From contig JANXVZ010000033.1 in NCBI GenBank assembly GCA_025351405.1, forward strand, positions 28,967 through 92,966: a stretch of 64,000 nt of DNA, read 5' to 3'. Below are positions 1 to 64,000 of the stretch, piece by piece. Below the pieces are notes generated by a model. That model ran no database searches. It saw only the letters and a list, made by a program, of their open reading frames with translations, and was not told where the DNA came from. Both the position numbers and the translations under genes were made by a program. This DNA comes from Sphingomonadales bacterium (GTDB lineage Bacteria; Pseudomonadota; Alphaproteobacteria; Sphingomonadales; Sphingomonadaceae). Position 1 is the stretch's first letter. Every line of letters starts with the position of its first letter.

Positions 1-2271
1 GCTCTGGTCGAGCAGGTTGCGGACCTGGACGGTGAGCTTGTACTTGTCATCCTTGTCCATGATCGAGGCGCTGAGGTTGACCAGGCCGTAACCGTGGATG
101 GTGCCGGCGGCCCGCAAGATCGGATCCGGCGAGAACAGCGACAGTTCGCTCGACTGGTACGACGCCTGGGCGCCGAAGCCGAAATCAAAGGCGCCGCCGG
201 TGCGGAAGCGATAATCGGCGCTGATGTTGCCCTTCCACTTTGGCGCAAAGCCCAGCGCCGTGCCTGGCGCAATGACCTGCGAGGGGTTGCCGCCCGGCGG
301 CAACTTGAACTTGTCGACATGGGCATCGGTATAGGCAAGGCCGCCGGCAATGCTCAAATCGTCGAGCGGGCGATAGATCAGGTCGAGTTCACCGCCACGG
401 GTCGAAACGTCGCCGGCATTGGTGAAACGAGTTACGACAACACCGCCGGCGAGATCCGGGTTATTGGCCTGGAAATTCTTGTACTTGGCAAGATATGCCG
501 CAAGGTTGAGAACCAGCTTGCCGTCAAACAGCGTGTTCTTCAGGCCGACTTCATAGGCGTTCGACGTTTCTGCCGAGATGATGTTGGTGCCGGTCGCGGT
601 CAGGTTGTAAAATACGTTGAAGGCCGGGCCCTTGTAGCCCCGCGAATAGGTCGCATACACGGTCGAATTGTGGACGATGTCGTACTGGACGCCGGCCTTG
701 CCCGAGAAATTCTCGTTGGTGGCGCGGGCGCGGAAGGGGACGCCGTTCGAGACGCCGCCGCCAAGACCGCCGTTGTTGACGCCCTGGTCGAAGCTCGGCT
801 GGATGCCGGGGCCAGCGAGCGTCGTCACCCGGCTGTGAAAGACATCGAGCTGATCGATGGTGTAACGCGCGCCACCGATAAGGCGGAAGTTGTCCGAAAT
901 ATCGAGCGTGCCCTGGCCAAAGATCGCCATGTTCTTGAACACCGAGCCGAAATCCGCCGTCCCGGTGGGGAAGGTCGACGGGTTGGCCAGCGGACTGGTG
1001 CACGGCGTCAGCACGCCGGCGGGCAACACGGCGCCGGTGCGGGCGGTGCAGACCTGGTCATTGCGGGTGAAGATACGCTCCGACTCGGCGCGCGAATAAT
1101 AGGCACCGACGACATAGTTGAAGAACTGCTTGCCCGGCGACGTCAGCCGCAGTTCCTGGCTGAAGGTGTTGCCGGTTTGCGGGCCAAAATCATGGAGCTG
1201 GTTGAAGCCGATATAGGCCTGCGGCAGGAAATCGCCGTCGCGGATTTCGGTATTCTTGTAGTCGCGGAAGGCGGTGATCGAGGTGACGGTGTTGTCGCCA
1301 AGTTCGACATCGGCCTGCAACGAGAAGCCATAGCCGGTTTCATCGGTGTGGGTGACGAGGTTCTGGCTGATGGCGCGGGTATCCACGCCCTGCAACGTTG
1401 GCAGCACCGTCTGGATCAGCGCCAGGTTGGCGGTGTTGACCGCACCAGTGCCCGTCAGCGGCGCGCCGGCGATGACTTCGCCGCAGCAATCATCCTTGTT
1501 CTTGTGATAATCGGCGATGAAGGTCAGCTTGACGGTTTCGCTGGCATCGGCCTCGATGATGCCGCGGGCACCATAATGCTCAAAGCCGTTGACCCGGCGG
1601 TTGACGCCCGGTGCCTGGTTGAAGATGTTCCCGTCGTATTTGTCGTAGAAGCCGGTCAGGCGGGTGCGAATGTTCTGGCCAAGCGGCACATCGAGCGCCG
1701 CCTTGGCGCGATATTCATTGCCGTTGTCGAAGAAGAAGCCGGCTTCGACGCTGCCACCAAGTTCGCGGGCCGGGCGCTTTGAAATGATATTGATGACGCC
1801 GGCGCTGGCGTTCTTGCCGAACAGCGTGCCCTGCGGGCCGCGCAGCACTTCGATGCGCTCGATATCGACGAGATCTGAAAAGGCTTCACCGGCGCGGCTG
1901 TAGACGACGCCGTCGAGGACGGTGGAAACCGAAGGCTCCCCCGCGATGGAGAAGGTGGCGGTGCCGACGCCGCGCAGGAACAACGACTGGTTGAGCGTCG
2001 TGCCCGATTTGAGGAAGTTCAAGGACGGCACCAGATATTGGGCGCCTTCGAGGCTGACCTTGCCCTGAGCGGCGAGGGCGTCACCCGATACGACAGACAC
2101 GGCGACCGGGACATCCTGCAGGCGCTCCGAACGCTTCTGGGCAGTAACGATGATTTCGTCAGGCTCGGCAGCTGCGGCAACGGCCGGTGCAGCAGCAGTC
2201 TGAGCGAAAAGCGGCGCCGCCTGCGCAACGCTGAACAACACGGCAGAGCCGAGAAGCATGGAACGGATCAT
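1..2271 (-). CDS. TonB-dependent receptor, 3' end cut off by window start
   Basis: Reverse-strand translation from ATG at 2271: MIRSMLLGSAVLFSVAQAAPLFAQ... signal peptide, DEIIVTAQKRSERLQDVPVAVSV TonB box/plug, IERIEVLRGPQGTLFGKNASAGVINI plug motif; open to window edge. Confidence 0.95.
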   Translation of the reverse strand, partial: MIRSMLLGSAVLFSVAQAAPLFAQTAAAPAVAAAAEPDEIIVTAQKRSERLQDVPVAVSVVSGDALAAQGKVSLEGAQYLVPSLNFLKSGTTLNQSLFLRGVGTATFSIAGEPSVSTVLDGVVYSRAGEAFSDLVDIERIEVLRGPQGTLFGKNASAGVINIISKRPARELGGSVEAGFFFDNGNEYRAKAALDVPLGQNIRTRLTGFYDKYDGNIFNQAPGVNRRVNGFEHYGARGIIEADASETVKLTFIADYHKNKDDCCGEVIAGAPLTGTGAVNTANLALIQTVLPTLQGVDTRAISQNLVTHTDETGYGFSLQADVELGDNTVTSITAFRDYKNTEIRDGDFLPQAYIGFNQLHDFGPQTGNTFSQELRLTSPGKQFFNYVVGAYYSRAESERIFTRNDQVCTARTGAVLPAGVLTPCTSPLANPSTFPTGTADFGSVFKNMAIFGQGTLDISDNFRLIGGARYTIDQLDVFHSRVTTLAGPGIQPSFDQGVNNGGLGGGVSNGVPFRARATNENFSGKAGVQYDIVHNSTVYATYSRGYKGPAFNVFYNLTATGTNIISAETSNAYEVGLKNTLFDGKLVLNLAAYLAKYKNFQANNPDLAGGVVVTRFTNAGDVSTRGGELDLIYRPLDDLSIAGGLAYTDAHVDKFKLPPGGNPSQVIAPGTALGFAPKWKGNISADYRFRTGGAFDFGFGAQASYQSSELSLFSPDPILRAAGTIHGYGLVNLSASIMDKDDKYKLTVQVRNLLDQS

Positions 2272-2444
2272 TGTCACTCCCAAGGAATTCTTCCGCCACC
2301 ATTGCAGCGACATGCCATCGGTATTTCACCCAACAGTCATGCGACGCTCAAGAAAGCCTTTCTTGGCCATGGTCAATCGGTGCGGAAGCGATGACGCGGC
2401 AGGTGTTGCATGGCGGCAACACGGAGCGCGCGCTGGCTAGCCCG

Positions 2445-3530
2445 CTACAGACCCAGCTCCGCCATCGTCACAACACGATGTTCGCGCGCGCTGATTTCGG
2501 CGGCCAGCCCCATCGCCACGGCGCGCAGGCCATCGTCGGCGGTCACCAGCACCGGGCCTTCGCCGCGCACGGCCGCTGTAAAGGCCTGGTGCTGGAAGAA
2601 GGTCGCACCATGGTGTTGCCCGGCCGACAGCGCCGCCGCATCGGTTTCGACGTGGCGGCGGCTGACCTTCTTGGGGTTCATGAAGCCGACGCGCGGGCTG
2701 AAGATGAGGTCGCCTTCCGGAATGAACACCTGCAGCCGCGCCGCGTCACCGGTGGCGGCGATCTCCTCCTGCTGTTCGGCACCGTCGGCGAACATCGAAA
2801 GGTCGAGCATGGCGCGGCTGCCACTGGCGAAATCGACGACGGTGTAGCTGTTGTCGATGATATCGGGCTTCTTGCCGTCATAGCGTTCGTCCTGGTGGTT
2901 GACGTCCATGGCCCCCGAACAGAAAACGCGCACCGGCTCGGCACCGATGATGAGCCGCATCAGATCGAAGAAATGGCAGCATTTCTCGACCATCGTGCCG
3001 CCGGTGTTGGCAGAAAACCGGTTCCAGTCATTGACCTTGACCAGGAACGGGAAGCGGTGCTCGCGGATCGACAGCATGCGCAACGTACCGATGGCACCGG
3101 CATGGACCTCGCGGACGAATTCGGCGACCGGCGGCATGAAGCGGTATTCCATGCCTGTCCAGAACACCGGGCCATAACCGGCGGCCGCATCGGCCACCGC
3201 GCGCGCATCGCCGAGGGTCGTCGCCAACGGCTTTTCGCACAGGATGTGGAGCTGCGCCGCCATCAACGGCCGCAAAACCTCGGCGTGGGTGAAGTTGGGC
3301 GAGGCCACGACCACGGCATCGCACAGCCCCGACGCCGCGAGCGCCGCGGCATCGCCAAACCGCGACACCTCGGCGCCCACCGCCGCCGCAGCCCTGTCGA
3401 GCGAGGCCGCCACCGGGTCGGCGAGCGCCGTCACCACCGCCCCGGGCGTGAGCGCGATATTGGCGATATGCTCAATCGCCATCATTCCCGAACCGACAAT
3501 TCCGTATCGGATGGTATCGGTGCTTTTCAT
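2445..3530 (-). CDS. Gfo/Idh/MocA family oxidoreductase
   Basis: MKSTDTIRYGIVGSGMMAIEHIANI Rossmann N-terminus, CEKPLATT motif; start moved to internal ATG of track ORF 2445..3674. Confidence 0.9.
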   Translation of the reverse strand: MKSTDTIRYGIVGSGMMAIEHIANIALTPGAVVTALADPVAASLDRAAAAVGAEVSRFGDAAALAASGLCDAVVVASPNFTHAEVLRPLMAAQLHILCEKPLATTLGDARAVADAAAGYGPVFWTGMEYRFMPPVAEFVREVHAGAIGTLRMLSIREHRFPFLVKVNDWNRFSANTGGTMVEKCCHFFDLMRLIIGAEPVRVFCSGAMDVNHQDERYDGKKPDIIDNSYTVVDFASGSRAMLDLSMFADGAEQQEEIAATGDAARLQVFIPEGDLIFSPRVGFMNPKKVSRRHVETDAAALSAGQHHGATFFQHQAFTAAVRGEGPVLVTADDGLRAVAMGLAAEISAREHRVVTMAELGL

Positions 3531-3559
3531 TCGGGCTGGCTCCGGGCATTGGATGCGAT

Positions 3560-4495
3560 ATGACAGAATTGTTCCTTTCCCCCGAACCGCGTGCCCTGGG
3601 CAATAGCGGATTGTCCGTTTCCCCCCTTGCGTGGGGAATGTGGCGCTTTGCCGGCGACGACGTGGCGTTGGCACAGGCGAAATGCGAAGCGGCGCTGGCA
3701 GCAGGCATCAAATTCTTCGACACCGCGGACATCTATGGCCCCGACAATGACGAGCCGTTCGGTGCCTCCGAAGCCTTGCTTGGCCGCGTCTTCAAGGCAT
3801 CGCCGGGTCTTCGCGATCGCATCGTGCTGGCATCCAAGGGCGGCATCCGCATGGGTGTTCCGTACGACTCATCGCCCGCATATCTGCGGGCTGCGGTCGA
3901 GGCGTCGCTGACCCGGCTGGGCATCGAACGGCTCGACCTGTGGCAGATCCATCGCCCCGACATGCTGGCGCACCCCGCCGAAACCGCCGCGACACTCGAT
4001 GCACTGGTGGCAGAGGGCAAGATTGCCAGCATCGGCGTGTCGAACCACACCCCCCAACAGACCAGTGCGCTGGCCCGGCATTTGAAATCGGGGCTCGTTT
4101 CGGTGCAGCCGGAATTTTCCGTGCTGCACACCGCGCCGCTGTTCGATGGCACCCTCGATTGGGCGATGAAGCATGGGCTGGCCGTGCTGGCCTGGTCGCC
4201 GCTGGCGCAGGGCCGGCTTGGTGATGGCGACCCACGCCCCGGCCGTCGCAGCGCCGAAACCCTTCAAACGGCGCGCGTCAAGACTGCCCTCCAGGCCCAT
4301 GCCGATCGCCACGGCGTTGGCATCGCCGCGGTCGCCTATGCGTGGTTGATGGCGCACCCCGCCGGTGTCATCCCGATCATCGGCACCCAGAACCCGGCGC
4401 GCATCGCCGAGGCGGGCGACGCCTGTAAAGTCAGCTTCGACCGCGCCGAATGGTACGCCATCCTGACGGCCTCGCTTGGGGAGAACCTGCCATGA
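3560..4495 (+). CDS. aldo/keto reductase
   Basis: LGNSGLSVSPLAWGMWRF, FDTADIYG, GVSNHTPQQ, IPIIGTQNPARI motifs. Confidence 0.93.
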   Translation: MTELFLSPEPRALGNSGLSVSPLAWGMWRFAGDDVALAQAKCEAALAAGIKFFDTADIYGPDNDEPFGASEALLGRVFKASPGLRDRIVLASKGGIRMGVPYDSSPAYLRAAVEASLTRLGIERLDLWQIHRPDMLAHPAETAATLDALVAEGKIASIGVSNHTPQQTSALARHLKSGLVSVQPEFSVLHTAPLFDGTLDWAMKHGLAVLAWSPLAQGRLGDGDPRPGRRSAETLQTARVKTALQAHADRHGVGIAAVAYAWLMAHPAGVIPIIGTQNPARIAEAGDACKVSFDRAEWYAILTASLGENLP

Positions 4496-5610
4496 GCGCC
4501 ACAGTTCCAGGCAAGGGCTGCGAGGTCAGCTGGTTTTCGGCGCTGTGCGACGATGACTATGAATTCCTCGGTCAACCGGAGCCGGCGCTCAAATCGAGCT
4601 GGGAGCATTGTCGAAACATCGTCCTTGCGGCCGAAAAGGGCGGGTTCGACAATGTCCTGCTGCCGTCGGGCTATGCGCTCGGCATCGACACGACGGTGTT
4701 TGCCGCCGCGATCGCCGTGCTGACGCGCCGCATCAGGCTCTTGATGGCCGTCCGGGTCGGAGAAACCTGGCCTCCGCAGCTCGCCCGGCAAATCGCCACG
4801 CTCGATCGCCTGCTTGCCGCCAATGGAACAGGCTTGCGTGGTGGCGGCAGCCGGCTGACGGTCAACATCATCTCGTCGGACATGCCCGGCGAAACCATGG
4901 CGTCCGCCCCGCGCTATGCCCGCACCGTCGAGGTCATGCAGATTCTCAAGACCATTCTTGGCGGCCAGCAGCTCGATCACCAGGGTGAGCATTACCGGCT
5001 GAAGCTCGACCCGCCGGGCGTCACCACCGTTTCGGGCAAGTGTCCGCCGCTGTATTTCGGCGGGCTCTCGCCCGATGCGCGCGAGGCTGCCGCCAAGGCA
5101 GCGGATGTGTATCTGATGTGGCCCGACACCATGCCGGCGGTGCAGGCCATACTCGACGACATGCGCGCACGCGCCACCGCGCATGGCCGGACATTGCGGT
5201 TCGGCTATCGCGTCCATGTCGTGGTGCGGGAAACAGAAGCCGCGGCTCGCGCCGCCGCCGACCGGCTGCTGTCACGCCTCGACGCCGCCACCGGCGATGC
5301 CATCCGCGCCAAATCGCTCGACGCCACGTCGGTCGGGGTCAAGCGCCAGGCGGAACTGCGCGAAGCCGCCAGCGACGGCTACGTCGAGGACAATTTGTGG
5401 ACCGGCATCGGCCGCGCCCGATCGGGGTGCGGTGCCGCCATCGTCGGCGACCCCGACCAGGTGCTGGCCAAGCTCAACGCCTATCAGGCCATGGGTATCG
5501 AGGCATTTGTCCTGTCGGGATATCCACATGCGGCGGAGGCCGACCTGTTCGCTCGCCATGTGCTGCCGCATCTCGATCACGGCCCGTTGTTGGCCGACAC
5601 GCTTTCCTAG
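4492..5610 (+). CDS. LLM-class flavin-dependent monooxygenase (SsuD-like)
   Basis: ATGA overlap with upstream AKR; RQIATLDRLLAANGTGLRGGGSRLTVNIISSDMPGE, YFGGLSPDAREAAAKAADVYLMWPD typical of SsuD-type luciferase-like oxidoreductases. Confidence 0.88.
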   Translation: MSATVPGKGCEVSWFSALCDDDYEFLGQPEPALKSSWEHCRNIVLAAEKGGFDNVLLPSGYALGIDTTVFAAAIAVLTRRIRLLMAVRVGETWPPQLARQIATLDRLLAANGTGLRGGGSRLTVNIISSDMPGETMASAPRYARTVEVMQILKTILGGQQLDHQGEHYRLKLDPPGVTTVSGKCPPLYFGGLSPDAREAAAKAADVYLMWPDTMPAVQAILDDMRARATAHGRTLRFGYRVHVVVRETEAAARAAADRLLSRLDAATGDAIRAKSLDATSVGVKRQAELREAASDGYVEDNLWTGIGRARSGCGAAIVGDPDQVLAKLNAYQAMGIEAFVLSGYPHAAEADLFARHVLPHLDHGPLLADTLS

Positions 5611-5668
5611 ACAACCAGCCACAAAATCGCACCCGCCGCCAGTTCGTCCCAAACGGCCTGCCTCCCCG

Positions 5669-6595
5669 TCAGCCCAGGCCGATTGGCGCCGCCGCCACCG
5701 CGCCTGCCGCAGCAGGCGGCACCTCGCCCGGCTGGCCCAGATAGGCATCGCGCATCCAGCCTGTCGCCAGCGGCTGGGCATTGACACCGAGCACGGTGAC
5801 TTCGATCCAATGATCCTGCACGCGCATCGGACGAACCTGGGTGCCCGATGGCCAGGGTTCGGCGCGCACCGGTGCGGCGGCACCATCAGCAGCAGACCGC
5901 AGGAAAAGCCCCGCCGCCGGCAGCACCACGAGCACATTGTCGCCATCATCGGCGCGGCCGCCAAAGACACGGTTGCGAAACGCCGTCATGTCGAAGGCTG
6001 GCCCCGGATCCCATTTCCGCGTCGGCGCGATATCGTCATGGCCGAGGATCTGGCTGACCCCGCCCGCCACCAGCACATCGAGCAAGGCCACCGCCGTGTC
6101 GATCTGCGCCGCCGGATAGCGTTCCCAACCAATCGGTGTGTGGCTGCCATCGGGGTTCCCGTTCCGGTGCACCGCCAGCAACGGATCGGCGACGGCGCGA
6201 TCCCCGGTCCCTGCCCAGCCACTGCCGACGCGGTGCAGATAGCCCAAGTTGGCGAGCTCGATGCCGAAACTGTGCTGGTTGAGCCCGATCAGCCCCTGCC
6301 ACGCCGAACGCCCTGCGTGCCAGGCGATGCTGTCAAATCCGACACACTGGACAAGGCTGCCATCGCGATCGATGACAACGTGCGCCGATGAACCCGTGGC
6401 GCGGGGGCGTGACTTGTCGGCAAACCAGGCAGCGCTTGTCGCCGCCGTACTGCCGGCGGTGAAATGGATGACGGCGATTTTGGGCGGACTGGCAAACTCC
6501 GGGCCGCAGAACGGCGAGGCCACCATCGCCACTGGCTTGCCGTCCTTTTGCAGGCGTCCGTCGCGCATCGTGAAAGCCACCGGCCGCTCCCCCAA
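5669..6595 (-). CDS. N-acetylmuramoyl-L-alanine amidase (AmpD-type) with C-terminal extension
   Basis: IAVIHFTAGST...SAHVVIDRDGSLVQCV...AWHAG...NQHSFGIELAN...GHDDIAPTRKWDPGPAFDM Amidase_2 motifs; exact start uncertain (6595 or 6568). Confidence 0.88.
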   Translation of the reverse strand: MGERPVAFTMRDGRLQKDGKPVAMVASPFCGPEFASPPKIAVIHFTAGSTAATSAAWFADKSRPRATGSSAHVVIDRDGSLVQCVGFDSIAWHAGRSAWQGLIGLNQHSFGIELANLGYLHRVGSGWAGTGDRAVADPLLAVHRNGNPDGSHTPIGWERYPAAQIDTAVALLDVLVAGGVSQILGHDDIAPTRKWDPGPAFDMTAFRNRVFGGRADDGDNVLVVLPAAGLFLRSAADGAAAPVRAEPWPSGTQVRPMRVQDHWIEVTVLGVNAQPLATGWMRDAYLGQPGEVPPAAAGAVAAAPIGLG

Positions 6596-6771
6596 GAGTC
6601 ACGTCTTCGATCTCGAGATCTTCATACCGCATTTCGACGCCCCGAAAAATCGCCATTGCGAGCGTCACAATCGCGAAATGCACGGCGGCAGCATTGGCGA
6701 CTAGCACTTTCGCCCGTTGGCGCGGGCGGCGCGCATCGGCCTAGAAGGGCGATACGCTGCGGGGAACAACG

Positions 6772-7749
6772 ATGAGCCTGACACCGGAACTGCGCCGCGA
6801 CATGTACCGGCAAATGCTGCGCAGCCGCGCCTTCGACGATGCCATGATCGGGCTCTATTGGGTCGGCAAGACGCCGATCTTTGCCTTTGCCAATGGCCCG
6901 CTGCCGGGCGAACTTCATTGCTCCAATGGTGCCGAACCGGTGGGCGCCGGCGTCTGTGCCGCGCTCGATGCCGACGACATGATCACCGCCGACCATCGCC
7001 CCCACCATGTCGCCATCGCCCGCGGGGTCGACGTCCGGCGCATGGCGGCGGAACTGCTCGGCAAGAAAACCGGCCTCAGCCAGGGTAAGGGCGGCCATAT
7101 GCACATCTATGCGCCAGAGGTGAACTTTGCCTCGTCGGGCATCATCGCCGAAGGCATGGCGCCAGCGGCGGGAATGGCCTTGGCCCGGCGGCTGCAGAAA
7201 CGCCCCGGTGTCGCGTTGACCTTCATGGGCGAAGGTGCCGCCAACCAGGGCGCCTTCCACGAGGTGCTCAACCTTGTCGGGGTGATGAAGCTGCCGTTCA
7301 TTTGCGTCGTCCAGGACAATGAATGGGGCGTTTCGACGTCGAAAAAGGAATCAACGGCGGTCGAACGGAATTCCGACCGTGCCAGCGCCTATGGCATGGC
7401 AGGGGAATATGTCGCCTCCAACGATCCCGACGACATTTACGAGGCCGCAGCACGCGCCATGGCGCGCGCAAGATCGGGCGGCGGCGGGACAATTCTCGAG
7501 CTGCGCACGGCGCGGTTGGCCGGGCATTTCATGGGCGACCAGCAGGCCTATATCCCCGCACAAATGAAGCAGGCCGATCCGATCCCGCCTTATCGCGCCA
7601 AGCTGGTGGCGGCCGGCGTGCTGACGGAGGCGGAGGCCGATGCAATTGCGGCAGCCGCCACGGCGGAGATCGCCGAGGCTGTCGCCTTTGCGCAGGCGTC
7701 ACCCTATCCGGCGGCGGAAGAAGCCTTCGACCATGTCTTTGCGGCCTGA
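6772..7749 (+). CDS. thiamine pyrophosphate-dependent dehydrogenase E1 component alpha subunit
   Basis: MYRQMLRSRAFDDAM, GKKTGLSQGKGGHMH, GEGAANQGAFHEVLN...QDNEWGVST TPP-binding motif. Confidence 0.93.
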   Translation: MSLTPELRRDMYRQMLRSRAFDDAMIGLYWVGKTPIFAFANGPLPGELHCSNGAEPVGAGVCAALDADDMITADHRPHHVAIARGVDVRRMAAELLGKKTGLSQGKGGHMHIYAPEVNFASSGIIAEGMAPAAGMALARRLQKRPGVALTFMGEGAANQGAFHEVLNLVGVMKLPFICVVQDNEWGVSTSKKESTAVERNSDRASAYGMAGEYVASNDPDDIYEAAARAMARARSGGGGTILELRTARLAGHFMGDQQAYIPAQMKQADPIPPYRAKLVAAGVLTEAEADAIAAAATAEIAEAVAFAQASPYPAAEEAFDHVFAA

Positions 7750-7761
7750 GGAGAAACACAT

Positions 7762-8784
7762 ATGAGCCGCATCCTGACCATGGCCCGCGCCGGCCGCGAA
7801 GCGCTTGACTGGGAAATGGAGCGCCGGTCTGAAATTTTCGTCCTCGGCGAGGATGTCTATAATTTCGGCGGCATCTTTGGCACCGCCGACGGCTTTGGCG
7901 CCAAATATGGCGCCGATCGGGTCATCAACACGCCGATTTCGGAAACCGGCTTCATCGGCATGGCAGCCGGCGCCGCCATGGCGGGGATGCATCCGGTCAT
8001 CGATCTCGCCTACATCGACTTCATCGGCGTCTGCTACAACGTACTGCTCAATACCGCCTCCAAGACCCATTATATGTCGGCGGGGCAGGTCAAGGTGCCG
8101 ATGACGCTGATGATCGGCACCGGCGGCGGCTATAACAATGCGGCGCAACATTCGCAGTGCCTGCACGCTACGGTCGCGCATATTCCAGGCGTCAAGGTGG
8201 TTTATCCATCCAACGCCTATGACGCCAAGGGCATGATGCACACATCGTTGCGCGACGAGAACTTCGTCATCTACCTGACGCACAAGGGTACCGCCGGCGT
8301 CGGCTGGATGGGCACTCCCATCAAGACGACCCTGAGCGAGGTGCCCGAGGAACCCTATACTGTGCCGTTTGGCAAGATTGCCGTCACCCGCGAAGGCACG
8401 GACGTGACGCTGATCGGGCTTGGCATGTCGGTCCATGAATGTCTGAAGGCCGCGGTTGACCTTGCAAGGGACGGCATTTCGGCACAGGTCGTCGATCTTC
8501 GCAGCCTCGCGCCGCTGGACCGCGACGGCATCTTTGCCGCCGTCAGCAAGACCGGGCGGATGGTCGTCGCCGACGAGGATTACCTCAGCTACGGCGTATC
8601 CGGAGAGGTCATCGCATCGGTCGTCGAACGTGACCCGCGCGTCTTGCGGGCGCCGCCGGTACGGGTCTGCACACCGGACATACCGATCCCGTTCGCGCGC
8701 CCGATGGAGCAGCATATCCTGCCGCTTGCCGGACGTATCGCCGATGCCGCCCGAATGATCTGCACCAGGAAGACCGAACAATGA
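7762..8784 (+). CDS. 2-oxo acid dehydrogenase E1 component beta subunit (transketolase family)
   Basis: LGEDVYNFGGIFGTADGFGAKYGADRVINTPISETGFIGMAAGAAMAGMHPV; VVDLRSLAPLDRDGI. Confidence 0.93.
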   Translation: MSRILTMARAGREALDWEMERRSEIFVLGEDVYNFGGIFGTADGFGAKYGADRVINTPISETGFIGMAAGAAMAGMHPVIDLAYIDFIGVCYNVLLNTASKTHYMSAGQVKVPMTLMIGTGGGYNNAAQHSQCLHATVAHIPGVKVVYPSNAYDAKGMMHTSLRDENFVIYLTHKGTAGVGWMGTPIKTTLSEVPEEPYTVPFGKIAVTREGTDVTLIGLGMSVHECLKAAVDLARDGISAQVVDLRSLAPLDRDGIFAAVSKTGRMVVADEDYLSYGVSGEVIASVVERDPRVLRAPPVRVCTPDIPIPFARPMEQHILPLAGRIADAARMICTRKTEQ

Positions 8785-9014
8785 CCGAAGTGCGCGTCCC
8801 GCTCGACCTGTGGGCCGAGGATGACAAGACAGGCTCGATCGTCGTCTGGCTGTACCCCGACGGCGCCAGCGTCAAGGAAGGCGACCTGATCGCCGAGATC
8901 CTCGTTGAAAAAACCACGCTGGAACTTTACGCGCCGGCCGGCGGCACTCTGAAAATCGCCGTCGAACCCGAAATCGTCATCGACAAGGGCCAGCTCGTCG
9001 CCACCATTGTCTAG
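8781..9014 (+). CDS. free-standing lipoyl/biotinyl-binding domain protein (77 aa)
   Basis: ATGA overlap with E1 beta; PDGASVKEGDLIAEILVEKTTLELYAPAGGTLKIAVEPEIVIDKGQLVATI lipoyl fold with conserved E-K-T; no acyltransferase domain. Confidence 0.88.
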   Translation: MTEVRVPLDLWAEDDKTGSIVVWLYPDGASVKEGDLIAEILVEKTTLELYAPAGGTLKIAVEPEIVIDKGQLVATIV

Positions 9015-9016
9015 CT

Positions 9017-9090
9017 TGGAGCGGGTGAAGGGAATCGAACCCTCGTCACTTGCTTGGGAAGCAAAAGCTCTGCCATTGAGCTACACCCGC
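9017..9090 (-). tRNA. tRNA-Gly (anticodon CCC), CCA encoded
   Basis: Reverse complement GCGGGTGTAGCTCAATGGCAGAGCTTTTGCTTCCCAAGCAAGTGACGAGGGTTCGATTCCCTTCACCCGCTCCA folds as cloverleaf. Confidence 0.93.
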
Positions 9091-9335
9091 ATCGCGTCGC
9101 CAGCGATTGCCACGATGCACCACGCCCGGTCAATGGATTTGCAGCCGATGCGACGCGTGACGCCCTCCGCGCCGACTTCGAGCGGCATCGCGCCTACCAG
9201 CACGAATGGCAGTGGCAAAAATCACACAGCCACTCAGGTCGTCGCATAGACGCGACAAGCCGGGAGGTATGGAAACCGGAAATTAAGAGTTTTCAAGTTA
9301 TTGATAGCGCGGGCAAAACGTAGGGAAACCGGGGC

Positions 9336-9602
9336 ATGAGCGTCTGGCAGCCGATCGAGACCGCACCGCGGGACGGCACCCGCATACTGATTTGGCGCAA
9401 GGAATGGATTTTTGGACCGAAGACCGGCTTCTGGCGGCCGGCGGAAGCGGGCTTTTCCGGGCAATGGGGCTTTGTCGGGTCGCGCACGCGTGCCGCCGAG
9501 GAAGCTGCGCAGCCCAGCTATTGGATGCCCATGGTTCAGGACAACGCTCCGCAATACATGCACAGCCAGGCAAATTCCACCGACATCCACGCCAACCACT
9601 GA
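9336..9602 (+). CDS. small DUF551-like protein
   Basis: MSVWQPIETAPRDGTRILIWRKE...YWMP: WQPIETAPRDGT motif of DUF551-like proteins; 88 aa. Confidence 0.6.
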   Translation: MSVWQPIETAPRDGTRILIWRKEWIFGPKTGFWRPAEAGFSGQWGFVGSRTRAAEEAAQPSYWMPMVQDNAPQYMHSQANSTDIHANH

Positions 9603-9611
9603 GACGGGGCG

Positions 9612-11006
9612 TCAGCCCGCCATCGCGCGCCTCGCCGCTATGCGTCCCTGCACGACATAGGCAATGGCGAGCAGCGCCAACCATGGCACCCCGACGATCC
9701 AGGCGACGTTCCAGAATTGCGTGTCGAAAGCCATCGTCAGCAACAGCGCCGCCAGCAGAATAAGTGCAGCGATCTGCGGCACCGGAAAAAACGGCGATCG
9801 CCGGATCAGCAACGCCGGATCCACCTGGCGACGGAATCGCAAATGGCAGACGAGGATCGCCATCCAGACGAGCACCCCGCCAAACAACGCCATTCCGAAC
9901 AGGTAATTATAGGCGGCAGCAGTCGCATAAGACAGCGAGGCGGTGACCATGATCACCAGCCCCGAGGTGACTATCGCGGCCACCGGCGCGCCGCGCTCGC
10001 TCAGCCGTTCTAGAAAACCGGGCGCCAGGCCGCTGCGCGACAGGGAGAACAACATGCGCGAGGCAAGATAGAGATTGGTGTTCATGCTCGACAGCGCCGC
10101 GGTGACGACGACAAAATTCATGACACCGGCAACGTGGCGGATGCCACCATAGGCGAACAGGCGCACGAACGGGCTTTGCGTCACCACTTTTGCCCCCGCC
10201 TCGGTCCAGGGCAGGAAGCTGACCATGATCCCGAGCGCCAGGACGTAGAACAGGAACAACCGCAGCGCCATCGACCGCAATGCGGCGGGAATAGCGGTGG
10301 CCGGGTCTTCGGCCTCGCCGGACGTGACCGCGATCAGTTCGATGCCGTAGAAGGAGAAGATGGCGATCAGCACGCCGAACCACACGCCGGTCCAGCCGTT
10401 GGGCATAAAACCGCCGGGCAGTTGCGTGAGGTTGTGCAGTCCAATGGCCGGCACGCCGATACCCAGGATGAACGTCAGCCCGAATATGATGAACAGCACG
10501 ATCGCCACGACTTTTATCAGCGCGAACCAGTATTCAAAGCTGCCGAAATTGGCGACCGAGCGCGCGTTGACCCAGATCATCGCAGCGGCAAACCCCGTCG
10601 CCCACAGCACGACCGGAACGTCCGGAAACCAGAACTGCATGAACACACCGGCCGCGACCGCCTCGCCGCCGATGGCGATGACCTGGGCGAACCAATAGGT
10701 GTAGCGCACCATGAAGCCGGCCCAGCGGCCTATGTACATTTCGGCATAGACGCCGAACGACCCCGCTGTCGGGTGGACGACCGCCATTTCGGACAGGCTG
10801 AATACCATAACAACAGCGATGGCGGCGGCGATCAGATAGCTGATCAGCACCGCGGGGCCGGCATAGCCGATGGCGATACCCGAACCCATGAACAGTCCGG
10901 TGCCGATGGCACCACCCAGCCCGATCATGACGATCTGGCGCTGGGTCAGCGCACGCGCCAGCCCGGCTTCGCGGGCGATGGCCGCCGGTGGCGCGGCGTC
11001 GTTCAG
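9612..11006 (-). CDS. amino acid permease (APC superfamily)
   Basis: RQIVMIGLGGAIGTGLFMGSGIAIGYAGPAVLISYLIAA, multiple TM segments; start uncertain: candidate CTG at 11006 overlapping upstream TGA, first ATG at 10928. Confidence 0.88.
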   Translation of the reverse strand: MNDAAPPAAIAREAGLARALTQRQIVMIGLGGAIGTGLFMGSGIAIGYAGPAVLISYLIAAAIAVVMVFSLSEMAVVHPTAGSFGVYAEMYIGRWAGFMVRYTYWFAQVIAIGGEAVAAGVFMQFWFPDVPVVLWATGFAAAMIWVNARSVANFGSFEYWFALIKVVAIVLFIIFGLTFILGIGVPAIGLHNLTQLPGGFMPNGWTGVWFGVLIAIFSFYGIELIAVTSGEAEDPATAIPAALRSMALRLFLFYVLALGIMVSFLPWTEAGAKVVTQSPFVRLFAYGGIRHVAGVMNFVVVTAALSSMNTNLYLASRMLFSLSRSGLAPGFLERLSERGAPVAAIVTSGLVIMVTASLSYATAAAYNYLFGMALFGGVLVWMAILVCHLRFRRQVDPALLIRRSPFFPVPQIAALILLAALLLTMAFDTQFWNVAWIVGVPWLALLAIAYVVQGRIAARRAMAG

Positions 11007-12172
11007 CCGAACACCGGGCGCAAGCGCTCCATTGCATCGGCGAGGACCGTCGGAGAGCGCGCAAAGCAGATCCGCATGAAGCGTTCGGAGCCTTTGCCGA
11101 AGAATATTCCCGGTGCCAGCCCGACCTGGGTCTTCTCGAGGATTTGGAGACAAGCGGCGCGCGAATCGGCCATGCCATCGATTTCGAAGAACACGTACAT
11201 CGCCGCCTTCGGACGCGCCGACATCCTGACCCGCGGCATCGCGGCAAAGGCGCTGCACACGATGTCTGCGCCCGCCGCGCAATAGGCATTCATTCTTGCA
11301 ACAAAGTCCTCGCCATGGCGCAGCGCCGCGATGGCACCATGTTGCAGGAATGTCGTCGTGCCGCTGGACGTGTACTGGGTCAGCATCGCCAGCGTCGGAC
11401 CGACCGACGCAGGGTGCACCAGCCAACCGAGCCGCCAGCCGGTCATCGCCCAGGATTTCGAGAAGCTGTTTATGACCAGCACCCGGTCTTCGGGCTCGGC
11501 AATGGTGAGGATGCTGGGGCCGCAGCGTTCGCCGAACACCAGCCGATGATAAACTTCATCCGCCAGCAGCCAGATGCCGCGCGCCCGCGCGAATTCGAGC
11601 AATTCGCGCTGGACAGACAGCGGGATCATCGCACCGGTGGGATTACCGGGGGACGCAAAGAAGATCGCCCGGGTGCGGCCATCGCAGGCCGCAGCGACGC
11701 GGCCGAGATCGAGCTGCCAGCCGCTGGCGGTGTCGTCCATCCGCACCGATCGGACTTCGCCACCGACGATCTGCACGATGCCGCCGATGTTGGGCCAGAC
11801 CGGATCGATGACGACGACATTGTCACCTTTCTCGACGATCATTTCGATGGCGAGCATGATCGCCGGCATCCCGCCGTTGGTGACGGTGATGCGATCAGGC
11901 GTGATTGCGGTGCCGAGGAGATCGTTATGATATTCGCACAGCGCATCGCGGAGCTCCGGGATGCCGTTCTGGTTTGAATAGCCGGTGTGGCCGGCGCGGA
12001 TGGCGGCATGTGCCGCATCGCCGATGAAGGGCGCGGTGGCCAGGTCGCTTTCGCCGAACCATAGCGGCAGGATGCCGCTTCCCGGCGCGAAGGCCTGCTT
12101 GGCGATGGTCGAGATGTTTTCGAGGCTGATGCCGGCAATCTGCGCCCGGATGTCGTGGACGGCGTTGGTCAT
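11003..12172 (-). CDS. pyridoxal phosphate-dependent aminotransferase class I/II
   Basis: LWFGESDLATAPFI, GHTGYSNQNGIPELRDAL, ASPGNPTGAMI, NSFSKSWAMTGWRLGW PLP-lysine motif. Confidence 0.93.
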   Translation of the reverse strand: MTNAVHDIRAQIAGISLENISTIAKQAFAPGSGILPLWFGESDLATAPFIGDAAHAAIRAGHTGYSNQNGIPELRDALCEYHNDLLGTAITPDRITVTNGGMPAIMLAIEMIVEKGDNVVVIDPVWPNIGGIVQIVGGEVRSVRMDDTASGWQLDLGRVAAACDGRTRAIFFASPGNPTGAMIPLSVQRELLEFARARGIWLLADEVYHRLVFGERCGPSILTIAEPEDRVLVINSFSKSWAMTGWRLGWLVHPASVGPTLAMLTQYTSSGTTTFLQHGAIAALRHGEDFVARMNAYCAAGADIVCSAFAAMPRVRMSARPKAAMYVFFEIDGMADSRAACLQILEKTQVGLAPGIFFGKGSERFMRICFARSPTVLADAMERLRPVFG

Positions 12173-12930
12173 GCTTTATCCTGCGCAATGGCGAGCGAAC
12201 GGGCGATGCCGCCGCGCGCCAGCCTGATGTCGTCCTCCGCGACGACGAACTGGAAACCCTGCGCCATCCGTTCGCGCGCGGCCTCTGCAGTGGTGGTAAA
12301 CACCCCGCACGGCACCGCGACGGCGCGGCAGGCAGCCAGTATCGCCTGGATGGCAGCTTCCAGATCGGCGTCCGGTCCCAGTTGCAGCGCAAGGTCGCCG
12401 GGGCCGATGAACACCATGTCGAGGCCCGGCGTCGCGGCAATCGCGGCGGCATTGGCCAGCCCTTCACGGGTCTCGATCATCACCGAAACCAGGATTTGCG
12501 TCGTGCATGCCGCCACATAGGGCGCCATGGCGCCGAGCGGCCGAAGGCCACCGCCCGAACGGCCACCGTGCGGTGGATATTGCGCAGCGGCAACGGCGGC
12601 TGCGGCTTGCTCGGCGGTATCCACCAGCGGCACGATCACCCCTTGCGCGCCGTAATCGAGCGCTTCGCCGATGGCGGCGATGCTGTTGGCCTGCACACGT
12701 ACCAGCGGCGTCGATGCGCCGGCGGCAGCGATGGCGGCGTGCAGGCTGGCGCGCTCCCAAAGCCCATGCTGGCCATCGAAGACGATGGCACCCGGGGTGG
12801 ATTCGGCAGCGATTTCCGCAAGTGCCGTCGAACCGAGACTCAGCCACACACAGGCAACGCCTTCCCCGGAACGCATGCGGGCAAGGGCGTGGTTGGTGAA
12901 TTGTCCGATCATGCCTGACTTTGGCTCCAT
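12169..12930 (-). CDS. HpcH/HpaI aldolase family protein
   Basis: VFDGQHGLWER, VRVQANSIAAIGEALDYGAQGVIVPLVDTAEQA, MIETREGLANAAAIAATPGLDMVFIGPGDLALQLG. Confidence 0.92.
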   Translation of the reverse strand: MEPKSGMIGQFTNHALARMRSGEGVACVWLSLGSTALAEIAAESTPGAIVFDGQHGLWERASLHAAIAAAGASTPLVRVQANSIAAIGEALDYGAQGVIVPLVDTAEQAAAAVAAAQYPPHGGRSGGGLRPLGAMAPYVAACTTQILVSVMIETREGLANAAAIAATPGLDMVFIGPGDLALQLGPDADLEAAIQAILAACRAVAVPCGVFTTTAEAARERMAQGFQFVVAEDDIRLARGGIARSLAIAQDKA

Positions 12931-12990
12931 AAACCGGCTTCTACAAGCGGCACCACGATACCCCCGGCCCGCCTGCGGGAGTGACGCGTT

Positions 12991-15645
12991 TTACCCCAGC
13001 CGCGCGAGGGCCGCCCCAAGGCGTTCCGCCTCGGCCGACCGCGCCTCATGGTCGGCGCGCGCCTTTTCGATTGCCTCCGGCTTGGCCTTTTCGACAAAGC
13101 CGGGTGAATTGAGGCGGCCCGCGAGCGCATCGCGCTCCTTTTCGGCAGCGGCGCGGGCCTTTTCGAGGCGGGCGCGTTCAGCGGCGAGGTCGATTACGCC
13201 TTCGAGCGGCAAGGCATAGGTCGCTTCGGCATGGACGAGTTGCAGGCGTGTGCCGCCGAAGGGCGCTGGCGCTGGCGTGATGCGCGCCAGCCATGCGATT
13301 GCCGCTGCATGTCCCGCAAGGCGTGACACGACGACCGGGCTGGCACCCTCGACGCTGTAACCGAGTTTTGCACCGGGCGGGACATTCAGCTCCATACGCG
13401 CCGAACGCACCTCGCTGATAAGCCCGATCAACCATTCGATGTCGGCACTCGCCGTCGCGTCGGTCGGCAGTGCCGCTGCATCGGGCCATGCCGCGACGAT
13501 CAGATCGCCCTCGCGCTGCCCCAGCTTGTGCCAGAGCTCCTCGGTCAGGAACGGCATGACCGGATGGAGCATGACGAGAATCTGGTCCAGCGCCCAGCCG
13601 GTGACGGCGCGGGTTTCGGCGGCGACCGCGGCGTCGCCGCCCTCAGCCAGTAACGGCTTGGTGAGTTCGAGATACCAGTCGCAAAAGCGGTTCCAGACGA
13701 ACTGGTAAATGGTATCGGCATAGGCATCGAAGCGAAACGCGGCGATGGCTGCGTCGAGCCCGGCAGCAGTGGCAGCGACTTCGCCGATGATCCAGCGGTT
13801 GACGGCGTGACCTGCCGCCGGCGGCACGGGCGATGTCGATGCGGCAATGCCGTTCGCCTCGCAAAAGCGCGCGGCGTTCCACAGCTTGGTGGCAAAGTTG
13901 CGATAGCCTTCGACGCGCTTTTCATCGAGCTTGATGTCGCGGCCCTGGCTCTCCATCGCGGTCAGCGTGAAGCGCAGCGCGTCGGCGCCGTATTTGTCGA
14001 TCAGCACCAGCGGATCGACGGTATTGCCCTTGGATTTGGACATCTTGGCGCCCTTGGCGTCGCGGACGAGGCCGTGGCAATAGACGGTCTTGAACGGCAC
14101 CTCGCCATCCATGAAGTGCAGCCCCTGCATCATCATCCGGGCCACCCAGAAGAAGATGATGTCGAAGCCGGTGACGAGGACATCGCCGGGGTAATGGCGC
14201 GCGAGGTCGGCGGTGTCATCCGGCCAGCCGAGCGTGGCAAAGGGCCAGAGAGCGGAGGAGAACCAGGTGTCGAGGACGTCTTCGTCGCGCACGAGCGCAA
14301 GGTTGCCGGCCAGGGCCTGGGCATCCGCCTCGCTCTCGGCGACGAAGCACTGGCCATCCGGCCCATACCACGCCGGGATCTGGTGCCCCCACCACAGCTG
14401 CCGCGAAACGCACCACGGCTGGATGTTCTCCATCCAGTTGAAATAGGTTTTTTCCCAGGTCTTCGGCACGAACTGCGTCGCCCCTGAGCGCACGGCCTCC
14501 ATCGCCGGCTTGGCGAGTTCGGCGGCGTTGACATACCATTGGTCGGTCAGCCACGGCTCGACGACCACGCCGGAGCGGTCGCCATAAGGCATCTGGATGG
14601 TCTTGGCCTCGATGAGCGCGACGAGGCCGAGCACGTCCAGATCGGCGACAACCTTCTTCCTCGCGTCGAAGCGATCCATGCCGACATAATCCGCCGGGAT
14701 GCCGTCGGCCGCGATGATCCGCGCATCGGCGTCGAATATGTTGATCGGCACCATGGCGTGGCGCTTGCCCACCTCGAAGTCGTTGAAATCATGCGCCGGG
14801 GTGATCTTGACCGCGCCGCTGCCTAGCTCGGGATCGGCATGATCATCGGCGACGATCGGGATCAGGCGCCCGGTGATCGGCAGTCTGACATATTTGCCGA
14901 TGACCGACTGGTAGCGCGCATCGCCGGCGTTCACCGCGACCGCCGTATCCCCCAGCATGGTTTCCGGTCGCGTCGTTGCGACGATGATATGGTCCGCACC
15001 GCTGGCCAGCGTCACGCCATCGGCAAGCGGATAGCGGATATGGGTGAAGGTGCCGGCGACTTCGCGGGTTTCGACTTCGAGGTCCGAAATCGCCGTCTTG
15101 AGCTTGGGATCCCAATTGACCAGCCGCTTGTCGCGATACAGCAGGCCTTCGTTATACAATTGCACGAACACCCTGGTTACGGCGATGTTGAAACCATCGT
15201 CCATGGTGAAGCGTTCGTGCGCCCAGTCGCAACTGGCACCCAGCCGGCGCAACTGGCGGGTGATGGTGTCACCGCTCGTCCGCTTCCAGTCCCACACGGT
15301 TTCGAGAAACGCCGCGCGCCCCATCGCCTGCCGCGTCGTGCCTTGTGTGCTCTCCGCAAGCTGCCGCTCCACCACCATCTGCGTCGCGATGCCGGCATGA
15401 TCGGTCCCGACAACCCAGCGCGCATCGCGGCCCCTGAGCCGGTGATAGCGGATCAGCACATCCTGCAAGCTGTTGTCGAGCGCATGGCCAATGTGCAGCG
15501 AACCCGTGACGTTGGGCGGCGGGATGATGATGGTGAACGGCTGCGCATCCGGACGCGACGGGCGAAAGGCGCCCTCGGCCTCCCAGCGCGCATAAATTCG
15601 CTGCTCGAAATCGGCGGGGGAAAAGGTCTTGTCGATAAGGCTCAT
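12991..15645 (-). CDS. valS: valyl-tRNA synthetase
   Basis: [23 protein letters not shown] (HIGH), [13 protein letters not shown] (KMSKS), C-terminal coiled coil; 884 aa. Confidence 0.98.
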
Positions 15646-15710
15646 GCGCGGGTGTTAGCGGTTGCAGCCAAGGGGGGAAAGGGGCCGCCGTTTTTGCCCC
15701 TGCCCGCTCG

Positions 15711-16085
15711 TCAGTCGCCGACGATGAGGACGGCGGCAACAATGATCAGTACGAAGCCGACGGCCTGGCGCGCTGTCACCGCCTGGCCCAGCACCACGGT
15801 GGAAAACACCGCGAAAATCAGGATGGAGATAACCTCCTGCATCCCCTTCAATTGCGGCGCAGTCAGCGATGCCGAGCCGATGCGGTTGGCGGGGACGGCA
15901 AAGCAATACTCGACGAACGCGATACCCCAGCTGATCAGGACGACGGTGACCAGCGACACCGATTTGAAGCGCAGATGGCCATACCACGCCGTCGTCATGA
16001 ACAGGTTGGAAACGACCAGCAACAGCCCCGCCCGCCAAGCCGGCGACAGCGCGGCAAACCAGCCCGCCACAGTGCCGAGCATCAA
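15711..16085 (-). CDS. DUF486 family small membrane protein
   Basis: LVVSNLFMTTAWYGHLRFK...LISWGIAFVEYCFAVPANRIG...LKGMQEVISILIFAVFS. Confidence 0.85.
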   Translation of the reverse strand: MMLGTVAGWFAALSPAWRAGLLLVVSNLFMTTAWYGHLRFKSVSLVTVVLISWGIAFVEYCFAVPANRIGSASLTAPQLKGMQEVISILIFAVFSTVVLGQAVTARQAVGFVLIIVAAVLIVGD

Positions 16086-16149
16086 CCGTGCCCGGCAATC
16101 ATACAGTGATGGCGGTCATGCGCGAGCGGGCATCATTCGTGAAGGCCCA

Positions 16150-16458
16150 TTATTCGTGACCGGTGAGCCGGCGTATCTCTGCCTGCGCGACCTTTTCGAC
16201 AATTTCGGGCAGGTTGGCATCGAGCCAGTGCTTGAGCATCGGCTGCAGCATCCCGCGCATCAGGCCATCGACCGTCATGCCGTCCGGGGCCGGAGCGAGG
16301 CTTCCGAGATCGGGCAACGCCGTGCTGACCAGTTGCGCCACATCGATCACCGGGCGCGCAACCTGCGGCAAAGGCGCGTCGGCCCCGGCGTGCGGGTCGC
16401 CCGTCACCCTCTCCCGGATAGATTCGAGAATTTCGTCGATTGAAGGTTGCTGCGTCAC
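16150..16458 (-). CDS. popZ: short DUF2497/PopZ-like polar organizing protein
   Basis: N-terminal PSIDEILESIRERV and C-terminal LMRGMLQPMLKHWLDANLPEIVEKVAQAEIRRLTG; lies between valS and tolC-like gene. Confidence 0.75.
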   Translation of the reverse strand: MTQQPSIDEILESIRERVTGDPHAGADAPLPQVARPVIDVAQLVSTALPDLGSLAPAPDGMTVDGLMRGMLQPMLKHWLDANLPEIVEKVAQAEIRRLTGHE

Positions 16459-16529
16459 CCGCGCAGTCTAGGCGATAGCGGCGATAAGGGAAGGGGCGAC
16501 GGACAATGCAACGCGGTTTTTCCGGGCGT

Positions 16530-17948
16530 TCAGGGCTGCGTCGGTCCCATCACCGCCGACTTTGATGCCCGTTCTGCCGCCGGCAACGGCAGCGCCGGCG
16601 CATCGGCGGGATAGCCATCGCCGATCTTGCGCCGCACTGCCCGCGCGTTGATGGTCGCATCATAGGGCGTCGCCGGCACACCGAGCACTTCAGCCTCGGC
16701 ACCACCGACCGCAGCCAGCAGCGTATAGCCGGCGACCTGTTCATCGCGCTGCGCCGCCGCCAGCGTCACCTGGGCGCTCAACTGCTCCTGCTCGGCGTTG
16801 AGAACCTCGAGAACGGTGCGGGTACCCACCTGGTTCTCCTGCTTGACCCCCTCGGCGGCAAGCGCGTTGGCGTCGACGGCGACCTTGGACGATTCGATGA
16901 TGGCGCGCGCCGCCTGCAACGTCGCAAAGGAATTGACCGCGCTCTCCTCGACTGATCGGGCGATGACGGTAATCTGTTCCTGCAACTGGCTGCGCCGCGC
17001 CTGGGCCTGGCGAACCTGCGAACCGATCAGCCCGCTCTGATACAGCGGGATGGTGCCCGTCAATTGGGCATTCTGGGTGAAATAACCGCCGATCGGGTTG
17101 AACTGGCTGTTGCCATAATAGCGCGTATAACCGGCCGATACTCCCGCATCGAGGCTGGGCAGCCGGGCGCGCTCGATACCCTTGACGTCGTAACGCGCCG
17201 CCGCCTCGTCAAAGCGCGCCGCGATCAGCGATGGGTTGTTGACACCGGCAAGATCGACCGCCTGGCCTTCCGTGCCCGGCAGTCGCGGCAATGCCGGCAT
17301 CGGCTCCAGTATATCGGGAAGGTGGCCGACAACGCGCAGATACGCCTGCCGCGCCGCGGTCAACTGGTTGCGCGCGACGATGTAGTTCGATTCGGCGCCC
17401 GACAGCCTGGCCTGTGACTGGGCAACATCGGTACGCGTCAGGTCGCCGACCTGGAAACGATCCCTGGAAGCCTGCAATTCGCGCTGCAACACCTTGACCT
17501 GGTTGGCGTTGAGATCGACGACACGCGCATATCGCAGCACGTCGGCATAGGCGGTGACGACATCGACGGTGATGCGATTTTCCAGCGCGCGCAGCCGGGC
17601 ACGGGCGGCGAGGATGCGATTTTCGGCGGCGCTGGTGGCAAGGCCAACGCGGCCACCCTGGAAAATCGACTGGTTGAGCTGGAGCTGCGCCTGCAGTGTT
17701 CGGCCATTGTCCTTCAGCCCGTCGATCCCGGCCTGGGCGGCACTGGCGTTGACGCCAACGCTGGGGCGACCGGCCGACAAGGCTTGCGGTACGCCTTCAT
17801 CGGACTGGCGGACCAGCGCGCGCTGCGCGCCGATCTCGGGGTTGCCATCATAGGCGGCAACGAGGGCGGACGACAGCGATTCGGCACCGGCAGGCGCTGA
17901 TGCCAGCATAACGGCCCAAGCAAGCTGAATGGAATGGCGGGAAAACTT
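16530..17948 (-). CDS. TolC family outer membrane efflux protein
   Basis: MKFSRHSIQLAWAVMLASAPAGAESL signal peptide; repeated TolC coiled-coil/beta pattern, AENRILAARARLRALENRITVDVVTAYADVLR. Confidence 0.93.
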   Translation of the reverse strand, partial: KFSRHSIQLAWAVMLASAPAGAESLSSALVAAYDGNPEIGAQRALVRQSDEGVPQALSAGRPSVGVNASAAQAGIDGLKDNGRTLQAQLQLNQSIFQGGRVGLATSAAENRILAARARLRALENRITVDVVTAYADVLRYARVVDLNANQVKVLQRELQASRDRFQVGDLTRTDVAQSQARLSGAESNYIVARNQLTAARQAYLRVVGHLPDILEPMPALPRLPGTEGQAVDLAGVNNPSLIAARFDEAAARYDVKGIERARLPSLDAGVSAGYTRYYGNSQFNPIGGYFTQNAQLTGTIPLYQSGLIGSQVRQAQARRSQLQEQITVIARSVEESAVNSFATLQAARAIIESSKVAVDANALAAEGVKQENQVGTRTVLEVLNAEQEQLSAQVTLAAAQRDEQVAGYTLLAAVGGAEAEVLGVPATPYDATINARAVRRKIGDGYPADAPALPLPAAERASKSAVMGPTQP

Positions 17949-17977
17949 CATCGGTAAAAAACTCTTGCCGAGCAGGA

Positions 17978-18613
17978 TCAAAATGCGAAGGCGGGCGTGC
18001 GGGCAAAGCCGGGCAACGGCTGCGCTGCGACTTCGAGAAAAGGCAGGCCAAGGACCCGGCCGCCTTGCACCGGACCCACAATGGCACGGCAGACCCCGCC
18101 ATCGCGCACCACCGCGGCGACGCGGCCGCCGGGGGCAAGCTGGGCGGCGATGGCATCCGGCACCACCTCGATGGCGCCCTCGAACAGGATGACGTCATAC
18201 GGGGCGGCAGCCGGCCAGCCGGCGCCGAGCGGTCCCTCGGCGATCTGGATACCGGCGGCGCGGGCGGTGACGGCCAGTGCCGGGTCGCTTTCCAGCGCCA
18301 CGACGAGCCCGGCGAGGTGCGCCGCGACTGCAGCCGAATAACCGCTGGCTGCACCCACGACGAGGACCCGATCGCGCCGGGTCAGCCCCGCGTTCTGCAG
18401 CAACAGGGCCAACGCCATCGGCTCCAGGAGCCAGCGCCCCGCGGCCACTTCGATCGGCGCATCGGAATAGGCGAGCCCGGACAGTGCCGCCGGCACGAAG
18501 TGTTCGCGCGGCACGGCGAGAAACGCCGCCTGCACGGCAAGATCGTTGACGCCGACCGTCTGCAGCTGGCTGTCGACCATCGTCTGGCGCAGGTGGCGGA
18601 AATCGAGGTTCAC
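17978..18613 (-). CDS. pcm: protein-L-isoaspartate O-methyltransferase
   Basis: LRQTMVDSQLQTVGVNDLAVQAAFLAVPREHFVP, LVVGAASGYSAAVAAHL; GTG start proposed. Confidence 0.88.
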   Translation of the reverse strand: MNLDFRHLRQTMVDSQLQTVGVNDLAVQAAFLAVPREHFVPAALSGLAYSDAPIEVAAGRWLLEPMALALLLQNAGLTRRDRVLVVGAASGYSAAVAAHLAGLVVALESDPALAVTARAAGIQIAEGPLGAGWPAAAPYDVILFEGAIEVVPDAIAAQLAPGGRVAAVVRDGGVCRAIVGPVQGGRVLGLPFLEVAAQPLPGFARTPAFAF

Positions 18614-18667
18614 AAATCTCTCACTTGCTTGGCGTTTTGGTCGACGACGCATCGAGCCTTAACCCAA

Positions 18668-18689
18668 GTGTATCATAATGCCAATACAC
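18668..18689. promoter_or_regulatory. inverted repeat GTGTAT-N10-ATACAC overlapping predicted pcm/tolC -10 box
   Basis: On minus strand TTGCGA-17 nt-TATGAT with the -10 inside GTGTATTGGCATTATGATACAC. Confidence 0.55.
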
Positions 18690-18791
18690 CTGAGTCGCAA
18701 TCGAATTGGCGTTGTTGCAAATTCGTCTAGCCGTGAAGGTTGCCCTCGCCAAGCGGCATTGCTATGGCACCGTCCCGCACCTGCTGCGCGG

Positions 18792-18865
18792 GGCCCGATG
18801 GCGGAGTGGTGACGTAACGGACTGCAAATCCGTGAACCCGGGTTCGATTCCCGGTCGGGCCTCCA
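18792..18865 (+). tRNA. tRNA-Cys (anticodon GCA), CCA encoded
   Basis: GGCCCGATGGCGGAGTGGTGACGTAACGGACTGCAAATCCGTGAACCCGGGTTCGATTCCCGGTCGGGCCTCCA cloverleaf. Confidence 0.95.
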
Positions 18866-18926
18866 ATTTACCAGGTCAGCCCAGCCCGTGTCCGCGCGCG
18901 GTCACACCGGGTCCAAGGGCCTCGCT

Positions 18927-19229
18927 TCAGGGATTTTCCCTGACATGGGCAACAAGCTCGTCGAAAAAACGCTCGAGGTTGTGCAGCACGTTGACCTTGA
19001 ATTCGTAGTTCACCTCGGGCGACGATGATTCGATGATCGGCGAGGCGTCGACCTTTTCGGCATAGGCGCTTGCCATCGTCTTCACATAGTCGGGCGTCAG
19101 GTCGATCTCGCCCATGTGATCAAGGATGCGCAGCTGAATGATCATCATCTGGCGGACGAGCATTTCGAGCGCGGTGATCCGCGCCACGGTCGCCACCGCA
19201 TCGAGTTCGACGATTTCGTTCTCGTCCAT
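18927..19229 (-). CDS. hypothetical protein (100 aa)
   Basis: Complete ORF, no shadow competitor; family not recognised. Confidence 0.65.
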   Translation of the reverse strand: MDENEIVELDAVATVARITALEMLVRQMMIIQLRILDHMGEIDLTPDYVKTMASAYAEKVDASPIIESSSPEVNYEFKVNVLHNLERFFDELVAHVRENP

Positions 19230-19309
19230 GCCGGTCAGTGTATCAGCCCGGCAGGATTGCGAAAGTGCCTGCTTGCGGTGGGCGGCGCCGATGCGGCAAG
19301 ACTGCCGGG

Positions 19310-20302
19310 ATGGCCCGCAATCTCACCGCCCGCATCGAACGCTTCCCGGTGCGCGGCAGCTTTGTCATCGCGCGTGGCGCCAAGACGCATCTCGATGTGG
19401 TGGTCGCCGAAGTTTGCGACGGGGGTGCCACAGGGCGCGGCGAAGCAACGGCGATCTATTACCATGGCGAAACCGCCGAAAGTGTCGCTGCTGCCATCAC
19501 CGCGCAGGCGGACGCGATCGCAGCGGGTGCGAGTCGCGCCGAATTGCTCGGGCTGATGCCGGCGGGCGCCGCGCGCAACGCCCTTGATGCGGCGCTGTGG
19601 GACCTGGACGCCAAGCAATCGGGCATCCGGGTGTGGCAGATGCTCCAGCTGCCACAACCCCGGCCGATGCTGACGGCCTATACCATCAGCCTTGGCGACC
19701 CGGCGACGATGGCGGCTGCCGCTTATGTGGCGAAGGGCCGCGAACTGCTGAAGATCAAGCTTGGCGGAGAGGGCGGGCCCGACGCCGATATCGAACGCGC
19801 CACCGCCGTCCGCCGCGCCGCGCCCGATGCGCGGCTGACCATCGACGCCAACGAGGCGTGGGGGGGCACCGATATCGCGCGCACCGCTGCCGCACTCGCC
19901 CGGCTCGATGTCGAACTGATCGAACAGCCTGTGCCCGCCGGTCAGGATGCCCTGCTCGACCATGTGCGTTCCCCCATCCCGCTTGCCGCCGATGAAAGCT
20001 GCCATGACCGCGCGACGCTCGACGCCATCGTCGGCCGCTATGCATTCATCAATATCAAGCTCGACAAGGCCGGCGGGCTGACCGAGGCCCATGCGCTTGC
20101 CCATGCGGCGCGGGTACGCGGGCTCGGCATAATGACCGGCTGCATGCTGTCGACGTCGCTCGGCATCGCCCCCGCGTTCCACGTCGCCATGCAGGGCCTG
20201 TACGCCGACCTCGATGGGCCGTTGCTGATCGAGGACCGGCCCCAGGGCCTGCGCTTCGAAGGGTCGGACGTATGGCCACCAGAGCCAGGACTATGGGGAT
20301 GA
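19310..20302 (+). CDS. dipeptide (L-Ala-D/L-Glu) epimerase, enolase superfamily
   Basis: LLKIKLGGEGGPDADIERATAVRRAAPDARLTIDANEAWG, IEQPVPAGQD, PLAADESCH, INIKLDKAGGLTEA, MTGCMLSTSLGIAPAFHVA. Confidence 0.93.
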   Translation: MARNLTARIERFPVRGSFVIARGAKTHLDVVVAEVCDGGATGRGEATAIYYHGETAESVAAAITAQADAIAAGASRAELLGLMPAGAARNALDAALWDLDAKQSGIRVWQMLQLPQPRPMLTAYTISLGDPATMAAAAYVAKGRELLKIKLGGEGGPDADIERATAVRRAAPDARLTIDANEAWGGTDIARTAAALARLDVELIEQPVPAGQDALLDHVRSPIPLAADESCHDRATLDAIVGRYAFINIKLDKAGGLTEAHALAHAARVRGLGIMTGCMLSTSLGIAPAFHVAMQGLYADLDGPLLIEDRPQGLRFEGSDVWPPEPGLWG

Positions 20303-20306
20303 CGGC

Positions 20307-21233
20307 ATGACGACGTCACGCGAAACTGCCCTCGGCACCCACGACTTCACACCTGATCCGCGCAACGATGCCATCCTCATCAATGTCGATGGGGTGCTGT
20401 TCCCGCGTGCCGAGGCCCGGGTATCGGTGTTCGATTCGGGCTTCATGCTCGGCGATGGCGTCTGGGAGGGCCTGCGGGTCCACAACGGCCGTATCGCCTT
20501 CCTCGGCCAGCACCTCGACCGGCTGTGGGAGGGCGCCAAGGCCATTGCGATGGATATCGGCATCAGTCGGGCGGGCCTGACCGAGCGATTGCATGCGACC
20601 GTCGCAGCCAACTGCATGACGGCTTGCCACATCCGCCTGATGGTGACGCGGGGATTGCGGTCGACACCCTACCAGGATCCGCGCGTCGTCGTTTCACCGG
20701 CTACCATCGTCATCATGGCCGAGCACAAGGATCCGTTGCCCCGCACCGTGGCGACTGGCATCACGCTGTTCACCGTCCACGTCCGTCGCGGCTACCCCGA
20801 CGTGCAGGACCCAAAGCTCAATTCGCATTCGAAACTCAACTGCATTACCGCCTGCATCCAGGCGACGCAGGCCGGCGCCGACGAGGCGCTGATGCTCGAT
20901 CCGCATGGCTTTGTGGCGACGTGCAACTCGACGCATTTCTTCATCGTGCGCAAGGGGGCGGTCTGGACGTCGACCGGCGACTACTGCCTTGGCGGCATCA
21001 CCCGCGGCAATGTCATCGCGATCTGCAAGGGGGAGGGCATCCCGGTTTTCGAACGCAATTTTTCGCTCACCGACGTCTATGGCGCCGATGAAGCGTTTGT
21101 CACCGGCACATTTGCCGGCGTGGTGCCGGTGCGGACGGTGGACGGGCGCAGGCTCACCGACGGGCGCGGGCCGATGGTGGAGCACTTGCAGGGGCTGTAC
21201 CGGGCGTTGATCGAGGCCGACACCGCGCCATGA
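20307..21233 (+). CDS. aminotransferase class IV (BCAT/D-amino acid aminotransferase family)
   Basis: VSVFDSGFMLGDGVWEGLRV, KLNCITACIQATQAGADEALMLDPHGFVATCNSTHFF, GGITRGNVI. Confidence 0.92.
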   Translation: MTTSRETALGTHDFTPDPRNDAILINVDGVLFPRAEARVSVFDSGFMLGDGVWEGLRVHNGRIAFLGQHLDRLWEGAKAIAMDIGISRAGLTERLHATVAANCMTACHIRLMVTRGLRSTPYQDPRVVVSPATIVIMAEHKDPLPRTVATGITLFTVHVRRGYPDVQDPKLNSHSKLNCITACIQATQAGADEALMLDPHGFVATCNSTHFFIVRKGAVWTSTGDYCLGGITRGNVIAICKGEGIPVFERNFSLTDVYGADEAFVTGTFAGVVPVRTVDGRRLTDGRGPMVEHLQGLYRALIEADTAP

Positions 21234-21946
21234 CCATGCGAATCGCCATGTGGTCCGGCCCGCGCAACCTTTCGACGGCGATGATGCGCAGCTTCGGCGC
21301 GCGCGCCGACACGATCGTGTCCGACGAGCCGTTCTATGGCGCCTACCTCGAGCATAGCGGTGCGGACCAGCCGATGCGCGAGGCCGTCATCGCCAGCATG
21401 GATTGCGACTGGGCAAGCGTTGCGCGCACGCTATCGGGGGCATGCGCGGCGCCGATCTGGTACCAGAAGCACATGGCCCACCACATGGTCGGTCCGGTCA
21501 CCCATGACGATTTGCCGGGCTTCACCCATGCTTTTCTCATCCGCCACCCTGCACGGGTCATCGCCAGCTATGCCGAAAAGCGGGTGGCAGTGACGGCCGA
21601 CGACCTTGGCATCGCGCGGCAGCGCCTGTTTTTCGAGCGCGAGGCCGACCGGCTCGGCCATCCGCCACCGGTGATCGACAGTGCCGATGTGCTCGCCCAT
21701 CCGCCGCGGGCCCTGCGGGCGCTGTGCGACGCACTCGGCATCGCCTTCGACCCCGCCATGCTGCACTGGCCGCCCGGCCCGCGCGCCACCGATGGCATCT
21801 GGGCACGCCATTGGTACGATAGCGTCCTCGCCAGCACCGGGTTCGAGGCCCCGCGCGACGCGGTGGCAGCATTGCCCGACGCAGCGCTTCCGGTACTCGA
21901 AGCCTGCCTGCCGGACTATCACTGGCTTGCCGGCTTCCGACTGTAG
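21230..21946 (+). CDS. sulfotransferase-like P-loop protein
   Basis: MRIAMWSGPRNLSTAMMRSFGAR, WYQKHMAHHM, FLIRHPARVIASYAEKR; ATGA overlap with class IV aminotransferase. Confidence 0.8.
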   Translation: MTMRIAMWSGPRNLSTAMMRSFGARADTIVSDEPFYGAYLEHSGADQPMREAVIASMDCDWASVARTLSGACAAPIWYQKHMAHHMVGPVTHDDLPGFTHAFLIRHPARVIASYAEKRVAVTADDLGIARQRLFFEREADRLGHPPPVIDSADVLAHPPRALRALCDALGIAFDPAMLHWPPGPRATDGIWARHWYDSVLASTGFEAPRDAVAALPDAALPVLEACLPDYHWLAGFRL

Positions 21947-22005
21947 CGATATCGATGGCAACGCGGTGGGGAGCGCAGCGTTTGTCCTTTTGAAGGAGAA
22001 CCACA

Positions 22006-22437
22006 ATGTTGCTGGCTCATGGAACGATCGTCGCGGTTGCCGATGGTGAAACACTGAATCTCTATCGCAACAGCGGCAGCGATCGCGAGCCTGCGCTGGT
22101 GGCGTTGCCGCCCCAGACGCCGAAGGGTGATGACGGCGACGGCGAGGGCGGCGTCAACGCCGGCTCAGGCGGGCGCCACCATATCAGCGCTGCCAACCCC
22201 GACGGCGAACAACGCGCCGAGGACAATTTTGCCGCTGCCACCGCAGCTTATCTCAACGCCGAAGTCCTGGCCCACCGGATCGACCACCTCGTCGTCATAG
22301 CGGCACCGCGGACGCTGGGGGAACTGCGTCATCATTGGCACAAGGCGCTGACTGCCGTCCTTGTCGCTGAAATTCCCAAGGAAATGACCGGCCACAGCGT
22401 CGCCGATATTGCTGAAATGCTGGACAAGCACGGATAG
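22006..22437 (+). CDS. host attachment family protein (Host_attach)
   Basis: HGTIVAVADGETLNLYRN..., LVVIAAPRTLGELRHHWHKAL...VAEIPKEMTGHSVADIAEML. Confidence 0.82.
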   Translation: MLLAHGTIVAVADGETLNLYRNSGSDREPALVALPPQTPKGDDGDGEGGVNAGSGGRHHISAANPDGEQRAEDNFAAATAAYLNAEVLAHRIDHLVVIAAPRTLGELRHHWHKALTAVLVAEIPKEMTGHSVADIAEMLDKHG

Positions 22438-22451
22438 GGCAGTCGCGGCCG

Positions 22452-22901
22452 CTATCGCGCCATCCGGACCAGTGCCGTATCCAGTGCCTGCAGGACGCGT
22501 GAGCGGTCGACTTTGGAAAACGCCGCAGGGCCGCCAGGGATGACATCGCCCCCGGCGCGCAGGTCCGCCATGATGGCGCGCGTGGCGATAGCGCTGCCGA
22601 TCGAACTGGTGGTGAATGGCTTGCCGTTGTGGCCGATGACGGTGGCGCCGGACTTGAGGCACCGGTCGGCGAGCAGGATGTCGCCGGTCACCACCAGCGC
22701 AGCCTTGTCGGCCCGTTCGGCGATCCAGTCGTCGGCGGCGTCAAAGCCATCGGAGACGATTGCCTGGGTCACCAGCGGATGGCCGGGCAGCCGCATGCCG
22801 CTGTTGCTGACAACGATGGCCGGCACGCCGTGGCGGATGGCGACGCGATAGATCTCGTCCTTGACCGGGCAGGCATCGGCATCGACGTAGATCGTCGGCA
22901 T
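22452..22901 (-). CDS. YaiI/YqxD (DUF188) family protein
   Basis: IYVDADACPVKDEIYRVAIRHGVPAIVVSNSGMRLP, VVTGDILLADRCLKSGATVIGHNGKPFT. Confidence 0.95.
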   Translation of the reverse strand: MPTIYVDADACPVKDEIYRVAIRHGVPAIVVSNSGMRLPGHPLVTQAIVSDGFDAADDWIAERADKAALVVTGDILLADRCLKSGATVIGHNGKPFTTSSIGSAIATRAIMADLRAGGDVIPGGPAAFSKVDRSRVLQALDTALVRMAR

Positions 22902-22906
22902 CGCGT

Positions 22907-24688
22907 CTAGCGCAGCTTGCCCCGCTGGTGCGGGCCGGACGGGCCGGAGCGCGGGCCGTTGTTTGCACCCATCGGGCGGCCTTGCGGCCCCAGCGGGCGC
23001 ACCGTGGCGCGGGCCAGCACGGGTCGATTGGGTTTGCCCTGCGCCCTTGACGGTCCACCCGATTGCGGCGGGCCATCAGCGGGGATGATGCGAATGCCAC
23101 CTTCGGGCGAACGATCCTCGCCCTCGGTGCGCTTCAAGGCGTCCATGAAGCGCGACGCAATCGCGCGCGGCACTTCGAACATGGTTTCCTCGGGCCCGAT
23201 GCGAATGGCGCCGATTTCGGTCTTGGTGACATGGCCGCGCCGGCAGAGCAGCGGCAGCAGCCAACGCGGATCGGCGTTCATGCGGCGGCCGACATCCATG
23301 CGGAACCACACGGTCTCCTCAAAGCCCGGGCGCGGGCCGTCGTTCGACGGCCGCTCGCCGCGCTGCGGCGGGCCGCTGTTGTCGAGCATCTCCTCGACCG
23401 CCGGCATCTTGGCGCGATGGGCGTGGACCAGCGCCGCGGCAATATCCTCGGGCGAACGCTCGGCGAGCAGGCGCGCCGCGAGGGCACGATCCTCGTCATC
23501 AATCTCGGCAGGCACGACCATCAGCGCCGAAAGCAGGCGTTCGTGGTCGTTGCGGCGAATATCGGCGGCACTCGGCACCGGCATGAATTCGGCGTTGATG
23601 CGGGCGCCGCGCAACATGCCCTCGACACGGCGACGCGCCGGATAGGGCACGATGAGGACGGCGGTGCCCTTCTTGCCGGCACGGCCGGTGCGGCCCGACC
23701 GGTGTTGCAATATCTCGGCATCGCGCGGCAGTTCGACGTGGATGACGAGCGACAGATTGGGCAAATCAATCCCGCGCGAGGCGACATCGGTGGCAACGCA
23801 AATGCGCGCCCGGCGGTCACGCAAGGCTTGCAGCGCCTGGTTGCGTTCGGACTGGCTGTGCTCGCCCGACAGCGCCACGGCGTCGAAGCCGCGCTCGATC
23901 AGGCTGGCATGGAGGTGGCGGACATTGTCGCGGGTCGCGCAGAACAGCATCGCCGTCGGCGCTTCGTGGAAGCGCAGCAGGTTGACGACGGCATTCTCGA
24001 TATCGGCGGGGGCGACGACGACGGCCTGATAGGCGATGTCGCCATGGCCGCGGTCCTCGCCGACGGTGGAGATGCGCAGCGCATCGCGCTGGTAGCGCTT
24101 GGCGAGCGCGACGATCGGCTTGGGAATGGTGGCCGAAAACATGAAGGTGCGGCGCGTTTCGGGCGTCGCATCGAGAATCTGCTCGAGGTCGTCGCGAAAG
24201 CCCATGTCGAGCATCTCGTCGGCTTCATCGAGGATGGCGACCTTGATCTGGCCAAGATTGAGCGCGCCGCGCTCGAGGTGATCGCGCAGGCGTCCCGGTG
24301 TGCCGACGACGATATGCGCGCCCTGGTTGAGCGCCTTGCGCTCCTTGGATGCATCCATGCCGCCGACGCAGGTGGCAATGCGGGCGCCGGTTTTGCCATA
24401 CAGCCAGATCAGCTCGCGGCTGACCTGCAGCGCCAGTTCACGCGTCGGCGCGATGACCAGCGCCAGCGGCGCGCCGGGGCGGTCGGCACGGCCATCCTCA
24501 CCCAGCAATTGGGGGGCCATGGCGAGGCCGAAGGCGACGGTCTTGCCCGATCCGGTCTGGGCGGACACGAGCAGGTCGCGCCCTTCGGCGTCGGGCTGGA
24601 GGACGGCGGCCTGGACCGGCGTAGGCGCGGCATAACCACGGACGGAGAGCGCTTCGGCGAGAAGCGGCGGCAGATTTTGAAAGGGCAT
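22907..24688 (-). CDS. DEAD/DEAH box RNA helicase
   Basis: SAQTGSGKTVAFGLA, PTRELALQVSRE, ILDEADEMLDMGF, FSATIP, ATDVASRGIDL, HRSGRTGRAGKKG; basic G/P/R-rich tail. Confidence 0.97.
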   Translation of the reverse strand: MPFQNLPPLLAEALSVRGYAAPTPVQAAVLQPDAEGRDLLVSAQTGSGKTVAFGLAMAPQLLGEDGRADRPGAPLALVIAPTRELALQVSRELIWLYGKTGARIATCVGGMDASKERKALNQGAHIVVGTPGRLRDHLERGALNLGQIKVAILDEADEMLDMGFRDDLEQILDATPETRRTFMFSATIPKPIVALAKRYQRDALRISTVGEDRGHGDIAYQAVVVAPADIENAVVNLLRFHEAPTAMLFCATRDNVRHLHASLIERGFDAVALSGEHSQSERNQALQALRDRRARICVATDVASRGIDLPNLSLVIHVELPRDAEILQHRSGRTGRAGKKGTAVLIVPYPARRRVEGMLRGARINAEFMPVPSAADIRRNDHERLLSALMVVPAEIDDEDRALAARLLAERSPEDIAAALVHAHRAKMPAVEEMLDNSGPPQRGERPSNDGPRPGFEETVWFRMDVGRRMNADPRWLLPLLCRRGHVTKTEIGAIRIGPEETMFEVPRAIASRFMDALKRTEGEDRSPEGGIRIIPADGPPQSGGPSRAQGKPNRPVLARATVRPLGPQGRPMGANNGPRSGPSGPHQRGKLR

Positions 24689-24789
24689 GGCGGCCCTATG
24701 CCTGATATTCGTCGATTTGGCGAATTATGCCGCACTGCACCGTCGGACCGGGTGGCAGGGGCCTTCCCCGCCACCCTTGAACGCCGACC

Positions 24790-25965
24790 TCAATAGACTT
24801 CGAACAGCCCCGCTGCGCCCATGCCGCCGCCGACGCACATCGTCACGACGACATATTTGACACCGCGGCGCTTGCCCTCGATCAGGGCATGGCCGGTGCA
24901 GCGGGCGCCGGTCATGCCATAGGGGTGCCCGATCGAGATGGCGCCGCCGTTGACGTTGAGCTTGTCCATCGGAATGCCGAGCGTATCGGCGCAATAGAGC
25001 ACCTGGACGGCAAAGGCTTCGTTCAACTCCCAAAGCCCGATGTCGTCCATCTTGAGGCCGTTGGCCTTCAACAGCTTGGGGATGGCAAAAACCGGCCCGA
25101 TGCCCATTTCGTCGGGTTCCAGCCCCGCCACCGCCATGCCGCGATACGCCCCCAACGGCGTCAGACCGCGCCGCGAGGCCTCCCCGGCTTCCATCAGCAC
25201 GCTCGCCGATGCCCCATCGGATAGCTGCGAGGCGTTGCCGGCGGTGATGACGCCGCCTTCGAGCACCGGCTTCAGGCCTTTCAGCCCCTCCAGCGTCGTT
25301 TCGGGGCGGTTGCCTTCGTCCTTCGACGTCGTCACCTCGTGGAAGGTGACTTCCTTGGTTTCCTTGTTGACCATGCCCATGCGGCTGGCCATCGGCACGA
25401 TCTCGTCGTCGAACTTGCCTGCCGCCTGTGCCGCCGCCGTCCGCATCTGCGACTGGAAGCTGTATTCGTCCTGGCGATCGCGGCTGATGCCATAGCGCTT
25501 GGCGACGACTTCGGCGGTCTGCAGCATCGGCATGTAGATATTGGGCACCATGGCGACGAGGCTGGGGTCGCCCTCCACCCGCATCTTGTCGTTCTGCACC
25601 ATGGAAATCGAATCAATGCCGGCACCGATGGTGATCTGCATGCCATCGACGATGATCTGCTTGGCGGCGGTCGCGATCGCCATGACCCCGGACGAACACT
25701 GGCGATCCATCGACTGGCCCGACACGGTCACCGGCAGGCCGGCGCGCAACAATGACGTGCGAGCGATGTTGCCGCCCTGGACGCCCTGCTGGAGCGCCGC
25801 ACCCATGACGACGTCATCGACTTCACCGCCATCGAGGCCTGCGCGCTTGACGGCATGCTGGATGGCATGGCCGCCCAGTGTCGGGGACGGGGTGGCGTTG
25901 AAGGCGCCGCGATAGGCCTTGCCGATCGGTGTGCGGGCGGTGGAAACGATTACGGCTTCACGCAT
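24790..25965 (-). CDS. acetyl-CoA C-acyltransferase (thiolase)
   Basis: [84 protein letters not shown]. Confidence 0.96.
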
Positions 25966-25980
25966 GGGAAATCCTTTGGT

Positions 25981-26016
25981 CAGCCCCTCGCCCGTCCGGG
26001 AGAGGGAGGGTGTGGG
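25981..26016. repeat. REP-like GC hairpin
   Basis: cccctcgcccgtccgggagaggg: imperfect dyad between thiolase and CMD genes; resembles common intergenic REP-type hairpins. Confidence 0.35.
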
Positions 26017-26018
26017 GT

Positions 26019-26561
26019 TCAGGCAGGAAAGCGTGCCATGCCGGGTTCGGATGGCAAGGCGATCGCGCCGGTGATCAGGGCAACGCCATGATAGAAGCTG
26101 ATCAGTTGCACGATCTCGAGGATCTGCGCGGTGTCGAAATGCGCCGCAAGGCGGGCAAATTCGGCATCGGAGAGTTTCTTGTTGGCCAGCAGCGCATCGA
26201 CCGTGGCGATGACCGCAGCATCGGCTGCGTCCCAGTTGCCGTCATCGGCATGGCCATCGAAGGTCGACCGCACCTGCGCGTCCGACAATTCGGCCTTGGC
26301 AGCGAACAATTTGCTGTGGATGCCCCATTCATATTCACAACCGGTTTGCGCCGCTGTCCGCTGGATGACGATCTCGCGGGTATGGAACTCCAGCGCTCCC
26401 TTGCCGGCAACAGCACCGCCGAGGAACCTGTCGAGCGCCTTCTGGCTCTGGCCCACCGATGTGAACAGCGCCAGCGGCTCGCTGCCCGGCGCGACGACCT
26501 TGGCAACAACAGCCTCAAAGGCTTCGGGCCAGGGTTTTTGCAGCAATCCGATACGACTCAT
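26019..26561 (-). CDS. carboxymuconolactone decarboxylase family protein
   Basis: [29 protein letters not shown]...[17 protein letters not shown] AhpD/CMD-like. Confidence 0.85.
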
Positions 26562-26572
26562 GGCGCGGCCTT

Positions 26573-27031
26573 TCACAGATACTGGAGCGTGATCCATTCG
26601 GCGGCGAGCGCCGGCTTGGTTTCACCCTCGATTTCGACGGTGACGTTGACCGTCGATTGCCACGCGCCATCGGCCCTCTGGCTGACGTCGGCCAGCGTGA
26701 AACGGCCGCGCACCTTGCTGCCGGATTTGACCGGCGCCATGAAACGCACCTTGTTGAGGCCGTAGTTAACCCCCATCCGGGTCCCCTCGACGCCCGGCAT
26801 GGCCCCATAGGCAAACGCCGAACACAGGCTCAATGTCAGATAGCCATGCGCAATCGTCGTCCCGAAAGGCGTCTGCGCTGCCCGCACCGGGTCGACATGA
26901 ATGAACTGGTGGTCGCCCGTCACCTCGGCAAAGGCATCGATCTTGGCTTGGTCGACGAGCACCCAGTCGGACACCCCGACTTCGGTGCCAACCTTGGCGC
27001 GATAGTCTTCGAGCGGAATTGGCTGCCGCAT
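26573..27031 (-). CDS. MaoC family (R)-hydratase
   Basis: DWVLVDQAKIDAFAEVTGDHQFIHVDPVRAAQTPFGTTIAHGYLTLSLCS. Confidence 0.95.
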   Translation of the reverse strand: MRQPIPLEDYRAKVGTEVGVSDWVLVDQAKIDAFAEVTGDHQFIHVDPVRAAQTPFGTTIAHGYLTLSLCSAFAYGAMPGVEGTRMGVNYGLNKVRFMAPVKSGSKVRGRFTLADVSQRADGAWQSTVNVTVEIEGETKPALAAEWITLQYL

Positions 27032-27140
27032 GGTTATCTTCCCCACGATTTGTTTGGCGGCACCCTAGCGAGGGTGACGCTTGCGTCAACCGATTGCCGC
27101 TCGCATAGCGACGCCACAACATCAGCAGCAAGGAACAAAC

Positions 27141-28436
27141 ATGATCTTGCGTACGCTTGCCTGTGCCACGGCCCTCGTCGGCGCTGCTGCCGCCGCAGCC
27201 GCACCCCCGTCGCGACTCGATACCGCGGCACGCGAGTACGTCCAGCTGACGCTCGAGGCCGGAGAGCGCGAGCCGGGCTATGTCGATGCCTATTATGGTC
27301 CCGCCGCATGGGCGGCCGCCGCCAAGGCGCACCCGCGCACTGTCGCGGTGTTGCTGCGCGATGCCACTCGCCTGCACAACCGCGTTGCTGCCATCGACCC
27401 GCGCCGGCTCGCCCCCATCGAAGTCCGTCGCCGCGCCTTCCTGCTCGGCCAGGTCACGGCGGCGGAAACCCGACTGGCCATGCTGGCGGGCCACAAGTTC
27501 GCATTTGCCGATGAAGCGCGCGGGCTGTTCGGCGCCGCGCCCGAGCTCAAGCCACTGGCGTCCTATGATGCGGTCCTCGCCGATATCGACAAGCTGGTTC
27601 CCGGCCCGGGTCCGTTGTGGCAGCGGGTCAGCGACTATCGCGAGACGCTGCGCATTCCCGCCGACCGGCTGAAGCCGGTCATGGACGCCGCCATTGCTGA
27701 ATGTCGGGCCCGCACCCTGGCGCACATCCCCCTTCCCGCCAACGAACGCTTCACACTGGAATTCGTCACCGGCAAGCCATGGGGCGGTTACAATTACTAC
27801 AAGGGCGGCGCCACCAGCCTCATCCAGGTCAATACGGACCTTCCCGTACTGATCGACCGCGCCGTCGACCTTGGTTGCCACGAAGGTTATCCGGGCCACC
27901 ATGTTCTCAACCTGCTGCTCGAGCAAAAGCTAGCATGGGGCCGTGGCTGGCAGGAATTCACCGTCTATCCGCTCTACAGCCCCGAATCGCTGCTTGCCGA
28001 AGGGTCGGCCAATTATGGCATCGAATTGGCCTTTCCGGATGATGAGCGTACCGATTTCGAAGCGCGGGTGCTCTATCCCCTCGCCGGGCTGAACCCCGCC
28101 GAAGCGCCGCGCAACGCAGCCTTGCTCAAGGCGCTGCAAAAGCTGTCCGGGACGCGCTTTACCATCGCCCGCGACTATCTCGACGGCCGCATCACGCGCG
28201 ACCAGGCGATCACGCTCAGCCAGACCTACGGCCTCGTCAACCGCCAGCGCGCCGCCAAGTCGATCGAATTCTCCGACCATTATCGCAGCTATGTCATCAA
28301 CTACGGTCTCGGCCGCGACATGGTCGCCGCGAGGGTGGAGGCCGCGGGATCGGCGCCGGCGGCGCGTTGGGCCGTGATGCAAACGCTATTATCGGAACCG
28401 ACGACGCCAGCGGACCTGCGCACGCCGGCGCGATGA
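27141..28436 (+). CDS. DUF885-like secreted metallopeptidase
   Basis: Signal peptide MILRTLACATALVGAAAAAAA; CHEGYPGHHVLNLLLE and SLLAEGSANYGIELAF metal-binding motifs. Confidence 0.8.
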   Translation: MILRTLACATALVGAAAAAAAPPSRLDTAAREYVQLTLEAGEREPGYVDAYYGPAAWAAAAKAHPRTVAVLLRDATRLHNRVAAIDPRRLAPIEVRRRAFLLGQVTAAETRLAMLAGHKFAFADEARGLFGAAPELKPLASYDAVLADIDKLVPGPGPLWQRVSDYRETLRIPADRLKPVMDAAIAECRARTLAHIPLPANERFTLEFVTGKPWGGYNYYKGGATSLIQVNTDLPVLIDRAVDLGCHEGYPGHHVLNLLLEQKLAWGRGWQEFTVYPLYSPESLLAEGSANYGIELAFPDDERTDFEARVLYPLAGLNPAEAPRNAALLKALQKLSGTRFTIARDYLDGRITRDQAITLSQTYGLVNRQRAAKSIEFSDHYRSYVINYGLGRDMVAARVEAAGSAPAARWAVMQTLLSEPTTPADLRTPAR

Positions 28437-28482
28437 ACGCCATCGCGTTTACACAATGGCATTTTGCGTATAGAAACTACGC

Positions 28483-29229
28483 ATGAACGCATACAGCCCC
28501 ATCCGACCCGCCGCGACTCTGCCGGTGCCGCGCAAGCAATGGGGCACAGCGCTGGCCGCGTTGCGTCGATTGCTGCGTGACAAGGACGATACCGGCCAGG
28601 TCTTTGAGATCATGCGCGCGCTCAACGGCGCCTCGACACGCGACGGCTATCGCCGCCTGCTGACAACGGTCGAAGGCGGTCGCATCGCCTATCAGCGCAT
28701 AGAACTTGCCGAACGACTTTCGGATCGCACCTGGCTGGCAACGCTTCCGGCTGGCAGCCTTGGCGCTGTCTATCGCGATTTTACCGACCACGGCGGCGTC
28801 ACGCCGCAAGGCCTTGTCGAAGTCAGCAACCAGGTGATGGCCGATCTTGAGCACCCGGTCGCATGGTACGGCCGCCGCATCCGCGACAGCCATGACCTCT
28901 GGCACGTCGTCACCGGCTATGGCCTCGATTCGCTCGGCGAGGCGGCGCTGGTGGCGTTTTCCTATGCCCAGACGCGCTCGCTCGGCTGGGCTGCGATTGC
29001 CGTAGGGGCCGCCATCAAGAGCCGCAGGGGCCCGAACCAGCCGTATGCCCGCGCCATATGGGAAGGATATCGCCGCGGCTGCGCTGCCGCCTGGCTGCCG
29101 GGCGAGGATTTGCTCGCCATGCTGCCGCAACCGCTCGACGAAGTGCGTGCGCGGCTCGGGCTGGATCGCGCAACGGTCTATGAATCAATCCCCGTCGCAT
29201 TGCGTGGACAGGCCGTGCCAAAGGGGTAA
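28483..29229 (+). CDS. Coq4-family ubiquinone biosynthesis protein
   Basis: RIRDSHDLWHVVTGYGLDSLGEAALVAFSYAQTRSLGWAAI. Confidence 0.9.
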   Translation: MNAYSPIRPAATLPVPRKQWGTALAALRRLLRDKDDTGQVFEIMRALNGASTRDGYRRLLTTVEGGRIAYQRIELAERLSDRTWLATLPAGSLGAVYRDFTDHGGVTPQGLVEVSNQVMADLEHPVAWYGRRIRDSHDLWHVVTGYGLDSLGEAALVAFSYAQTRSLGWAAIAVGAAIKSRRGPNQPYARAIWEGYRRGCAAAWLPGEDLLAMLPQPLDEVRARLGLDRATVYESIPVALRGQAVPKG

Positions 29230-29234
29230 GGGCC

Positions 29235-30458
29235 CTATGCGCTTCCCTCTGCCCGCGCCGCTCCAGCCGTAATCCCCGGCATTGGCCCAGCCACTGGACC
29301 GGAACCCGGTCCCGCCACCGGCACCCGTTCACGCGGATCGAGGACGCGGCCGTCCGGGCCCGCGCTGAAACTGGTCTGTGACGGATAGGCGAACTGGATG
29401 TCGCTGGCGGCGAAATAGCGAAGGATGGCGATGCCGATGGCCTGGCGTTCGGCCATCATCACCGCAAGGTCGGGCACGATGATGTGATAGACAATCTCGA
29501 AGTCGAGCGATGACGGCGAGAATGCGATGAAGTGGGCGCGGTCGAACCGGCAATTCGGACGCGCTGCAATGATGGCCTCGATGGCGCCGGGGATGGCTTC
29601 AAGCTGTTCCGGCGGGGTCTGGTAGATGACGCCCAATTGCACGACCACGCGGCGCTCGATGATCCGGCGCATATTGGAAATCTGCTGGTCGAGCAGCTTG
29701 GTGTTGGAAATGATGACCTGTTCACCCGAAAGCGCGCGGACGCGGGTGGTCTTCAGCCCGATGGCCTCCACCGAACCCGTGGTGCCGCCATAGCTGATGG
29801 TATCGCCAACCTTGAAAGGCCGGTCGAACAGGATCGCCAAAGCCGCGAACAGGTCGCCGAAAATGCCCTGGGCGGCAAGGCCGATGGCGATGCCGCCAAC
29901 GCCGAGGCCGGCGACGAGGGCCGTGATATTGACCCCCAGGTTGTCGAGGATGAGCAGGATCGCCAACAGCCAGATGACGACGTTGACCAGCACGCGGATG
30001 ATGGTCATGGCGCTGGCCAACGACTCCTCGTCGGCCCCGGCGCGGCGCTCGACCAGCGCCAGCACGACTTCGCGCAACCAGAAGGCGCCCTGCACCGCAA
30101 AGGTGATGGTGAAGGCGATGTCGATCGCCTTGAGCAGCGGTCCCGGCGGTGCCACCAGGTGGGTCACCAGGTCCGCCGCGACCACGGCCATGAAGGCGCT
30201 GCGGGTGCGGCGAACAATGCGCGCTGCAAAGCCGCGCAGGGTGGTGACCGGGTGGTGCTTGCCCAGCGCGCGGCCAAGTCCCCAGCGGATGCCGACAAAG
30301 ATGAAATACAGCGCTATCGCCACGGCGATGCCGAGCAGCGCATCGGAGCTATCGTGCCGCAACCAGTTGACGGTATCGACGGTCAGGTGCTCGGCTTCGC
30401 TCAGTGCGTTGGGGATGAGCTCGCCGGCGGGGCGCGTGGCCGCGGGAACCGCGCTCAT
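29235..30458 (-). CDS. mechanosensitive ion channel (MscS family)
   Basis: GVNITALVAGLGVGGIAIGLAAQGIFGDLFAALAILFDRPFKVGDTISYGGTTGSVEAIGLKTTRVRALSGEQVIISN. Confidence 0.96.
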   Translation of the reverse strand: MSAVPAATRPAGELIPNALSEAEHLTVDTVNWLRHDSSDALLGIAVAIALYFIFVGIRWGLGRALGKHHPVTTLRGFAARIVRRTRSAFMAVVAADLVTHLVAPPGPLLKAIDIAFTITFAVQGAFWLREVVLALVERRAGADEESLASAMTIIRVLVNVVIWLLAILLILDNLGVNITALVAGLGVGGIAIGLAAQGIFGDLFAALAILFDRPFKVGDTISYGGTTGSVEAIGLKTTRVRALSGEQVIISNTKLLDQQISNMRRIIERRVVVQLGVIYQTPPEQLEAIPGAIEAIIAARPNCRFDRAHFIAFSPSSLDFEIVYHIIVPDLAVMMAERQAIGIAILRYFAASDIQFAYPSQTSFSAGPDGRVLDPRERVPVAGPGSGPVAGPMPGITAGAARAEGSA

Positions 30459-31273
30459 GCAGCCTCTCCCGGCGTGAGGGCGCCGGCAAGCCAGCCCGGG
30501 CGCAACACCTCTGCAGCCATGCCGCCAAGGCTCAGCGGGCCTTCGGCAGCCTCGACCCGCATATGGACGATGCCGATGCTGGTCTCGCCCGCGGCGCGGT
30601 GGCTGCGCAACGTGCCGACCGATCGTCCGGCGGCATCGCGCAGCACCGCGTCTCCCGCATTGCCGGCGAAGCGCACGGGCACCATGCGGCGACGCACCTT
30701 GTCACGATGGTGCATGCGTGCGGTGTTTTCCTGCCCGACATAGCAGCCCTTGGTAAAGCTCACCCCCGCCAGCAGGTCGGCATCGGTTTCAAGCCAGAGG
30801 AATTCGTCGTTGCCGATATCGGCACTGCCGGGGACCCCGAACGCGATACGATGGCTGTCATAGGCGGCGGCGCCGGGCTCGCTTCCGGCATCGCCGACCC
30901 AGCGCCGGCCGAGTTCAGGCAGGCGCGGGTCAGCCGGGCCATGGTGAACGTGATCGCCATCGCCTCCGCAGGCAAAGACCCCCAAGGGTGTTGGATCGAT
31001 CGTCACCGCCTTGCGCATCCGGTACATCCCCAGCCGCCTGGCCAGTGCCTCGGCCCGGGTCGCGGCGACATCGACGAGAATGGCCCCATCGGCACCGGCG
31101 AATAGCAGCATGTCGAACAGCGCCTTGCCCTGCGGCGACAACAGTCCGGCATACAGCGGCCGGTCAGGTGCCAGCGCCGTGACATCGTTGGTGAGCAGCC
31201 CCTGCAGGAACGGCACCGCATCGGCGCCGGCGATGCGCAGGACGGCGCGGTCTTCAAGGAAATGGGTCGGCAT
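30455..31273 (-). CDS. ygfZ: folate-binding protein YgfZ/GcvT-like
   Basis: FLQGLLTNDVTAL, SFTKGCYVGQENTARMHHRDKVRRRMVPV (KGCYxGQE signature). Confidence 0.93.
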   Translation of the reverse strand: MPTHFLEDRAVLRIAGADAVPFLQGLLTNDVTALAPDRPLYAGLLSPQGKALFDMLLFAGADGAILVDVAATRAEALARRLGMYRMRKAVTIDPTPLGVFACGGDGDHVHHGPADPRLPELGRRWVGDAGSEPGAAAYDSHRIAFGVPGSADIGNDEFLWLETDADLLAGVSFTKGCYVGQENTARMHHRDKVRRRMVPVRFAGNAGDAVLRDAAGRSVGTLRSHRAAGETSIGIVHMRVEAAEGPLSLGGMAAEVLRPGWLAGALTPGEAA

Positions 31274-31365
31274 GACAGATGAATTAGGCGGTCGCACCGG
31301 AATTTCCAAATCCGCAGCAACGAAAGCGGGTGCCATCGCCCTGCTTCGGCGCTAAGCTTCGTCGC

Positions 31366-32703
31366 ATGGCCAACCCCTTCGATCTCATCCTCCGCAACGC
31401 CCAGGTGTTCACCCCGAGCGGGTTGATAGAAGCGGACCTGGCCGCATCGGGCGGCAAGACCGCGGCGCTGTTGCCGCGCGGCGCCGGCGACGCGGCAGAG
31501 ATCATCGACGGTACCGGGCTGGTCGTGCTGCCCGGCGTCATCGACACCCAGGTGCATTTTCGCGAGCCCGGACTGGAACACAAGGAAGACCTGGCCAGCG
31601 GCAGCCTCGCCGCCGTCCTCGGCGGGGTGACCGCGGTGTTCGAAATGCCCAACACCAAGCCCAATACCGATTCGGCCGAAGCCCTTGCCGACAAGCTGGC
31701 GCGCGCCAAGGGGCGGATGTGGTGCGACCACGCCTTTTACGTTGGCGCCACCGCCGCCAACGCCGATCATCTCGATGAACTGGAAATGCTTCCCGGCGCA
31801 TGCGGAATCAAGGTGTTCATGGGCGCTTCCACCGGCGATTTGCTGGTCAGCGACGACGACACCCTGGCCCGGGTGCTGGCACACGGCCATCGGCGCGTCG
31901 CCATCCATGCCGAGGACGAATACCGGATGCAGGACCGCATGGGCCTGCGTGTGCCGGGCGACCCGGCTTCGCACCCGGTGTGGCGCGACGACACCTCGGC
32001 ATTGCTGGCGACCCAGCGCGTCGTCAGGCTGGCACGGTTGAGCGGACGCCGCATCCACGTCCTCCACGTCACGACGCCGGCGGAACTGGAATTCCTCAAG
32101 GACCACCGCGACATCGCTTCCATCGAGCTGACTCCGCAGCACCTGACATTGGCCGGCGAGGAGGCCTATCCGCGCCTTGGCAGCCATGCCCAGATGAACC
32201 CGCCGATCCGATCCGGCGCGCATCGCGACGGGTTGTGGCACTGGCTCGACCAAGGCGTGGCCGATGTCATCGGGTCGGACCATGCCCCGCATACACTGGA
32301 GGAAAAGGCGAAGGCCTATCCCGATTCACCATCGGGCATGCCCGGCGTGCAGACGCTGTTGCCGCTTCTTCTCGATCACCTGCACCACGGGCGACTCAGC
32401 CTGCAGCGGCTTGTGGATCTGACCAGCGCCGGGGCGCAGCGCCTGTTCGGCCTCGTCAACAAGGGGCGGATCGCGCCCGGCTATGACGCCGACTGGACGG
32501 TGGTGGATCTGAAGCGCCAATGGACAGTCGAGCAAAGCTGGCTCGCCAGCCGCGCCGGCTGGTCGCCTTTTACCGGCATGACGCTGACTGGGCGACCGGT
32601 GGGCACCATCGTGCGCGGCAATGTGGTGATGTGGGAGGCAGAGGTGCGGGGCACGGCGATGGGGGCGCTGATCCGCTTCCAGGAGACGCTCAGGGCTGGC
32701 TGA
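31366..32703 (+). CDS. pyrC: dihydroorotase
   Basis: VVLPGVIDTQVHFREPGLEHKEDLASGSLAAVLGGVTAVFEMPNT, IHAEDE, VLHVTTPAE, DVIGSDHAPH. Confidence 0.92.
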   Translation: MANPFDLILRNAQVFTPSGLIEADLAASGGKTAALLPRGAGDAAEIIDGTGLVVLPGVIDTQVHFREPGLEHKEDLASGSLAAVLGGVTAVFEMPNTKPNTDSAEALADKLARAKGRMWCDHAFYVGATAANADHLDELEMLPGACGIKVFMGASTGDLLVSDDDTLARVLAHGHRRVAIHAEDEYRMQDRMGLRVPGDPASHPVWRDDTSALLATQRVVRLARLSGRRIHVLHVTTPAELEFLKDHRDIASIELTPQHLTLAGEEAYPRLGSHAQMNPPIRSGAHRDGLWHWLDQGVADVIGSDHAPHTLEEKAKAYPDSPSGMPGVQTLLPLLLDHLHHGRLSLQRLVDLTSAGAQRLFGLVNKGRIAPGYDADWTVVDLKRQWTVEQSWLASRAGWSPFTGMTLTGRPVGTIVRGNVVMWEAEVRGTAMGALIRFQETLRAG

Positions 32704-32819
32704 GCCGGCAGGCGCCCCGGCTGAACGCTTGACTTTCGGACCGGTCGCCGCCATTGAGCGCCCCTTGTCGCGCCCGGCCTGTCCCGACGCGGTGTTAACC
32801 TATCCTATCGGGACCTGTC

Positions 32820-32990
32820 ATGGCCAAGCCGACTACCATCAAGATCAAGCTCGTCTCGTCCGACCCGGACTCGGGTTACTACTACGTGACCAAGAAGAAC
32901 CCGCGCACCCAGACGGAAAAGCTGTCGTTCCGCAAATACGACCCTGTCGTTCGCAAGCACGTCGAGTTCAAGGAAGCCAAGATCAAGTAA
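32820..32990 (+). CDS. rpmG: 50S ribosomal protein L33 (missed by ORF track)
   Basis: [56 protein letters not shown], 56 aa. Confidence 0.97.
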
Positions 32991-33087
32991 GGCGGCAGCC
33001 CCGCCGCGAGCAAGCGCGCCGGGGCAGACTTGGTGACGGCGACACTGTCGACCATCGCGCCGTAGCTGCCGAAACGGATCGAATTGC

Positions 33088-33116
33088 GCCGCGACTTTGC
33101 CGCGGCCTTTTCTTTA
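33088..33116 (+). terminator. intrinsic terminator candidate
   Basis: GCCGCG-actttgc-CGCGGC followed by cttttcttt. Confidence 0.55.
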
Positions 33117-33144
33117 TGTGGCGTTGGCGCCCGCTTGGGCGGCT

Positions 33145-34050
33145 TCAGGCAGCCTCTGCGACGCGATTGCGACCACCGCGCTTGGCATCGTACAGCGCCG
33201 CATCGGCGCGCTGAAGGAACATTTCGGCATCGGCATCGCGCGGGCCCAGCGTGGCCAGCCCTATGCTCACCGTAACGCCGGATGGCCCTTCGCTGCCGCG
33301 ACCGATGCGCGTCTGCGCCACCGTTTCCACCAGCCGGGCTGCCACCTGCCGCGCCGTTTCATGATCGGTGTCGGGCATGACAACGGCAATTTCATCGCCA
33401 CCGACACGGGCAATCGTATCGCCGCTGCGGACATTGGCGAGAAGTTGTTCCGCGACGGCCCGCAGGACCTTGTCGCCGGCGGCATGGCCCCAGCGGTCAT
33501 TGTAGGGCTTCAGCGCATCGAGGTCGATCATCAGCAGCGCCAGCGGCCGGTCGCCGGCGCGCGAGGCCGCAATGGCCGCCGGCAGCACACTGTCGAGATG
33601 GTGGCGATTGTAGAGGCGCGTCACCGGGTCGATGATCGCCAATCGCCAGGCCGCGCGAGTCGAGGCGGCACGCAGCAAGGCCACTTCGCGACGGCGAATC
33701 AGCGCTGTCAGGCGGGCGCGCAGTTCGAAGGGTTCGATCGGCAGCCCGCTGCAATCGGCCACGCCGAGGTCGAACGCGGCAACCAGCGCTTCGGGATCGG
33801 AACGCGGCACGAGGCCGAATACCGCGAGGGGATGGTCCTCCCCGACCGAATGAAGGTTCATCATCTGCGCCAGCGCCTTGCGCCAGCACCTGCCCTCAAG
33901 CGCGACGATCAGCACACCGAGTGTTCCGGCGCCGACTTGCTCCACTGCTTCGCGCTCTGTCAGCACAAAAAGCTTGCGGCCAGCCGGGAGAAGCAGGCGC
34001 ACTTCGTCCGCCAGTGCCTTGCCGCCGACAAAACCGATTCTAAGTGTCAT
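33145..34050 (-). CDS. GGDEF diguanylate cyclase with degenerate receiver-like N-terminus (truncated PleD-like)
   Basis: DPVTRLYNRHHLDSVL, IDLDALKPYNDRWGHAAGDKVLRAVAEQL, RSGDTIARVGGDEIAVVMP (RxxD I-site and GGDEI active site). Confidence 0.9.
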   Translation of the reverse strand: MTLRIGFVGGKALADEVRLLLPAGRKLFVLTEREAVEQVGAGTLGVLIVALEGRCWRKALAQMMNLHSVGEDHPLAVFGLVPRSDPEALVAAFDLGVADCSGLPIEPFELRARLTALIRRREVALLRAASTRAAWRLAIIDPVTRLYNRHHLDSVLPAAIAASRAGDRPLALLMIDLDALKPYNDRWGHAAGDKVLRAVAEQLLANVRSGDTIARVGGDEIAVVMPDTDHETARQVAARLVETVAQTRIGRGSEGPSGVTVSIGLATLGPRDADAEMFLQRADAALYDAKRGGRNRVAEAA

Positions 34051-34237
34051 GACCCCCAATCGCGTGCGACCCAACGGAACGAAGCCACGGCGCCTGGTTC
34101 CTCCCCTATACGCACTGCCGGACCTTTACGACGCAACGAGGTCGCAACCCCCGAAGCGCGCTTGGCAAACAGCACGACCCGACCGTAGTGAGGACACCAA
34201 AGTATGAAAATGGTCAATAGCAAGGCAAGGCGACGAT

Positions 34238-34540
34238 ATGGTTAACGATGCGGAACGATCTACTGGCAGGGGTGTTGCCGGTATCGATGCCGGCGTGCTT
34301 GCGTTGCAGGCGCTTGCCCATGTCGCGGGCGATGCCGATCTTGGCCCAAGGTTCCTGTCACTGTCGGGAATCGACGTCGAGACACTGCGCGCCCGGGCCG
34401 GCGACCCGGCGCTGCTTGCCGCTGTCATCGAATTCCTGTGCGCACGCGAATCGGACTTGGTCGCCTGCGCCGAGGCAATCGGCGTGCGGCCAGCCAACCT
34501 TGCCGGCGCGGGCGCGGCGCTTTCGGGCGACAGGATGTGA
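34238..34540 (+). CDS. DUF3572 family protein
   Basis: VLALQALAHVAGDADLGPRFLSLSGIDVETLRARAGDPALLAAVIEFLCARESDLVACAEAIGVRP. Confidence 0.88.
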   Translation: MVNDAERSTGRGVAGIDAGVLALQALAHVAGDADLGPRFLSLSGIDVETLRARAGDPALLAAVIEFLCARESDLVACAEAIGVRPANLAGAGAALSGDRM

Positions 34541-35145
34541 GCAGGCCCCTCATCATTTCCGATTGCGACGGGGTGCTGCTGGAGTTCGCCAATCCGTTCA
34601 TCGCCTATCTCGCCGACCAGCATGGCCTTACGCTCAAGCTTGAAAGCTTTGCATTGGCCGGCAACATCCGCGATGCCGCCGGCGACGCCGTTGCACCCGA
34701 TCGCTTCCCGGCGCTTCTGGATGGTTTTTTCAATACCCATATGCCGAGCCAGCAGCCGGTGGCGGGCGCCGTTGCCTCGCTCGCCGAACTTTCGAAATGG
34801 TGCGACATTGTCGTGCTGACCAACATCGCCGATCACCATGCGGTGGCGCGAACCGCCGAATTGGCCCGATTGGGAATGCCGTATCGCGTCATCGGCAACC
34901 ATGGCCCCAAGGGTGCGCCGATAAAGGCACTATTGGGCGAATTCCAGCCATCGGCGGCAGTCTTCATCGATGACTTGCCACCGCACCACGGTTCGGCGCG
35001 CAAGCTTGTGCCGCATGTCCATCGCCTGCACATGGTGGCGGAGCATGAACTGCGCGGCCTGATCCCCGATGCGCCGGACGCCCATGCCCGCATCGACGAC
35101 TGGGCCGATGCACTGCCGCATATCGAAACAGTTCTGAAAGGCTGA
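34537..35145 (+). CDS. HAD-family hydrolase-like protein
   Basis: GTG start in GTGA overlap; PLIISDCDGVLLEF, VVLTNIADHH, AAVFIDDLPPHHGSA. Confidence 0.85.
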   Translation: MSRPLIISDCDGVLLEFANPFIAYLADQHGLTLKLESFALAGNIRDAAGDAVAPDRFPALLDGFFNTHMPSQQPVAGAVASLAELSKWCDIVVLTNIADHHAVARTAELARLGMPYRVIGNHGPKGAPIKALLGEFQPSAAVFIDDLPPHHGSARKLVPHVHRLHMVAEHELRGLIPDAPDAHARIDDWADALPHIETVLKG

Positions 35146-35148
35146 CCA

Positions 35149-35628
35149 ATGCCCGAATCTCCCGCTGCTTCCCCTGCCTCCAGGCTCGCTGCGCTGGGCA
35201 TCACCCTTCCCGTCGCCGCAGCGCCCGCCGCCAACTATGTCCCCGGCGTGGTCATCGATGGCCTGCTCCATATTTCCGGCCAGATCCCGTTCGATGAAGC
35301 CGGTGCGCTGATCCGCGGCCGGCTCGGCGAAACAATGGACGTCGCCGCCGGTGCCGAAGCTGCAAAACGCTGCGCCATCGGGCTGATCGCGCAGATGCAG
35401 TCGGCCCTTGGCTCGCTCGACAAGGTGCGCCGCGTCGTCAAGCTGGGCGTTTTTGTCGCCTCCGCGCCGGACTTCATCGATCAGCCCAAGGTCGGCAACG
35501 GTGCATCGGACCTGATGGTGGCGGTGTTCGGCGATATCGGCCGCCATGCGCGATCTGCGGTCGGTGTTGCGGCGCTACCATTGGGCGTTGCAGTCGAGAT
35601 CGACGCCATCATCGCGGTCCACCCCTGA
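35149..35628 (+). CDS. RidA family protein
   Basis: ASRLAALGITLPVAAAPAANYVPGVVIDGLLHISGQIPFD...SAVGVAALPLGVAVEIDAIIAV. Confidence 0.92.
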   Translation: MPESPAASPASRLAALGITLPVAAAPAANYVPGVVIDGLLHISGQIPFDEAGALIRGRLGETMDVAAGAEAAKRCAIGLIAQMQSALGSLDKVRRVVKLGVFVASAPDFIDQPKVGNGASDLMVAVFGDIGRHARSAVGVAALPLGVAVEIDAIIAVHP

Positions 35629-35631
35629 CGC

Positions 35632-36765
35632 ATGGCGGATGTGAGGGCCCGGATACTGACCGCCGCCGCCGATGTTTCGGCGGCCGACTGGAACGCCTGC
35701 GCCGGGCCGGACAATCCGTTTGCCCGGCACGAATTCTATGTGGCGCTGGAAAGGTCCGGCAGCGCCATCCCGCGCACGGGCTGGCGCGCCACGCACCTGG
35801 TTGTCGATGATGCCGATGGCGTGCCGATCGGCATCATGCCCGGCTACCTCAAGAGCCATAGCCAGGGCGAATATGTCTTCGATCATGGCTGGGCGGATGC
35901 CTGGGAACGCGCCGGCGGCAGTTACTATCCCAAGTTGCAATGCATGACGCCGTTCACGCCCGCCACCGGGCCACGGCTGCTGCTGCGCGACCCGAGCGCC
36001 GCCGGCGGCCTTGTCGCGGCGGCACAGGCGCTGGTGACCCAGAACAACCTGTCATCGGTCCACGCAACCTTTCTGACGCCCGACCAGCAGGCGCTGTTCG
36101 CCGACGCCGGCTGGCTGATGCGGGTCGGCGAGCAATTCCACTGGGCGAACGACGGCTATGCCGATTTCGGCGATTTCCTCGGTGCGCTGTCGTCGCGCAA
36201 GCGCAAGGCCATCCGCAAGGAACGCGAGGGTGCGCTGGCCAGTGGTGTCGAGATCGTCCACCTGACCGGCGGCGCCATCACCGAGGCACATTGGGACGCC
36301 TTCTGGACGTTTTACCAGGACACCGGCATGCGCAAATGGGGCCGGCCGTATCTGACCCGCGCCTTTTTCTCGATTATCGGCGAAACGATGGGCGACCGGG
36401 TGCTGCTGATGCTGGCACTGCGTGGCGGCCAGCCGGTGGCGGGCGCGCTCAATTTCATCGGCGATGATTGCCTGTATGGGCGTTACTGGGGATCCACCGA
36501 GGACATCCCCTTCCTCCATTTCGAGCTATGCTATTACCAGGCCATCGAATGGGCGATCGCCAATGGCAAGGCGCGCGTCGAAGCCGGCGCGCAGGGAGCC
36601 CACAAGCTGGCGCGCGGCTACCGCCCGGTGGCGACGATTTCCGCGCATTTCATACCTGATCCCAACTTTCGACGCGCCGTTGCCGATTTCGTGGCGCGCG
36701 AAGGCGAGATGGTGGCCGCCGATATCGAGGCGATGGACATGGCCACGCCGTTCAGGCGCGGCTAA
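35632..36765 (+). CDS. GNAT/FemAB-like (DUF482) N-acyltransferase
   Basis: NPFARHEFYVALERSGSA, YLKSHSQGEYVFDHGWADA, SSRKRKAIRKEREGAL, GRYWGSTEDIPFLHFELCYYQAIEWAI. Confidence 0.9.
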   Translation: MADVRARILTAAADVSAADWNACAGPDNPFARHEFYVALERSGSAIPRTGWRATHLVVDDADGVPIGIMPGYLKSHSQGEYVFDHGWADAWERAGGSYYPKLQCMTPFTPATGPRLLLRDPSAAGGLVAAAQALVTQNNLSSVHATFLTPDQQALFADAGWLMRVGEQFHWANDGYADFGDFLGALSSRKRKAIRKEREGALASGVEIVHLTGGAITEAHWDAFWTFYQDTGMRKWGRPYLTRAFFSIIGETMGDRVLLMLALRGGQPVAGALNFIGDDCLYGRYWGSTEDIPFLHFELCYYQAIEWAIANGKARVEAGAQGAHKLARGYRPVATISAHFIPDPNFRRAVADFVAREGEMVAADIEAMDMATPFRRG

Positions 36766-36814
36766 GACGATGCGGCGCTTGTACCTTCCCGAAGTCGCCA
36801 GACAGGATGCTGCC

Positions 36815-37177
36815 ATGACCACCATGCACCGGCTCGCTGCCGCTTTCGCCGTGACGGCCCTGGTTGCCGGCGCGGCAGGGGCGCAGGTCTATCGCCTGTC
36901 GCCCGAGCAGATCCAGCAGGCCCAGCTTGAGGCCGCCAATCGCAGCGCCGCCGATGATGCGCTTTTTCTCGCGCCCCGCAACGACGGGCGCATCCACGGT
37001 GAGGTCGGTGCCTTCGTCGGCACCGGCGGCGCCCGCGGCATCTTCGGCACGGTCGTGACACCCTTGGGTGAAAACGGCAGCGCGGCGTTCTCCTTCGAAC
37101 AGAGCCAGTACAATGGCCGCGGCTATGGCAACTATCCCTATGGTTATACGCTGAGCCCGCGGAAGCCGGTGCGGTAA
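36815..37177 (+). CDS. hypothetical secreted protein (120 aa)
   Basis: Signal peptide MTTMHRLAAAFAVTALVAGAAGAQ; no family recognised. Confidence 0.65.
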   Translation: MTTMHRLAAAFAVTALVAGAAGAQVYRLSPEQIQQAQLEAANRSAADDALFLAPRNDGRIHGEVGAFVGTGGARGIFGTVVTPLGENGSAAFSFEQSQYNGRGYGNYPYGYTLSPRKPVR

Positions 37178-38026
37178 CTACACCGCAAAATTGTCGATCA
37201 GCCGGGTGGTGCCCATCACTGCAGCCGCCATCAACCGCGCCCCCGGCTCCGGTCGATCGAGCGGGGTCAGCGTTTCCTCATCGACGAGTTCGATATAGTC
37301 GACCCGCAGGAACCCTGCCTGTGCCAATGCCAGATAGGCGGCCGCCAGCGTCGGTGCCAGCGCCGCGCCGCCGCGCAGGGCATCGCGTGCGGCGATCAGG
37401 GATTGCGGCAACGCCAGCGCCCGGCCGCGTTCATCGGGGTTCAGGTACATGTTGCGCGACGACAGCGCGAGGCCATCCTGATCACGCACGATGCCGGCAC
37501 CGATGATGCGCGTACCGAGATCGAGATCGGCGGCCATGCGACGGATGATGGCGAGTTGCTGCCAGTCCTTTTCACCAAACACACCGACATCGGCGCGCGA
37601 CGCCGCCAGCAATTTCGACACCACGGTCGCCACACCGTCGAAATGCCCTGGGCGCACCGCTCCGCACAGCCGGTCGGGAAGCCCGGCAACCTTGACGTAG
37701 CTGGCAAAGCCGGGCGGATACATGGTGGCGACGCTGGGTGCATACAGCAGTTCGCAGCCGGCCTCGCGCAGTTTGGCGGCATCGCCTGCCTCGTCGCGGG
37801 GATAGCGATCAAGGTCTTCCAGCGGCCCGAATTGCTTGGGATTGACGAAAATCGATGCCGCGACCTTGTCGGCATGTTTCAGCCCCTCCGTCACCAACGC
37901 CAGGTGACCGGCATGGAGCGCGCCCATCGTGGGCACCAGCGCGACGCGATGCCCCTGGCGCTGCCAATCGGCGATGGCGGCGGTGAGTTGGGCGGGCTCG
38001 CGGACGATGCTGAAGGCTGATGGCAC
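37178..38026 (-). CDS. panC: pantoate--beta-alanine ligase
   Basis: VALVPTMGALHAGHLALV, FVNPKQFGPLEDLDRYPR, VFGEKDWQQLAIIRRM, SSRNMYL; GTG start proposed. Confidence 0.96.
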   Translation of the reverse strand: MPSAFSIVREPAQLTAAIADWQRQGHRVALVPTMGALHAGHLALVTEGLKHADKVAASIFVNPKQFGPLEDLDRYPRDEAGDAAKLREAGCELLYAPSVATMYPPGFASYVKVAGLPDRLCGAVRPGHFDGVATVVSKLLAASRADVGVFGEKDWQQLAIIRRMAADLDLGTRIIGAGIVRDQDGLALSSRNMYLNPDERGRALALPQSLIAARDALRGGAALAPTLAAAYLALAQAGFLRVDYIELVDEETLTPLDRPEPGARLMAAAVMGTTRLIDNFAV

Positions 38027-38134
38027 GCGGGGCCTTTCGGTTGACACAGGCGCGCGGCTGTGTCGGAAACGCAGCCAATACGCAAGGTTCCGGGGCAATC
38101 ATGGCATCAACGACTGGTTCGAAAGCGCGGCATT

Positions 38135-38202
38135 GGCCCGTTCCCCCACCCCGCCACGCATGGGAGTGTGCCTGAATGGATGGCGGGGTGGGGCAGCGGG
38201 CC
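38135..38202. repeat. long imperfect inverted repeat bracketing the mipZ initiation region
   Basis: Arms 38135-38156 and 38181-38202 complementary at 20/22 positions (one mismatch is a G-U wobble in RNA); mipZ ATG 38176 lies just before the right arm. Confidence 0.8.
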
Positions 38203-38997
38203 GGTGCCGCTACAGCCAACGCGCACATCATCGTGCTGGGCAATGAAAAAGGCGGGTCGGGGAAGTCCACGACCGCCGTGCACATCGCCGTGGCGCTGGC
38301 CCATGCCGGCAAGCGCGTCGCCATGATCGACCTCGACAGCCGGCAAAAGACGGTTGCGCGCTACCTCGAAAATCGCGCGACGTTCACGGCCCGGCGCGGA
38401 TTGACATTGCCGATGCCGGATCATGTCATCATTGCCGAGGGCGACACGGCACAGGCGGAACTCGCCGAACGGCTGCAGCAGGCCAGCGGGCTCGATTTCA
38501 TCGTCATCGATACCCCGGGCCGCGATTCGCCGCTGGCGCGCGCCGCGCTCGCCGCCGCCGATACGCTGGTGACGCCGATCAACGACAGTTTTGTCGATTT
38601 CGACCTGATCGGCCAGGTCGATCCCGAAACCTTCAAGGTCCGCCGTCCGAGTTTTTATGCCGAACTGATCTGGGACACGCGCCGCGCCCGCGCCAGCACC
38701 GGCCGCACCATCGACTGGGTCGTGCTGCGCAACCGGCTTTCGACGCTGGAAGCGCGCAATCGCAAACGGGTCGGTGCGGCGCTGGAGGAACTGGCAAAGA
38801 CCGTTGGCTTCCGCATCGTCGGCGGGCTTTCGGAACGCGTCATATTTCGCGAGCTTTTTCCGCGCGGGCTGACGCTGCTCGATCGCGACGCCCTTGAAGA
38901 TTTCAGCCTCAGCCATGTCGGGGCGCGCGCTGAACTGCGGGCCTTGATGACCGGGCTGGCATTGCCGGGCTTCGATCTCGATCTGCTGGCGGCCTGA
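38176..38997 (+). CDS. mipZ: MipZ-like ParA-family division-site ATPase
   Basis: AHIIVLGNEKGGSGKSTTAVHIAVAL deviant Walker A, DLDSRQKTVARYLENR, IVIDTPGRDSPLARAA, WVVLRNRLSTLEARNRKRV, FRELFPRGLTLLD. Confidence 0.93.
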   Translation: MDGGVGQRAGAATANAHIIVLGNEKGGSGKSTTAVHIAVALAHAGKRVAMIDLDSRQKTVARYLENRATFTARRGLTLPMPDHVIIAEGDTAQAELAERLQQASGLDFIVIDTPGRDSPLARAALAAADTLVTPINDSFVDFDLIGQVDPETFKVRRPSFYAELIWDTRRARASTGRTIDWVVLRNRLSTLEARNRKRVGAALEELAKTVGFRIVGGLSERVIFRELFPRGLTLLDRDALEDFSLSHVGARAELRALMTGLALPGFDLDLLAA

Positions 38998-39396
38998 TTG
39001 GCGATCGCGCTCATCCTTGTCGCGGTGCTGGCCTGGTGGCTGCACAAGCGCGGCGAACTGCTGCCCAACCTGGCGCGATGGGTCGGCACCGGCGTTGCTG
39101 CGCTGGTCGCGGTCAAACTGGGGGAAGGCGGCCGACTGATACCCGCTGCGATTGTCGCTGCAGCCGGCTGGTGGTGGTGGCAAAAGGGCCACCGGGCCGC
39201 GATCCGCCCGGACCCGGAGGCCGGCGCGCTGGCGCTTCTCGGCCTGCCACCGGGAGCGGGTGCCGAAAGCATCCAGGCCGCTTGGCGCAGCCGCATGGCC
39301 TTCGCCCACCCCGACGTCGGCGGCAGCGTCGAAGCGGCGCAAAAACTGACCGAGGCGCGCGACCTGTTGCTGGCACGGCGGGCAGCGCGGAGATAG
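38998..39396 (+). CDS. membrane-anchored J-domain (DnaJ-like) protein
   Basis: N-terminal TM, ALALLGLPPGAGAESIQAAWRSRMAFAHPDVGGSVEAAQKLTEARDLLL (HPD); TTG start abuts mipZ TGA. Confidence 0.85.
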   Translation: MAIALILVAVLAWWLHKRGELLPNLARWVGTGVAALVAVKLGEGGRLIPAAIVAAAGWWWWQKGHRAAIRPDPEAGALALLGLPPGAGAESIQAAWRSRMAFAHPDVGGSVEAAQKLTEARDLLLARRAARR

Positions 39397-39551
39397 TTGC
39401 CGGCGCAGCGCGCAGCGCGGCGCTTAAAATCGCCATTCCAGCCGATTGCGCTACACCGCAATAGCCAGCGAAGCGGAACCTTAACACCAGCCTGTCATTG
39501 GACCTTGTGAAGTCGAACCCGTAAACTCGGCTGTTCCGAATATAAAAGGCC

Positions 39552-40982
39552 TTGATCCAAGCCATGGCGACCGCAGCAAAACCCCAGCAGGCCCCCGCAC
39601 CCCGGTCGCATCGTTTCGACCCGACGACACTGCGCGAATACGACATCCGCGGGCTGGTCGGCGAAACCCTCGATGAGCCCGATGCCTATGCCATCGGCCG
39701 CGGCTTTGCGACCATCGTGCGGCGCGGCGGCGGTAGCAAGGTGGCGGTCGGCTATGATGGCCGGGCATCGTCGCCGCGCTTCGAGACGGCGCTGTGTCGC
39801 GGGCTCAACGATGCAGGCGTCGATGTCGTGCGCATCGGCATGGGGCCGACGCCGATGCTGTACTACGCCGTCAGCGAACTGGGTTGCGCCGGCGGCGTGA
39901 TGATTACCGGCAGTCACAATCCTCCGGCGTATAATGGCTTCAAGATGGCGCTGGCGAGCGGGCCCTTCTATGGTGCCGACATCCGCGGCCTTGGCGAAAT
40001 GGCGGCCGCCGGCGATTGGGAAACAGGCACCGGCGCCGCGTCGCAGGTCGATATCATGGACCGTTACGTCGACCGGCTGTTGCAGGGTTTCGATGGTGCC
40101 AGCTTTACCATCGCCTGGGATTGCGGCAACGGCGTTGCAGGGCCGGTGGTCGAACGGCTGGTGAAGAAACTGCCCGGCACGCATTATGTGCTGTTCGCCG
40201 AAGTCGATGGAAATTTTCCCAACCATCACCCCGACCCGACCGAGGAAAAGAACCTTGCCGACCTGAAGGCTGCGGTTGCCGAGCATGGCTGTGATTTCGG
40301 GGTTGCCTTCGACGGCGATGCCGACCGGCTTGGCGCGATCGACGGCAAGGGCCGGGTGGTGTGGGGCGACCAGCTTCTCGGCATCCTCGCCGAACCGGTG
40401 CTGAAGGCACTGCCCGGCGCCACCATCATCGCCGATGTGAAGGCCAGCCAGGCGCTGTTCGACCGTATTGCGGCGCTGGGGGGCAAGCCGCTGATGTGGA
40501 AGACCGGGCATAGCCTCATCAAGGCCAAGATGAAGGAAACCGGCTCACCATTGGCCGGCGAGATGAGCGGGCATATCTTCTTCGCCCATGATTATTATGG
40601 CTATGACGACGGCATTTACGCTGCGGTGCGGCTGATTCGCGCCGTGTCGTCGCTGGGCGGTTCGCTGACCGAATTGAAGGACGCGATGCCGGTGATGATC
40701 AACACGCCGGAGCTGCGCTTCCAGTCGTCGGAAGATCGAAAGTTTGCCGTGGTCGCCGAGGTGCTGGCCCGCCTGAAGACCGAAGGCGCCAAGGTCGACG
40801 AGACCGACGGCGCCCGCGTGACCCGCGCCGATGGCTGGTGGCTGCTCCGCGCCTCCAACACCCAGGACGTGCTGGTGGCGCGGGTGGAAGCCCGGGATGC
40901 TGCAGCGCTTGAGCGATTGCAGGCAGAGCTATATGCTGCGCTCGATGCTTCTGGCGTGAAGCCGGTGCTCGCGGGGCATTGA
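39552..40982 (+). CDS. phosphomannomutase/phosphoglucomutase
   Basis: [32 protein letters not shown] (phosphoserine loop), [21 protein letters not shown]. Confidence 0.96.
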
Positions 40983-40996
40983 GACGGCGCTGCTGG

Positions 40997-41075
40997 GCCG
41001 TGTGACGTTCATACGGCATTACAGGGCCATGTGACGTTCATATGGCGCTACAGGGCCATGTGACGTTCATGTTGC
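40997..41075 (+). repeat. 29-nt-period array of three hairpins (2 intact, 1 degenerate)
   Basis: 40997-41017 GCCGTGTGACGTTCATACGGC; 41026-41046 GCCATGTGACGTTCATATGGC; 41055-41075 GCCATGTGACGTTCATGTTGC; 9-bp stem with CGT triloop. Confidence 0.85.
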
Positions 41076-41130
41076 AGTGCACAATAAACGCTTGCATCGA
41101 TCGCCCGCCGGAACTATTGTGCACTGCAAC
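41071..41130. promoter_or_regulatory. perfect 16-bp inverted repeat over phasin promoter; candidate PhaR-type operators
   Basis: GTTGCAGTGCACAATA (41071-41086) and TATTGTGCACTGCAAC (41115-41130); TTGCAT (41092-41097)-17 nt-TATTGT (41115-41120). Confidence 0.7.
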
Positions 41131-41148
41131 AAGATTGTGGAGTTCGCA

Positions 41149-42339
41149 ATGGCAAGCAAGCCGACAGGTTCGCAGAAAAAGCCCAACGCCGTTGGCGCGA
41201 CCAAGCCCGTTGCGCCGGCAACGGTTGCGTCCGCTTCGCCGGCGGCCACCAAGCTTGCGGATGCGAAGCCGCCCGCAATCGCGAAGGCGCCCGTAATCGC
41301 AAAGGCGCCCGTAATCGGAAAGCCGGCAGTCGTTGCCAACCCGGTTCCGGTTGCCACCAAAGCGACCCCAGCTACCGCCCCTTCGGTGCCGGCTGCAACG
41401 ACCAAGCCACCGGTTGCGACGCCCGTCGTTGCCAAGACTTTGGCGCCGCCTGCCCCATCCTCCGCGTCCCCGGCGGCCAAAGCTGTTGCACCGGCCGCCG
41501 TCGCGACCAAGCCCGTCGCACCGGCTGCGGTAAAGGCCCCTGCAGCGGCTACCGTCCAGGCGACGCCGCCTGTTGGCGGCGCGACGCCGGCCAAGCCTGC
41601 CGTCGCCAAGCCTGCCGTTGCAGTGCCGGCAGTCTCGGCACCTGCAGTCGTAGCGGCCGTGCCCGCCAAACCCGTTATCGCTGCCCCGGCTGCTGCCGTG
41701 GCTGTTGCCCCCAAGCCGGCCGCTCCTGCGGTCGCCGCTGCTGCCGGCGCCGTGCCGGCCACTCCGCCCCAGCCGTCGGAGCCGAAACCGTCCGCAAGCA
41801 AGGCTGAAAACGTCATCCCCCTCACTCGCAAGGATAATCCCATGGCCACCGCATTCGACACCACCTCCGAGACCGTCAAGAAGACCGTCAGCCAGATCAA
41901 CACCAGCGCCGAAGCCGCGATGACCCAGGGCAAGGCCGCCATGGAGCAGATCACCGCCAAGTCGAAGGAAGCCGTCGAGCAGGGCATGAAGTCCGTCGAC
42001 GAACTGACCGCCATGGCGCGCGGCAATGTCGAAGCGATGCTGGCCGCCGCCCGCGCCGCCACCTCCGGCCTTGAAACCATCGCCCAGCACGTCAGCGACT
42101 TCTCGCGCAAGAGCTTCGAGGACACGACCGCTGCGGCTCGCGCCATGACCGGCGTCAAGACCCCCAACGAGCTGATGCAATTGCAGAATGATTTTGCCAA
42201 GACGCAATTCGATGCCGCGGTCAGCGAAATGACCAAGATGTCGGAACTGATGCTCAAGCTTGCCGGCGAAGTGTTCGAGCCGATCCAGAACCGCGCCGCT
42301 CTCGCTGCCGAGAAGATGAAGTCGACGTTCACCAAGTAA
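41149..42339 (+). CDS. phasin family protein with long K/A/P-rich N-terminal extension; possible internal start at 41842
   Basis: Low-complexity AKPV-type N-terminus then [67 protein letters not shown] phasin domain. Confidence 0.9.
41281..41316 (+). repeat. 18-bp in-frame tandem repeat in phasin gene
   Basis: gcgaaggcgcccgtaatc / gcaaaggcgcccgtaatc. Confidence 0.85.
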
Positions 42340-42360
42340 GGCGGTCTGACGCGAAAATCG

Positions 42361-42394
42361 AAGGGGCGGGTGCGGCAACGCGCCCGCCCCTTTT
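42361..42394 (+). terminator. strong intrinsic terminator after phasin gene
   Basis: AAGGGGCGGGTGCG-GCAA-CGCGCCCGCCCCTTTT: 14-bp stem, GNRA tetraloop, T-run. Confidence 0.9.
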
Positions 42395-42425
42395 GCATGG
42401 GCGTCGGCGACCGTATATTGTCGAC

Positions 42426-42833
42426 ATGATGCAATTTGAATTGTCGGACCCCGAAACGATGCAAGAGCCGATATTGCCCACCCCGATCCGCGCTGCGGGC
42501 GATGAACGCGAAGGCGGTGGCGGCCAGGGCGGGGGCGGTACCGGGGTCGGCGTCGCCACCAAGACGCGCACCCGCACGGCCAAGCCGGCACTCTACAAGG
42601 TGCTGATGCTCAACGACGATTATACCCCGATGGAATTCGTCGTGCTGTGCCTGCAGCGCTTTTTCAAGATGACCATCGAGGATGCCACGCGGGTCATGCT
42701 GCACGTCCACCAGCGCGGTGTGGGGGTTTGCGGCATCTTCACCTATGAAGTCGCCGAGACCAAGGTCAACCAGGTCATCGACTTCGCGCGGGAACACCAG
42801 CATCCGCTGCAGTGCACGATGGAAAAGGACTGA
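42426..42833 (+). CDS. clpS: ATP-dependent Clp protease adaptor ClpS
   Basis: [62 protein letters not shown]. Confidence 0.97.
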
Positions 42834-42867
42834 TATTGCGACCCACCTTTAACGGGATCGCGCCACG

Positions 42868-43563
42868 ATGACCCGCCTGCCCTCCTTTTCTCCCGGTTTC
42901 CATGCCGTTGTCATCGGCACCGGCGGGATCGGCCGGGCGCTGGCCGAACTGTTGGCGGACGACCCGTCGGTTGCCAGGGTCACCCATCTGGGCCGCAGCA
43001 CCGGCCTCGATCTTGCCGAGCCGGACAGCATTTCCGCCGCCGCTGCGACGCTGCACACCGCCCCCGACCTGGTCATCGTCGCCACCGGGGTGTTGCACGC
43101 CGATGGCCTTGCCCCGGAGCGTGATCTGCGGATGCTGTCCGCCGATGCCTTTGCCCGCAGTTTCGCCGTCAATGCGACGGGCCCGGCGCTGGTGGCCCAG
43201 GCATTTTTGCCGCTGCTTGCCAAGGGTCGCAAGACCGTGTTCGCGGCGCTGTCGGCGCGCGTCGGCTCGATTTCGGACAATCGCCTCGGCGGTTGGCACG
43301 CGTATCGCGCTTCCAAGGCGGCGCTCAACCAGCTCATCCGCACCATGGCGATAGAACAGGCCCGCAAGAACCCCGCCAGCCTCGTTGTCGGCCTGCACCC
43401 CGGCACCGTCGACACCGACTTGTCAAAGCCGTTCCAGCGCAATGTGCGGACCTTGTTCACACCTGAGGAGTCCGCTGGGTATCTGCTCGGCGTCATCGAC
43501 AGGCTGATGCCCGCCGACACCGGCAAATTGTTCGACTGGCAGGGTGAAGTCATCCCGTTCTGA
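42868..43563 (+). CDS. short-chain dehydrogenase/reductase
   Basis: AVVIGTGGIGRALAELL, ALSARVGSISDNRLGGWHAYRASKAALNQLIRTMAIE (YxxxK). Confidence 0.93.
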   Translation: MTRLPSFSPGFHAVVIGTGGIGRALAELLADDPSVARVTHLGRSTGLDLAEPDSISAAAATLHTAPDLVIVATGVLHADGLAPERDLRMLSADAFARSFAVNATGPALVAQAFLPLLAKGRKTVFAALSARVGSISDNRLGGWHAYRASKAALNQLIRTMAIEQARKNPASLVVGLHPGTVDTDLSKPFQRNVRTLFTPEESAGYLLGVIDRLMPADTGKLFDWQGEVIPF

Positions 43564-43664
43564 CATGACGCAGGCGCATGGCTGCACCCCGCTGCATCCG
43601 CCACTGGCGGCATCCGGCACGATTGCCCATATCCGTCCGGTCAGGAACAAAAGGGATATCGACC

Positions 43665-44363
43665 ATGCAGACCCTACGCCCGGCTGCCGCGCGCGGCAGC
43701 TTTGATTTCGGTTGGTTGAAGACGGCGCACAGCTTCAGCTTTGGCGATTATCGCGACCCGGCGCATATGGGCTTCCGGTCCCTGCGCGTCATCAACGAGG
43801 ACCATGTCGCGGGGGGCGCCGGTTTCCCGCCGCACGCCCATGCCGACATGGAGATCGTCACCTATATCCTTTCGGGTGCGCTGGAGCACAAGGACAGCCT
43901 TGGCACCGGTGCCATCATCCGTCCCGGCGAAGCCCAGCGGATGAGCGCCGGCGCGGGCATCCGCCATTCGGAATTCAACGCCAGCAAGACGGACGATGTG
44001 CACCTGTTGCAAATCTGGCTTTTGCCATCGCAGCGCGGCATCGCGCCGGGTTATGAACAAAAGACCTTGCCTGCCGCCGTTCCCGGCGAAACCCGCCTCG
44101 ACCTCATCGCCTCGCCCGAAGGCGGGCCGGAAGCGGTGACCATCCGCAGTGACGCCACCATCTCGCGTGCGCTGCTCGGCCCCGGCGGGGCATTGTCGGT
44201 GCCGATCACGCGCGGCAATGCCTGGTTGCAGGTGGCACGCGGCAGCCTTCTGGCCAATGGCCAGGCGCTGGTGGCCGGCGACGGGCTGGCGGTGACCGGC
44301 GAGGACGCCCTGGCATTGAGCGCCACCGATGACGCCGAGGTGCTGGTCTTCGATCTCGGCTAG
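43665..44363 (+). CDS. pirin family protein
   Basis: FDFGWLKTAHSFSFGDYRDPAHMGFRSLRVINEDHVAGGAGFPPHAHADMEIVTYILSGALEHKDSLG. Confidence 0.96.
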   Translation: MQTLRPAAARGSFDFGWLKTAHSFSFGDYRDPAHMGFRSLRVINEDHVAGGAGFPPHAHADMEIVTYILSGALEHKDSLGTGAIIRPGEAQRMSAGAGIRHSEFNASKTDDVHLLQIWLLPSQRGIAPGYEQKTLPAAVPGETRLDLIASPEGGPEAVTIRSDATISRALLGPGGALSVPITRGNAWLQVARGSLLANGQALVAGDGLAVTGEDALALSATDDAEVLVFDLG

Positions 44364-44370
44364 ACCTGGC

Positions 44371-44408
44371 GGGGGAGTGGACAGCCCCATCCGCTCCCCC
44401 TAGGTTTT
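44371..44408 (+). terminator. intrinsic terminator after pirin gene
   Basis: GGGGGAGTGGA-cagcccca-TCCGCTCCCCC-taggtttt, 11-bp stem. Confidence 0.75.
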
Positions 44409-45744
44409 GCTTCCAGTGACCAGCCGCACCGACATCGCCGCGACCGAGCGCGCCCGCGATACCGGGCTCGCCCATGCCGTCGGGCTATGGCCACTCACCG
44501 GCAGCTTCGTCGGCATCCTCATCGGTGCCGGGATCTTCAGCGTGCCCGCAACAATGGCCGCCGCAGTCGAGGGCTATGCCCCTCTCGCCTATGCTGCATG
44601 CGCTGTCGTCATGGGCACGATCATGCTGTGCTTTGCCGAAGCCACGGCACGGGTTCCGAGCAGCGGCGGCCCCTATGGCTTTGCCGTCGCCGCCTTTGGA
44701 CCATTCTGGGGCTGGATGGTCGGGGCCGCCAATCTGGCCAGCGCAGCCCTCGCATCCGGCGCACTGGTTGCCGCGGCCGTCGCCGTAATCGGCACGATGG
44801 TGCCCGCCGTCGCCGGCGGCGCTGGTCGGGCACTGGCCATCGCCGGCTGGTTCGGCCTGTTGACGGTCATCAACATCCGGGGTGTGGGCATCGCCGCCCG
44901 CTTCGTGTCGTTCACGACGGCAATCAAGTTGCTGCCGCTGTTGTTGTTCCTCGTGGTGGGCGTCACCGCGGTTCATCCCGGCAACTTCCAGCTTCCCGTC
45001 ATCGTCAACGCGAGCGATGCCGGCCGCGCCGCCATCATGGGGATCTTCATGTTCAGCGGGCTCGAATGCGGGCTGGGAATCGCCGGCGAGGTCCGCGATC
45101 CGGCGCGCAATATCCCGCGGGCCATGTTCACGGCGCTGTTTGCCGTGGCGTTGCTGGCGATCGCCATCCAGATGGTGGCGATGGGCATAATGGGACCCGC
45201 GCTCGGCCAGTCGCTGGCGCCGCTGCCGGATGCGATCGCCCGCGTATCGGCACCGTTGCGCCTTGTGCTGGTGCTTGGCGCCGCAGCTTCGGCGCTGGGC
45301 TATGTTGCCAGCGATTCGATGGTGTCGTCGCGGGCGCTGTTTGCCTTTGGCCGTGACGGCATGGCCCCCGCGGCGTTCGGCAGGGTCCACGCCAGGACAC
45401 ACGCGCCCTTTGTCGCCATCACGGTCTATGCGGTGGTCACCGCCGGCCTCGCCATCAGCGGAACCTTCGAAAAACTGGCCATTCTTTCCACTTTGCTGGT
45501 GGTTTTCGTCTACATCATCGGCTGTGCGGCAGCGCTGAAGCTGCGCCGTGACAATATCGAGCTGGCCGGCCCGGTGCACAAAATCCCCGGCCTGTTGGCC
45601 GCTGCGGTGTTCAGTTTTGCCGCGATGATCTGGCTCGGTTTTCAATCGACTCGCGACGAGGCCATCGGCATCGCGCTGTTCCTCATCGTCACCAGCACGG
45701 CCTATCGCTTTCGGCGCAAGCCTCAGGCGGCGGCCTTTGCATAG
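44407..45744 (+). CDS. amino acid permease (APC family)
   Basis: LTGSFVGILIGAGIFSVPATMA, GPYGFAVAAFGPFWGWMVG, 12-TM pattern; start TTG 44407 or GTG 44416. Confidence 0.93.
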   Translation: MLPVTSRTDIAATERARDTGLAHAVGLWPLTGSFVGILIGAGIFSVPATMAAAVEGYAPLAYAACAVVMGTIMLCFAEATARVPSSGGPYGFAVAAFGPFWGWMVGAANLASAALASGALVAAAVAVIGTMVPAVAGGAGRALAIAGWFGLLTVINIRGVGIAARFVSFTTAIKLLPLLLFLVVGVTAVHPGNFQLPVIVNASDAGRAAIMGIFMFSGLECGLGIAGEVRDPARNIPRAMFTALFAVALLAIAIQMVAMGIMGPALGQSLAPLPDAIARVSAPLRLVLVLGAAASALGYVASDSMVSSRALFAFGRDGMAPAAFGRVHARTHAPFVAITVYAVVTAGLAISGTFEKLAILSTLLVVFVYIIGCAAALKLRRDNIELAGPVHKIPGLLAAAVFSFAAMIWLGFQSTRDEAIGIALFLIVTSTAYRFRRKPQAAAFA

Positions 45745-47123
45745 GCGGCCAGCGCCCGGGCGCGGCCCTCGGCATGGCCGATGATCGGGCGCGGATAGGT
45801 GCGGCCCAGCGTTACCCCGGCGGCCCGCAACATCATCGGCTCGGCCTCCCACGGGGCATGGATGTCACCATCACCCAGCCTCGCCAGTTCCGGCACCCAT
45901 TCGCGGATATAACCAGCGGCGTCGAACTTGGCGCTTTGCGATACCGGCGCGAACACCCTGTTGAATGGCGAGGAGTCGACTCCCGATCCCATCACCCATT
46001 GCCAGCCGAGCGAATTGGCCCCCAGGTCGGCATCGACGAGACAATCCCAGAACCAGCGCTCGCCGATACGCCAGTCGACCAGCAGGTGCTTGACCAGGAA
46101 CGACGCGGCGATCATGCGGACCCGGTTGTGCATCCAGCCAGTCGCCCAGAGCTGGCGCATCCCGGCATCGACGATCGGGTAGCCGGTGCGCCCCTGCGCC
46201 CATGCCTCGAAGCCGAGCGGATCGTCGCGGAAGCCGAAGCGATCGAAGATGGCGCGGCCGGGCACGTCGCCATGGTCGGGAAACTGGTCGAGGATATTGG
46301 CGGCAAAATCGCGCCAGCCAAGCTCACGCAGATAAGGCTCGGCCTCGGTGGCGGGCACCGCATCGGCCACCGCGTGCCACACGGCATTGACCGAGATCTC
46401 GCCCAGCGCGAGATGTGGCGAAAGCCGGGACGACCCCTGTTTCGACGGCAGGTTGCGGCCAGTGTCATAATGGCGCGCCACCCGCAGAAAGCGCTGCACT
46501 GCGTCGGCGGCGCCCGTCTCGCCCGGAGTCCACACGTCAAAGCCGGTCGCCCAATCGGGCTTTGTCGGCAGCAATTGCCAATCATCGAGCGCATCGCCCA
46601 CCGGCGTATCGGCAAATGTAAGCGCCGGCTCCGGCAGCGGCCGCGCCGGTGGCATCTGTTCAAGCAAACGCCGCCAATAGGGCGTGAAGATGCGATAGCG
46701 CCCGCCGGTGCCGGTCTGCACCGTGCCGGGCGGCGCCAGGAATGCGCCGTCGTGAAGCTTGAAACGGCCGCCGAGCATCGCCGCCACGGCGGTGTCCTGC
46801 GCCTTGGCCCAGGGTTCATAGTGCCGCAGGGCATGGACCCCGGCGGCGTCGATGGCCGCGGCAACCTGGGGAACGACCTCGCCCGCCGGCCCGCGACGCA
46901 GCAGCAACGTGCCGCCGCGTGCCGCAAGATCCGCAGCCAGCGCCGCGAGGCTGTAGTGCAACCACCAGCGCTGCGCCGCGCCCATCCGCCAGGCGCCCGG
47001 GGTTTCGTCATCAAGGACAAACAGCGCCACCACCGGCCCGGCGGTAGCAGCAGCGACGACGGCGGCCTGGTCGGCAAGGCGAAGATCGTTACGGAACCAG
47101 ATGAGATGGGGTGCTGACATCAA
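45723..47123 (-). CDS. phrB: deoxyribodipyrimidine photo-lyase
   Basis: LIWFRNDLRLADQAAVVAAA, SRLSPHLALGEIS, WMHNRVRMIAASFLVKHLLVDWRIGERWFWDCLVDADLGANSLGWQWVMGSG. Confidence 0.97.
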   Translation of the reverse strand: MMSAPHLIWFRNDLRLADQAAVVAAATAGPVVALFVLDDETPGAWRMGAAQRWWLHYSLAALAADLAARGGTLLLRRGPAGEVVPQVAAAIDAAGVHALRHYEPWAKAQDTAVAAMLGGRFKLHDGAFLAPPGTVQTGTGGRYRIFTPYWRRLLEQMPPARPLPEPALTFADTPVGDALDDWQLLPTKPDWATGFDVWTPGETGAADAVQRFLRVARHYDTGRNLPSKQGSSRLSPHLALGEISVNAVWHAVADAVPATEAEPYLRELGWRDFAANILDQFPDHGDVPGRAIFDRFGFRDDPLGFEAWAQGRTGYPIVDAGMRQLWATGWMHNRVRMIAASFLVKHLLVDWRIGERWFWDCLVDADLGANSLGWQWVMGSGVDSSPFNRVFAPVSQSAKFDAAGYIREWVPELARLGDGDIHAPWEAEPMMLRAAGVTLGRTYPRPIIGHAEGRARALAAYAKAAA

Positions 47124-47186
47124 CCGCTTCTAGCCGCTAAAGCTGGCGATTGTCGCGGAATAGTCCGCCCGAAAGAGAGCGTTCAA

Positions 47187-48053
47187 ATGCCGCAACTGGC
47201 CTATGTCGATGGCCGTTTTCTCGCCCTTTCGGAGGCCGGAGTCTCGGTCGAGGATCGCGGGCTGCAGTTCGCCGACGCGATCTACGAGGTCGCGGCGGTG
47301 ATGAATGGCGCGCTGCTCGATTGGCCACAGCATCTGGCGCGGATGCGGCGCAACCTTGCGGCGCTTTTCATCGATCTGGCGATGAGCGACGCGGCGCTGA
47401 CCGCGATTGCAGGGCGATTGTTGCGCGCCAACGCCCAGCGCGACGCCCTGCTGTACCTGCAGGTGACGCGCGGCACGGCGCGGCGCGACCATCCCTTTCC
47501 CAAGGCGGCACGCGCGACTGTCATCATGACCGTGCGGCGCTTCGATTTCCGCCAGCGTGTCGCGCAGCAGCGCAGCGGCATCGCCGTCATCACCGTCAAC
47601 GACATGCGCTGGCGCCGCGTCGATTTGAAGACCACCGGCCTGCTGGCCAACGTGCTGGCAAAGCAGGATGCGCGGGCGGCAGGCGCCTTCGAGGCGTGGT
47701 TGATAGGCGCCGACGACATGGTCCACGAAGGCGCATCGACCAACGCCTGGATCGTCAAGGCGGGCCGCATCATTACCCACCCCCTGTCGGAATCAATCCT
47801 GCCGGGCATCGCGCGCGCCAGCCTGATCCGCCTCGCCCGCGGCGCCCAAATCCCCGTGGTGGAGCGCGCGTTCAGCCTGGCGGAAGCGCTCGCCGCCGAC
47901 GAAGCGCTGTTGACTTCGACCACCGCACCGCTGCTTCCCGTGGTGCGAATCGATTCTGTCGCCGTCGGCAACGGCACGCCGGGGCCGGTGGCGGCGCGAC
48001 TGGCGGCGCTGGTGTGGGACGACATAGCAGCCCAGACCGGCTGGCGTCCCTGA
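47187..48053 (+). CDS. D-amino acid transaminase (class IV aminotransferase)
   Basis: YVDGRFLALSEAGVSVEDRGLQFADAIYEV, LKTTGLLANVLAKQDARAAGAFEAWLI, VHEGASTNAWIVKAGRIITHPL. Confidence 0.93.
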   Translation: MPQLAYVDGRFLALSEAGVSVEDRGLQFADAIYEVAAVMNGALLDWPQHLARMRRNLAALFIDLAMSDAALTAIAGRLLRANAQRDALLYLQVTRGTARRDHPFPKAARATVIMTVRRFDFRQRVAQQRSGIAVITVNDMRWRRVDLKTTGLLANVLAKQDARAAGAFEAWLIGADDMVHEGASTNAWIVKAGRIITHPLSESILPGIARASLIRLARGAQIPVVERAFSLAEALAADEALLTSTTAPLLPVVRIDSVAVGNGTPGPVAARLAALVWDDIAAQTGWRP

Positions 48054-48056
48054 CAC

Positions 48057-48088
48057 GATAAAAGGGCGGCCGCAGCAAGCGACCGCCC
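48057..48088 (-). terminator. intrinsic terminator for the minus-strand operon ending at 48156
   Basis: Minus strand GGGCGGTCGC-TTGCT-GCGGCCGCCC-TTTTATC, 10-bp stem. Confidence 0.8.
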
Positions 48089-48155
48089 AGGAACTGCCGC
48101 TGCGCTTGGGGTGCCGCGGCAAGAAAACTGCAGCAGGGCGACTGCCGCGCGAAAT

Positions 48156-48683
48156 CTACTGTGGCGGCGGCATGTCACCGCCCGGTCGACCGCGGCCCCA
48201 ACGGCCCCGGCCCTCGGCCATGCGACTTTCCATCCTGGCCTTCATGGCGCGGGCATCGGCAACAAAGGCCTTGCGGTCTGCCGGCGACAATTTGGTGATC
48301 GCTTCGAGCATCCGGGCCTGGGCGGCCTCGCGGCTGCTGGTGGCAACGCGGCGCTCGTCGTCCATGGCGCGCTTCAACGCGGCGGTGTCGAGCCGATCGG
48401 CATCGACGATCGCCAGCATGCGATCGCGCGCCGCCTTGACCTGATCGTGCTCGGCCTTGCGGTCGGCACCGTGCATGGCATTCTGCATGACAGCGCGACC
48501 AGCTTCGCTCATCGATGCGAACGGGCGTTCATGGCCGCCCCAGCGGCCCGCAAAACCCGCATTCGGGGCTGCGTTGGCGCCACCCATCGGCGCGTCTGCC
48601 GGCGCCGGCATCTGGGCCAGCAGCGGCGACGCACAGGCCAGCGCCAAAGCGAGTCCCGACATCCTGATTGCACGGCGCATCAT
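48156..48683 (-). CDS. secreted Spy/CpxP-like helical protein (metal-sensor-like)
   Basis: Signal peptide; ARDRMLAIVDADRLDTAALKRAMDDERRVATSSREAAQARMLEAITKLSPADRKAFVADARAM. Confidence 0.7.
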   Translation of the reverse strand: MMRRAIRMSGLALALACASPLLAQMPAPADAPMGGANAAPNAGFAGRWGGHERPFASMSEAGRAVMQNAMHGADRKAEHDQVKAARDRMLAIVDADRLDTAALKRAMDDERRVATSSREAAQARMLEAITKLSPADRKAFVADARAMKARMESRMAEGRGRWGRGRPGGDMPPPQ

Positions 48684-49177
48684 ATCAAATCTTCCTCATC
48701 GGCAGTCGGGGTAAAGACATCGCCAAAGGCCGCATCGGTGCGGCGGTTGGCGCCATCCTGGTTTGGCGCATGGCCCGGAGCCTGGCCGAAACCATGGCTG
48801 GATAGCGGGGTCGCGGCCACCACCACCGGGTGGCGGGTACGCGGTGCCAGCGGGTTTACCAGCACGACACCGGCGGCCAGCGCGGCAGCCACGGCGCCTC
48901 CCGCGAACCAGCGGCGCATCGGAAGCGGCGGCCGCTGCGGCAAGGCACGGGGCGCTGCCAGCGCTGCAAGGGCCGCATCGTCCAGCCGTCGCGCCGACGT
49001 TTCGGCAAGCGCCCAGTCGACCAGCATTGCGTCGAGCTCGCGTGCAGCGTCGATGGCAGCCGCTACGCGGGTATCATGCCCCGCCAACGCCAGCAGCGCG
49101 GCACGGTCGGCATCGGGCCAGCGCCGGGGGTTACCGCCAAAGCATTCGATCAGGGCAAGGGCTTGTTCGGTGGTCAC
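48680..49177 (-). CDS. single-TM protein, putative anti-sigma factor
   Basis: GTG start in GTGA overlap with sigma gene; helical N-terminus, one TM (WFAGGAVAAALAAGVVLV). Confidence 0.65.
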   Translation of the reverse strand: MTTEQALALIECFGGNPRRWPDADRAALLALAGHDTRVAAAIDAARELDAMLVDWALAETSARRLDDAALAALAAPRALPQRPPLPMRRWFAGGAVAAALAAGVVLVNPLAPRTRHPVVVAATPLSSHGFGQAPGHAPNQDGANRRTDAAFGDVFTPTADEEDLI

Positions 49178-49761
49178 GCCAGGGTCTCGGTCTGTTCCAG
49201 GGTCATCAGGGCTTTCAACTCCATACGGGCGCGGCCGAGCAATCCCTCGACAGCTTTCGCAGAGGTTTCCAAAGTCTCGGCAATTTCGGCCATGCTGAGG
49301 CCATCGCCGTGGAACAGCGCCAGCGCGGCGCGTTGCCGGGGCGCGAGCTGCGCCATCGCCGCGTTCAGCCGGGCGCGCCGGTCGTTGATGATCGCGGCTT
49401 CGAGCGGATCCGGGTCTGGGGAGGCGACTTCGGCTGCAGCCTCCAACGGCGCCACCAGCCGCATGGCGCGGCGCCGGTCGAGACACAAGTTGACGACGAT
49501 GCGCCGGAACCAACCCTCGACCGAACCCCGTGCGGGGTCATAGCGGCCGGCCATCGTCCACATCCGGCTAAGGGCCACCTGGCACACGTCCTCGGCGGCG
49601 GCACGGTCGTTGAGGGTGCGGTCCGCCAGCCGCAACCCCGGCCCCTGCAGCAGCCGGGCGAGCCGGGTAAAGGCCGCAGCGTCACCATCGACGATACGCG
49701 CCATCAGCATCGCCGGGGTATCGCTTGCGGCCGGCACTGGATGGGCGGGGGAATTCGGCAT
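49174..49761 (-). CDS. ECF-type RNA polymerase sigma factor
   Basis: AAEDVCQVALSRMWTMAGRYDPARGSVEGWFRRIVVNLCLDRRR region 2; RLNAAMAQLAPRQRAALALFHGDGLSMAEIAETLETSAKAVEGLLGRARMELK region 4. Confidence 0.93.
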   Translation of the reverse strand: MPNSPAHPVPAASDTPAMLMARIVDGDAAAFTRLARLLQGPGLRLADRTLNDRAAAEDVCQVALSRMWTMAGRYDPARGSVEGWFRRIVVNLCLDRRRAMRLVAPLEAAAEVASPDPDPLEAAIINDRRARLNAAMAQLAPRQRAALALFHGDGLSMAEIAETLETSAKAVEGLLGRARMELKALMTLEQTETLA

Positions 49762-49769
49762 CGGCGTTC

Positions 49770-50705
49770 TTATACGTCGATTGCGCCCAAATCCCCCGCA
49801 GCCTGCCACTGCGCCACCAAGCCGGCAGCATGGCGGCGCGCCACCGCCATGCGATCGGCCGCATAGCCACCGCCCAGCGTCGACGCGATGGCGATGCCAC
49901 GCTGCCGGCACTGGCGAACCACATAGCCGTCGCGCGCCGCGAGCCCGTCATCGGTCAATGCCAGCCGCCCCAGCCGGTCGTCGCCATGCGGGTCGACCCC
50001 GGCCTGGAACAGCACCAGGTCGGGCGCATGGCTGTCGAGCAGCACCGGCAGTTCGGCGGCGAGCAGCGCCAGATAGGCGGCATCGGCCATGCCATCGGGC
50101 AGTTCGACATCCAGAGACGATCGCGCCTTGCGAACCGGAAAATTGCGCTCGGCGTGCATGGAAAAGGTCAGCACGTCGCTGCGCCCGGCAAAGATCACCG
50201 CGGTGCCGTCGCCCTGGTGCACATCGAGATCGACGATGAGGATGCGGCTTGCCCGGCCCTCCGCGACCAGCCGGTGGGCGGTGATGGCAAGGTCGTTGGT
50301 AACACAATAGCCGGCGCCGCCATCGGGCAGCGCATGGTGGCTGCCACCGGCGCCATTGGCGGCATAGCCATGGGCGAGTGCGTGACACGCAGCGAGCCAG
50401 GTGCCGCCGGCCACCGCCAGCGTACGCCGCGCCACCTCGGCGGTAACGGGAAAGCCGATGCGGCGCTGACGCTCGGGCGACACGCTGGCGGTGAGCACTG
50501 CCTCGACATAATCGGGATCGTGCACCGCCTCCAGCCAATGTCGCGCTATCGGCTCCGGCGTCAGCAGCGCCAATGGCTGGCCGGTCTCGGCCAGCGCCGC
50601 CAACAGCAGCGAATATTTGTCCATCGGGAAACTGTGCCCCGGCGGCAATGACGCTGTGTAATGCGGGTGGTGGGCAAGCGGCAACGGCACGCGGCGAGGC
50701 TGCAT
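49770..50705 (-). CDS. histone deacetylase family protein
   Basis: [61 protein letters not shown]. Confidence 0.95.
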
Positions 50706-50712
50706 TGCGCCG

Positions 50713-53301
50713 CTAGACCAGCGCCCGTGACGCCATTTCCAGCACATCCTTCGATACGCCGCGCGTGCCGACGATGCGTTCCAGCTGTTCCTGCATCAAC
50801 CGGCCGCGCACCGGATCGAACCGCCGCCAGCGGCCCAGCGGCACTGCCAGCCGCGCCGCCGATTGCGAATTGATGCGGTCGACCTTCAACAACTGGTCGG
50901 CGAGCAAACGATAGCCCGCCCCCCCCGCCGCGTGAAAATGCCGCTGGTTCGACGCGAACGCCCCCACGAGCGACCGCAGCCGGTTGGGATTGGCGATGCT
51001 GAAATCGGGGTGGCCGAGCAACGCCGCGACCTGCACCAGCGTATCGTCGCGACCCGCCAGCGCCTGGACGCTGAACCATTTGTCGATGACGTCATTGTTG
51101 CCGGCAAAGCGCTGGTGAAAATCGCCCAGGCAGGCATCGCGCGCCGGGCTGGCGGTGTTGATCAAGGCGACCATGGCACCCATGCGGTCGGTCATCGTCG
51201 CGGCGGCGTGATATTGCGCCTCCGCCGCGGCGATGGCATCGGCGTCGCCGGCGGTGACCAGATACGACAGCGCGACATTGGCCAGTCGCCGGTCACCCTT
51301 GGCTTCCGGCGTCAGCGCCGTGCCGCTGCCGGCGTGGCGCTTGTAGGTCGCCCACCATTGCGCCGACAGCCCGTGGGCGATCGCACTGCGGGCTGCCTCG
51401 CGGCGGCGATTGATCGCCTCGACCTCGACCACGGGGGCCTGGTCGCCAATGAAGGATTCGCTCGGCAGCAGCACCGCCTCGGCGACGAACGCCGAATCGA
51501 GCAGGCCGGCCTCGCCCGCCGCCAGTGACGCGGCAATGGCGGCGACCAGTGGCTGCGGATCGTCATCGGTCGCCAGCACGTCCAGCGCCAGTTGCTGCAT
51601 CGCTTCCCACCGCGCGAACGGATCATCGTCACTGCGCGCCAGAAAGGCCAGGTCATCCCGCGACATCCGCGCATCGATGCTCACCGGCGCCGAAAAGCCG
51701 CGGTTGATCGAAAGCAGCACCGGCTCGTCAACGGCGTCGAACACCACCCGGGTATGCGGGTCGCGCAGCTCGGCAACGCGCTCCTCGCCGATGCGCTTGC
51801 CGCTGTCGCGGCCGATCAGCGCCAGGCGGAACGGCATGTGCATCGGCAGCTTGCTGGGCTGGCCGGGCGTCGGCCCAAGGCTTTGCGCCAGGTCCACCGT
51901 CACCGTGCCGGCGGCATTCTGCGCCACCGTCACGGCGATGCGCGGCGTCCCGGCCTGCTCGTACCAGCGGCGGAACTGCTTGAGATCGGCCCCCGTCGCC
52001 GCTTCCATTGCGGCGACCCAGTCCTCGCAGGTCACCGCCTCGCCATCATGCCGATCGAAGTACAGGTCGGCGCCGGCACGAAAGCCCTTGGCACCCAGCA
52101 ATGTGTGCAGCATCCGAATGACTTCGGCGCCCTTGTTGTAGATCGTCGCCGTGTAGAAATTGGCGATCTCGATATAGTCGTCGGGCCGGATCGGGTGCGC
52201 GAGAGGCCCGGCATCCTCCGGAAACTGCACGGCGCGCAGGCCGCGCACATCGTCGATGCGCCGCACTGCCGCCGACCCCTGGTCGGCGCTGAACTGCTGG
52301 TCGCGAAAGACGGTCAGGCCTTCCTTCAGGGATAGCTGGAACCAGTCCCGGCAGGTGACACGGTTGCCCGTCCAGTTGTGGAAATACTCGTGCGCGACGA
52401 CGCCGGCGATCGCATCGAAATCGGCATCGGTGGCAGTGTCGCAATCCGCAAGGATATACTTGGAATTGAAGATGTTGAGGCCCTTGTTCTCCATCGCGCC
52501 GGCGTTGAAATCCGCCACGGCAACGATGTTGAACACGTCGAGGTCGTATTCGCGGCCATAGACCGCCTCATCCCACGCCATCGACGCCTTGAGTGCCGCC
52601 ATGGCATGCGCACAGCGCGGTACATCGGCGGGCGTTGTCCAGATCGCCAGCGCCACTTCGCGCCCGGACATCGTGGTGAAACTGTCGGTCAACGCCGATA
52701 ATTGCCCGGCCACCAGGGCAAACAGATAGCTCGGCTTGGGCCAGGGGTCGGTCCAGGTCACCGCATGGTTGCCGTTGTGCAGAATCTCGATATCGCCGCG
52801 ATCGCCATTGGACAGCAGCACCGGGTACAGCGTCGCATCGGCCTCCAGCCGGACGCTGTAGCGCGACAGCACGTCCGGCCGGTCGGGAAAGAAGGTGATG
52901 TGGCGAAAACCCTCGGCTTCGCACTGCGTCACCAGCCGGCCTTGCGAGGCGTACAGCCCCATCAACCGCGTGTTGCCGATGGGGGAAATCGCCACCTCGG
53001 TGTCGATAATGGCGCTGTCCCCGTCGATGGCAAGGCTGAGCGTTGGCCCGTCGGGCGCCACGTTGACCGGGATGCCATCGACATGGGCGGACAGCAACCG
53101 CAGGTCCTCGCCGTCCAGCCGCAGCGGACGGTCGTGATCGCCGTTGCGCTTCACGGTCAGGCGCGCCCGGACGATGGTGGTGTCGGCGTCGAGCGCAAAG
53201 TCCAGCTTCACGTCGGGCACCAGCCAGTCGGGCGGCGTATAATCGGCCAGCCGCACGGGTTGCGGCATGGGAGGCATGTTGCGGGCATCGAGCATGGTCA
53301 T
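50713..53301 (-). CDS. pepN: aminopeptidase N (M1 family)
   Basis: [52 protein letters not shown] (HExxH...E). Confidence 0.98.
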
Positions 53302-53356
53302 GGTCCTGACTTTGCCCGTTCGGCGGCCGATTGTCGAAGCCCGATTGCTGCGACAT

Positions 53357-53393
53357 GAAAACGGCGCGCGCTGCCGGGGAGGCTGCGCGCGCC
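53357..53393 (-). terminator. intrinsic terminator for small lipoprotein gene
   Basis: Minus strand CGGCGCGCGC...GCGCGCGCCG-TTTTC, 10-bp stem. Confidence 0.65.
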
Positions 53394-53442
53394 GCTTTCA
53401 AGGCTTATCGTGGCGGGGGGATGCCCTGCCGCGTTGCGATGC

Positions 53443-53733
53443 TTATTTCTTGGTGTCCTTGATGGCGTCGGCCTGGGCCTCGCCTTCCTTCTTGACGGTA
53501 TCGGCCTGGTCGCGGATCGCATCGGCCTTGTTTTCGGTCGACGTGGTCATCGCATCGCCGGCGTTCTCGCCCTGCTTTTCAACGACGTCGGCCTGGTTCT
53601 TCATGGCATCGGCCGTGGCGTTGGCGTTGTTTTCAACGGCATCGGCCTGCTTGGCTTCGGGCGACTTGTTGCAGGCAGCAAGGCCGAGGCCGGCAGCAGC
53701 AACGATCATCAGCACGGAAATGTTGGTCTTCAT
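53443..53733 (-). CDS. small repetitive amphipathic lipoprotein
   Basis: MKTNISVLMIVAAAGLGLAAC lipobox, then repeated ADAMKNQADVVEKQGENAGDAM / ADAIRDQADTVKKEGEAQADAIKD. Confidence 0.75.
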   Translation of the reverse strand: MKTNISVLMIVAAAGLGLAACNKSPEAKQADAVENNANATADAMKNQADVVEKQGENAGDAMTTSTENKADAIRDQADTVKKEGEAQADAIKDTKK

Positions 53734-54074
53734 GTCAAACTCCTGGTTCAGCGTCGTCGAACGGAAACACCGCTGGCGACGAAGCCCTGTTGTGGCGCGC
53801 GGTCCGGTTGCCCCGGTCGCTCCCCATGCGTCCAAACGACCTTGTGGCGAGCCGGTTCCGGCGGCGGCAGCATCCGGCGTGCAACAGCGGCAAATCCGCG
53901 CCATTTCGTCGCACTGAAGGGGCATTTCGGCGCAATATCGCTATTAGTTAACATATTGTTTCGGCGGCTATACTGTTCTGTGCGCCGTCGTGATAATAAC
54001 AACTCGACGTGTCATTCCCGCCTGCGGTCGGTTCATGCTCGCGGCTCTCGGAGTGTAAAGCGTTGGCCTATCTG

Positions 54075-55715
54075 ATGCGACCTGCGCTGCGACAATGGCT
54101 GCTGCTTGCGGCGAGCCTGGTGGCCGCCATCCTCGTCATTGCCGCGTTGTGGTTCGCCGCCAGCCGACGGGATCTGCGCGGCGTTGCAGAAGCGGCTGCA
54201 CAGGCCCGCGCCGACCAGATCATCGCCGCCGCCGATCGCCATCTCGCCGCCGACATCGGCGCGTTGCGCCTGCTCGGCACCAGCCCGGCTCTTGCAGCGC
54301 AGGACTGGCAGCGCCTGCGCGCCGAAGCCGCCGCCGCGCGCAGTGCCACGCCCGGCTGGCAAAACCTTGTCCTGCGCGATGCGGGCGGGGGCGTGCTGTT
54401 CGACCTTGCCGGCGCCGCATCGGCCCGGGTTTCACGGCCATCGGGCGCGCCGGCCGTTGCGGCGGTAGTCGCCGGCGCGCCCAGCATCGGCGGGATCAGC
54501 AACAACGGCGCCTATTGCCCCTGCCTCGCCCTTGTCCAGCCGATCAACGTCGGCGGCCGGGCCTACACCCTGCGCCTCGACATCGCGCCACAGGGTTTCG
54601 AACCGCTGGTCATGAACGGCAATCCGGGCGCCATCGAAGCAATCGTCGATCGCGCCGGCCGCTTTATCGCGCGTGACCGCAACTATGCCATGCGGCTGGG
54701 AAAGCCCGCCACGCAATATGTGCGTGCCGCGATCCGCGCCGGCGATCGCGGGGTCTATCGCGGCATCACCCTGGAGGGGCTGGAGAATTACTCCGCCTTT
54801 GCCACTTCGCCGTTGAGCGGCTGGTCGGCCCACTCGGCACTGCCCTCGGCAGCCTTCGACCGGCTGACCCGGGTCAGCGATGTTGCCACCCTGATCGCCG
54901 TGGCCATAGCGCTGCTGCTTGCCGGCCTGATTGTCGCGCTGGTGCTCCGCAATATCGCTGCCGAGCGCCGGATGCGCGCCCGTGCGGCGCAATCGCAGCG
55001 GCTGGAGGCACTGGGGCTGATGACCGGCGGTGTCGCGCATGATTTCAACAACCTGCTGACCGTCATCACCACCAGCGCGGCAACGCTGCGCCGTCCCGAC
55101 CTGCCGCCGGAACGCCGCGACCGGTTGCTCGATGCCATCAACGCCACCGCCGAGCGCGCCGCCCGCTTGACGGCGCAGTTGCTGGCCTATGCGGCGCGGA
55201 AGCCGTTGAAGCCACAGCGCTTTGCCGCCAACAAGCGCATCGCGGGTATCCTCGAGATGCTGCAGACGCTTGCCGGTTCGCGCATCGGCCTGCAACTTGC
55301 GGGGCTGGAAGCGCCGTGCGAAATCGAGGTCGACCCCAGCCAGTTCGAAACGGCACTGGTCAATCTTGTCGTCAATGCCCGTGACGCGATTGCGAGCGGC
55401 GGTTCGGCGGACGGCCGTATCACCGTGTCGCTGCGCGGCTCGACCGTGGTCGGCAGTGGCGAATCCACGCGCGAAGCTGTCACGATTTCGGTGGCGGATA
55501 CCGGTCCCGGCATGACCCCGGACGTCCTGGCACGGATTTTCGAGCCCTTTTACACCACCAAGAGCGACGGCCGCGGCACCGGCCTCGGCCTGTCACAAGT
55601 TTATGGATTTGTACGGCAATCCGGCGGCGCGGTGCGGGTCGATACGACGCCCGGCAACGGCAGCGTCTTCCATCTCGACCTGCCGCTTGCGCCCGGACCG
55701 CCGATCGGTGCATGA
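54075..55715 (+). CDS. membrane sensor histidine kinase
   Basis: Two TMs around a periplasmic domain; LEALGLMTGGVAHDFNNLLTVI H-box, NLVVNARDAI N-box, VADTGPGM, FEPFYTTKSDGRGTGLGLSQVYGFV. Confidence 0.95.
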   Translation: MRPALRQWLLLAASLVAAILVIAALWFAASRRDLRGVAEAAAQARADQIIAAADRHLAADIGALRLLGTSPALAAQDWQRLRAEAAAARSATPGWQNLVLRDAGGGVLFDLAGAASARVSRPSGAPAVAAVVAGAPSIGGISNNGAYCPCLALVQPINVGGRAYTLRLDIAPQGFEPLVMNGNPGAIEAIVDRAGRFIARDRNYAMRLGKPATQYVRAAIRAGDRGVYRGITLEGLENYSAFATSPLSGWSAHSALPSAAFDRLTRVSDVATLIAVAIALLLAGLIVALVLRNIAAERRMRARAAQSQRLEALGLMTGGVAHDFNNLLTVITTSAATLRRPDLPPERRDRLLDAINATAERAARLTAQLLAYAARKPLKPQRFAANKRIAGILEMLQTLAGSRIGLQLAGLEAPCEIEVDPSQFETALVNLVVNARDAIASGGSADGRITVSLRGSTVVGSGESTREAVTISVADTGPGMTPDVLARIFEPFYTTKSDGRGTGLGLSQVYGFVRQSGGAVRVDTTPGNGSVFHLDLPLAPGPPIGA

Positions 55716-55722
55716 AAGCGCG

Positions 55723-56148
55723 ATGCCGCTCGCCGAACAACAGTTTCCCGAACCGGATGGGGCCGACCAAAGGCTGGCCGGGCTGACGCTGCTCTGCCTC
55801 GAGGACGAAGCCCTGCTTGCCATGCTGCTTGAAGATTCGCTGGTTGACCAGGGCTGCACATGCCTGATGGCGCACGATGTCGCCACGGCGATGGCGATCG
55901 TCGAGCGCGGCGGCTTCGATGCCGCGGTGCTCGATGTCAATGTGGGCGGCGAACTGTCGTTTCCGGTCGCAGAGGCGCTGTTGGCGCGCGGGATACCACT
56001 GCTGTTCACCACCGGCTACGGATCGGCCGACATGCCGGCGGGGATGCAGTGCTGCGCGGTCCTGCCGAAACCATATGATCCGGAACGACTGGTGGCGGCG
56101 CTGGCGTTGACAATTGCACCCGGCATTTCGACATCGGGCAAAGGGTGA
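55723..56148 (+). CDS. single-domain response regulator
   Basis: LLCLEDEALLAMLLEDSLVD, AAVLDVNVGGE, LLFTTGYG, VLPKPYDPERL receiver motifs; no output domain. Confidence 0.92.
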   Translation: MPLAEQQFPEPDGADQRLAGLTLLCLEDEALLAMLLEDSLVDQGCTCLMAHDVATAMAIVERGGFDAAVLDVNVGGELSFPVAEALLARGIPLLFTTGYGSADMPAGMQCCAVLPKPYDPERLVAALALTIAPGISTSGKG

Positions 56149-56149
56149 A

Positions 56150-56182
56150 CCCGGTCGCCTGCGGGGGGCGGAAGCGACCGGG
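56150..56182 (+). terminator. hairpin after response regulator gene (terminator-like, no T-run)
   Basis: CCCGGTCGC (56150-56158) / GCGACCGGG (56174-56182). Confidence 0.45.
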
Positions 56183-56382
56183 CTCAGATGGGACAGTGGA
56201 AGGGGGGGACCATCCACACTGTCTTGCCCTAGTTACGTGCCAGTGATGCCGATGGTTCCAAGGCCCTGAAAAAAAGATTTCGCCGCGGGGCTGAAGTCAC
56301 GGCGGGCGGGTTACGGATTGCAGTGCGGCGTTTATAGCGTGCGGCACTGCCGATTTGCGTGGCCTGCGAGGACGATAATGCG

Positions 56383-58209
56383 ATGCCGATGACCCGACCC
56401 CGCCTGCATATGCGCTTTCGCCTGTTGCTGCCGCTGCTGTTGCTGCCCGCCGCCTGCGCCCCGGCCGACGCCGCCGGCACCGCCTGGTATGTCGATTTCG
56501 ACCATGGCGACGACAACGCTTCGGGCCGCACGGCCGCCACGGCCTTCCGCCATGCGCCCGGCGACGCCGCAGCCTCGGGAACCGCCGCCGGCGTCCGGCT
56601 GTCGCCCGGCGAAAGCGTGCTGTTCAAGGGCGGCGTTGCCTATCGCGGCACCATCAAGGCGATGGCCAGCACCGAACCCGGCCGCCCGATCCGTTATGTC
56701 GGCGACGAATGGGGCACAACCCGGGCGATATTTTCAGGCGCCGACCCGGTCAGCGCAATGGCACCCTGCCCGTCGCAGGAAGCCTGCGGCAACAATCCCG
56801 GTTGGCGCAACATGATGGTGATCCGCTACGCCACCGATTCAAAGCTGGTGAAATTCTACACCGCCGACGCGATGCTGTACGTCAGCCAGTATCCCCAGCC
56901 GCGCGACCCGTTCTTTGCCGATGAAACCGATGGCTATGCCAGCGTCGATGGCGGCGCCATCCCCGGCTTCATGGGCGGCAGTGTCGAGGCCGGCCGCGCC
57001 GTCCGGGCGATGGGCACCGCCACCGCCGACAGCCAGATCGCCTTCTGGGCATCGCCCAACGAAGTCGTGGCGCGGCCGGTCACCGTTGCCGGCGACACGC
57101 TGCGATTCCCGGTCGAGGGTGTGAAGATGTACGACAAGGCCGGGCTTTACTCGGTGCTGAATGCGCCGGGGCTGATCACCGGCCCCGGCCAGTTCGCGAC
57201 ACTGCCGGGCGGCACCACGGCGCTGGCCTGGATACGGCCCCAGCCATTGTTTGTCGGCACCAGGCGGTCGGGCTTCGAGGTGTCGCGGGTCAGCAACATC
57301 GTCATCAAGGGCTTTTCATTCCGCAACTTCACCGCCGCCGAGGGCGATGTCGGCGTCGGCGCCGCGATCATCAGCCGCTCCAAGCCGCTGGCCAATATCG
57401 TCATCACCGGCAACGATTTCATCGACATGGCGATGCACAACAAGGCCGGGCCGATCCAGTTGAGCAGCGTCACCGGGTTGAAGATCACCGGCAACCGCTT
57501 CGAAAATCTCGAACGCGGCTCGGCGGTGCGGCTGGCCGGGATCACCGATGCCGAGATCAGCGGCAACGTCATCCGCAACATCGGCCGCACCGGCATCGCC
57601 TTCTTCGGCAACGCCAGTTCAAAGCTGCGGATCACCGACAATGTCATCACCGGGCTGTTCGGCACCCATGGCAATGGCATCTCGATCTATCGCGACAACC
57701 GCGATGTGCTGGTGGCCAACAACACCGTCGTCAATTCGGCCTTCCCGCTGACCTTCCACGGCGCCTTCGACCCGGCAACCCCGAACAACCTGACCATCAC
57801 CCGCAACCTGCTGCAATCGGTCGGCGACAAGCATTATGCCGCGGTGAGCTGGGGCAAGAAGCTCAACGGATTGGTATTCAACGGCAATATCGTCATCGCC
57901 GCCGGCCCGGCGATGGTCGTCAACTTCGACGACACCAACGTCGCCATCACCAACAACGTGCTGTCGGCAACGGGTTTCACCTATGAAAAGGTGCCCGGCC
58001 AGGCACCGCCGCCCGAATGGAAAATGGCCGGCAACCGCATCGGCACCGTCGATGGCACGGCAATCGTCGGCGATCCGGCCCGGCTTCCCGACCCGGCGTT
58101 CGGCACCCGCAAGCCGGCGTATCTGCCGCTGCCCGAAGCCCTGTGCCGTACGCTGGCTCCGGCACTCGACGCCGGCAGGCGCGTCGGCGCGACGCATATC
58201 TGCAGGTAG
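56383..58209 (+). CDS. right-handed parallel beta-helix repeat lipoprotein
   Basis: Lipobox LLPAAC; repeated I-x-G-N motifs (NIVITGNDFIDM, LKITGNRFENL, AEISGNVIRNIG, LRITDNVITGLFG). Confidence 0.88.
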   Translation: MPMTRPRLHMRFRLLLPLLLLPAACAPADAAGTAWYVDFDHGDDNASGRTAATAFRHAPGDAAASGTAAGVRLSPGESVLFKGGVAYRGTIKAMASTEPGRPIRYVGDEWGTTRAIFSGADPVSAMAPCPSQEACGNNPGWRNMMVIRYATDSKLVKFYTADAMLYVSQYPQPRDPFFADETDGYASVDGGAIPGFMGGSVEAGRAVRAMGTATADSQIAFWASPNEVVARPVTVAGDTLRFPVEGVKMYDKAGLYSVLNAPGLITGPGQFATLPGGTTALAWIRPQPLFVGTRRSGFEVSRVSNIVIKGFSFRNFTAAEGDVGVGAAIISRSKPLANIVITGNDFIDMAMHNKAGPIQLSSVTGLKITGNRFENLERGSAVRLAGITDAEISGNVIRNIGRTGIAFFGNASSKLRITDNVITGLFGTHGNGISIYRDNRDVLVANNTVVNSAFPLTFHGAFDPATPNNLTITRNLLQSVGDKHYAAVSWGKKLNGLVFNGNIVIAAGPAMVVNFDDTNVAITNNVLSATGFTYEKVPGQAPPPEWKMAGNRIGTVDGTAIVGDPARLPDPAFGTRKPAYLPLPEALCRTLAPALDAGRRVGATHICR

Positions 58210-58281
58210 CGCCCGATCCCGCCGGCAGGGCGTCGGATCAAACCCCGATGCCGGGCAAGCGCGAGGTTGCGCGGGCCTCCA

Positions 58282-58307
58282 ACTGTGTTATACGCATATA
58301 ACACAGT
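58282..58307. promoter_or_regulatory. 26-bp perfect palindrome (11-bp arms, 4-nt spacer) upstream of M48 protease gene
   Basis: ACTGTGTTATA-CGCA-TATAACACAGT; possible TTGCGC(58267)-16 nt-TATACG promoter within. Confidence 0.8.
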
Positions 58308-58319
58308 CAGGAATTGCCC

Positions 58320-59507
58320 ATGAGCTTTGACCCCGAACTCGCCACACGTGCCTATATGGCGACGCTGGATGCCGCAGCGCGTGCCAGGTCGGATGCCTAT
58401 TACGAAGGCGGCTACTGGCTGCTGCTGTGGGGGTGCGTCGTTGCTGTCGCCAGCAACCTGCTGTTCCTGCAGACCGGCTGGGCAGCGCGGATTTCGGCAT
58501 GGGCCGGGCGCGTCAGCGCTGAGCGCAAATGGCTGAAATCGCTGTTATTCGTGTTGCCATTCCTGTTGCTGACGACGCTCATCACCCTGCCGTGGACGCT
58601 GTACACCGATTATTTCCGCGAACATCAATACGGGCTGTCGAACCAGAACCTGCTGCAATGGTCGGGAGATTTCGCCAAGGATGTCGTGATCAACACCATT
58701 GTCGGCAGCCTGTTGTTCACCGGCGTGCTCGCGGCGGTGCGGCGTGCACCGCGGACCTGGTGGGCATGGGGCACCGGCATCACCATCGCCGGGCTGGTCG
58801 TCATGGTGGCGCTCGCCCCCGTCTTCATCGAGCCGTTGTTCAACAAATACACGCCGATGGCGCAAGGCCCGCTGCGCGAACAGATCCTGTCGATGGCGCG
58901 CGCCAATGGCGTACCGGCGGGCAATGTCTATGTTGTCGATGCCTCGCGCCAGACCTCGCGGATTTCGGCCAATGTCGCCGGGCTGTTCGGCACGACGCGC
59001 ATCGCCCTCAACGACAATCTGTTGAAGCAGCCCGCCGACGAAGTGCGCGCCGTGATGGGGCATGAAATGGGGCACTACGTGCTCGGCCACATGGTGACGG
59101 GCATCATCGAGCTGTCGCTGGTGATGGCGGCGATCTTCTTCATCACTTCGCGGCTTGTCCCCGGCCTGCTGGCGCGCTTCGGCGACCGCTGGGGGGTGCA
59201 CAGCATTACCGATCCCGCCGTTCTGCCGGTGGCGATCATCGTCATCTCGGTGCTCGGGCTGTTGCTGACGCCGGTGTTCAACACCATCACGCGCATCGAC
59301 GAAATCCAGGCCGATCGCTTCGGGCTCAACGCCGCCCGCGCTCCCGATGCCTTTGCCGCAACGGCGATGAAGCTGTCGCAATATCGCAAGATCGAACCGG
59401 GTCCATTGGAGGAGGCGATCTTCTACGATCACCCGTCCGGCCATACCCGGGTGCTGACGTCGATGCAGTGGAAGGCCGAACACCTGGGCCAGCCCGACGT
59501 GCGATAG
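58320..59507 (+). CDS. M48 family (STE24-like) zinc metalloprotease
   Basis: RAVMGHEMGHYVLGH (HExxH), multiple TMs, IDEIQADRFGLNAAR. Confidence 0.96.
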   Translation: MSFDPELATRAYMATLDAAARARSDAYYEGGYWLLLWGCVVAVASNLLFLQTGWAARISAWAGRVSAERKWLKSLLFVLPFLLLTTLITLPWTLYTDYFREHQYGLSNQNLLQWSGDFAKDVVINTIVGSLLFTGVLAAVRRAPRTWWAWGTGITIAGLVVMVALAPVFIEPLFNKYTPMAQGPLREQILSMARANGVPAGNVYVVDASRQTSRISANVAGLFGTTRIALNDNLLKQPADEVRAVMGHEMGHYVLGHMVTGIIELSLVMAAIFFITSRLVPGLLARFGDRWGVHSITDPAVLPVAIIVISVLGLLLTPVFNTITRIDEIQADRFGLNAARAPDAFAATAMKLSQYRKIEPGPLEEAIFYDHPSGHTRVLTSMQWKAEHLGQPDVR

Positions 59508-59555
59508 CGAGAGGGAGGCTTCGACCTCGCTGCGAAAACCCGCCATAACGCCGCA

Positions 59556-60353
59556 ATGCACCTTCTCGTCCTCGGTCTTGGCTATACCGCCTCGCGTTTC
59601 GCCGCCGACTTTCCCGGCCCGATCACCGCCGTCCGCTCGCGCCCCGGCCCCGGGGTATTGACGCTGGATGACCCGGCGCTGCCTGCCGCCATTGCCGGCG
59701 CGAGCCACATCCTGTCGTCGGTGCCCCCGGCGGCGGACGGCAGCGATCCGGTCCTTGCCATGCACGGCGCCGCACTCGCCGCCGCGCCGGCCGCATGGCT
59801 CGGTTATTTGTCCTCGACGGGGGTCTATGGCGACGCCGGGGGGGCCTGGGTCGACGAAGCCTCGCCGCTGCGGGGGCGCCGGTCGGGGCGCATGGCCGCC
59901 GATCTTGCCTGGCAGGTGCTGCACCCCGCCGTCCGCGTCTTTCGCCTGCCCGGCATCTATGGCCCGGGCCGCTCGGCGCTGGACCGTCTCAAGCATGGCC
60001 CGGTGGCCCGCATCGATCTGCCCGGCCACGTCTTCAGCCGCGTCCATGTCGATGATATCGTTGCCGCCATGCTGGCCAGCTTCGAAGCCGGCGGACCCGG
60101 TGTCTATAATCTCGCCGATGACGAACCTGCCCCCGGCGAGGCGGTCACCGCCCATGCCGCCCGGCTGCTGGGGCAGGAACCGCCGCCGTTGCAAAGCCTC
60201 GATGCCGCCAATCTGTCGGTGATGGGCCGGGCGTTCTATGGGGAGAATCGCCGCGTCGCCAATGGCAAGATGACGCGGGATTTGGGCGTCACTTTACGCT
60301 ATCCAGACTATCGTGCAGGGCTTGCCGCCTGCTTTGTGGAGATGATGCGATGA
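59556..60353 (+). CDS. NAD-dependent epimerase/dehydratase-like (YeeZ-type) protein
   Basis: HLLVLGLGYTASRFAADF, YLSSTGVYGDAGGAWVDE, RLPGIYGPGRSALDRL. Confidence 0.92.
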   Translation: MHLLVLGLGYTASRFAADFPGPITAVRSRPGPGVLTLDDPALPAAIAGASHILSSVPPAADGSDPVLAMHGAALAAAPAAWLGYLSSTGVYGDAGGAWVDEASPLRGRRSGRMAADLAWQVLHPAVRVFRLPGIYGPGRSALDRLKHGPVARIDLPGHVFSRVHVDDIVAAMLASFEAGGPGVYNLADDEPAPGEAVTAHAARLLGQEPPPLQSLDAANLSVMGRAFYGENRRVANGKMTRDLGVTLRYPDYRAGLAACFVEMMR

Positions 60354-62629
60354 AGTTCGGTGCCGGCCAGTCGGTCAAGCGAGTCGAAGACGCCCGTCTG
60401 CTCAAGGGCGAGGGCCAGTACACCGACGATCTGCAGCGCGAGAACATGGCCTATGGCGTCACCCTGCGCTCGCCCTATGGCCATGCGGAGATCGTGTCGC
60501 TCGATGTCACGGCGGCTCGCGCCCTGCCTGGCGTGCTGGCGGTCTATACCCATGAGGATATTGCCGAATACGGCCCGATCCCATGCCTGGTGCCGCTGTC
60601 CGGCCCCGTCCACACGCCGCGGCTGATGCTGGTCAAGGACCGCGTGCGCTTTGTCGGCGATGCCATCGCCTTCGTCGTCGCCGACAGCCGCGAGGCCGCA
60701 CGTGCCGGTGCCGAGGCGATTGAGGTCGATTATCGCGAGCTGCCCGCCGTCGCCTCGCTCGATGCCGCCCTTGCCGATGGCGCACCGCAGATCTGGCCCG
60801 AAGCCGGGTCGAACACGCTTTTCGACTGGAGCGCCGGGGATGCCGCCAAGGCTGCCGCGGCAATGGCCGCATCGGCGCATGTCACATCGCTGCGCATCGT
60901 CCAGAACCGCGTCGCCCCGACGTCGATGGAGGTCCGCGCGGCACTGGGCGAATATGATCCCGCCAGCGGCTATACGCTGTCCACCGGCAGCCAGGGCGTC
61001 GCCGGCATGCGGCAGATGCTGTCGCAGGGCGTGCTCAAGGTTCCCGCCGAACAGGTCCGCGTCATCACCGGCGATGTCGGCGGCGGCTTTGGCATGAAAT
61101 CGTTCCTTTATGGCGAATATGCGCTGGTGCTCCATGCCGCTAAGGCGCTGGGCCGCCCGGTCAAATGGACCGGGGAGCGCGGCGACGCCTTCCAGACCGA
61201 TACCCATGGCCGCGCCATGGTCAGCGAAGGCAAGCTGGGTTTCGATGCCAACGGCCTGATCACCGCGATGCAGGTGGAAACCTGGTCCGATCTCGGCGCC
61301 TATCAATCGCAGTTCGGCCCCGCCATCCAGACCATGGCCGGCGGCAAGATCATGGGCGGCGTCTATCGCATCCCAGTCATCCACAACCTTGTCCATGGCG
61401 TCGTCACCAACACCGCGCCGGTTGATGCCTATCGCGGCGCCGGCCGCCCCGAATCGGCCTATGTGATGGAACGCCTGATCGAAGCCGCCGCCCGCGAGCT
61501 GGGGATCGGCACCGACGAGATCCGTCGCCGCAACCTGCTGACCCCGGCGGAACTGCCGCACGACAACGGCCTCGGCCTCACCTTCGACATCGGCAACTTC
61601 CCCGCCGTCCTCGACAAGGCGTTGCTGCAGGCGGACTGGGCCGGCTTTGCCGCGCGCAAGGCGGAGGCGGCGCGGCGCGGCATGCGGCTTGGCCATGGCA
61701 TGGCCTATTATGTCGAAATCGCCGGCGGTGGCGGCACCGATGAATTCGCCGATGTGCGGGTTGCAGCCGATGGCATGGTCGAGATGGCGGTCGGCACCCA
61801 ATCCAACGGCCAGGGCCATGAAACCGCCTATGCCCAGGTGCTCAGCGAGAAACTCGGGCTGGACATCGAACAGATCCGCATCGTCCAGGGCGATACCGGG
61901 CGGCTCGACGAAGGCCATGGCACCGGCGGCTCGCGTTCGCTGGCCTTTGGCGGGGGTGCCTGCCTCGCCGCTGCCGATGCGATGATCGAGCGCGGCATCG
62001 AACTCGCCAGGGCCGATCTCGGTGCCAGCGATATCGACTATGCCGATGGTGTCTTCCGGGCGCGCGGCAGCAACATGACGCGGTCGCTCGCCGAACTCGC
62101 CGCCGCCCACCCCGGCGGCCTCGACGGCCGGTCGAAATACAGCACCGGCAAGCCCGCCCCCACCTTCCCGAACGGCTGCCATGTCGCCGAAGTCGAGCTC
62201 GACCCCGCCACCGGCAAGGTCAGCGTGACGCGCTACAGCCTCGTCGATGATTTCGGCAATCTGGTGAACCCGATGCTGGTCGAAGGCCAGATCCATGGCG
62301 GCGTGGCGCAGGGCCTCGGCCAGGCGTTGTTCGAAGACATCGTCTATACCGATGATGGACAGCTCGTCACCGGCAGCTTCATGGACTATGGCGTGCCGCG
62401 CGCCGACGACATGCCCGCCGCGATCGGCTTCGACACGCTCGGCACGCCAAGCCCGACCAACCCGCTCGGCGTCAAGGGCTGCGGCGAGGCCGGCACCATC
62501 GGCGCGATGCCGTCGATCATGAACGCCATCATCGATGCGCTCGACGGCACCCAGATCGAAATGCCGGCAACGATCGAGAAATTGTGGCGGGCGGCAAAAT
62601 CCCTCGATGCAGCGGTGGCGGCAGAATAG
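60350..62629 (+). CDS. xanthine dehydrogenase/CO dehydrogenase-family molybdopterin-binding large subunit
   Basis: VKRVEDARLLKGEGQYTDD, GDVGGGFGMKS, DAYRGAGRPESAYVMERL (form II-type AYRGAGR), GQGHETAYAQV, VKGCGEAGTIGAMPSIMNAI. Confidence 0.95.
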   Translation: MKFGAGQSVKRVEDARLLKGEGQYTDDLQRENMAYGVTLRSPYGHAEIVSLDVTAARALPGVLAVYTHEDIAEYGPIPCLVPLSGPVHTPRLMLVKDRVRFVGDAIAFVVADSREAARAGAEAIEVDYRELPAVASLDAALADGAPQIWPEAGSNTLFDWSAGDAAKAAAAMAASAHVTSLRIVQNRVAPTSMEVRAALGEYDPASGYTLSTGSQGVAGMRQMLSQGVLKVPAEQVRVITGDVGGGFGMKSFLYGEYALVLHAAKALGRPVKWTGERGDAFQTDTHGRAMVSEGKLGFDANGLITAMQVETWSDLGAYQSQFGPAIQTMAGGKIMGGVYRIPVIHNLVHGVVTNTAPVDAYRGAGRPESAYVMERLIEAAARELGIGTDEIRRRNLLTPAELPHDNGLGLTFDIGNFPAVLDKALLQADWAGFAARKAEAARRGMRLGHGMAYYVEIAGGGGTDEFADVRVAADGMVEMAVGTQSNGQGHETAYAQVLSEKLGLDIEQIRIVQGDTGRLDEGHGTGGSRSLAFGGGACLAAADAMIERGIELARADLGASDIDYADGVFRARGSNMTRSLAELAAAHPGGLDGRSKYSTGKPAPTFPNGCHVAEVELDPATGKVSVTRYSLVDDFGNLVNPMLVEGQIHGGVAQGLGQALFEDIVYTDDGQLVTGSFMDYGVPRADDMPAAIGFDTLGTPSPTNPLGVKGCGEAGTIGAMPSIMNAIIDALDGTQIEMPATIEKLWRAAKSLDAAVAAE

Positions 62630-62632
62630 GCG

Positions 62633-64000
62633 TCAGCCGGCCGCGGCGACGGGCGGCAGCAGCCGGAAGATCGCATAACCACCGGCGGGTGTCGCAAGGG
62701 GTTGCAACGTCCAATACCGGGCGCGCAACACCCGTGCGGTTTCGGACCAGAACGGGTTGCCCGCCAGCACGACGAGATACTGGGCGCGCGAGCTGCGCGC
62801 TATGCGTTCAAGGGCTTCGCCGCGATCGTTGGTGAACGCCGTCGTTTCGGCGTGGATGCGAGCGCTCGCGGCGCTTTTGAGGCCGACGACTTCGGTAATG
62901 TGCAAATCCGGCCGCCGCCACGCCAGGTAGCCGGCATCATGCACCAGCACCCGGGCACCGGCAGGCAACGTGCGCCGCGCATCGGCGGCAAGCGTCGGCA
63001 AGGCCTGGCTTGTCACCTCCTGGCGAAAGATTGCCACGCCGAGCCAGCCGCTCAGGGCCGCCCACAACACCAGCACCGCCCCGGCGATGCGCCCACGGCG
63101 CGGCATCGCCAGCAACGGCGTGGCGCCATACAGCAACACCGGCACCGCGAGCGCCAGGTAACGATAGAAGTTGTGACCGAGCCCGCCGGCAAAGCTTTCA
63201 ACCGAAATGCCGAGCCACAGCAAAAGGAACACCAGCAGCCCCCCCCCCCCGCGCTGCCGGAGCAAGCCAAAGACCCCCGCGAGCAAGGGACCGATCGCAC
63301 TGCCGACGACGACGCTTCTGAAGATACGCAGCTTTTCCGGCAAGCTGCGGTGCAACTCGGCGAAATAGACGATCTTGACGCCCCCCGTGGTCGGAAACGG
63401 CACGCCCGTGGCCACCCAATACAGCAGCAGCCACGGTACCGCAGACCCAGCCGCCATGGCGAGGTTCGCCGCCACAAGGCGCGGCGACCGTCGGTCTCGC
63501 CAGCAGCAGCGCACCATCAGGGGCGCCGCCAGCAGTGCCAGTTCGGGCCGGACAAAAAGCAGCAGTCCGAGCAGCCACGGCAGCCGCCGATGGTCCACCA
63601 GCACGATTGTCCAGGTGACAGCGGCCAACGCCAGCCCCGTCTCGAGGCCGTTGAGCAACTGGAAGGGCATGAACCCTGTCAGCAACCCGGCCACGACCAG
63701 TACACTCCGGTTGCACCCTGTCACCACCGCCAGCCGATCCAGCCCCATCGCGTACAGCGCGACAGCGAAGATCGTGACCAGATGGAGCGCCGTTTCGAGC
63801 GGCATGAGCCAACCGGCGAGTGCCACCAGCACAAGATGGACAGCGCTGGTGGCGCCGCTCAGCGCCGAACCGCCATAGCTTGCATCGGCGCCGCCCGCGA
63901 GCAAGGCCCGGGCGTTGTGCAGTGTTATATAGGCATCATCGAGCGGAAATACCGGCGCCGTCGCACTGGCAAGCGTTGCCGCAACGACTGCCAGTGCGAC
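62633..64000 (-). CDS. polytopic membrane protein, GT-C glycosyltransferase-like; 5' end beyond window
   Basis: Open to window edge: VALAVVAATLASATAPVFPLDDAYITLHNARALLAGGADASYGGSALSGATSAVHLVLVALAGW; DDAYI motif near N-terminus and many TMs. Confidence 0.75.
   Translation of the reverse strand, partial: VALAVVAATLASATAPVFPLDDAYITLHNARALLAGGADASYGGSALSGATSAVHLVLVALAGWLMPLETALHLVTIFAVALYAMGLDRLAVVTGCNRSVLVVAGLLTGFMPFQLLNGLETGLALAAVTWTIVLVDHRRLPWLLGLLLFVRPELALLAAPLMVRCCWRDRRSPRLVAANLAMAAGSAVPWLLLYWVATGVPFPTTGGVKIVYFAELHRSLPEKLRIFRSVVVGSAIGPLLAGVFGLLRQRGGGGLLVFLLLWLGISVESFAGGLGHNFYRYLALAVPVLLYGATPLLAMPRRGRIAGAVLVLWAALSGWLGVAIFRQEVTSQALPTLAADARRTLPAGARVLVHDAGYLAWRRPDLHITEVVGLKSAASARIHAETTAFTNDRGEALERIARSSRAQYLVVLAGNPFWSETARVLRARYWTLQPLATPAGGYAIFRLLPPVAAAG
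63239..63250 (-). repeat. 12-nt poly-G (coding strand) homopolymer
   Basis: CGG CAG CGC GGG GGG GGG GGG CTG CTG inside the membrane-protein ORF. Confidence 0.9.

Follow-up and report, generated by a model that had tools for sequence, protein, structure and literature searches.

The pgm/pmm-phasin intergenic region

The stretch of DNA analyzed here (the window; 64,000 nucleotides from a draft genome of 3.02 Mb) carries a phosphoglucomutase/phosphomannomutase (pgm/pmm) gene, with its TGA stop codon at 40980-40982, and downstream of it the gene of a phasin, a storage-granule protein (Table 1). The named phasins nearest to that of the window belong to Sandarakinorhabdus, Polymorphobacter and Glacieibacterium, and unnamed Sphingomonadaceae are found alongside them. 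The Pro/Ala/Lys-rich N-terminal extension of the phasin (about 230 aa; 41149-41841) contains an 18-bp tandem repeat and varies in length among relatives, and a short isoform could result from an in-frame internal ATG at 41842 (MATAFDTT...).

Between the two genes, Tandem Repeats Finder (TRF) detects a 29 bp x 3.0 tandem repeat with 86% matches and 0% indels, a copy number that could be under-counted in a draft assembly. Its score of 125 is the highest of any tandem repeat in the window, so we do not regard the array as a product of chance. In its own frame, the array has units reading ACGGC...TTCAT, begins 1 nt past the pgm/pmm TGA and runs up to box 1, the first PhaR-type box of the phasin promoter. 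Six of the 29 unit positions are variable, four of them in an 8-nt unpaired spacer and two in the stem of the potential hairpins described below, where they pair with each other. We rejected a coding repeat because the period of 29 is not a multiple of three and the array lies after the pgm stop codon. An assembly artefact by simple read duplication is unlikely, as each of the three units has different substitutions.

Table 1. Features of the pgm/pmm-phasin locus (positions in the window)
Feature	Position	Strand	Remarks
pgm/pmm gene	39552..40982	+	Four Pfam PGM_PMM domains; upstream of the array
Unit 1, ACGGCGCTGCTGGGCCGTGTGACGTTCAT	40984..41012		TRF; unit alignment
Potential hairpin 1	40997..41017	+	9 bp, loop CGU; -12.3 kcal/mol, z -4.6; straddles the unit 1/2 junction
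Unit 2, ACGGCATTACAGGGCCATGTGACGTTCAT	41013..41041		TRF; unit alignment
Potential hairpin 2	41026..41046	+	9 bp; -10.9 kcal/mol, z -4.6 alone; straddles the unit 2/3 junction
Unit 3, ATGGCGCTACAGGGCCATGTGACGTTCAT	41042..41070		TRF; unit alignment; end abuts the phasin operator
Degenerate third hairpin	41055..41075	+	-3.3 kcal/mol, z -0.4; right arm mostly PhaR-type box sequence
PhaR-type box 1, TGTTGCAGTGCA	41070..41081		Conserved in most pgm-phasin relatives
Probable phasin promoter, TTGCAT-N17-TATTGT	41092..41120	+	Predicted from sequence; below the threshold of the scan tool
PhaR-type box 2, TTGTGCACTGCA	41117..41128		47 nt from box 1
Phasin gene	41149..42339	+	Pfam Phasin_2; long Pro/Ala/Lys-rich N-terminal extension

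The two PhaR-type boxes border the phasin core promoter or overlap it, and such pairs are present in most relatives with the pgm-phasin arrangement. Both are similar to TGCGACGCACAA and TGCGTTGCACTA, which are given as PhaR sites for phaP1 in Bradyrhizobium diazoefficiens (PMC10888616), and the genome encodes one PF07879 (PhaR-family) protein, which would be expected to bind them. While the array thus ends on a PhaR-type box pair in a genome with a PhaR-family gene, its units 1 and 2 are devoid of the TGC-N2-3-GCA core, and the boxes are neighbors and not parts of the repeat. Elsewhere (L006:1480-1740; G000 contig C37), we observed a PhaR-type box (TTGTTGCAGTGCACAACAA) together with a second TGC box and a strong, terminator-like hairpin that has a T-run; the stretch may represent a small transcript under PhaR control.

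Potential hairpins at the unit junctions

The left arm of each potential stem is located close to the end of a unit, and the right arm consists of the last four bases of this unit and the first five of the next; since the array's own frame is 40984-41070, each right arm is common to two units. When the 29-mer unit is shuffled at constant composition, 0.26% of the shuffles yield a 9-bp hairpin of this kind; on the + strand, the 64 kb contain 24 comparable hairpins.

Much of what an earlier note had read from this DNA holds, including three copies at an exact spacing of 29 nt, a first stem that starts 14 nt past the stop codon (hairpin 1 from 40997), and a G-C to A-T difference between hairpins 1 and 2 at stem pair 4 that leaves all nine pairs of each in place. 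It was also correct in noticing one G-U pair on the + strand in each of these two hairpins, for which the energies predicted on the - strand are indeed weaker (-8.0 and -6.6 kcal/mol, compared to -12.3 and -10.9 kcal/mol on the + strand). The third copy has the C-U mismatch that the note described and runs into the operator, but it is not comparable to the others given a second wobble, its low predicted stability and a right arm made of box sequence. Likewise, the hairpins stand as potential structures, but they do not follow the natural frame of the repeat, and when folded as a whole the stretch (z = -5.3) is not predicted to give a row of three hairpins: hairpin 1 alone takes the form drawn, and copy 2 pairs through its right arm with the left arm of copy 3.

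The array is not a classical terminator, again as the note had it, since the sequence after the stems contains no T-run to complement a GC-rich stem; a terminator scan gave a single + strand match whose tail is merely CGTTCATGTT. An Rfam search over 39000-43000 returned only two matches, both below the gathering threshold (one at 41062-41141 with 27.9 vs 76 bits, the other outside the array), and therefore places the array in no described RNA family.

Relatives with a single unit

The distance from the pgm stop codon to box 1 is 87 nt in the window and would be 29 nt without two of the units (58 nt), which matches the 30, 32 and 30 nt seen in L076, L077 and L083, the three closest single-copy relatives with the same gene order and the most similar pgm among the relatives used (82, 83 and 80% identical). 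We therefore interpret the array as a duplication by two units and, from this comparison of spacers, conclude that a locus with one unit is very probably ancestral and that two were added later. The distance between the two boxes is the same or nearly so in the window (47 nt) and these relatives (47, 48 and 47 nt), and it is 45-49 nt in relatives with both boxes; by the pattern used, L105, L110 and L111 have the downstream box only. At the position of the phasin promoter, relatives show TTGAAA-like and TATGTT-like hexamers. In most other relatives the stop codon lies 12-69 nt from box 1, with larger distances in L079 (133 nt; 80% identical, with a longer spacer of its own) and L036 (149 nt; with a tandem duplication of its own). 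In much of the genus (L086-L098), pgm is followed by another gene (reading MSIWATLAGTALGLVIGGPLGALAGAAAGG...), and pgm-phasin synteny has therefore been lost or is not ancestral there.

At three positions (9, 11 and 17), units 2 and 3 agree with each other and not with unit 1, suggesting a split between unit 1 and a younger pair, and unit 1 is probably nearest to the ancestral single copy. The exact ends of the array are explained by its surroundings, because a duplication reaching further to the left would change the gene and one reaching further to the right would change the operator.

Absence of the array elsewhere

No array follows pgm in any genus member with a readable pgm 3' end (L097 is truncated) or in L105, L106, L110, L111 and L112. 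Among 23 genus relatives, a single one contains the exact 12-mer TGTGACGTTCAT, within unrelated sequence that forms no array, and a search of 200 other family genomes for arrays of the 21-mer with up to three mismatches found none and only scattered single near-matches. Beyond the family, the exact 20-mer had no match in 84,980 species genomes, a set with one genome per species from which near-identical genomes may be missing, so that a sister strain could carry the array unseen, and there was no match to the exact pattern in viral contigs or to the array in plasmids (blastn).

The conserved RNA element that the earlier note implied did not emerge from any of these searches, none of which recovered a homologous array with covariation in relatives. 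The covariance-model search that it proposed fared no better: across 401 genomes of the order, a model (R1) built from the three copies retrieved the array itself and 11 single matches, all of them inside open frames of 150-787 codons and looking like chance singletons, and hence no homologues with covariation in related species.

A probable intergenic minisatellite and its alternatives

Taken together, we consider it likely that the array is a young, genome-specific intergenic minisatellite with self-complementary units that was made by two tandem duplications and most likely has no selected function. It consists of near-identical head-to-tail copies with a constant period, and the extra copies are missing from the orthologous loci of relatives. 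As in bacterial intergenic minisatellites and VNTR loci, a unit of tens of base pairs is repeated in a non-coding, lineage-specific array with constrained borders whose copies diverge by point changes; unlike in these, the unit is self-complementary across the junctions. In the scenario that we propose, one spacer of 29 bp would have separated the pgm/pmm stop codon from the PhaR-type operator and been duplicated twice in tandem, most simply via replication slippage, though both slippage and the order of events are deductions. The ancestral spacer would already have contained a short inverted repeat (ACGGC...GCCGT) and the half-palindrome GTGACGTTCAT, so that copies placed end to end would have joined TTCAT to ACGGC and thereby created 9-bp self-complementary stems at the junctions before diverging at six sites. 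If active at all, the structured 3' tail of pgm transcripts might slow 3' exonucleases or keep readthrough RNA off the phasin promoter, with an effect on pgm mRNA that would probably be minor.

Alternatively, the hairpins could be selected 3'-UTR structures that protect the 3' end of the pgm mRNA or aid Rho-dependent termination ahead of the phasin promoter. Their place and strand fit such a role, as do the G-U pairs and predicted energies that favor a + strand RNA, the z-score of the whole-stretch fold, the compensatory pair and a spacer that is more variable than the stems. However, relatives share the gene order and the short spacer without the array, covariation amounts to a single event, the third hairpin is degenerate, the arms have alternative pairing partners and no U-tract follows, so that we regard this explanation as unlikely. 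Hairpins just past a stop codon with possible 3'-end protection are also known from REP/BIME and other palindromic 3'-UTR repeats, which the array resembles in this respect; unlike these dispersed palindromes, it occupies one locus in the genome, and none was found elsewhere in the sequence searched.

The concentration of four of six variable sites in the 8-nt spacer has a hypergeometric p of 0.033. When the simplest history was simulated under neutrality, 5-7% of runs produced some compensatory pair and 0.6-2.4% produced one while also keeping all nine pairs of both hairpins, values that vary with transition bias. Together with the rarity of such hairpins among shuffled units, these statistics, all computed at one site after the pattern had been seen, weakly hint at a constraint on pairing or at correction by template switching. 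As a single event in a young duplication, the compensatory change is weak evidence for a selected RNA. It also cannot choose between RNA and DNA because a DNA operator with dyad symmetry would change in the same paired way; the constant G-U pair and the energies weakly favor RNA. That the tandem duplication created hairpins de novo at the pgm 3' end and that their pairing is already under selection, i.e., a newborn structured RNA, seems to us quite improbable.

We see even less reason to expect a tandem DNA operator, a possibility raised in the earlier note; here, a dimeric regulator would bind the 21-bp dyads beside the PhaR boxes and modulate the phasin promoter. Dyad symmetry is preserved in two copies and the dyads directly adjoin a conserved operator, but the genome holds no other 21-mer site with up to three mismatches, its near-matches to the 15-bp core sit within long open frames and so outline no regulon, and relatives with the same promoter are without the dyads. 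In addition, a spacing of 29 bp amounts to about 2.76 helical turns and would therefore place the copies on different faces of the DNA. Finally, there is very little to recommend the idea that the arms of the same neutral array were matched without selection by quasipalindrome correction during replication: patterns reported in PMC8794818 fit template switching as a process that creates and maintains hairpins and compensatory changes, and the simplest history takes hairpin 2 through an A.C mismatch repaired by C to T, but this is a single site with neither loop inversion nor a cluster of matched changes, and ordinary substitution would suffice as well.

Tandem duplications at gene ends

A survey of tandem arrays with a period of at least 15 and a score of at least 75, run on stretches of this genome that total about 732 kb and include the window, revealed three arrays with a period that is not a multiple of three, i.e., the 29-bp array, one of 34 bp x4.1 with identical copies and one of 22 bp x2.9, the last two non-coding like the first. 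Four identical 34-bp copies (L166:10520-10658; G000 contig C37) begin at the stop codon of an ORF that we call sodC-like on the basis of its sequence alone; within their unit lies the CCA-bearing 3' end of the neighboring tRNA-His gene (10642-10718, - strand), and it is therefore the tail of this tRNA that is repeated. In another genus of the family, the 3' end of pgm including its stop codon has undergone a 25-bp x3.6 tandem duplication (L036:1213-1303), which has an unrelated unit and is an independent event at the same place. Local duplication at the ends of genes is thus a recurrent type of mutation in this group.

Read as a minisatellite, the array after pgm/pmm is a worked example of how tandem duplication can yield hairpins and an apparent compensatory change without a conserved RNA, and it warns against calling structured RNAs from a single genome. 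Should it have a function nonetheless, it would offer a datable instance of tandem hairpins born from a spacer.
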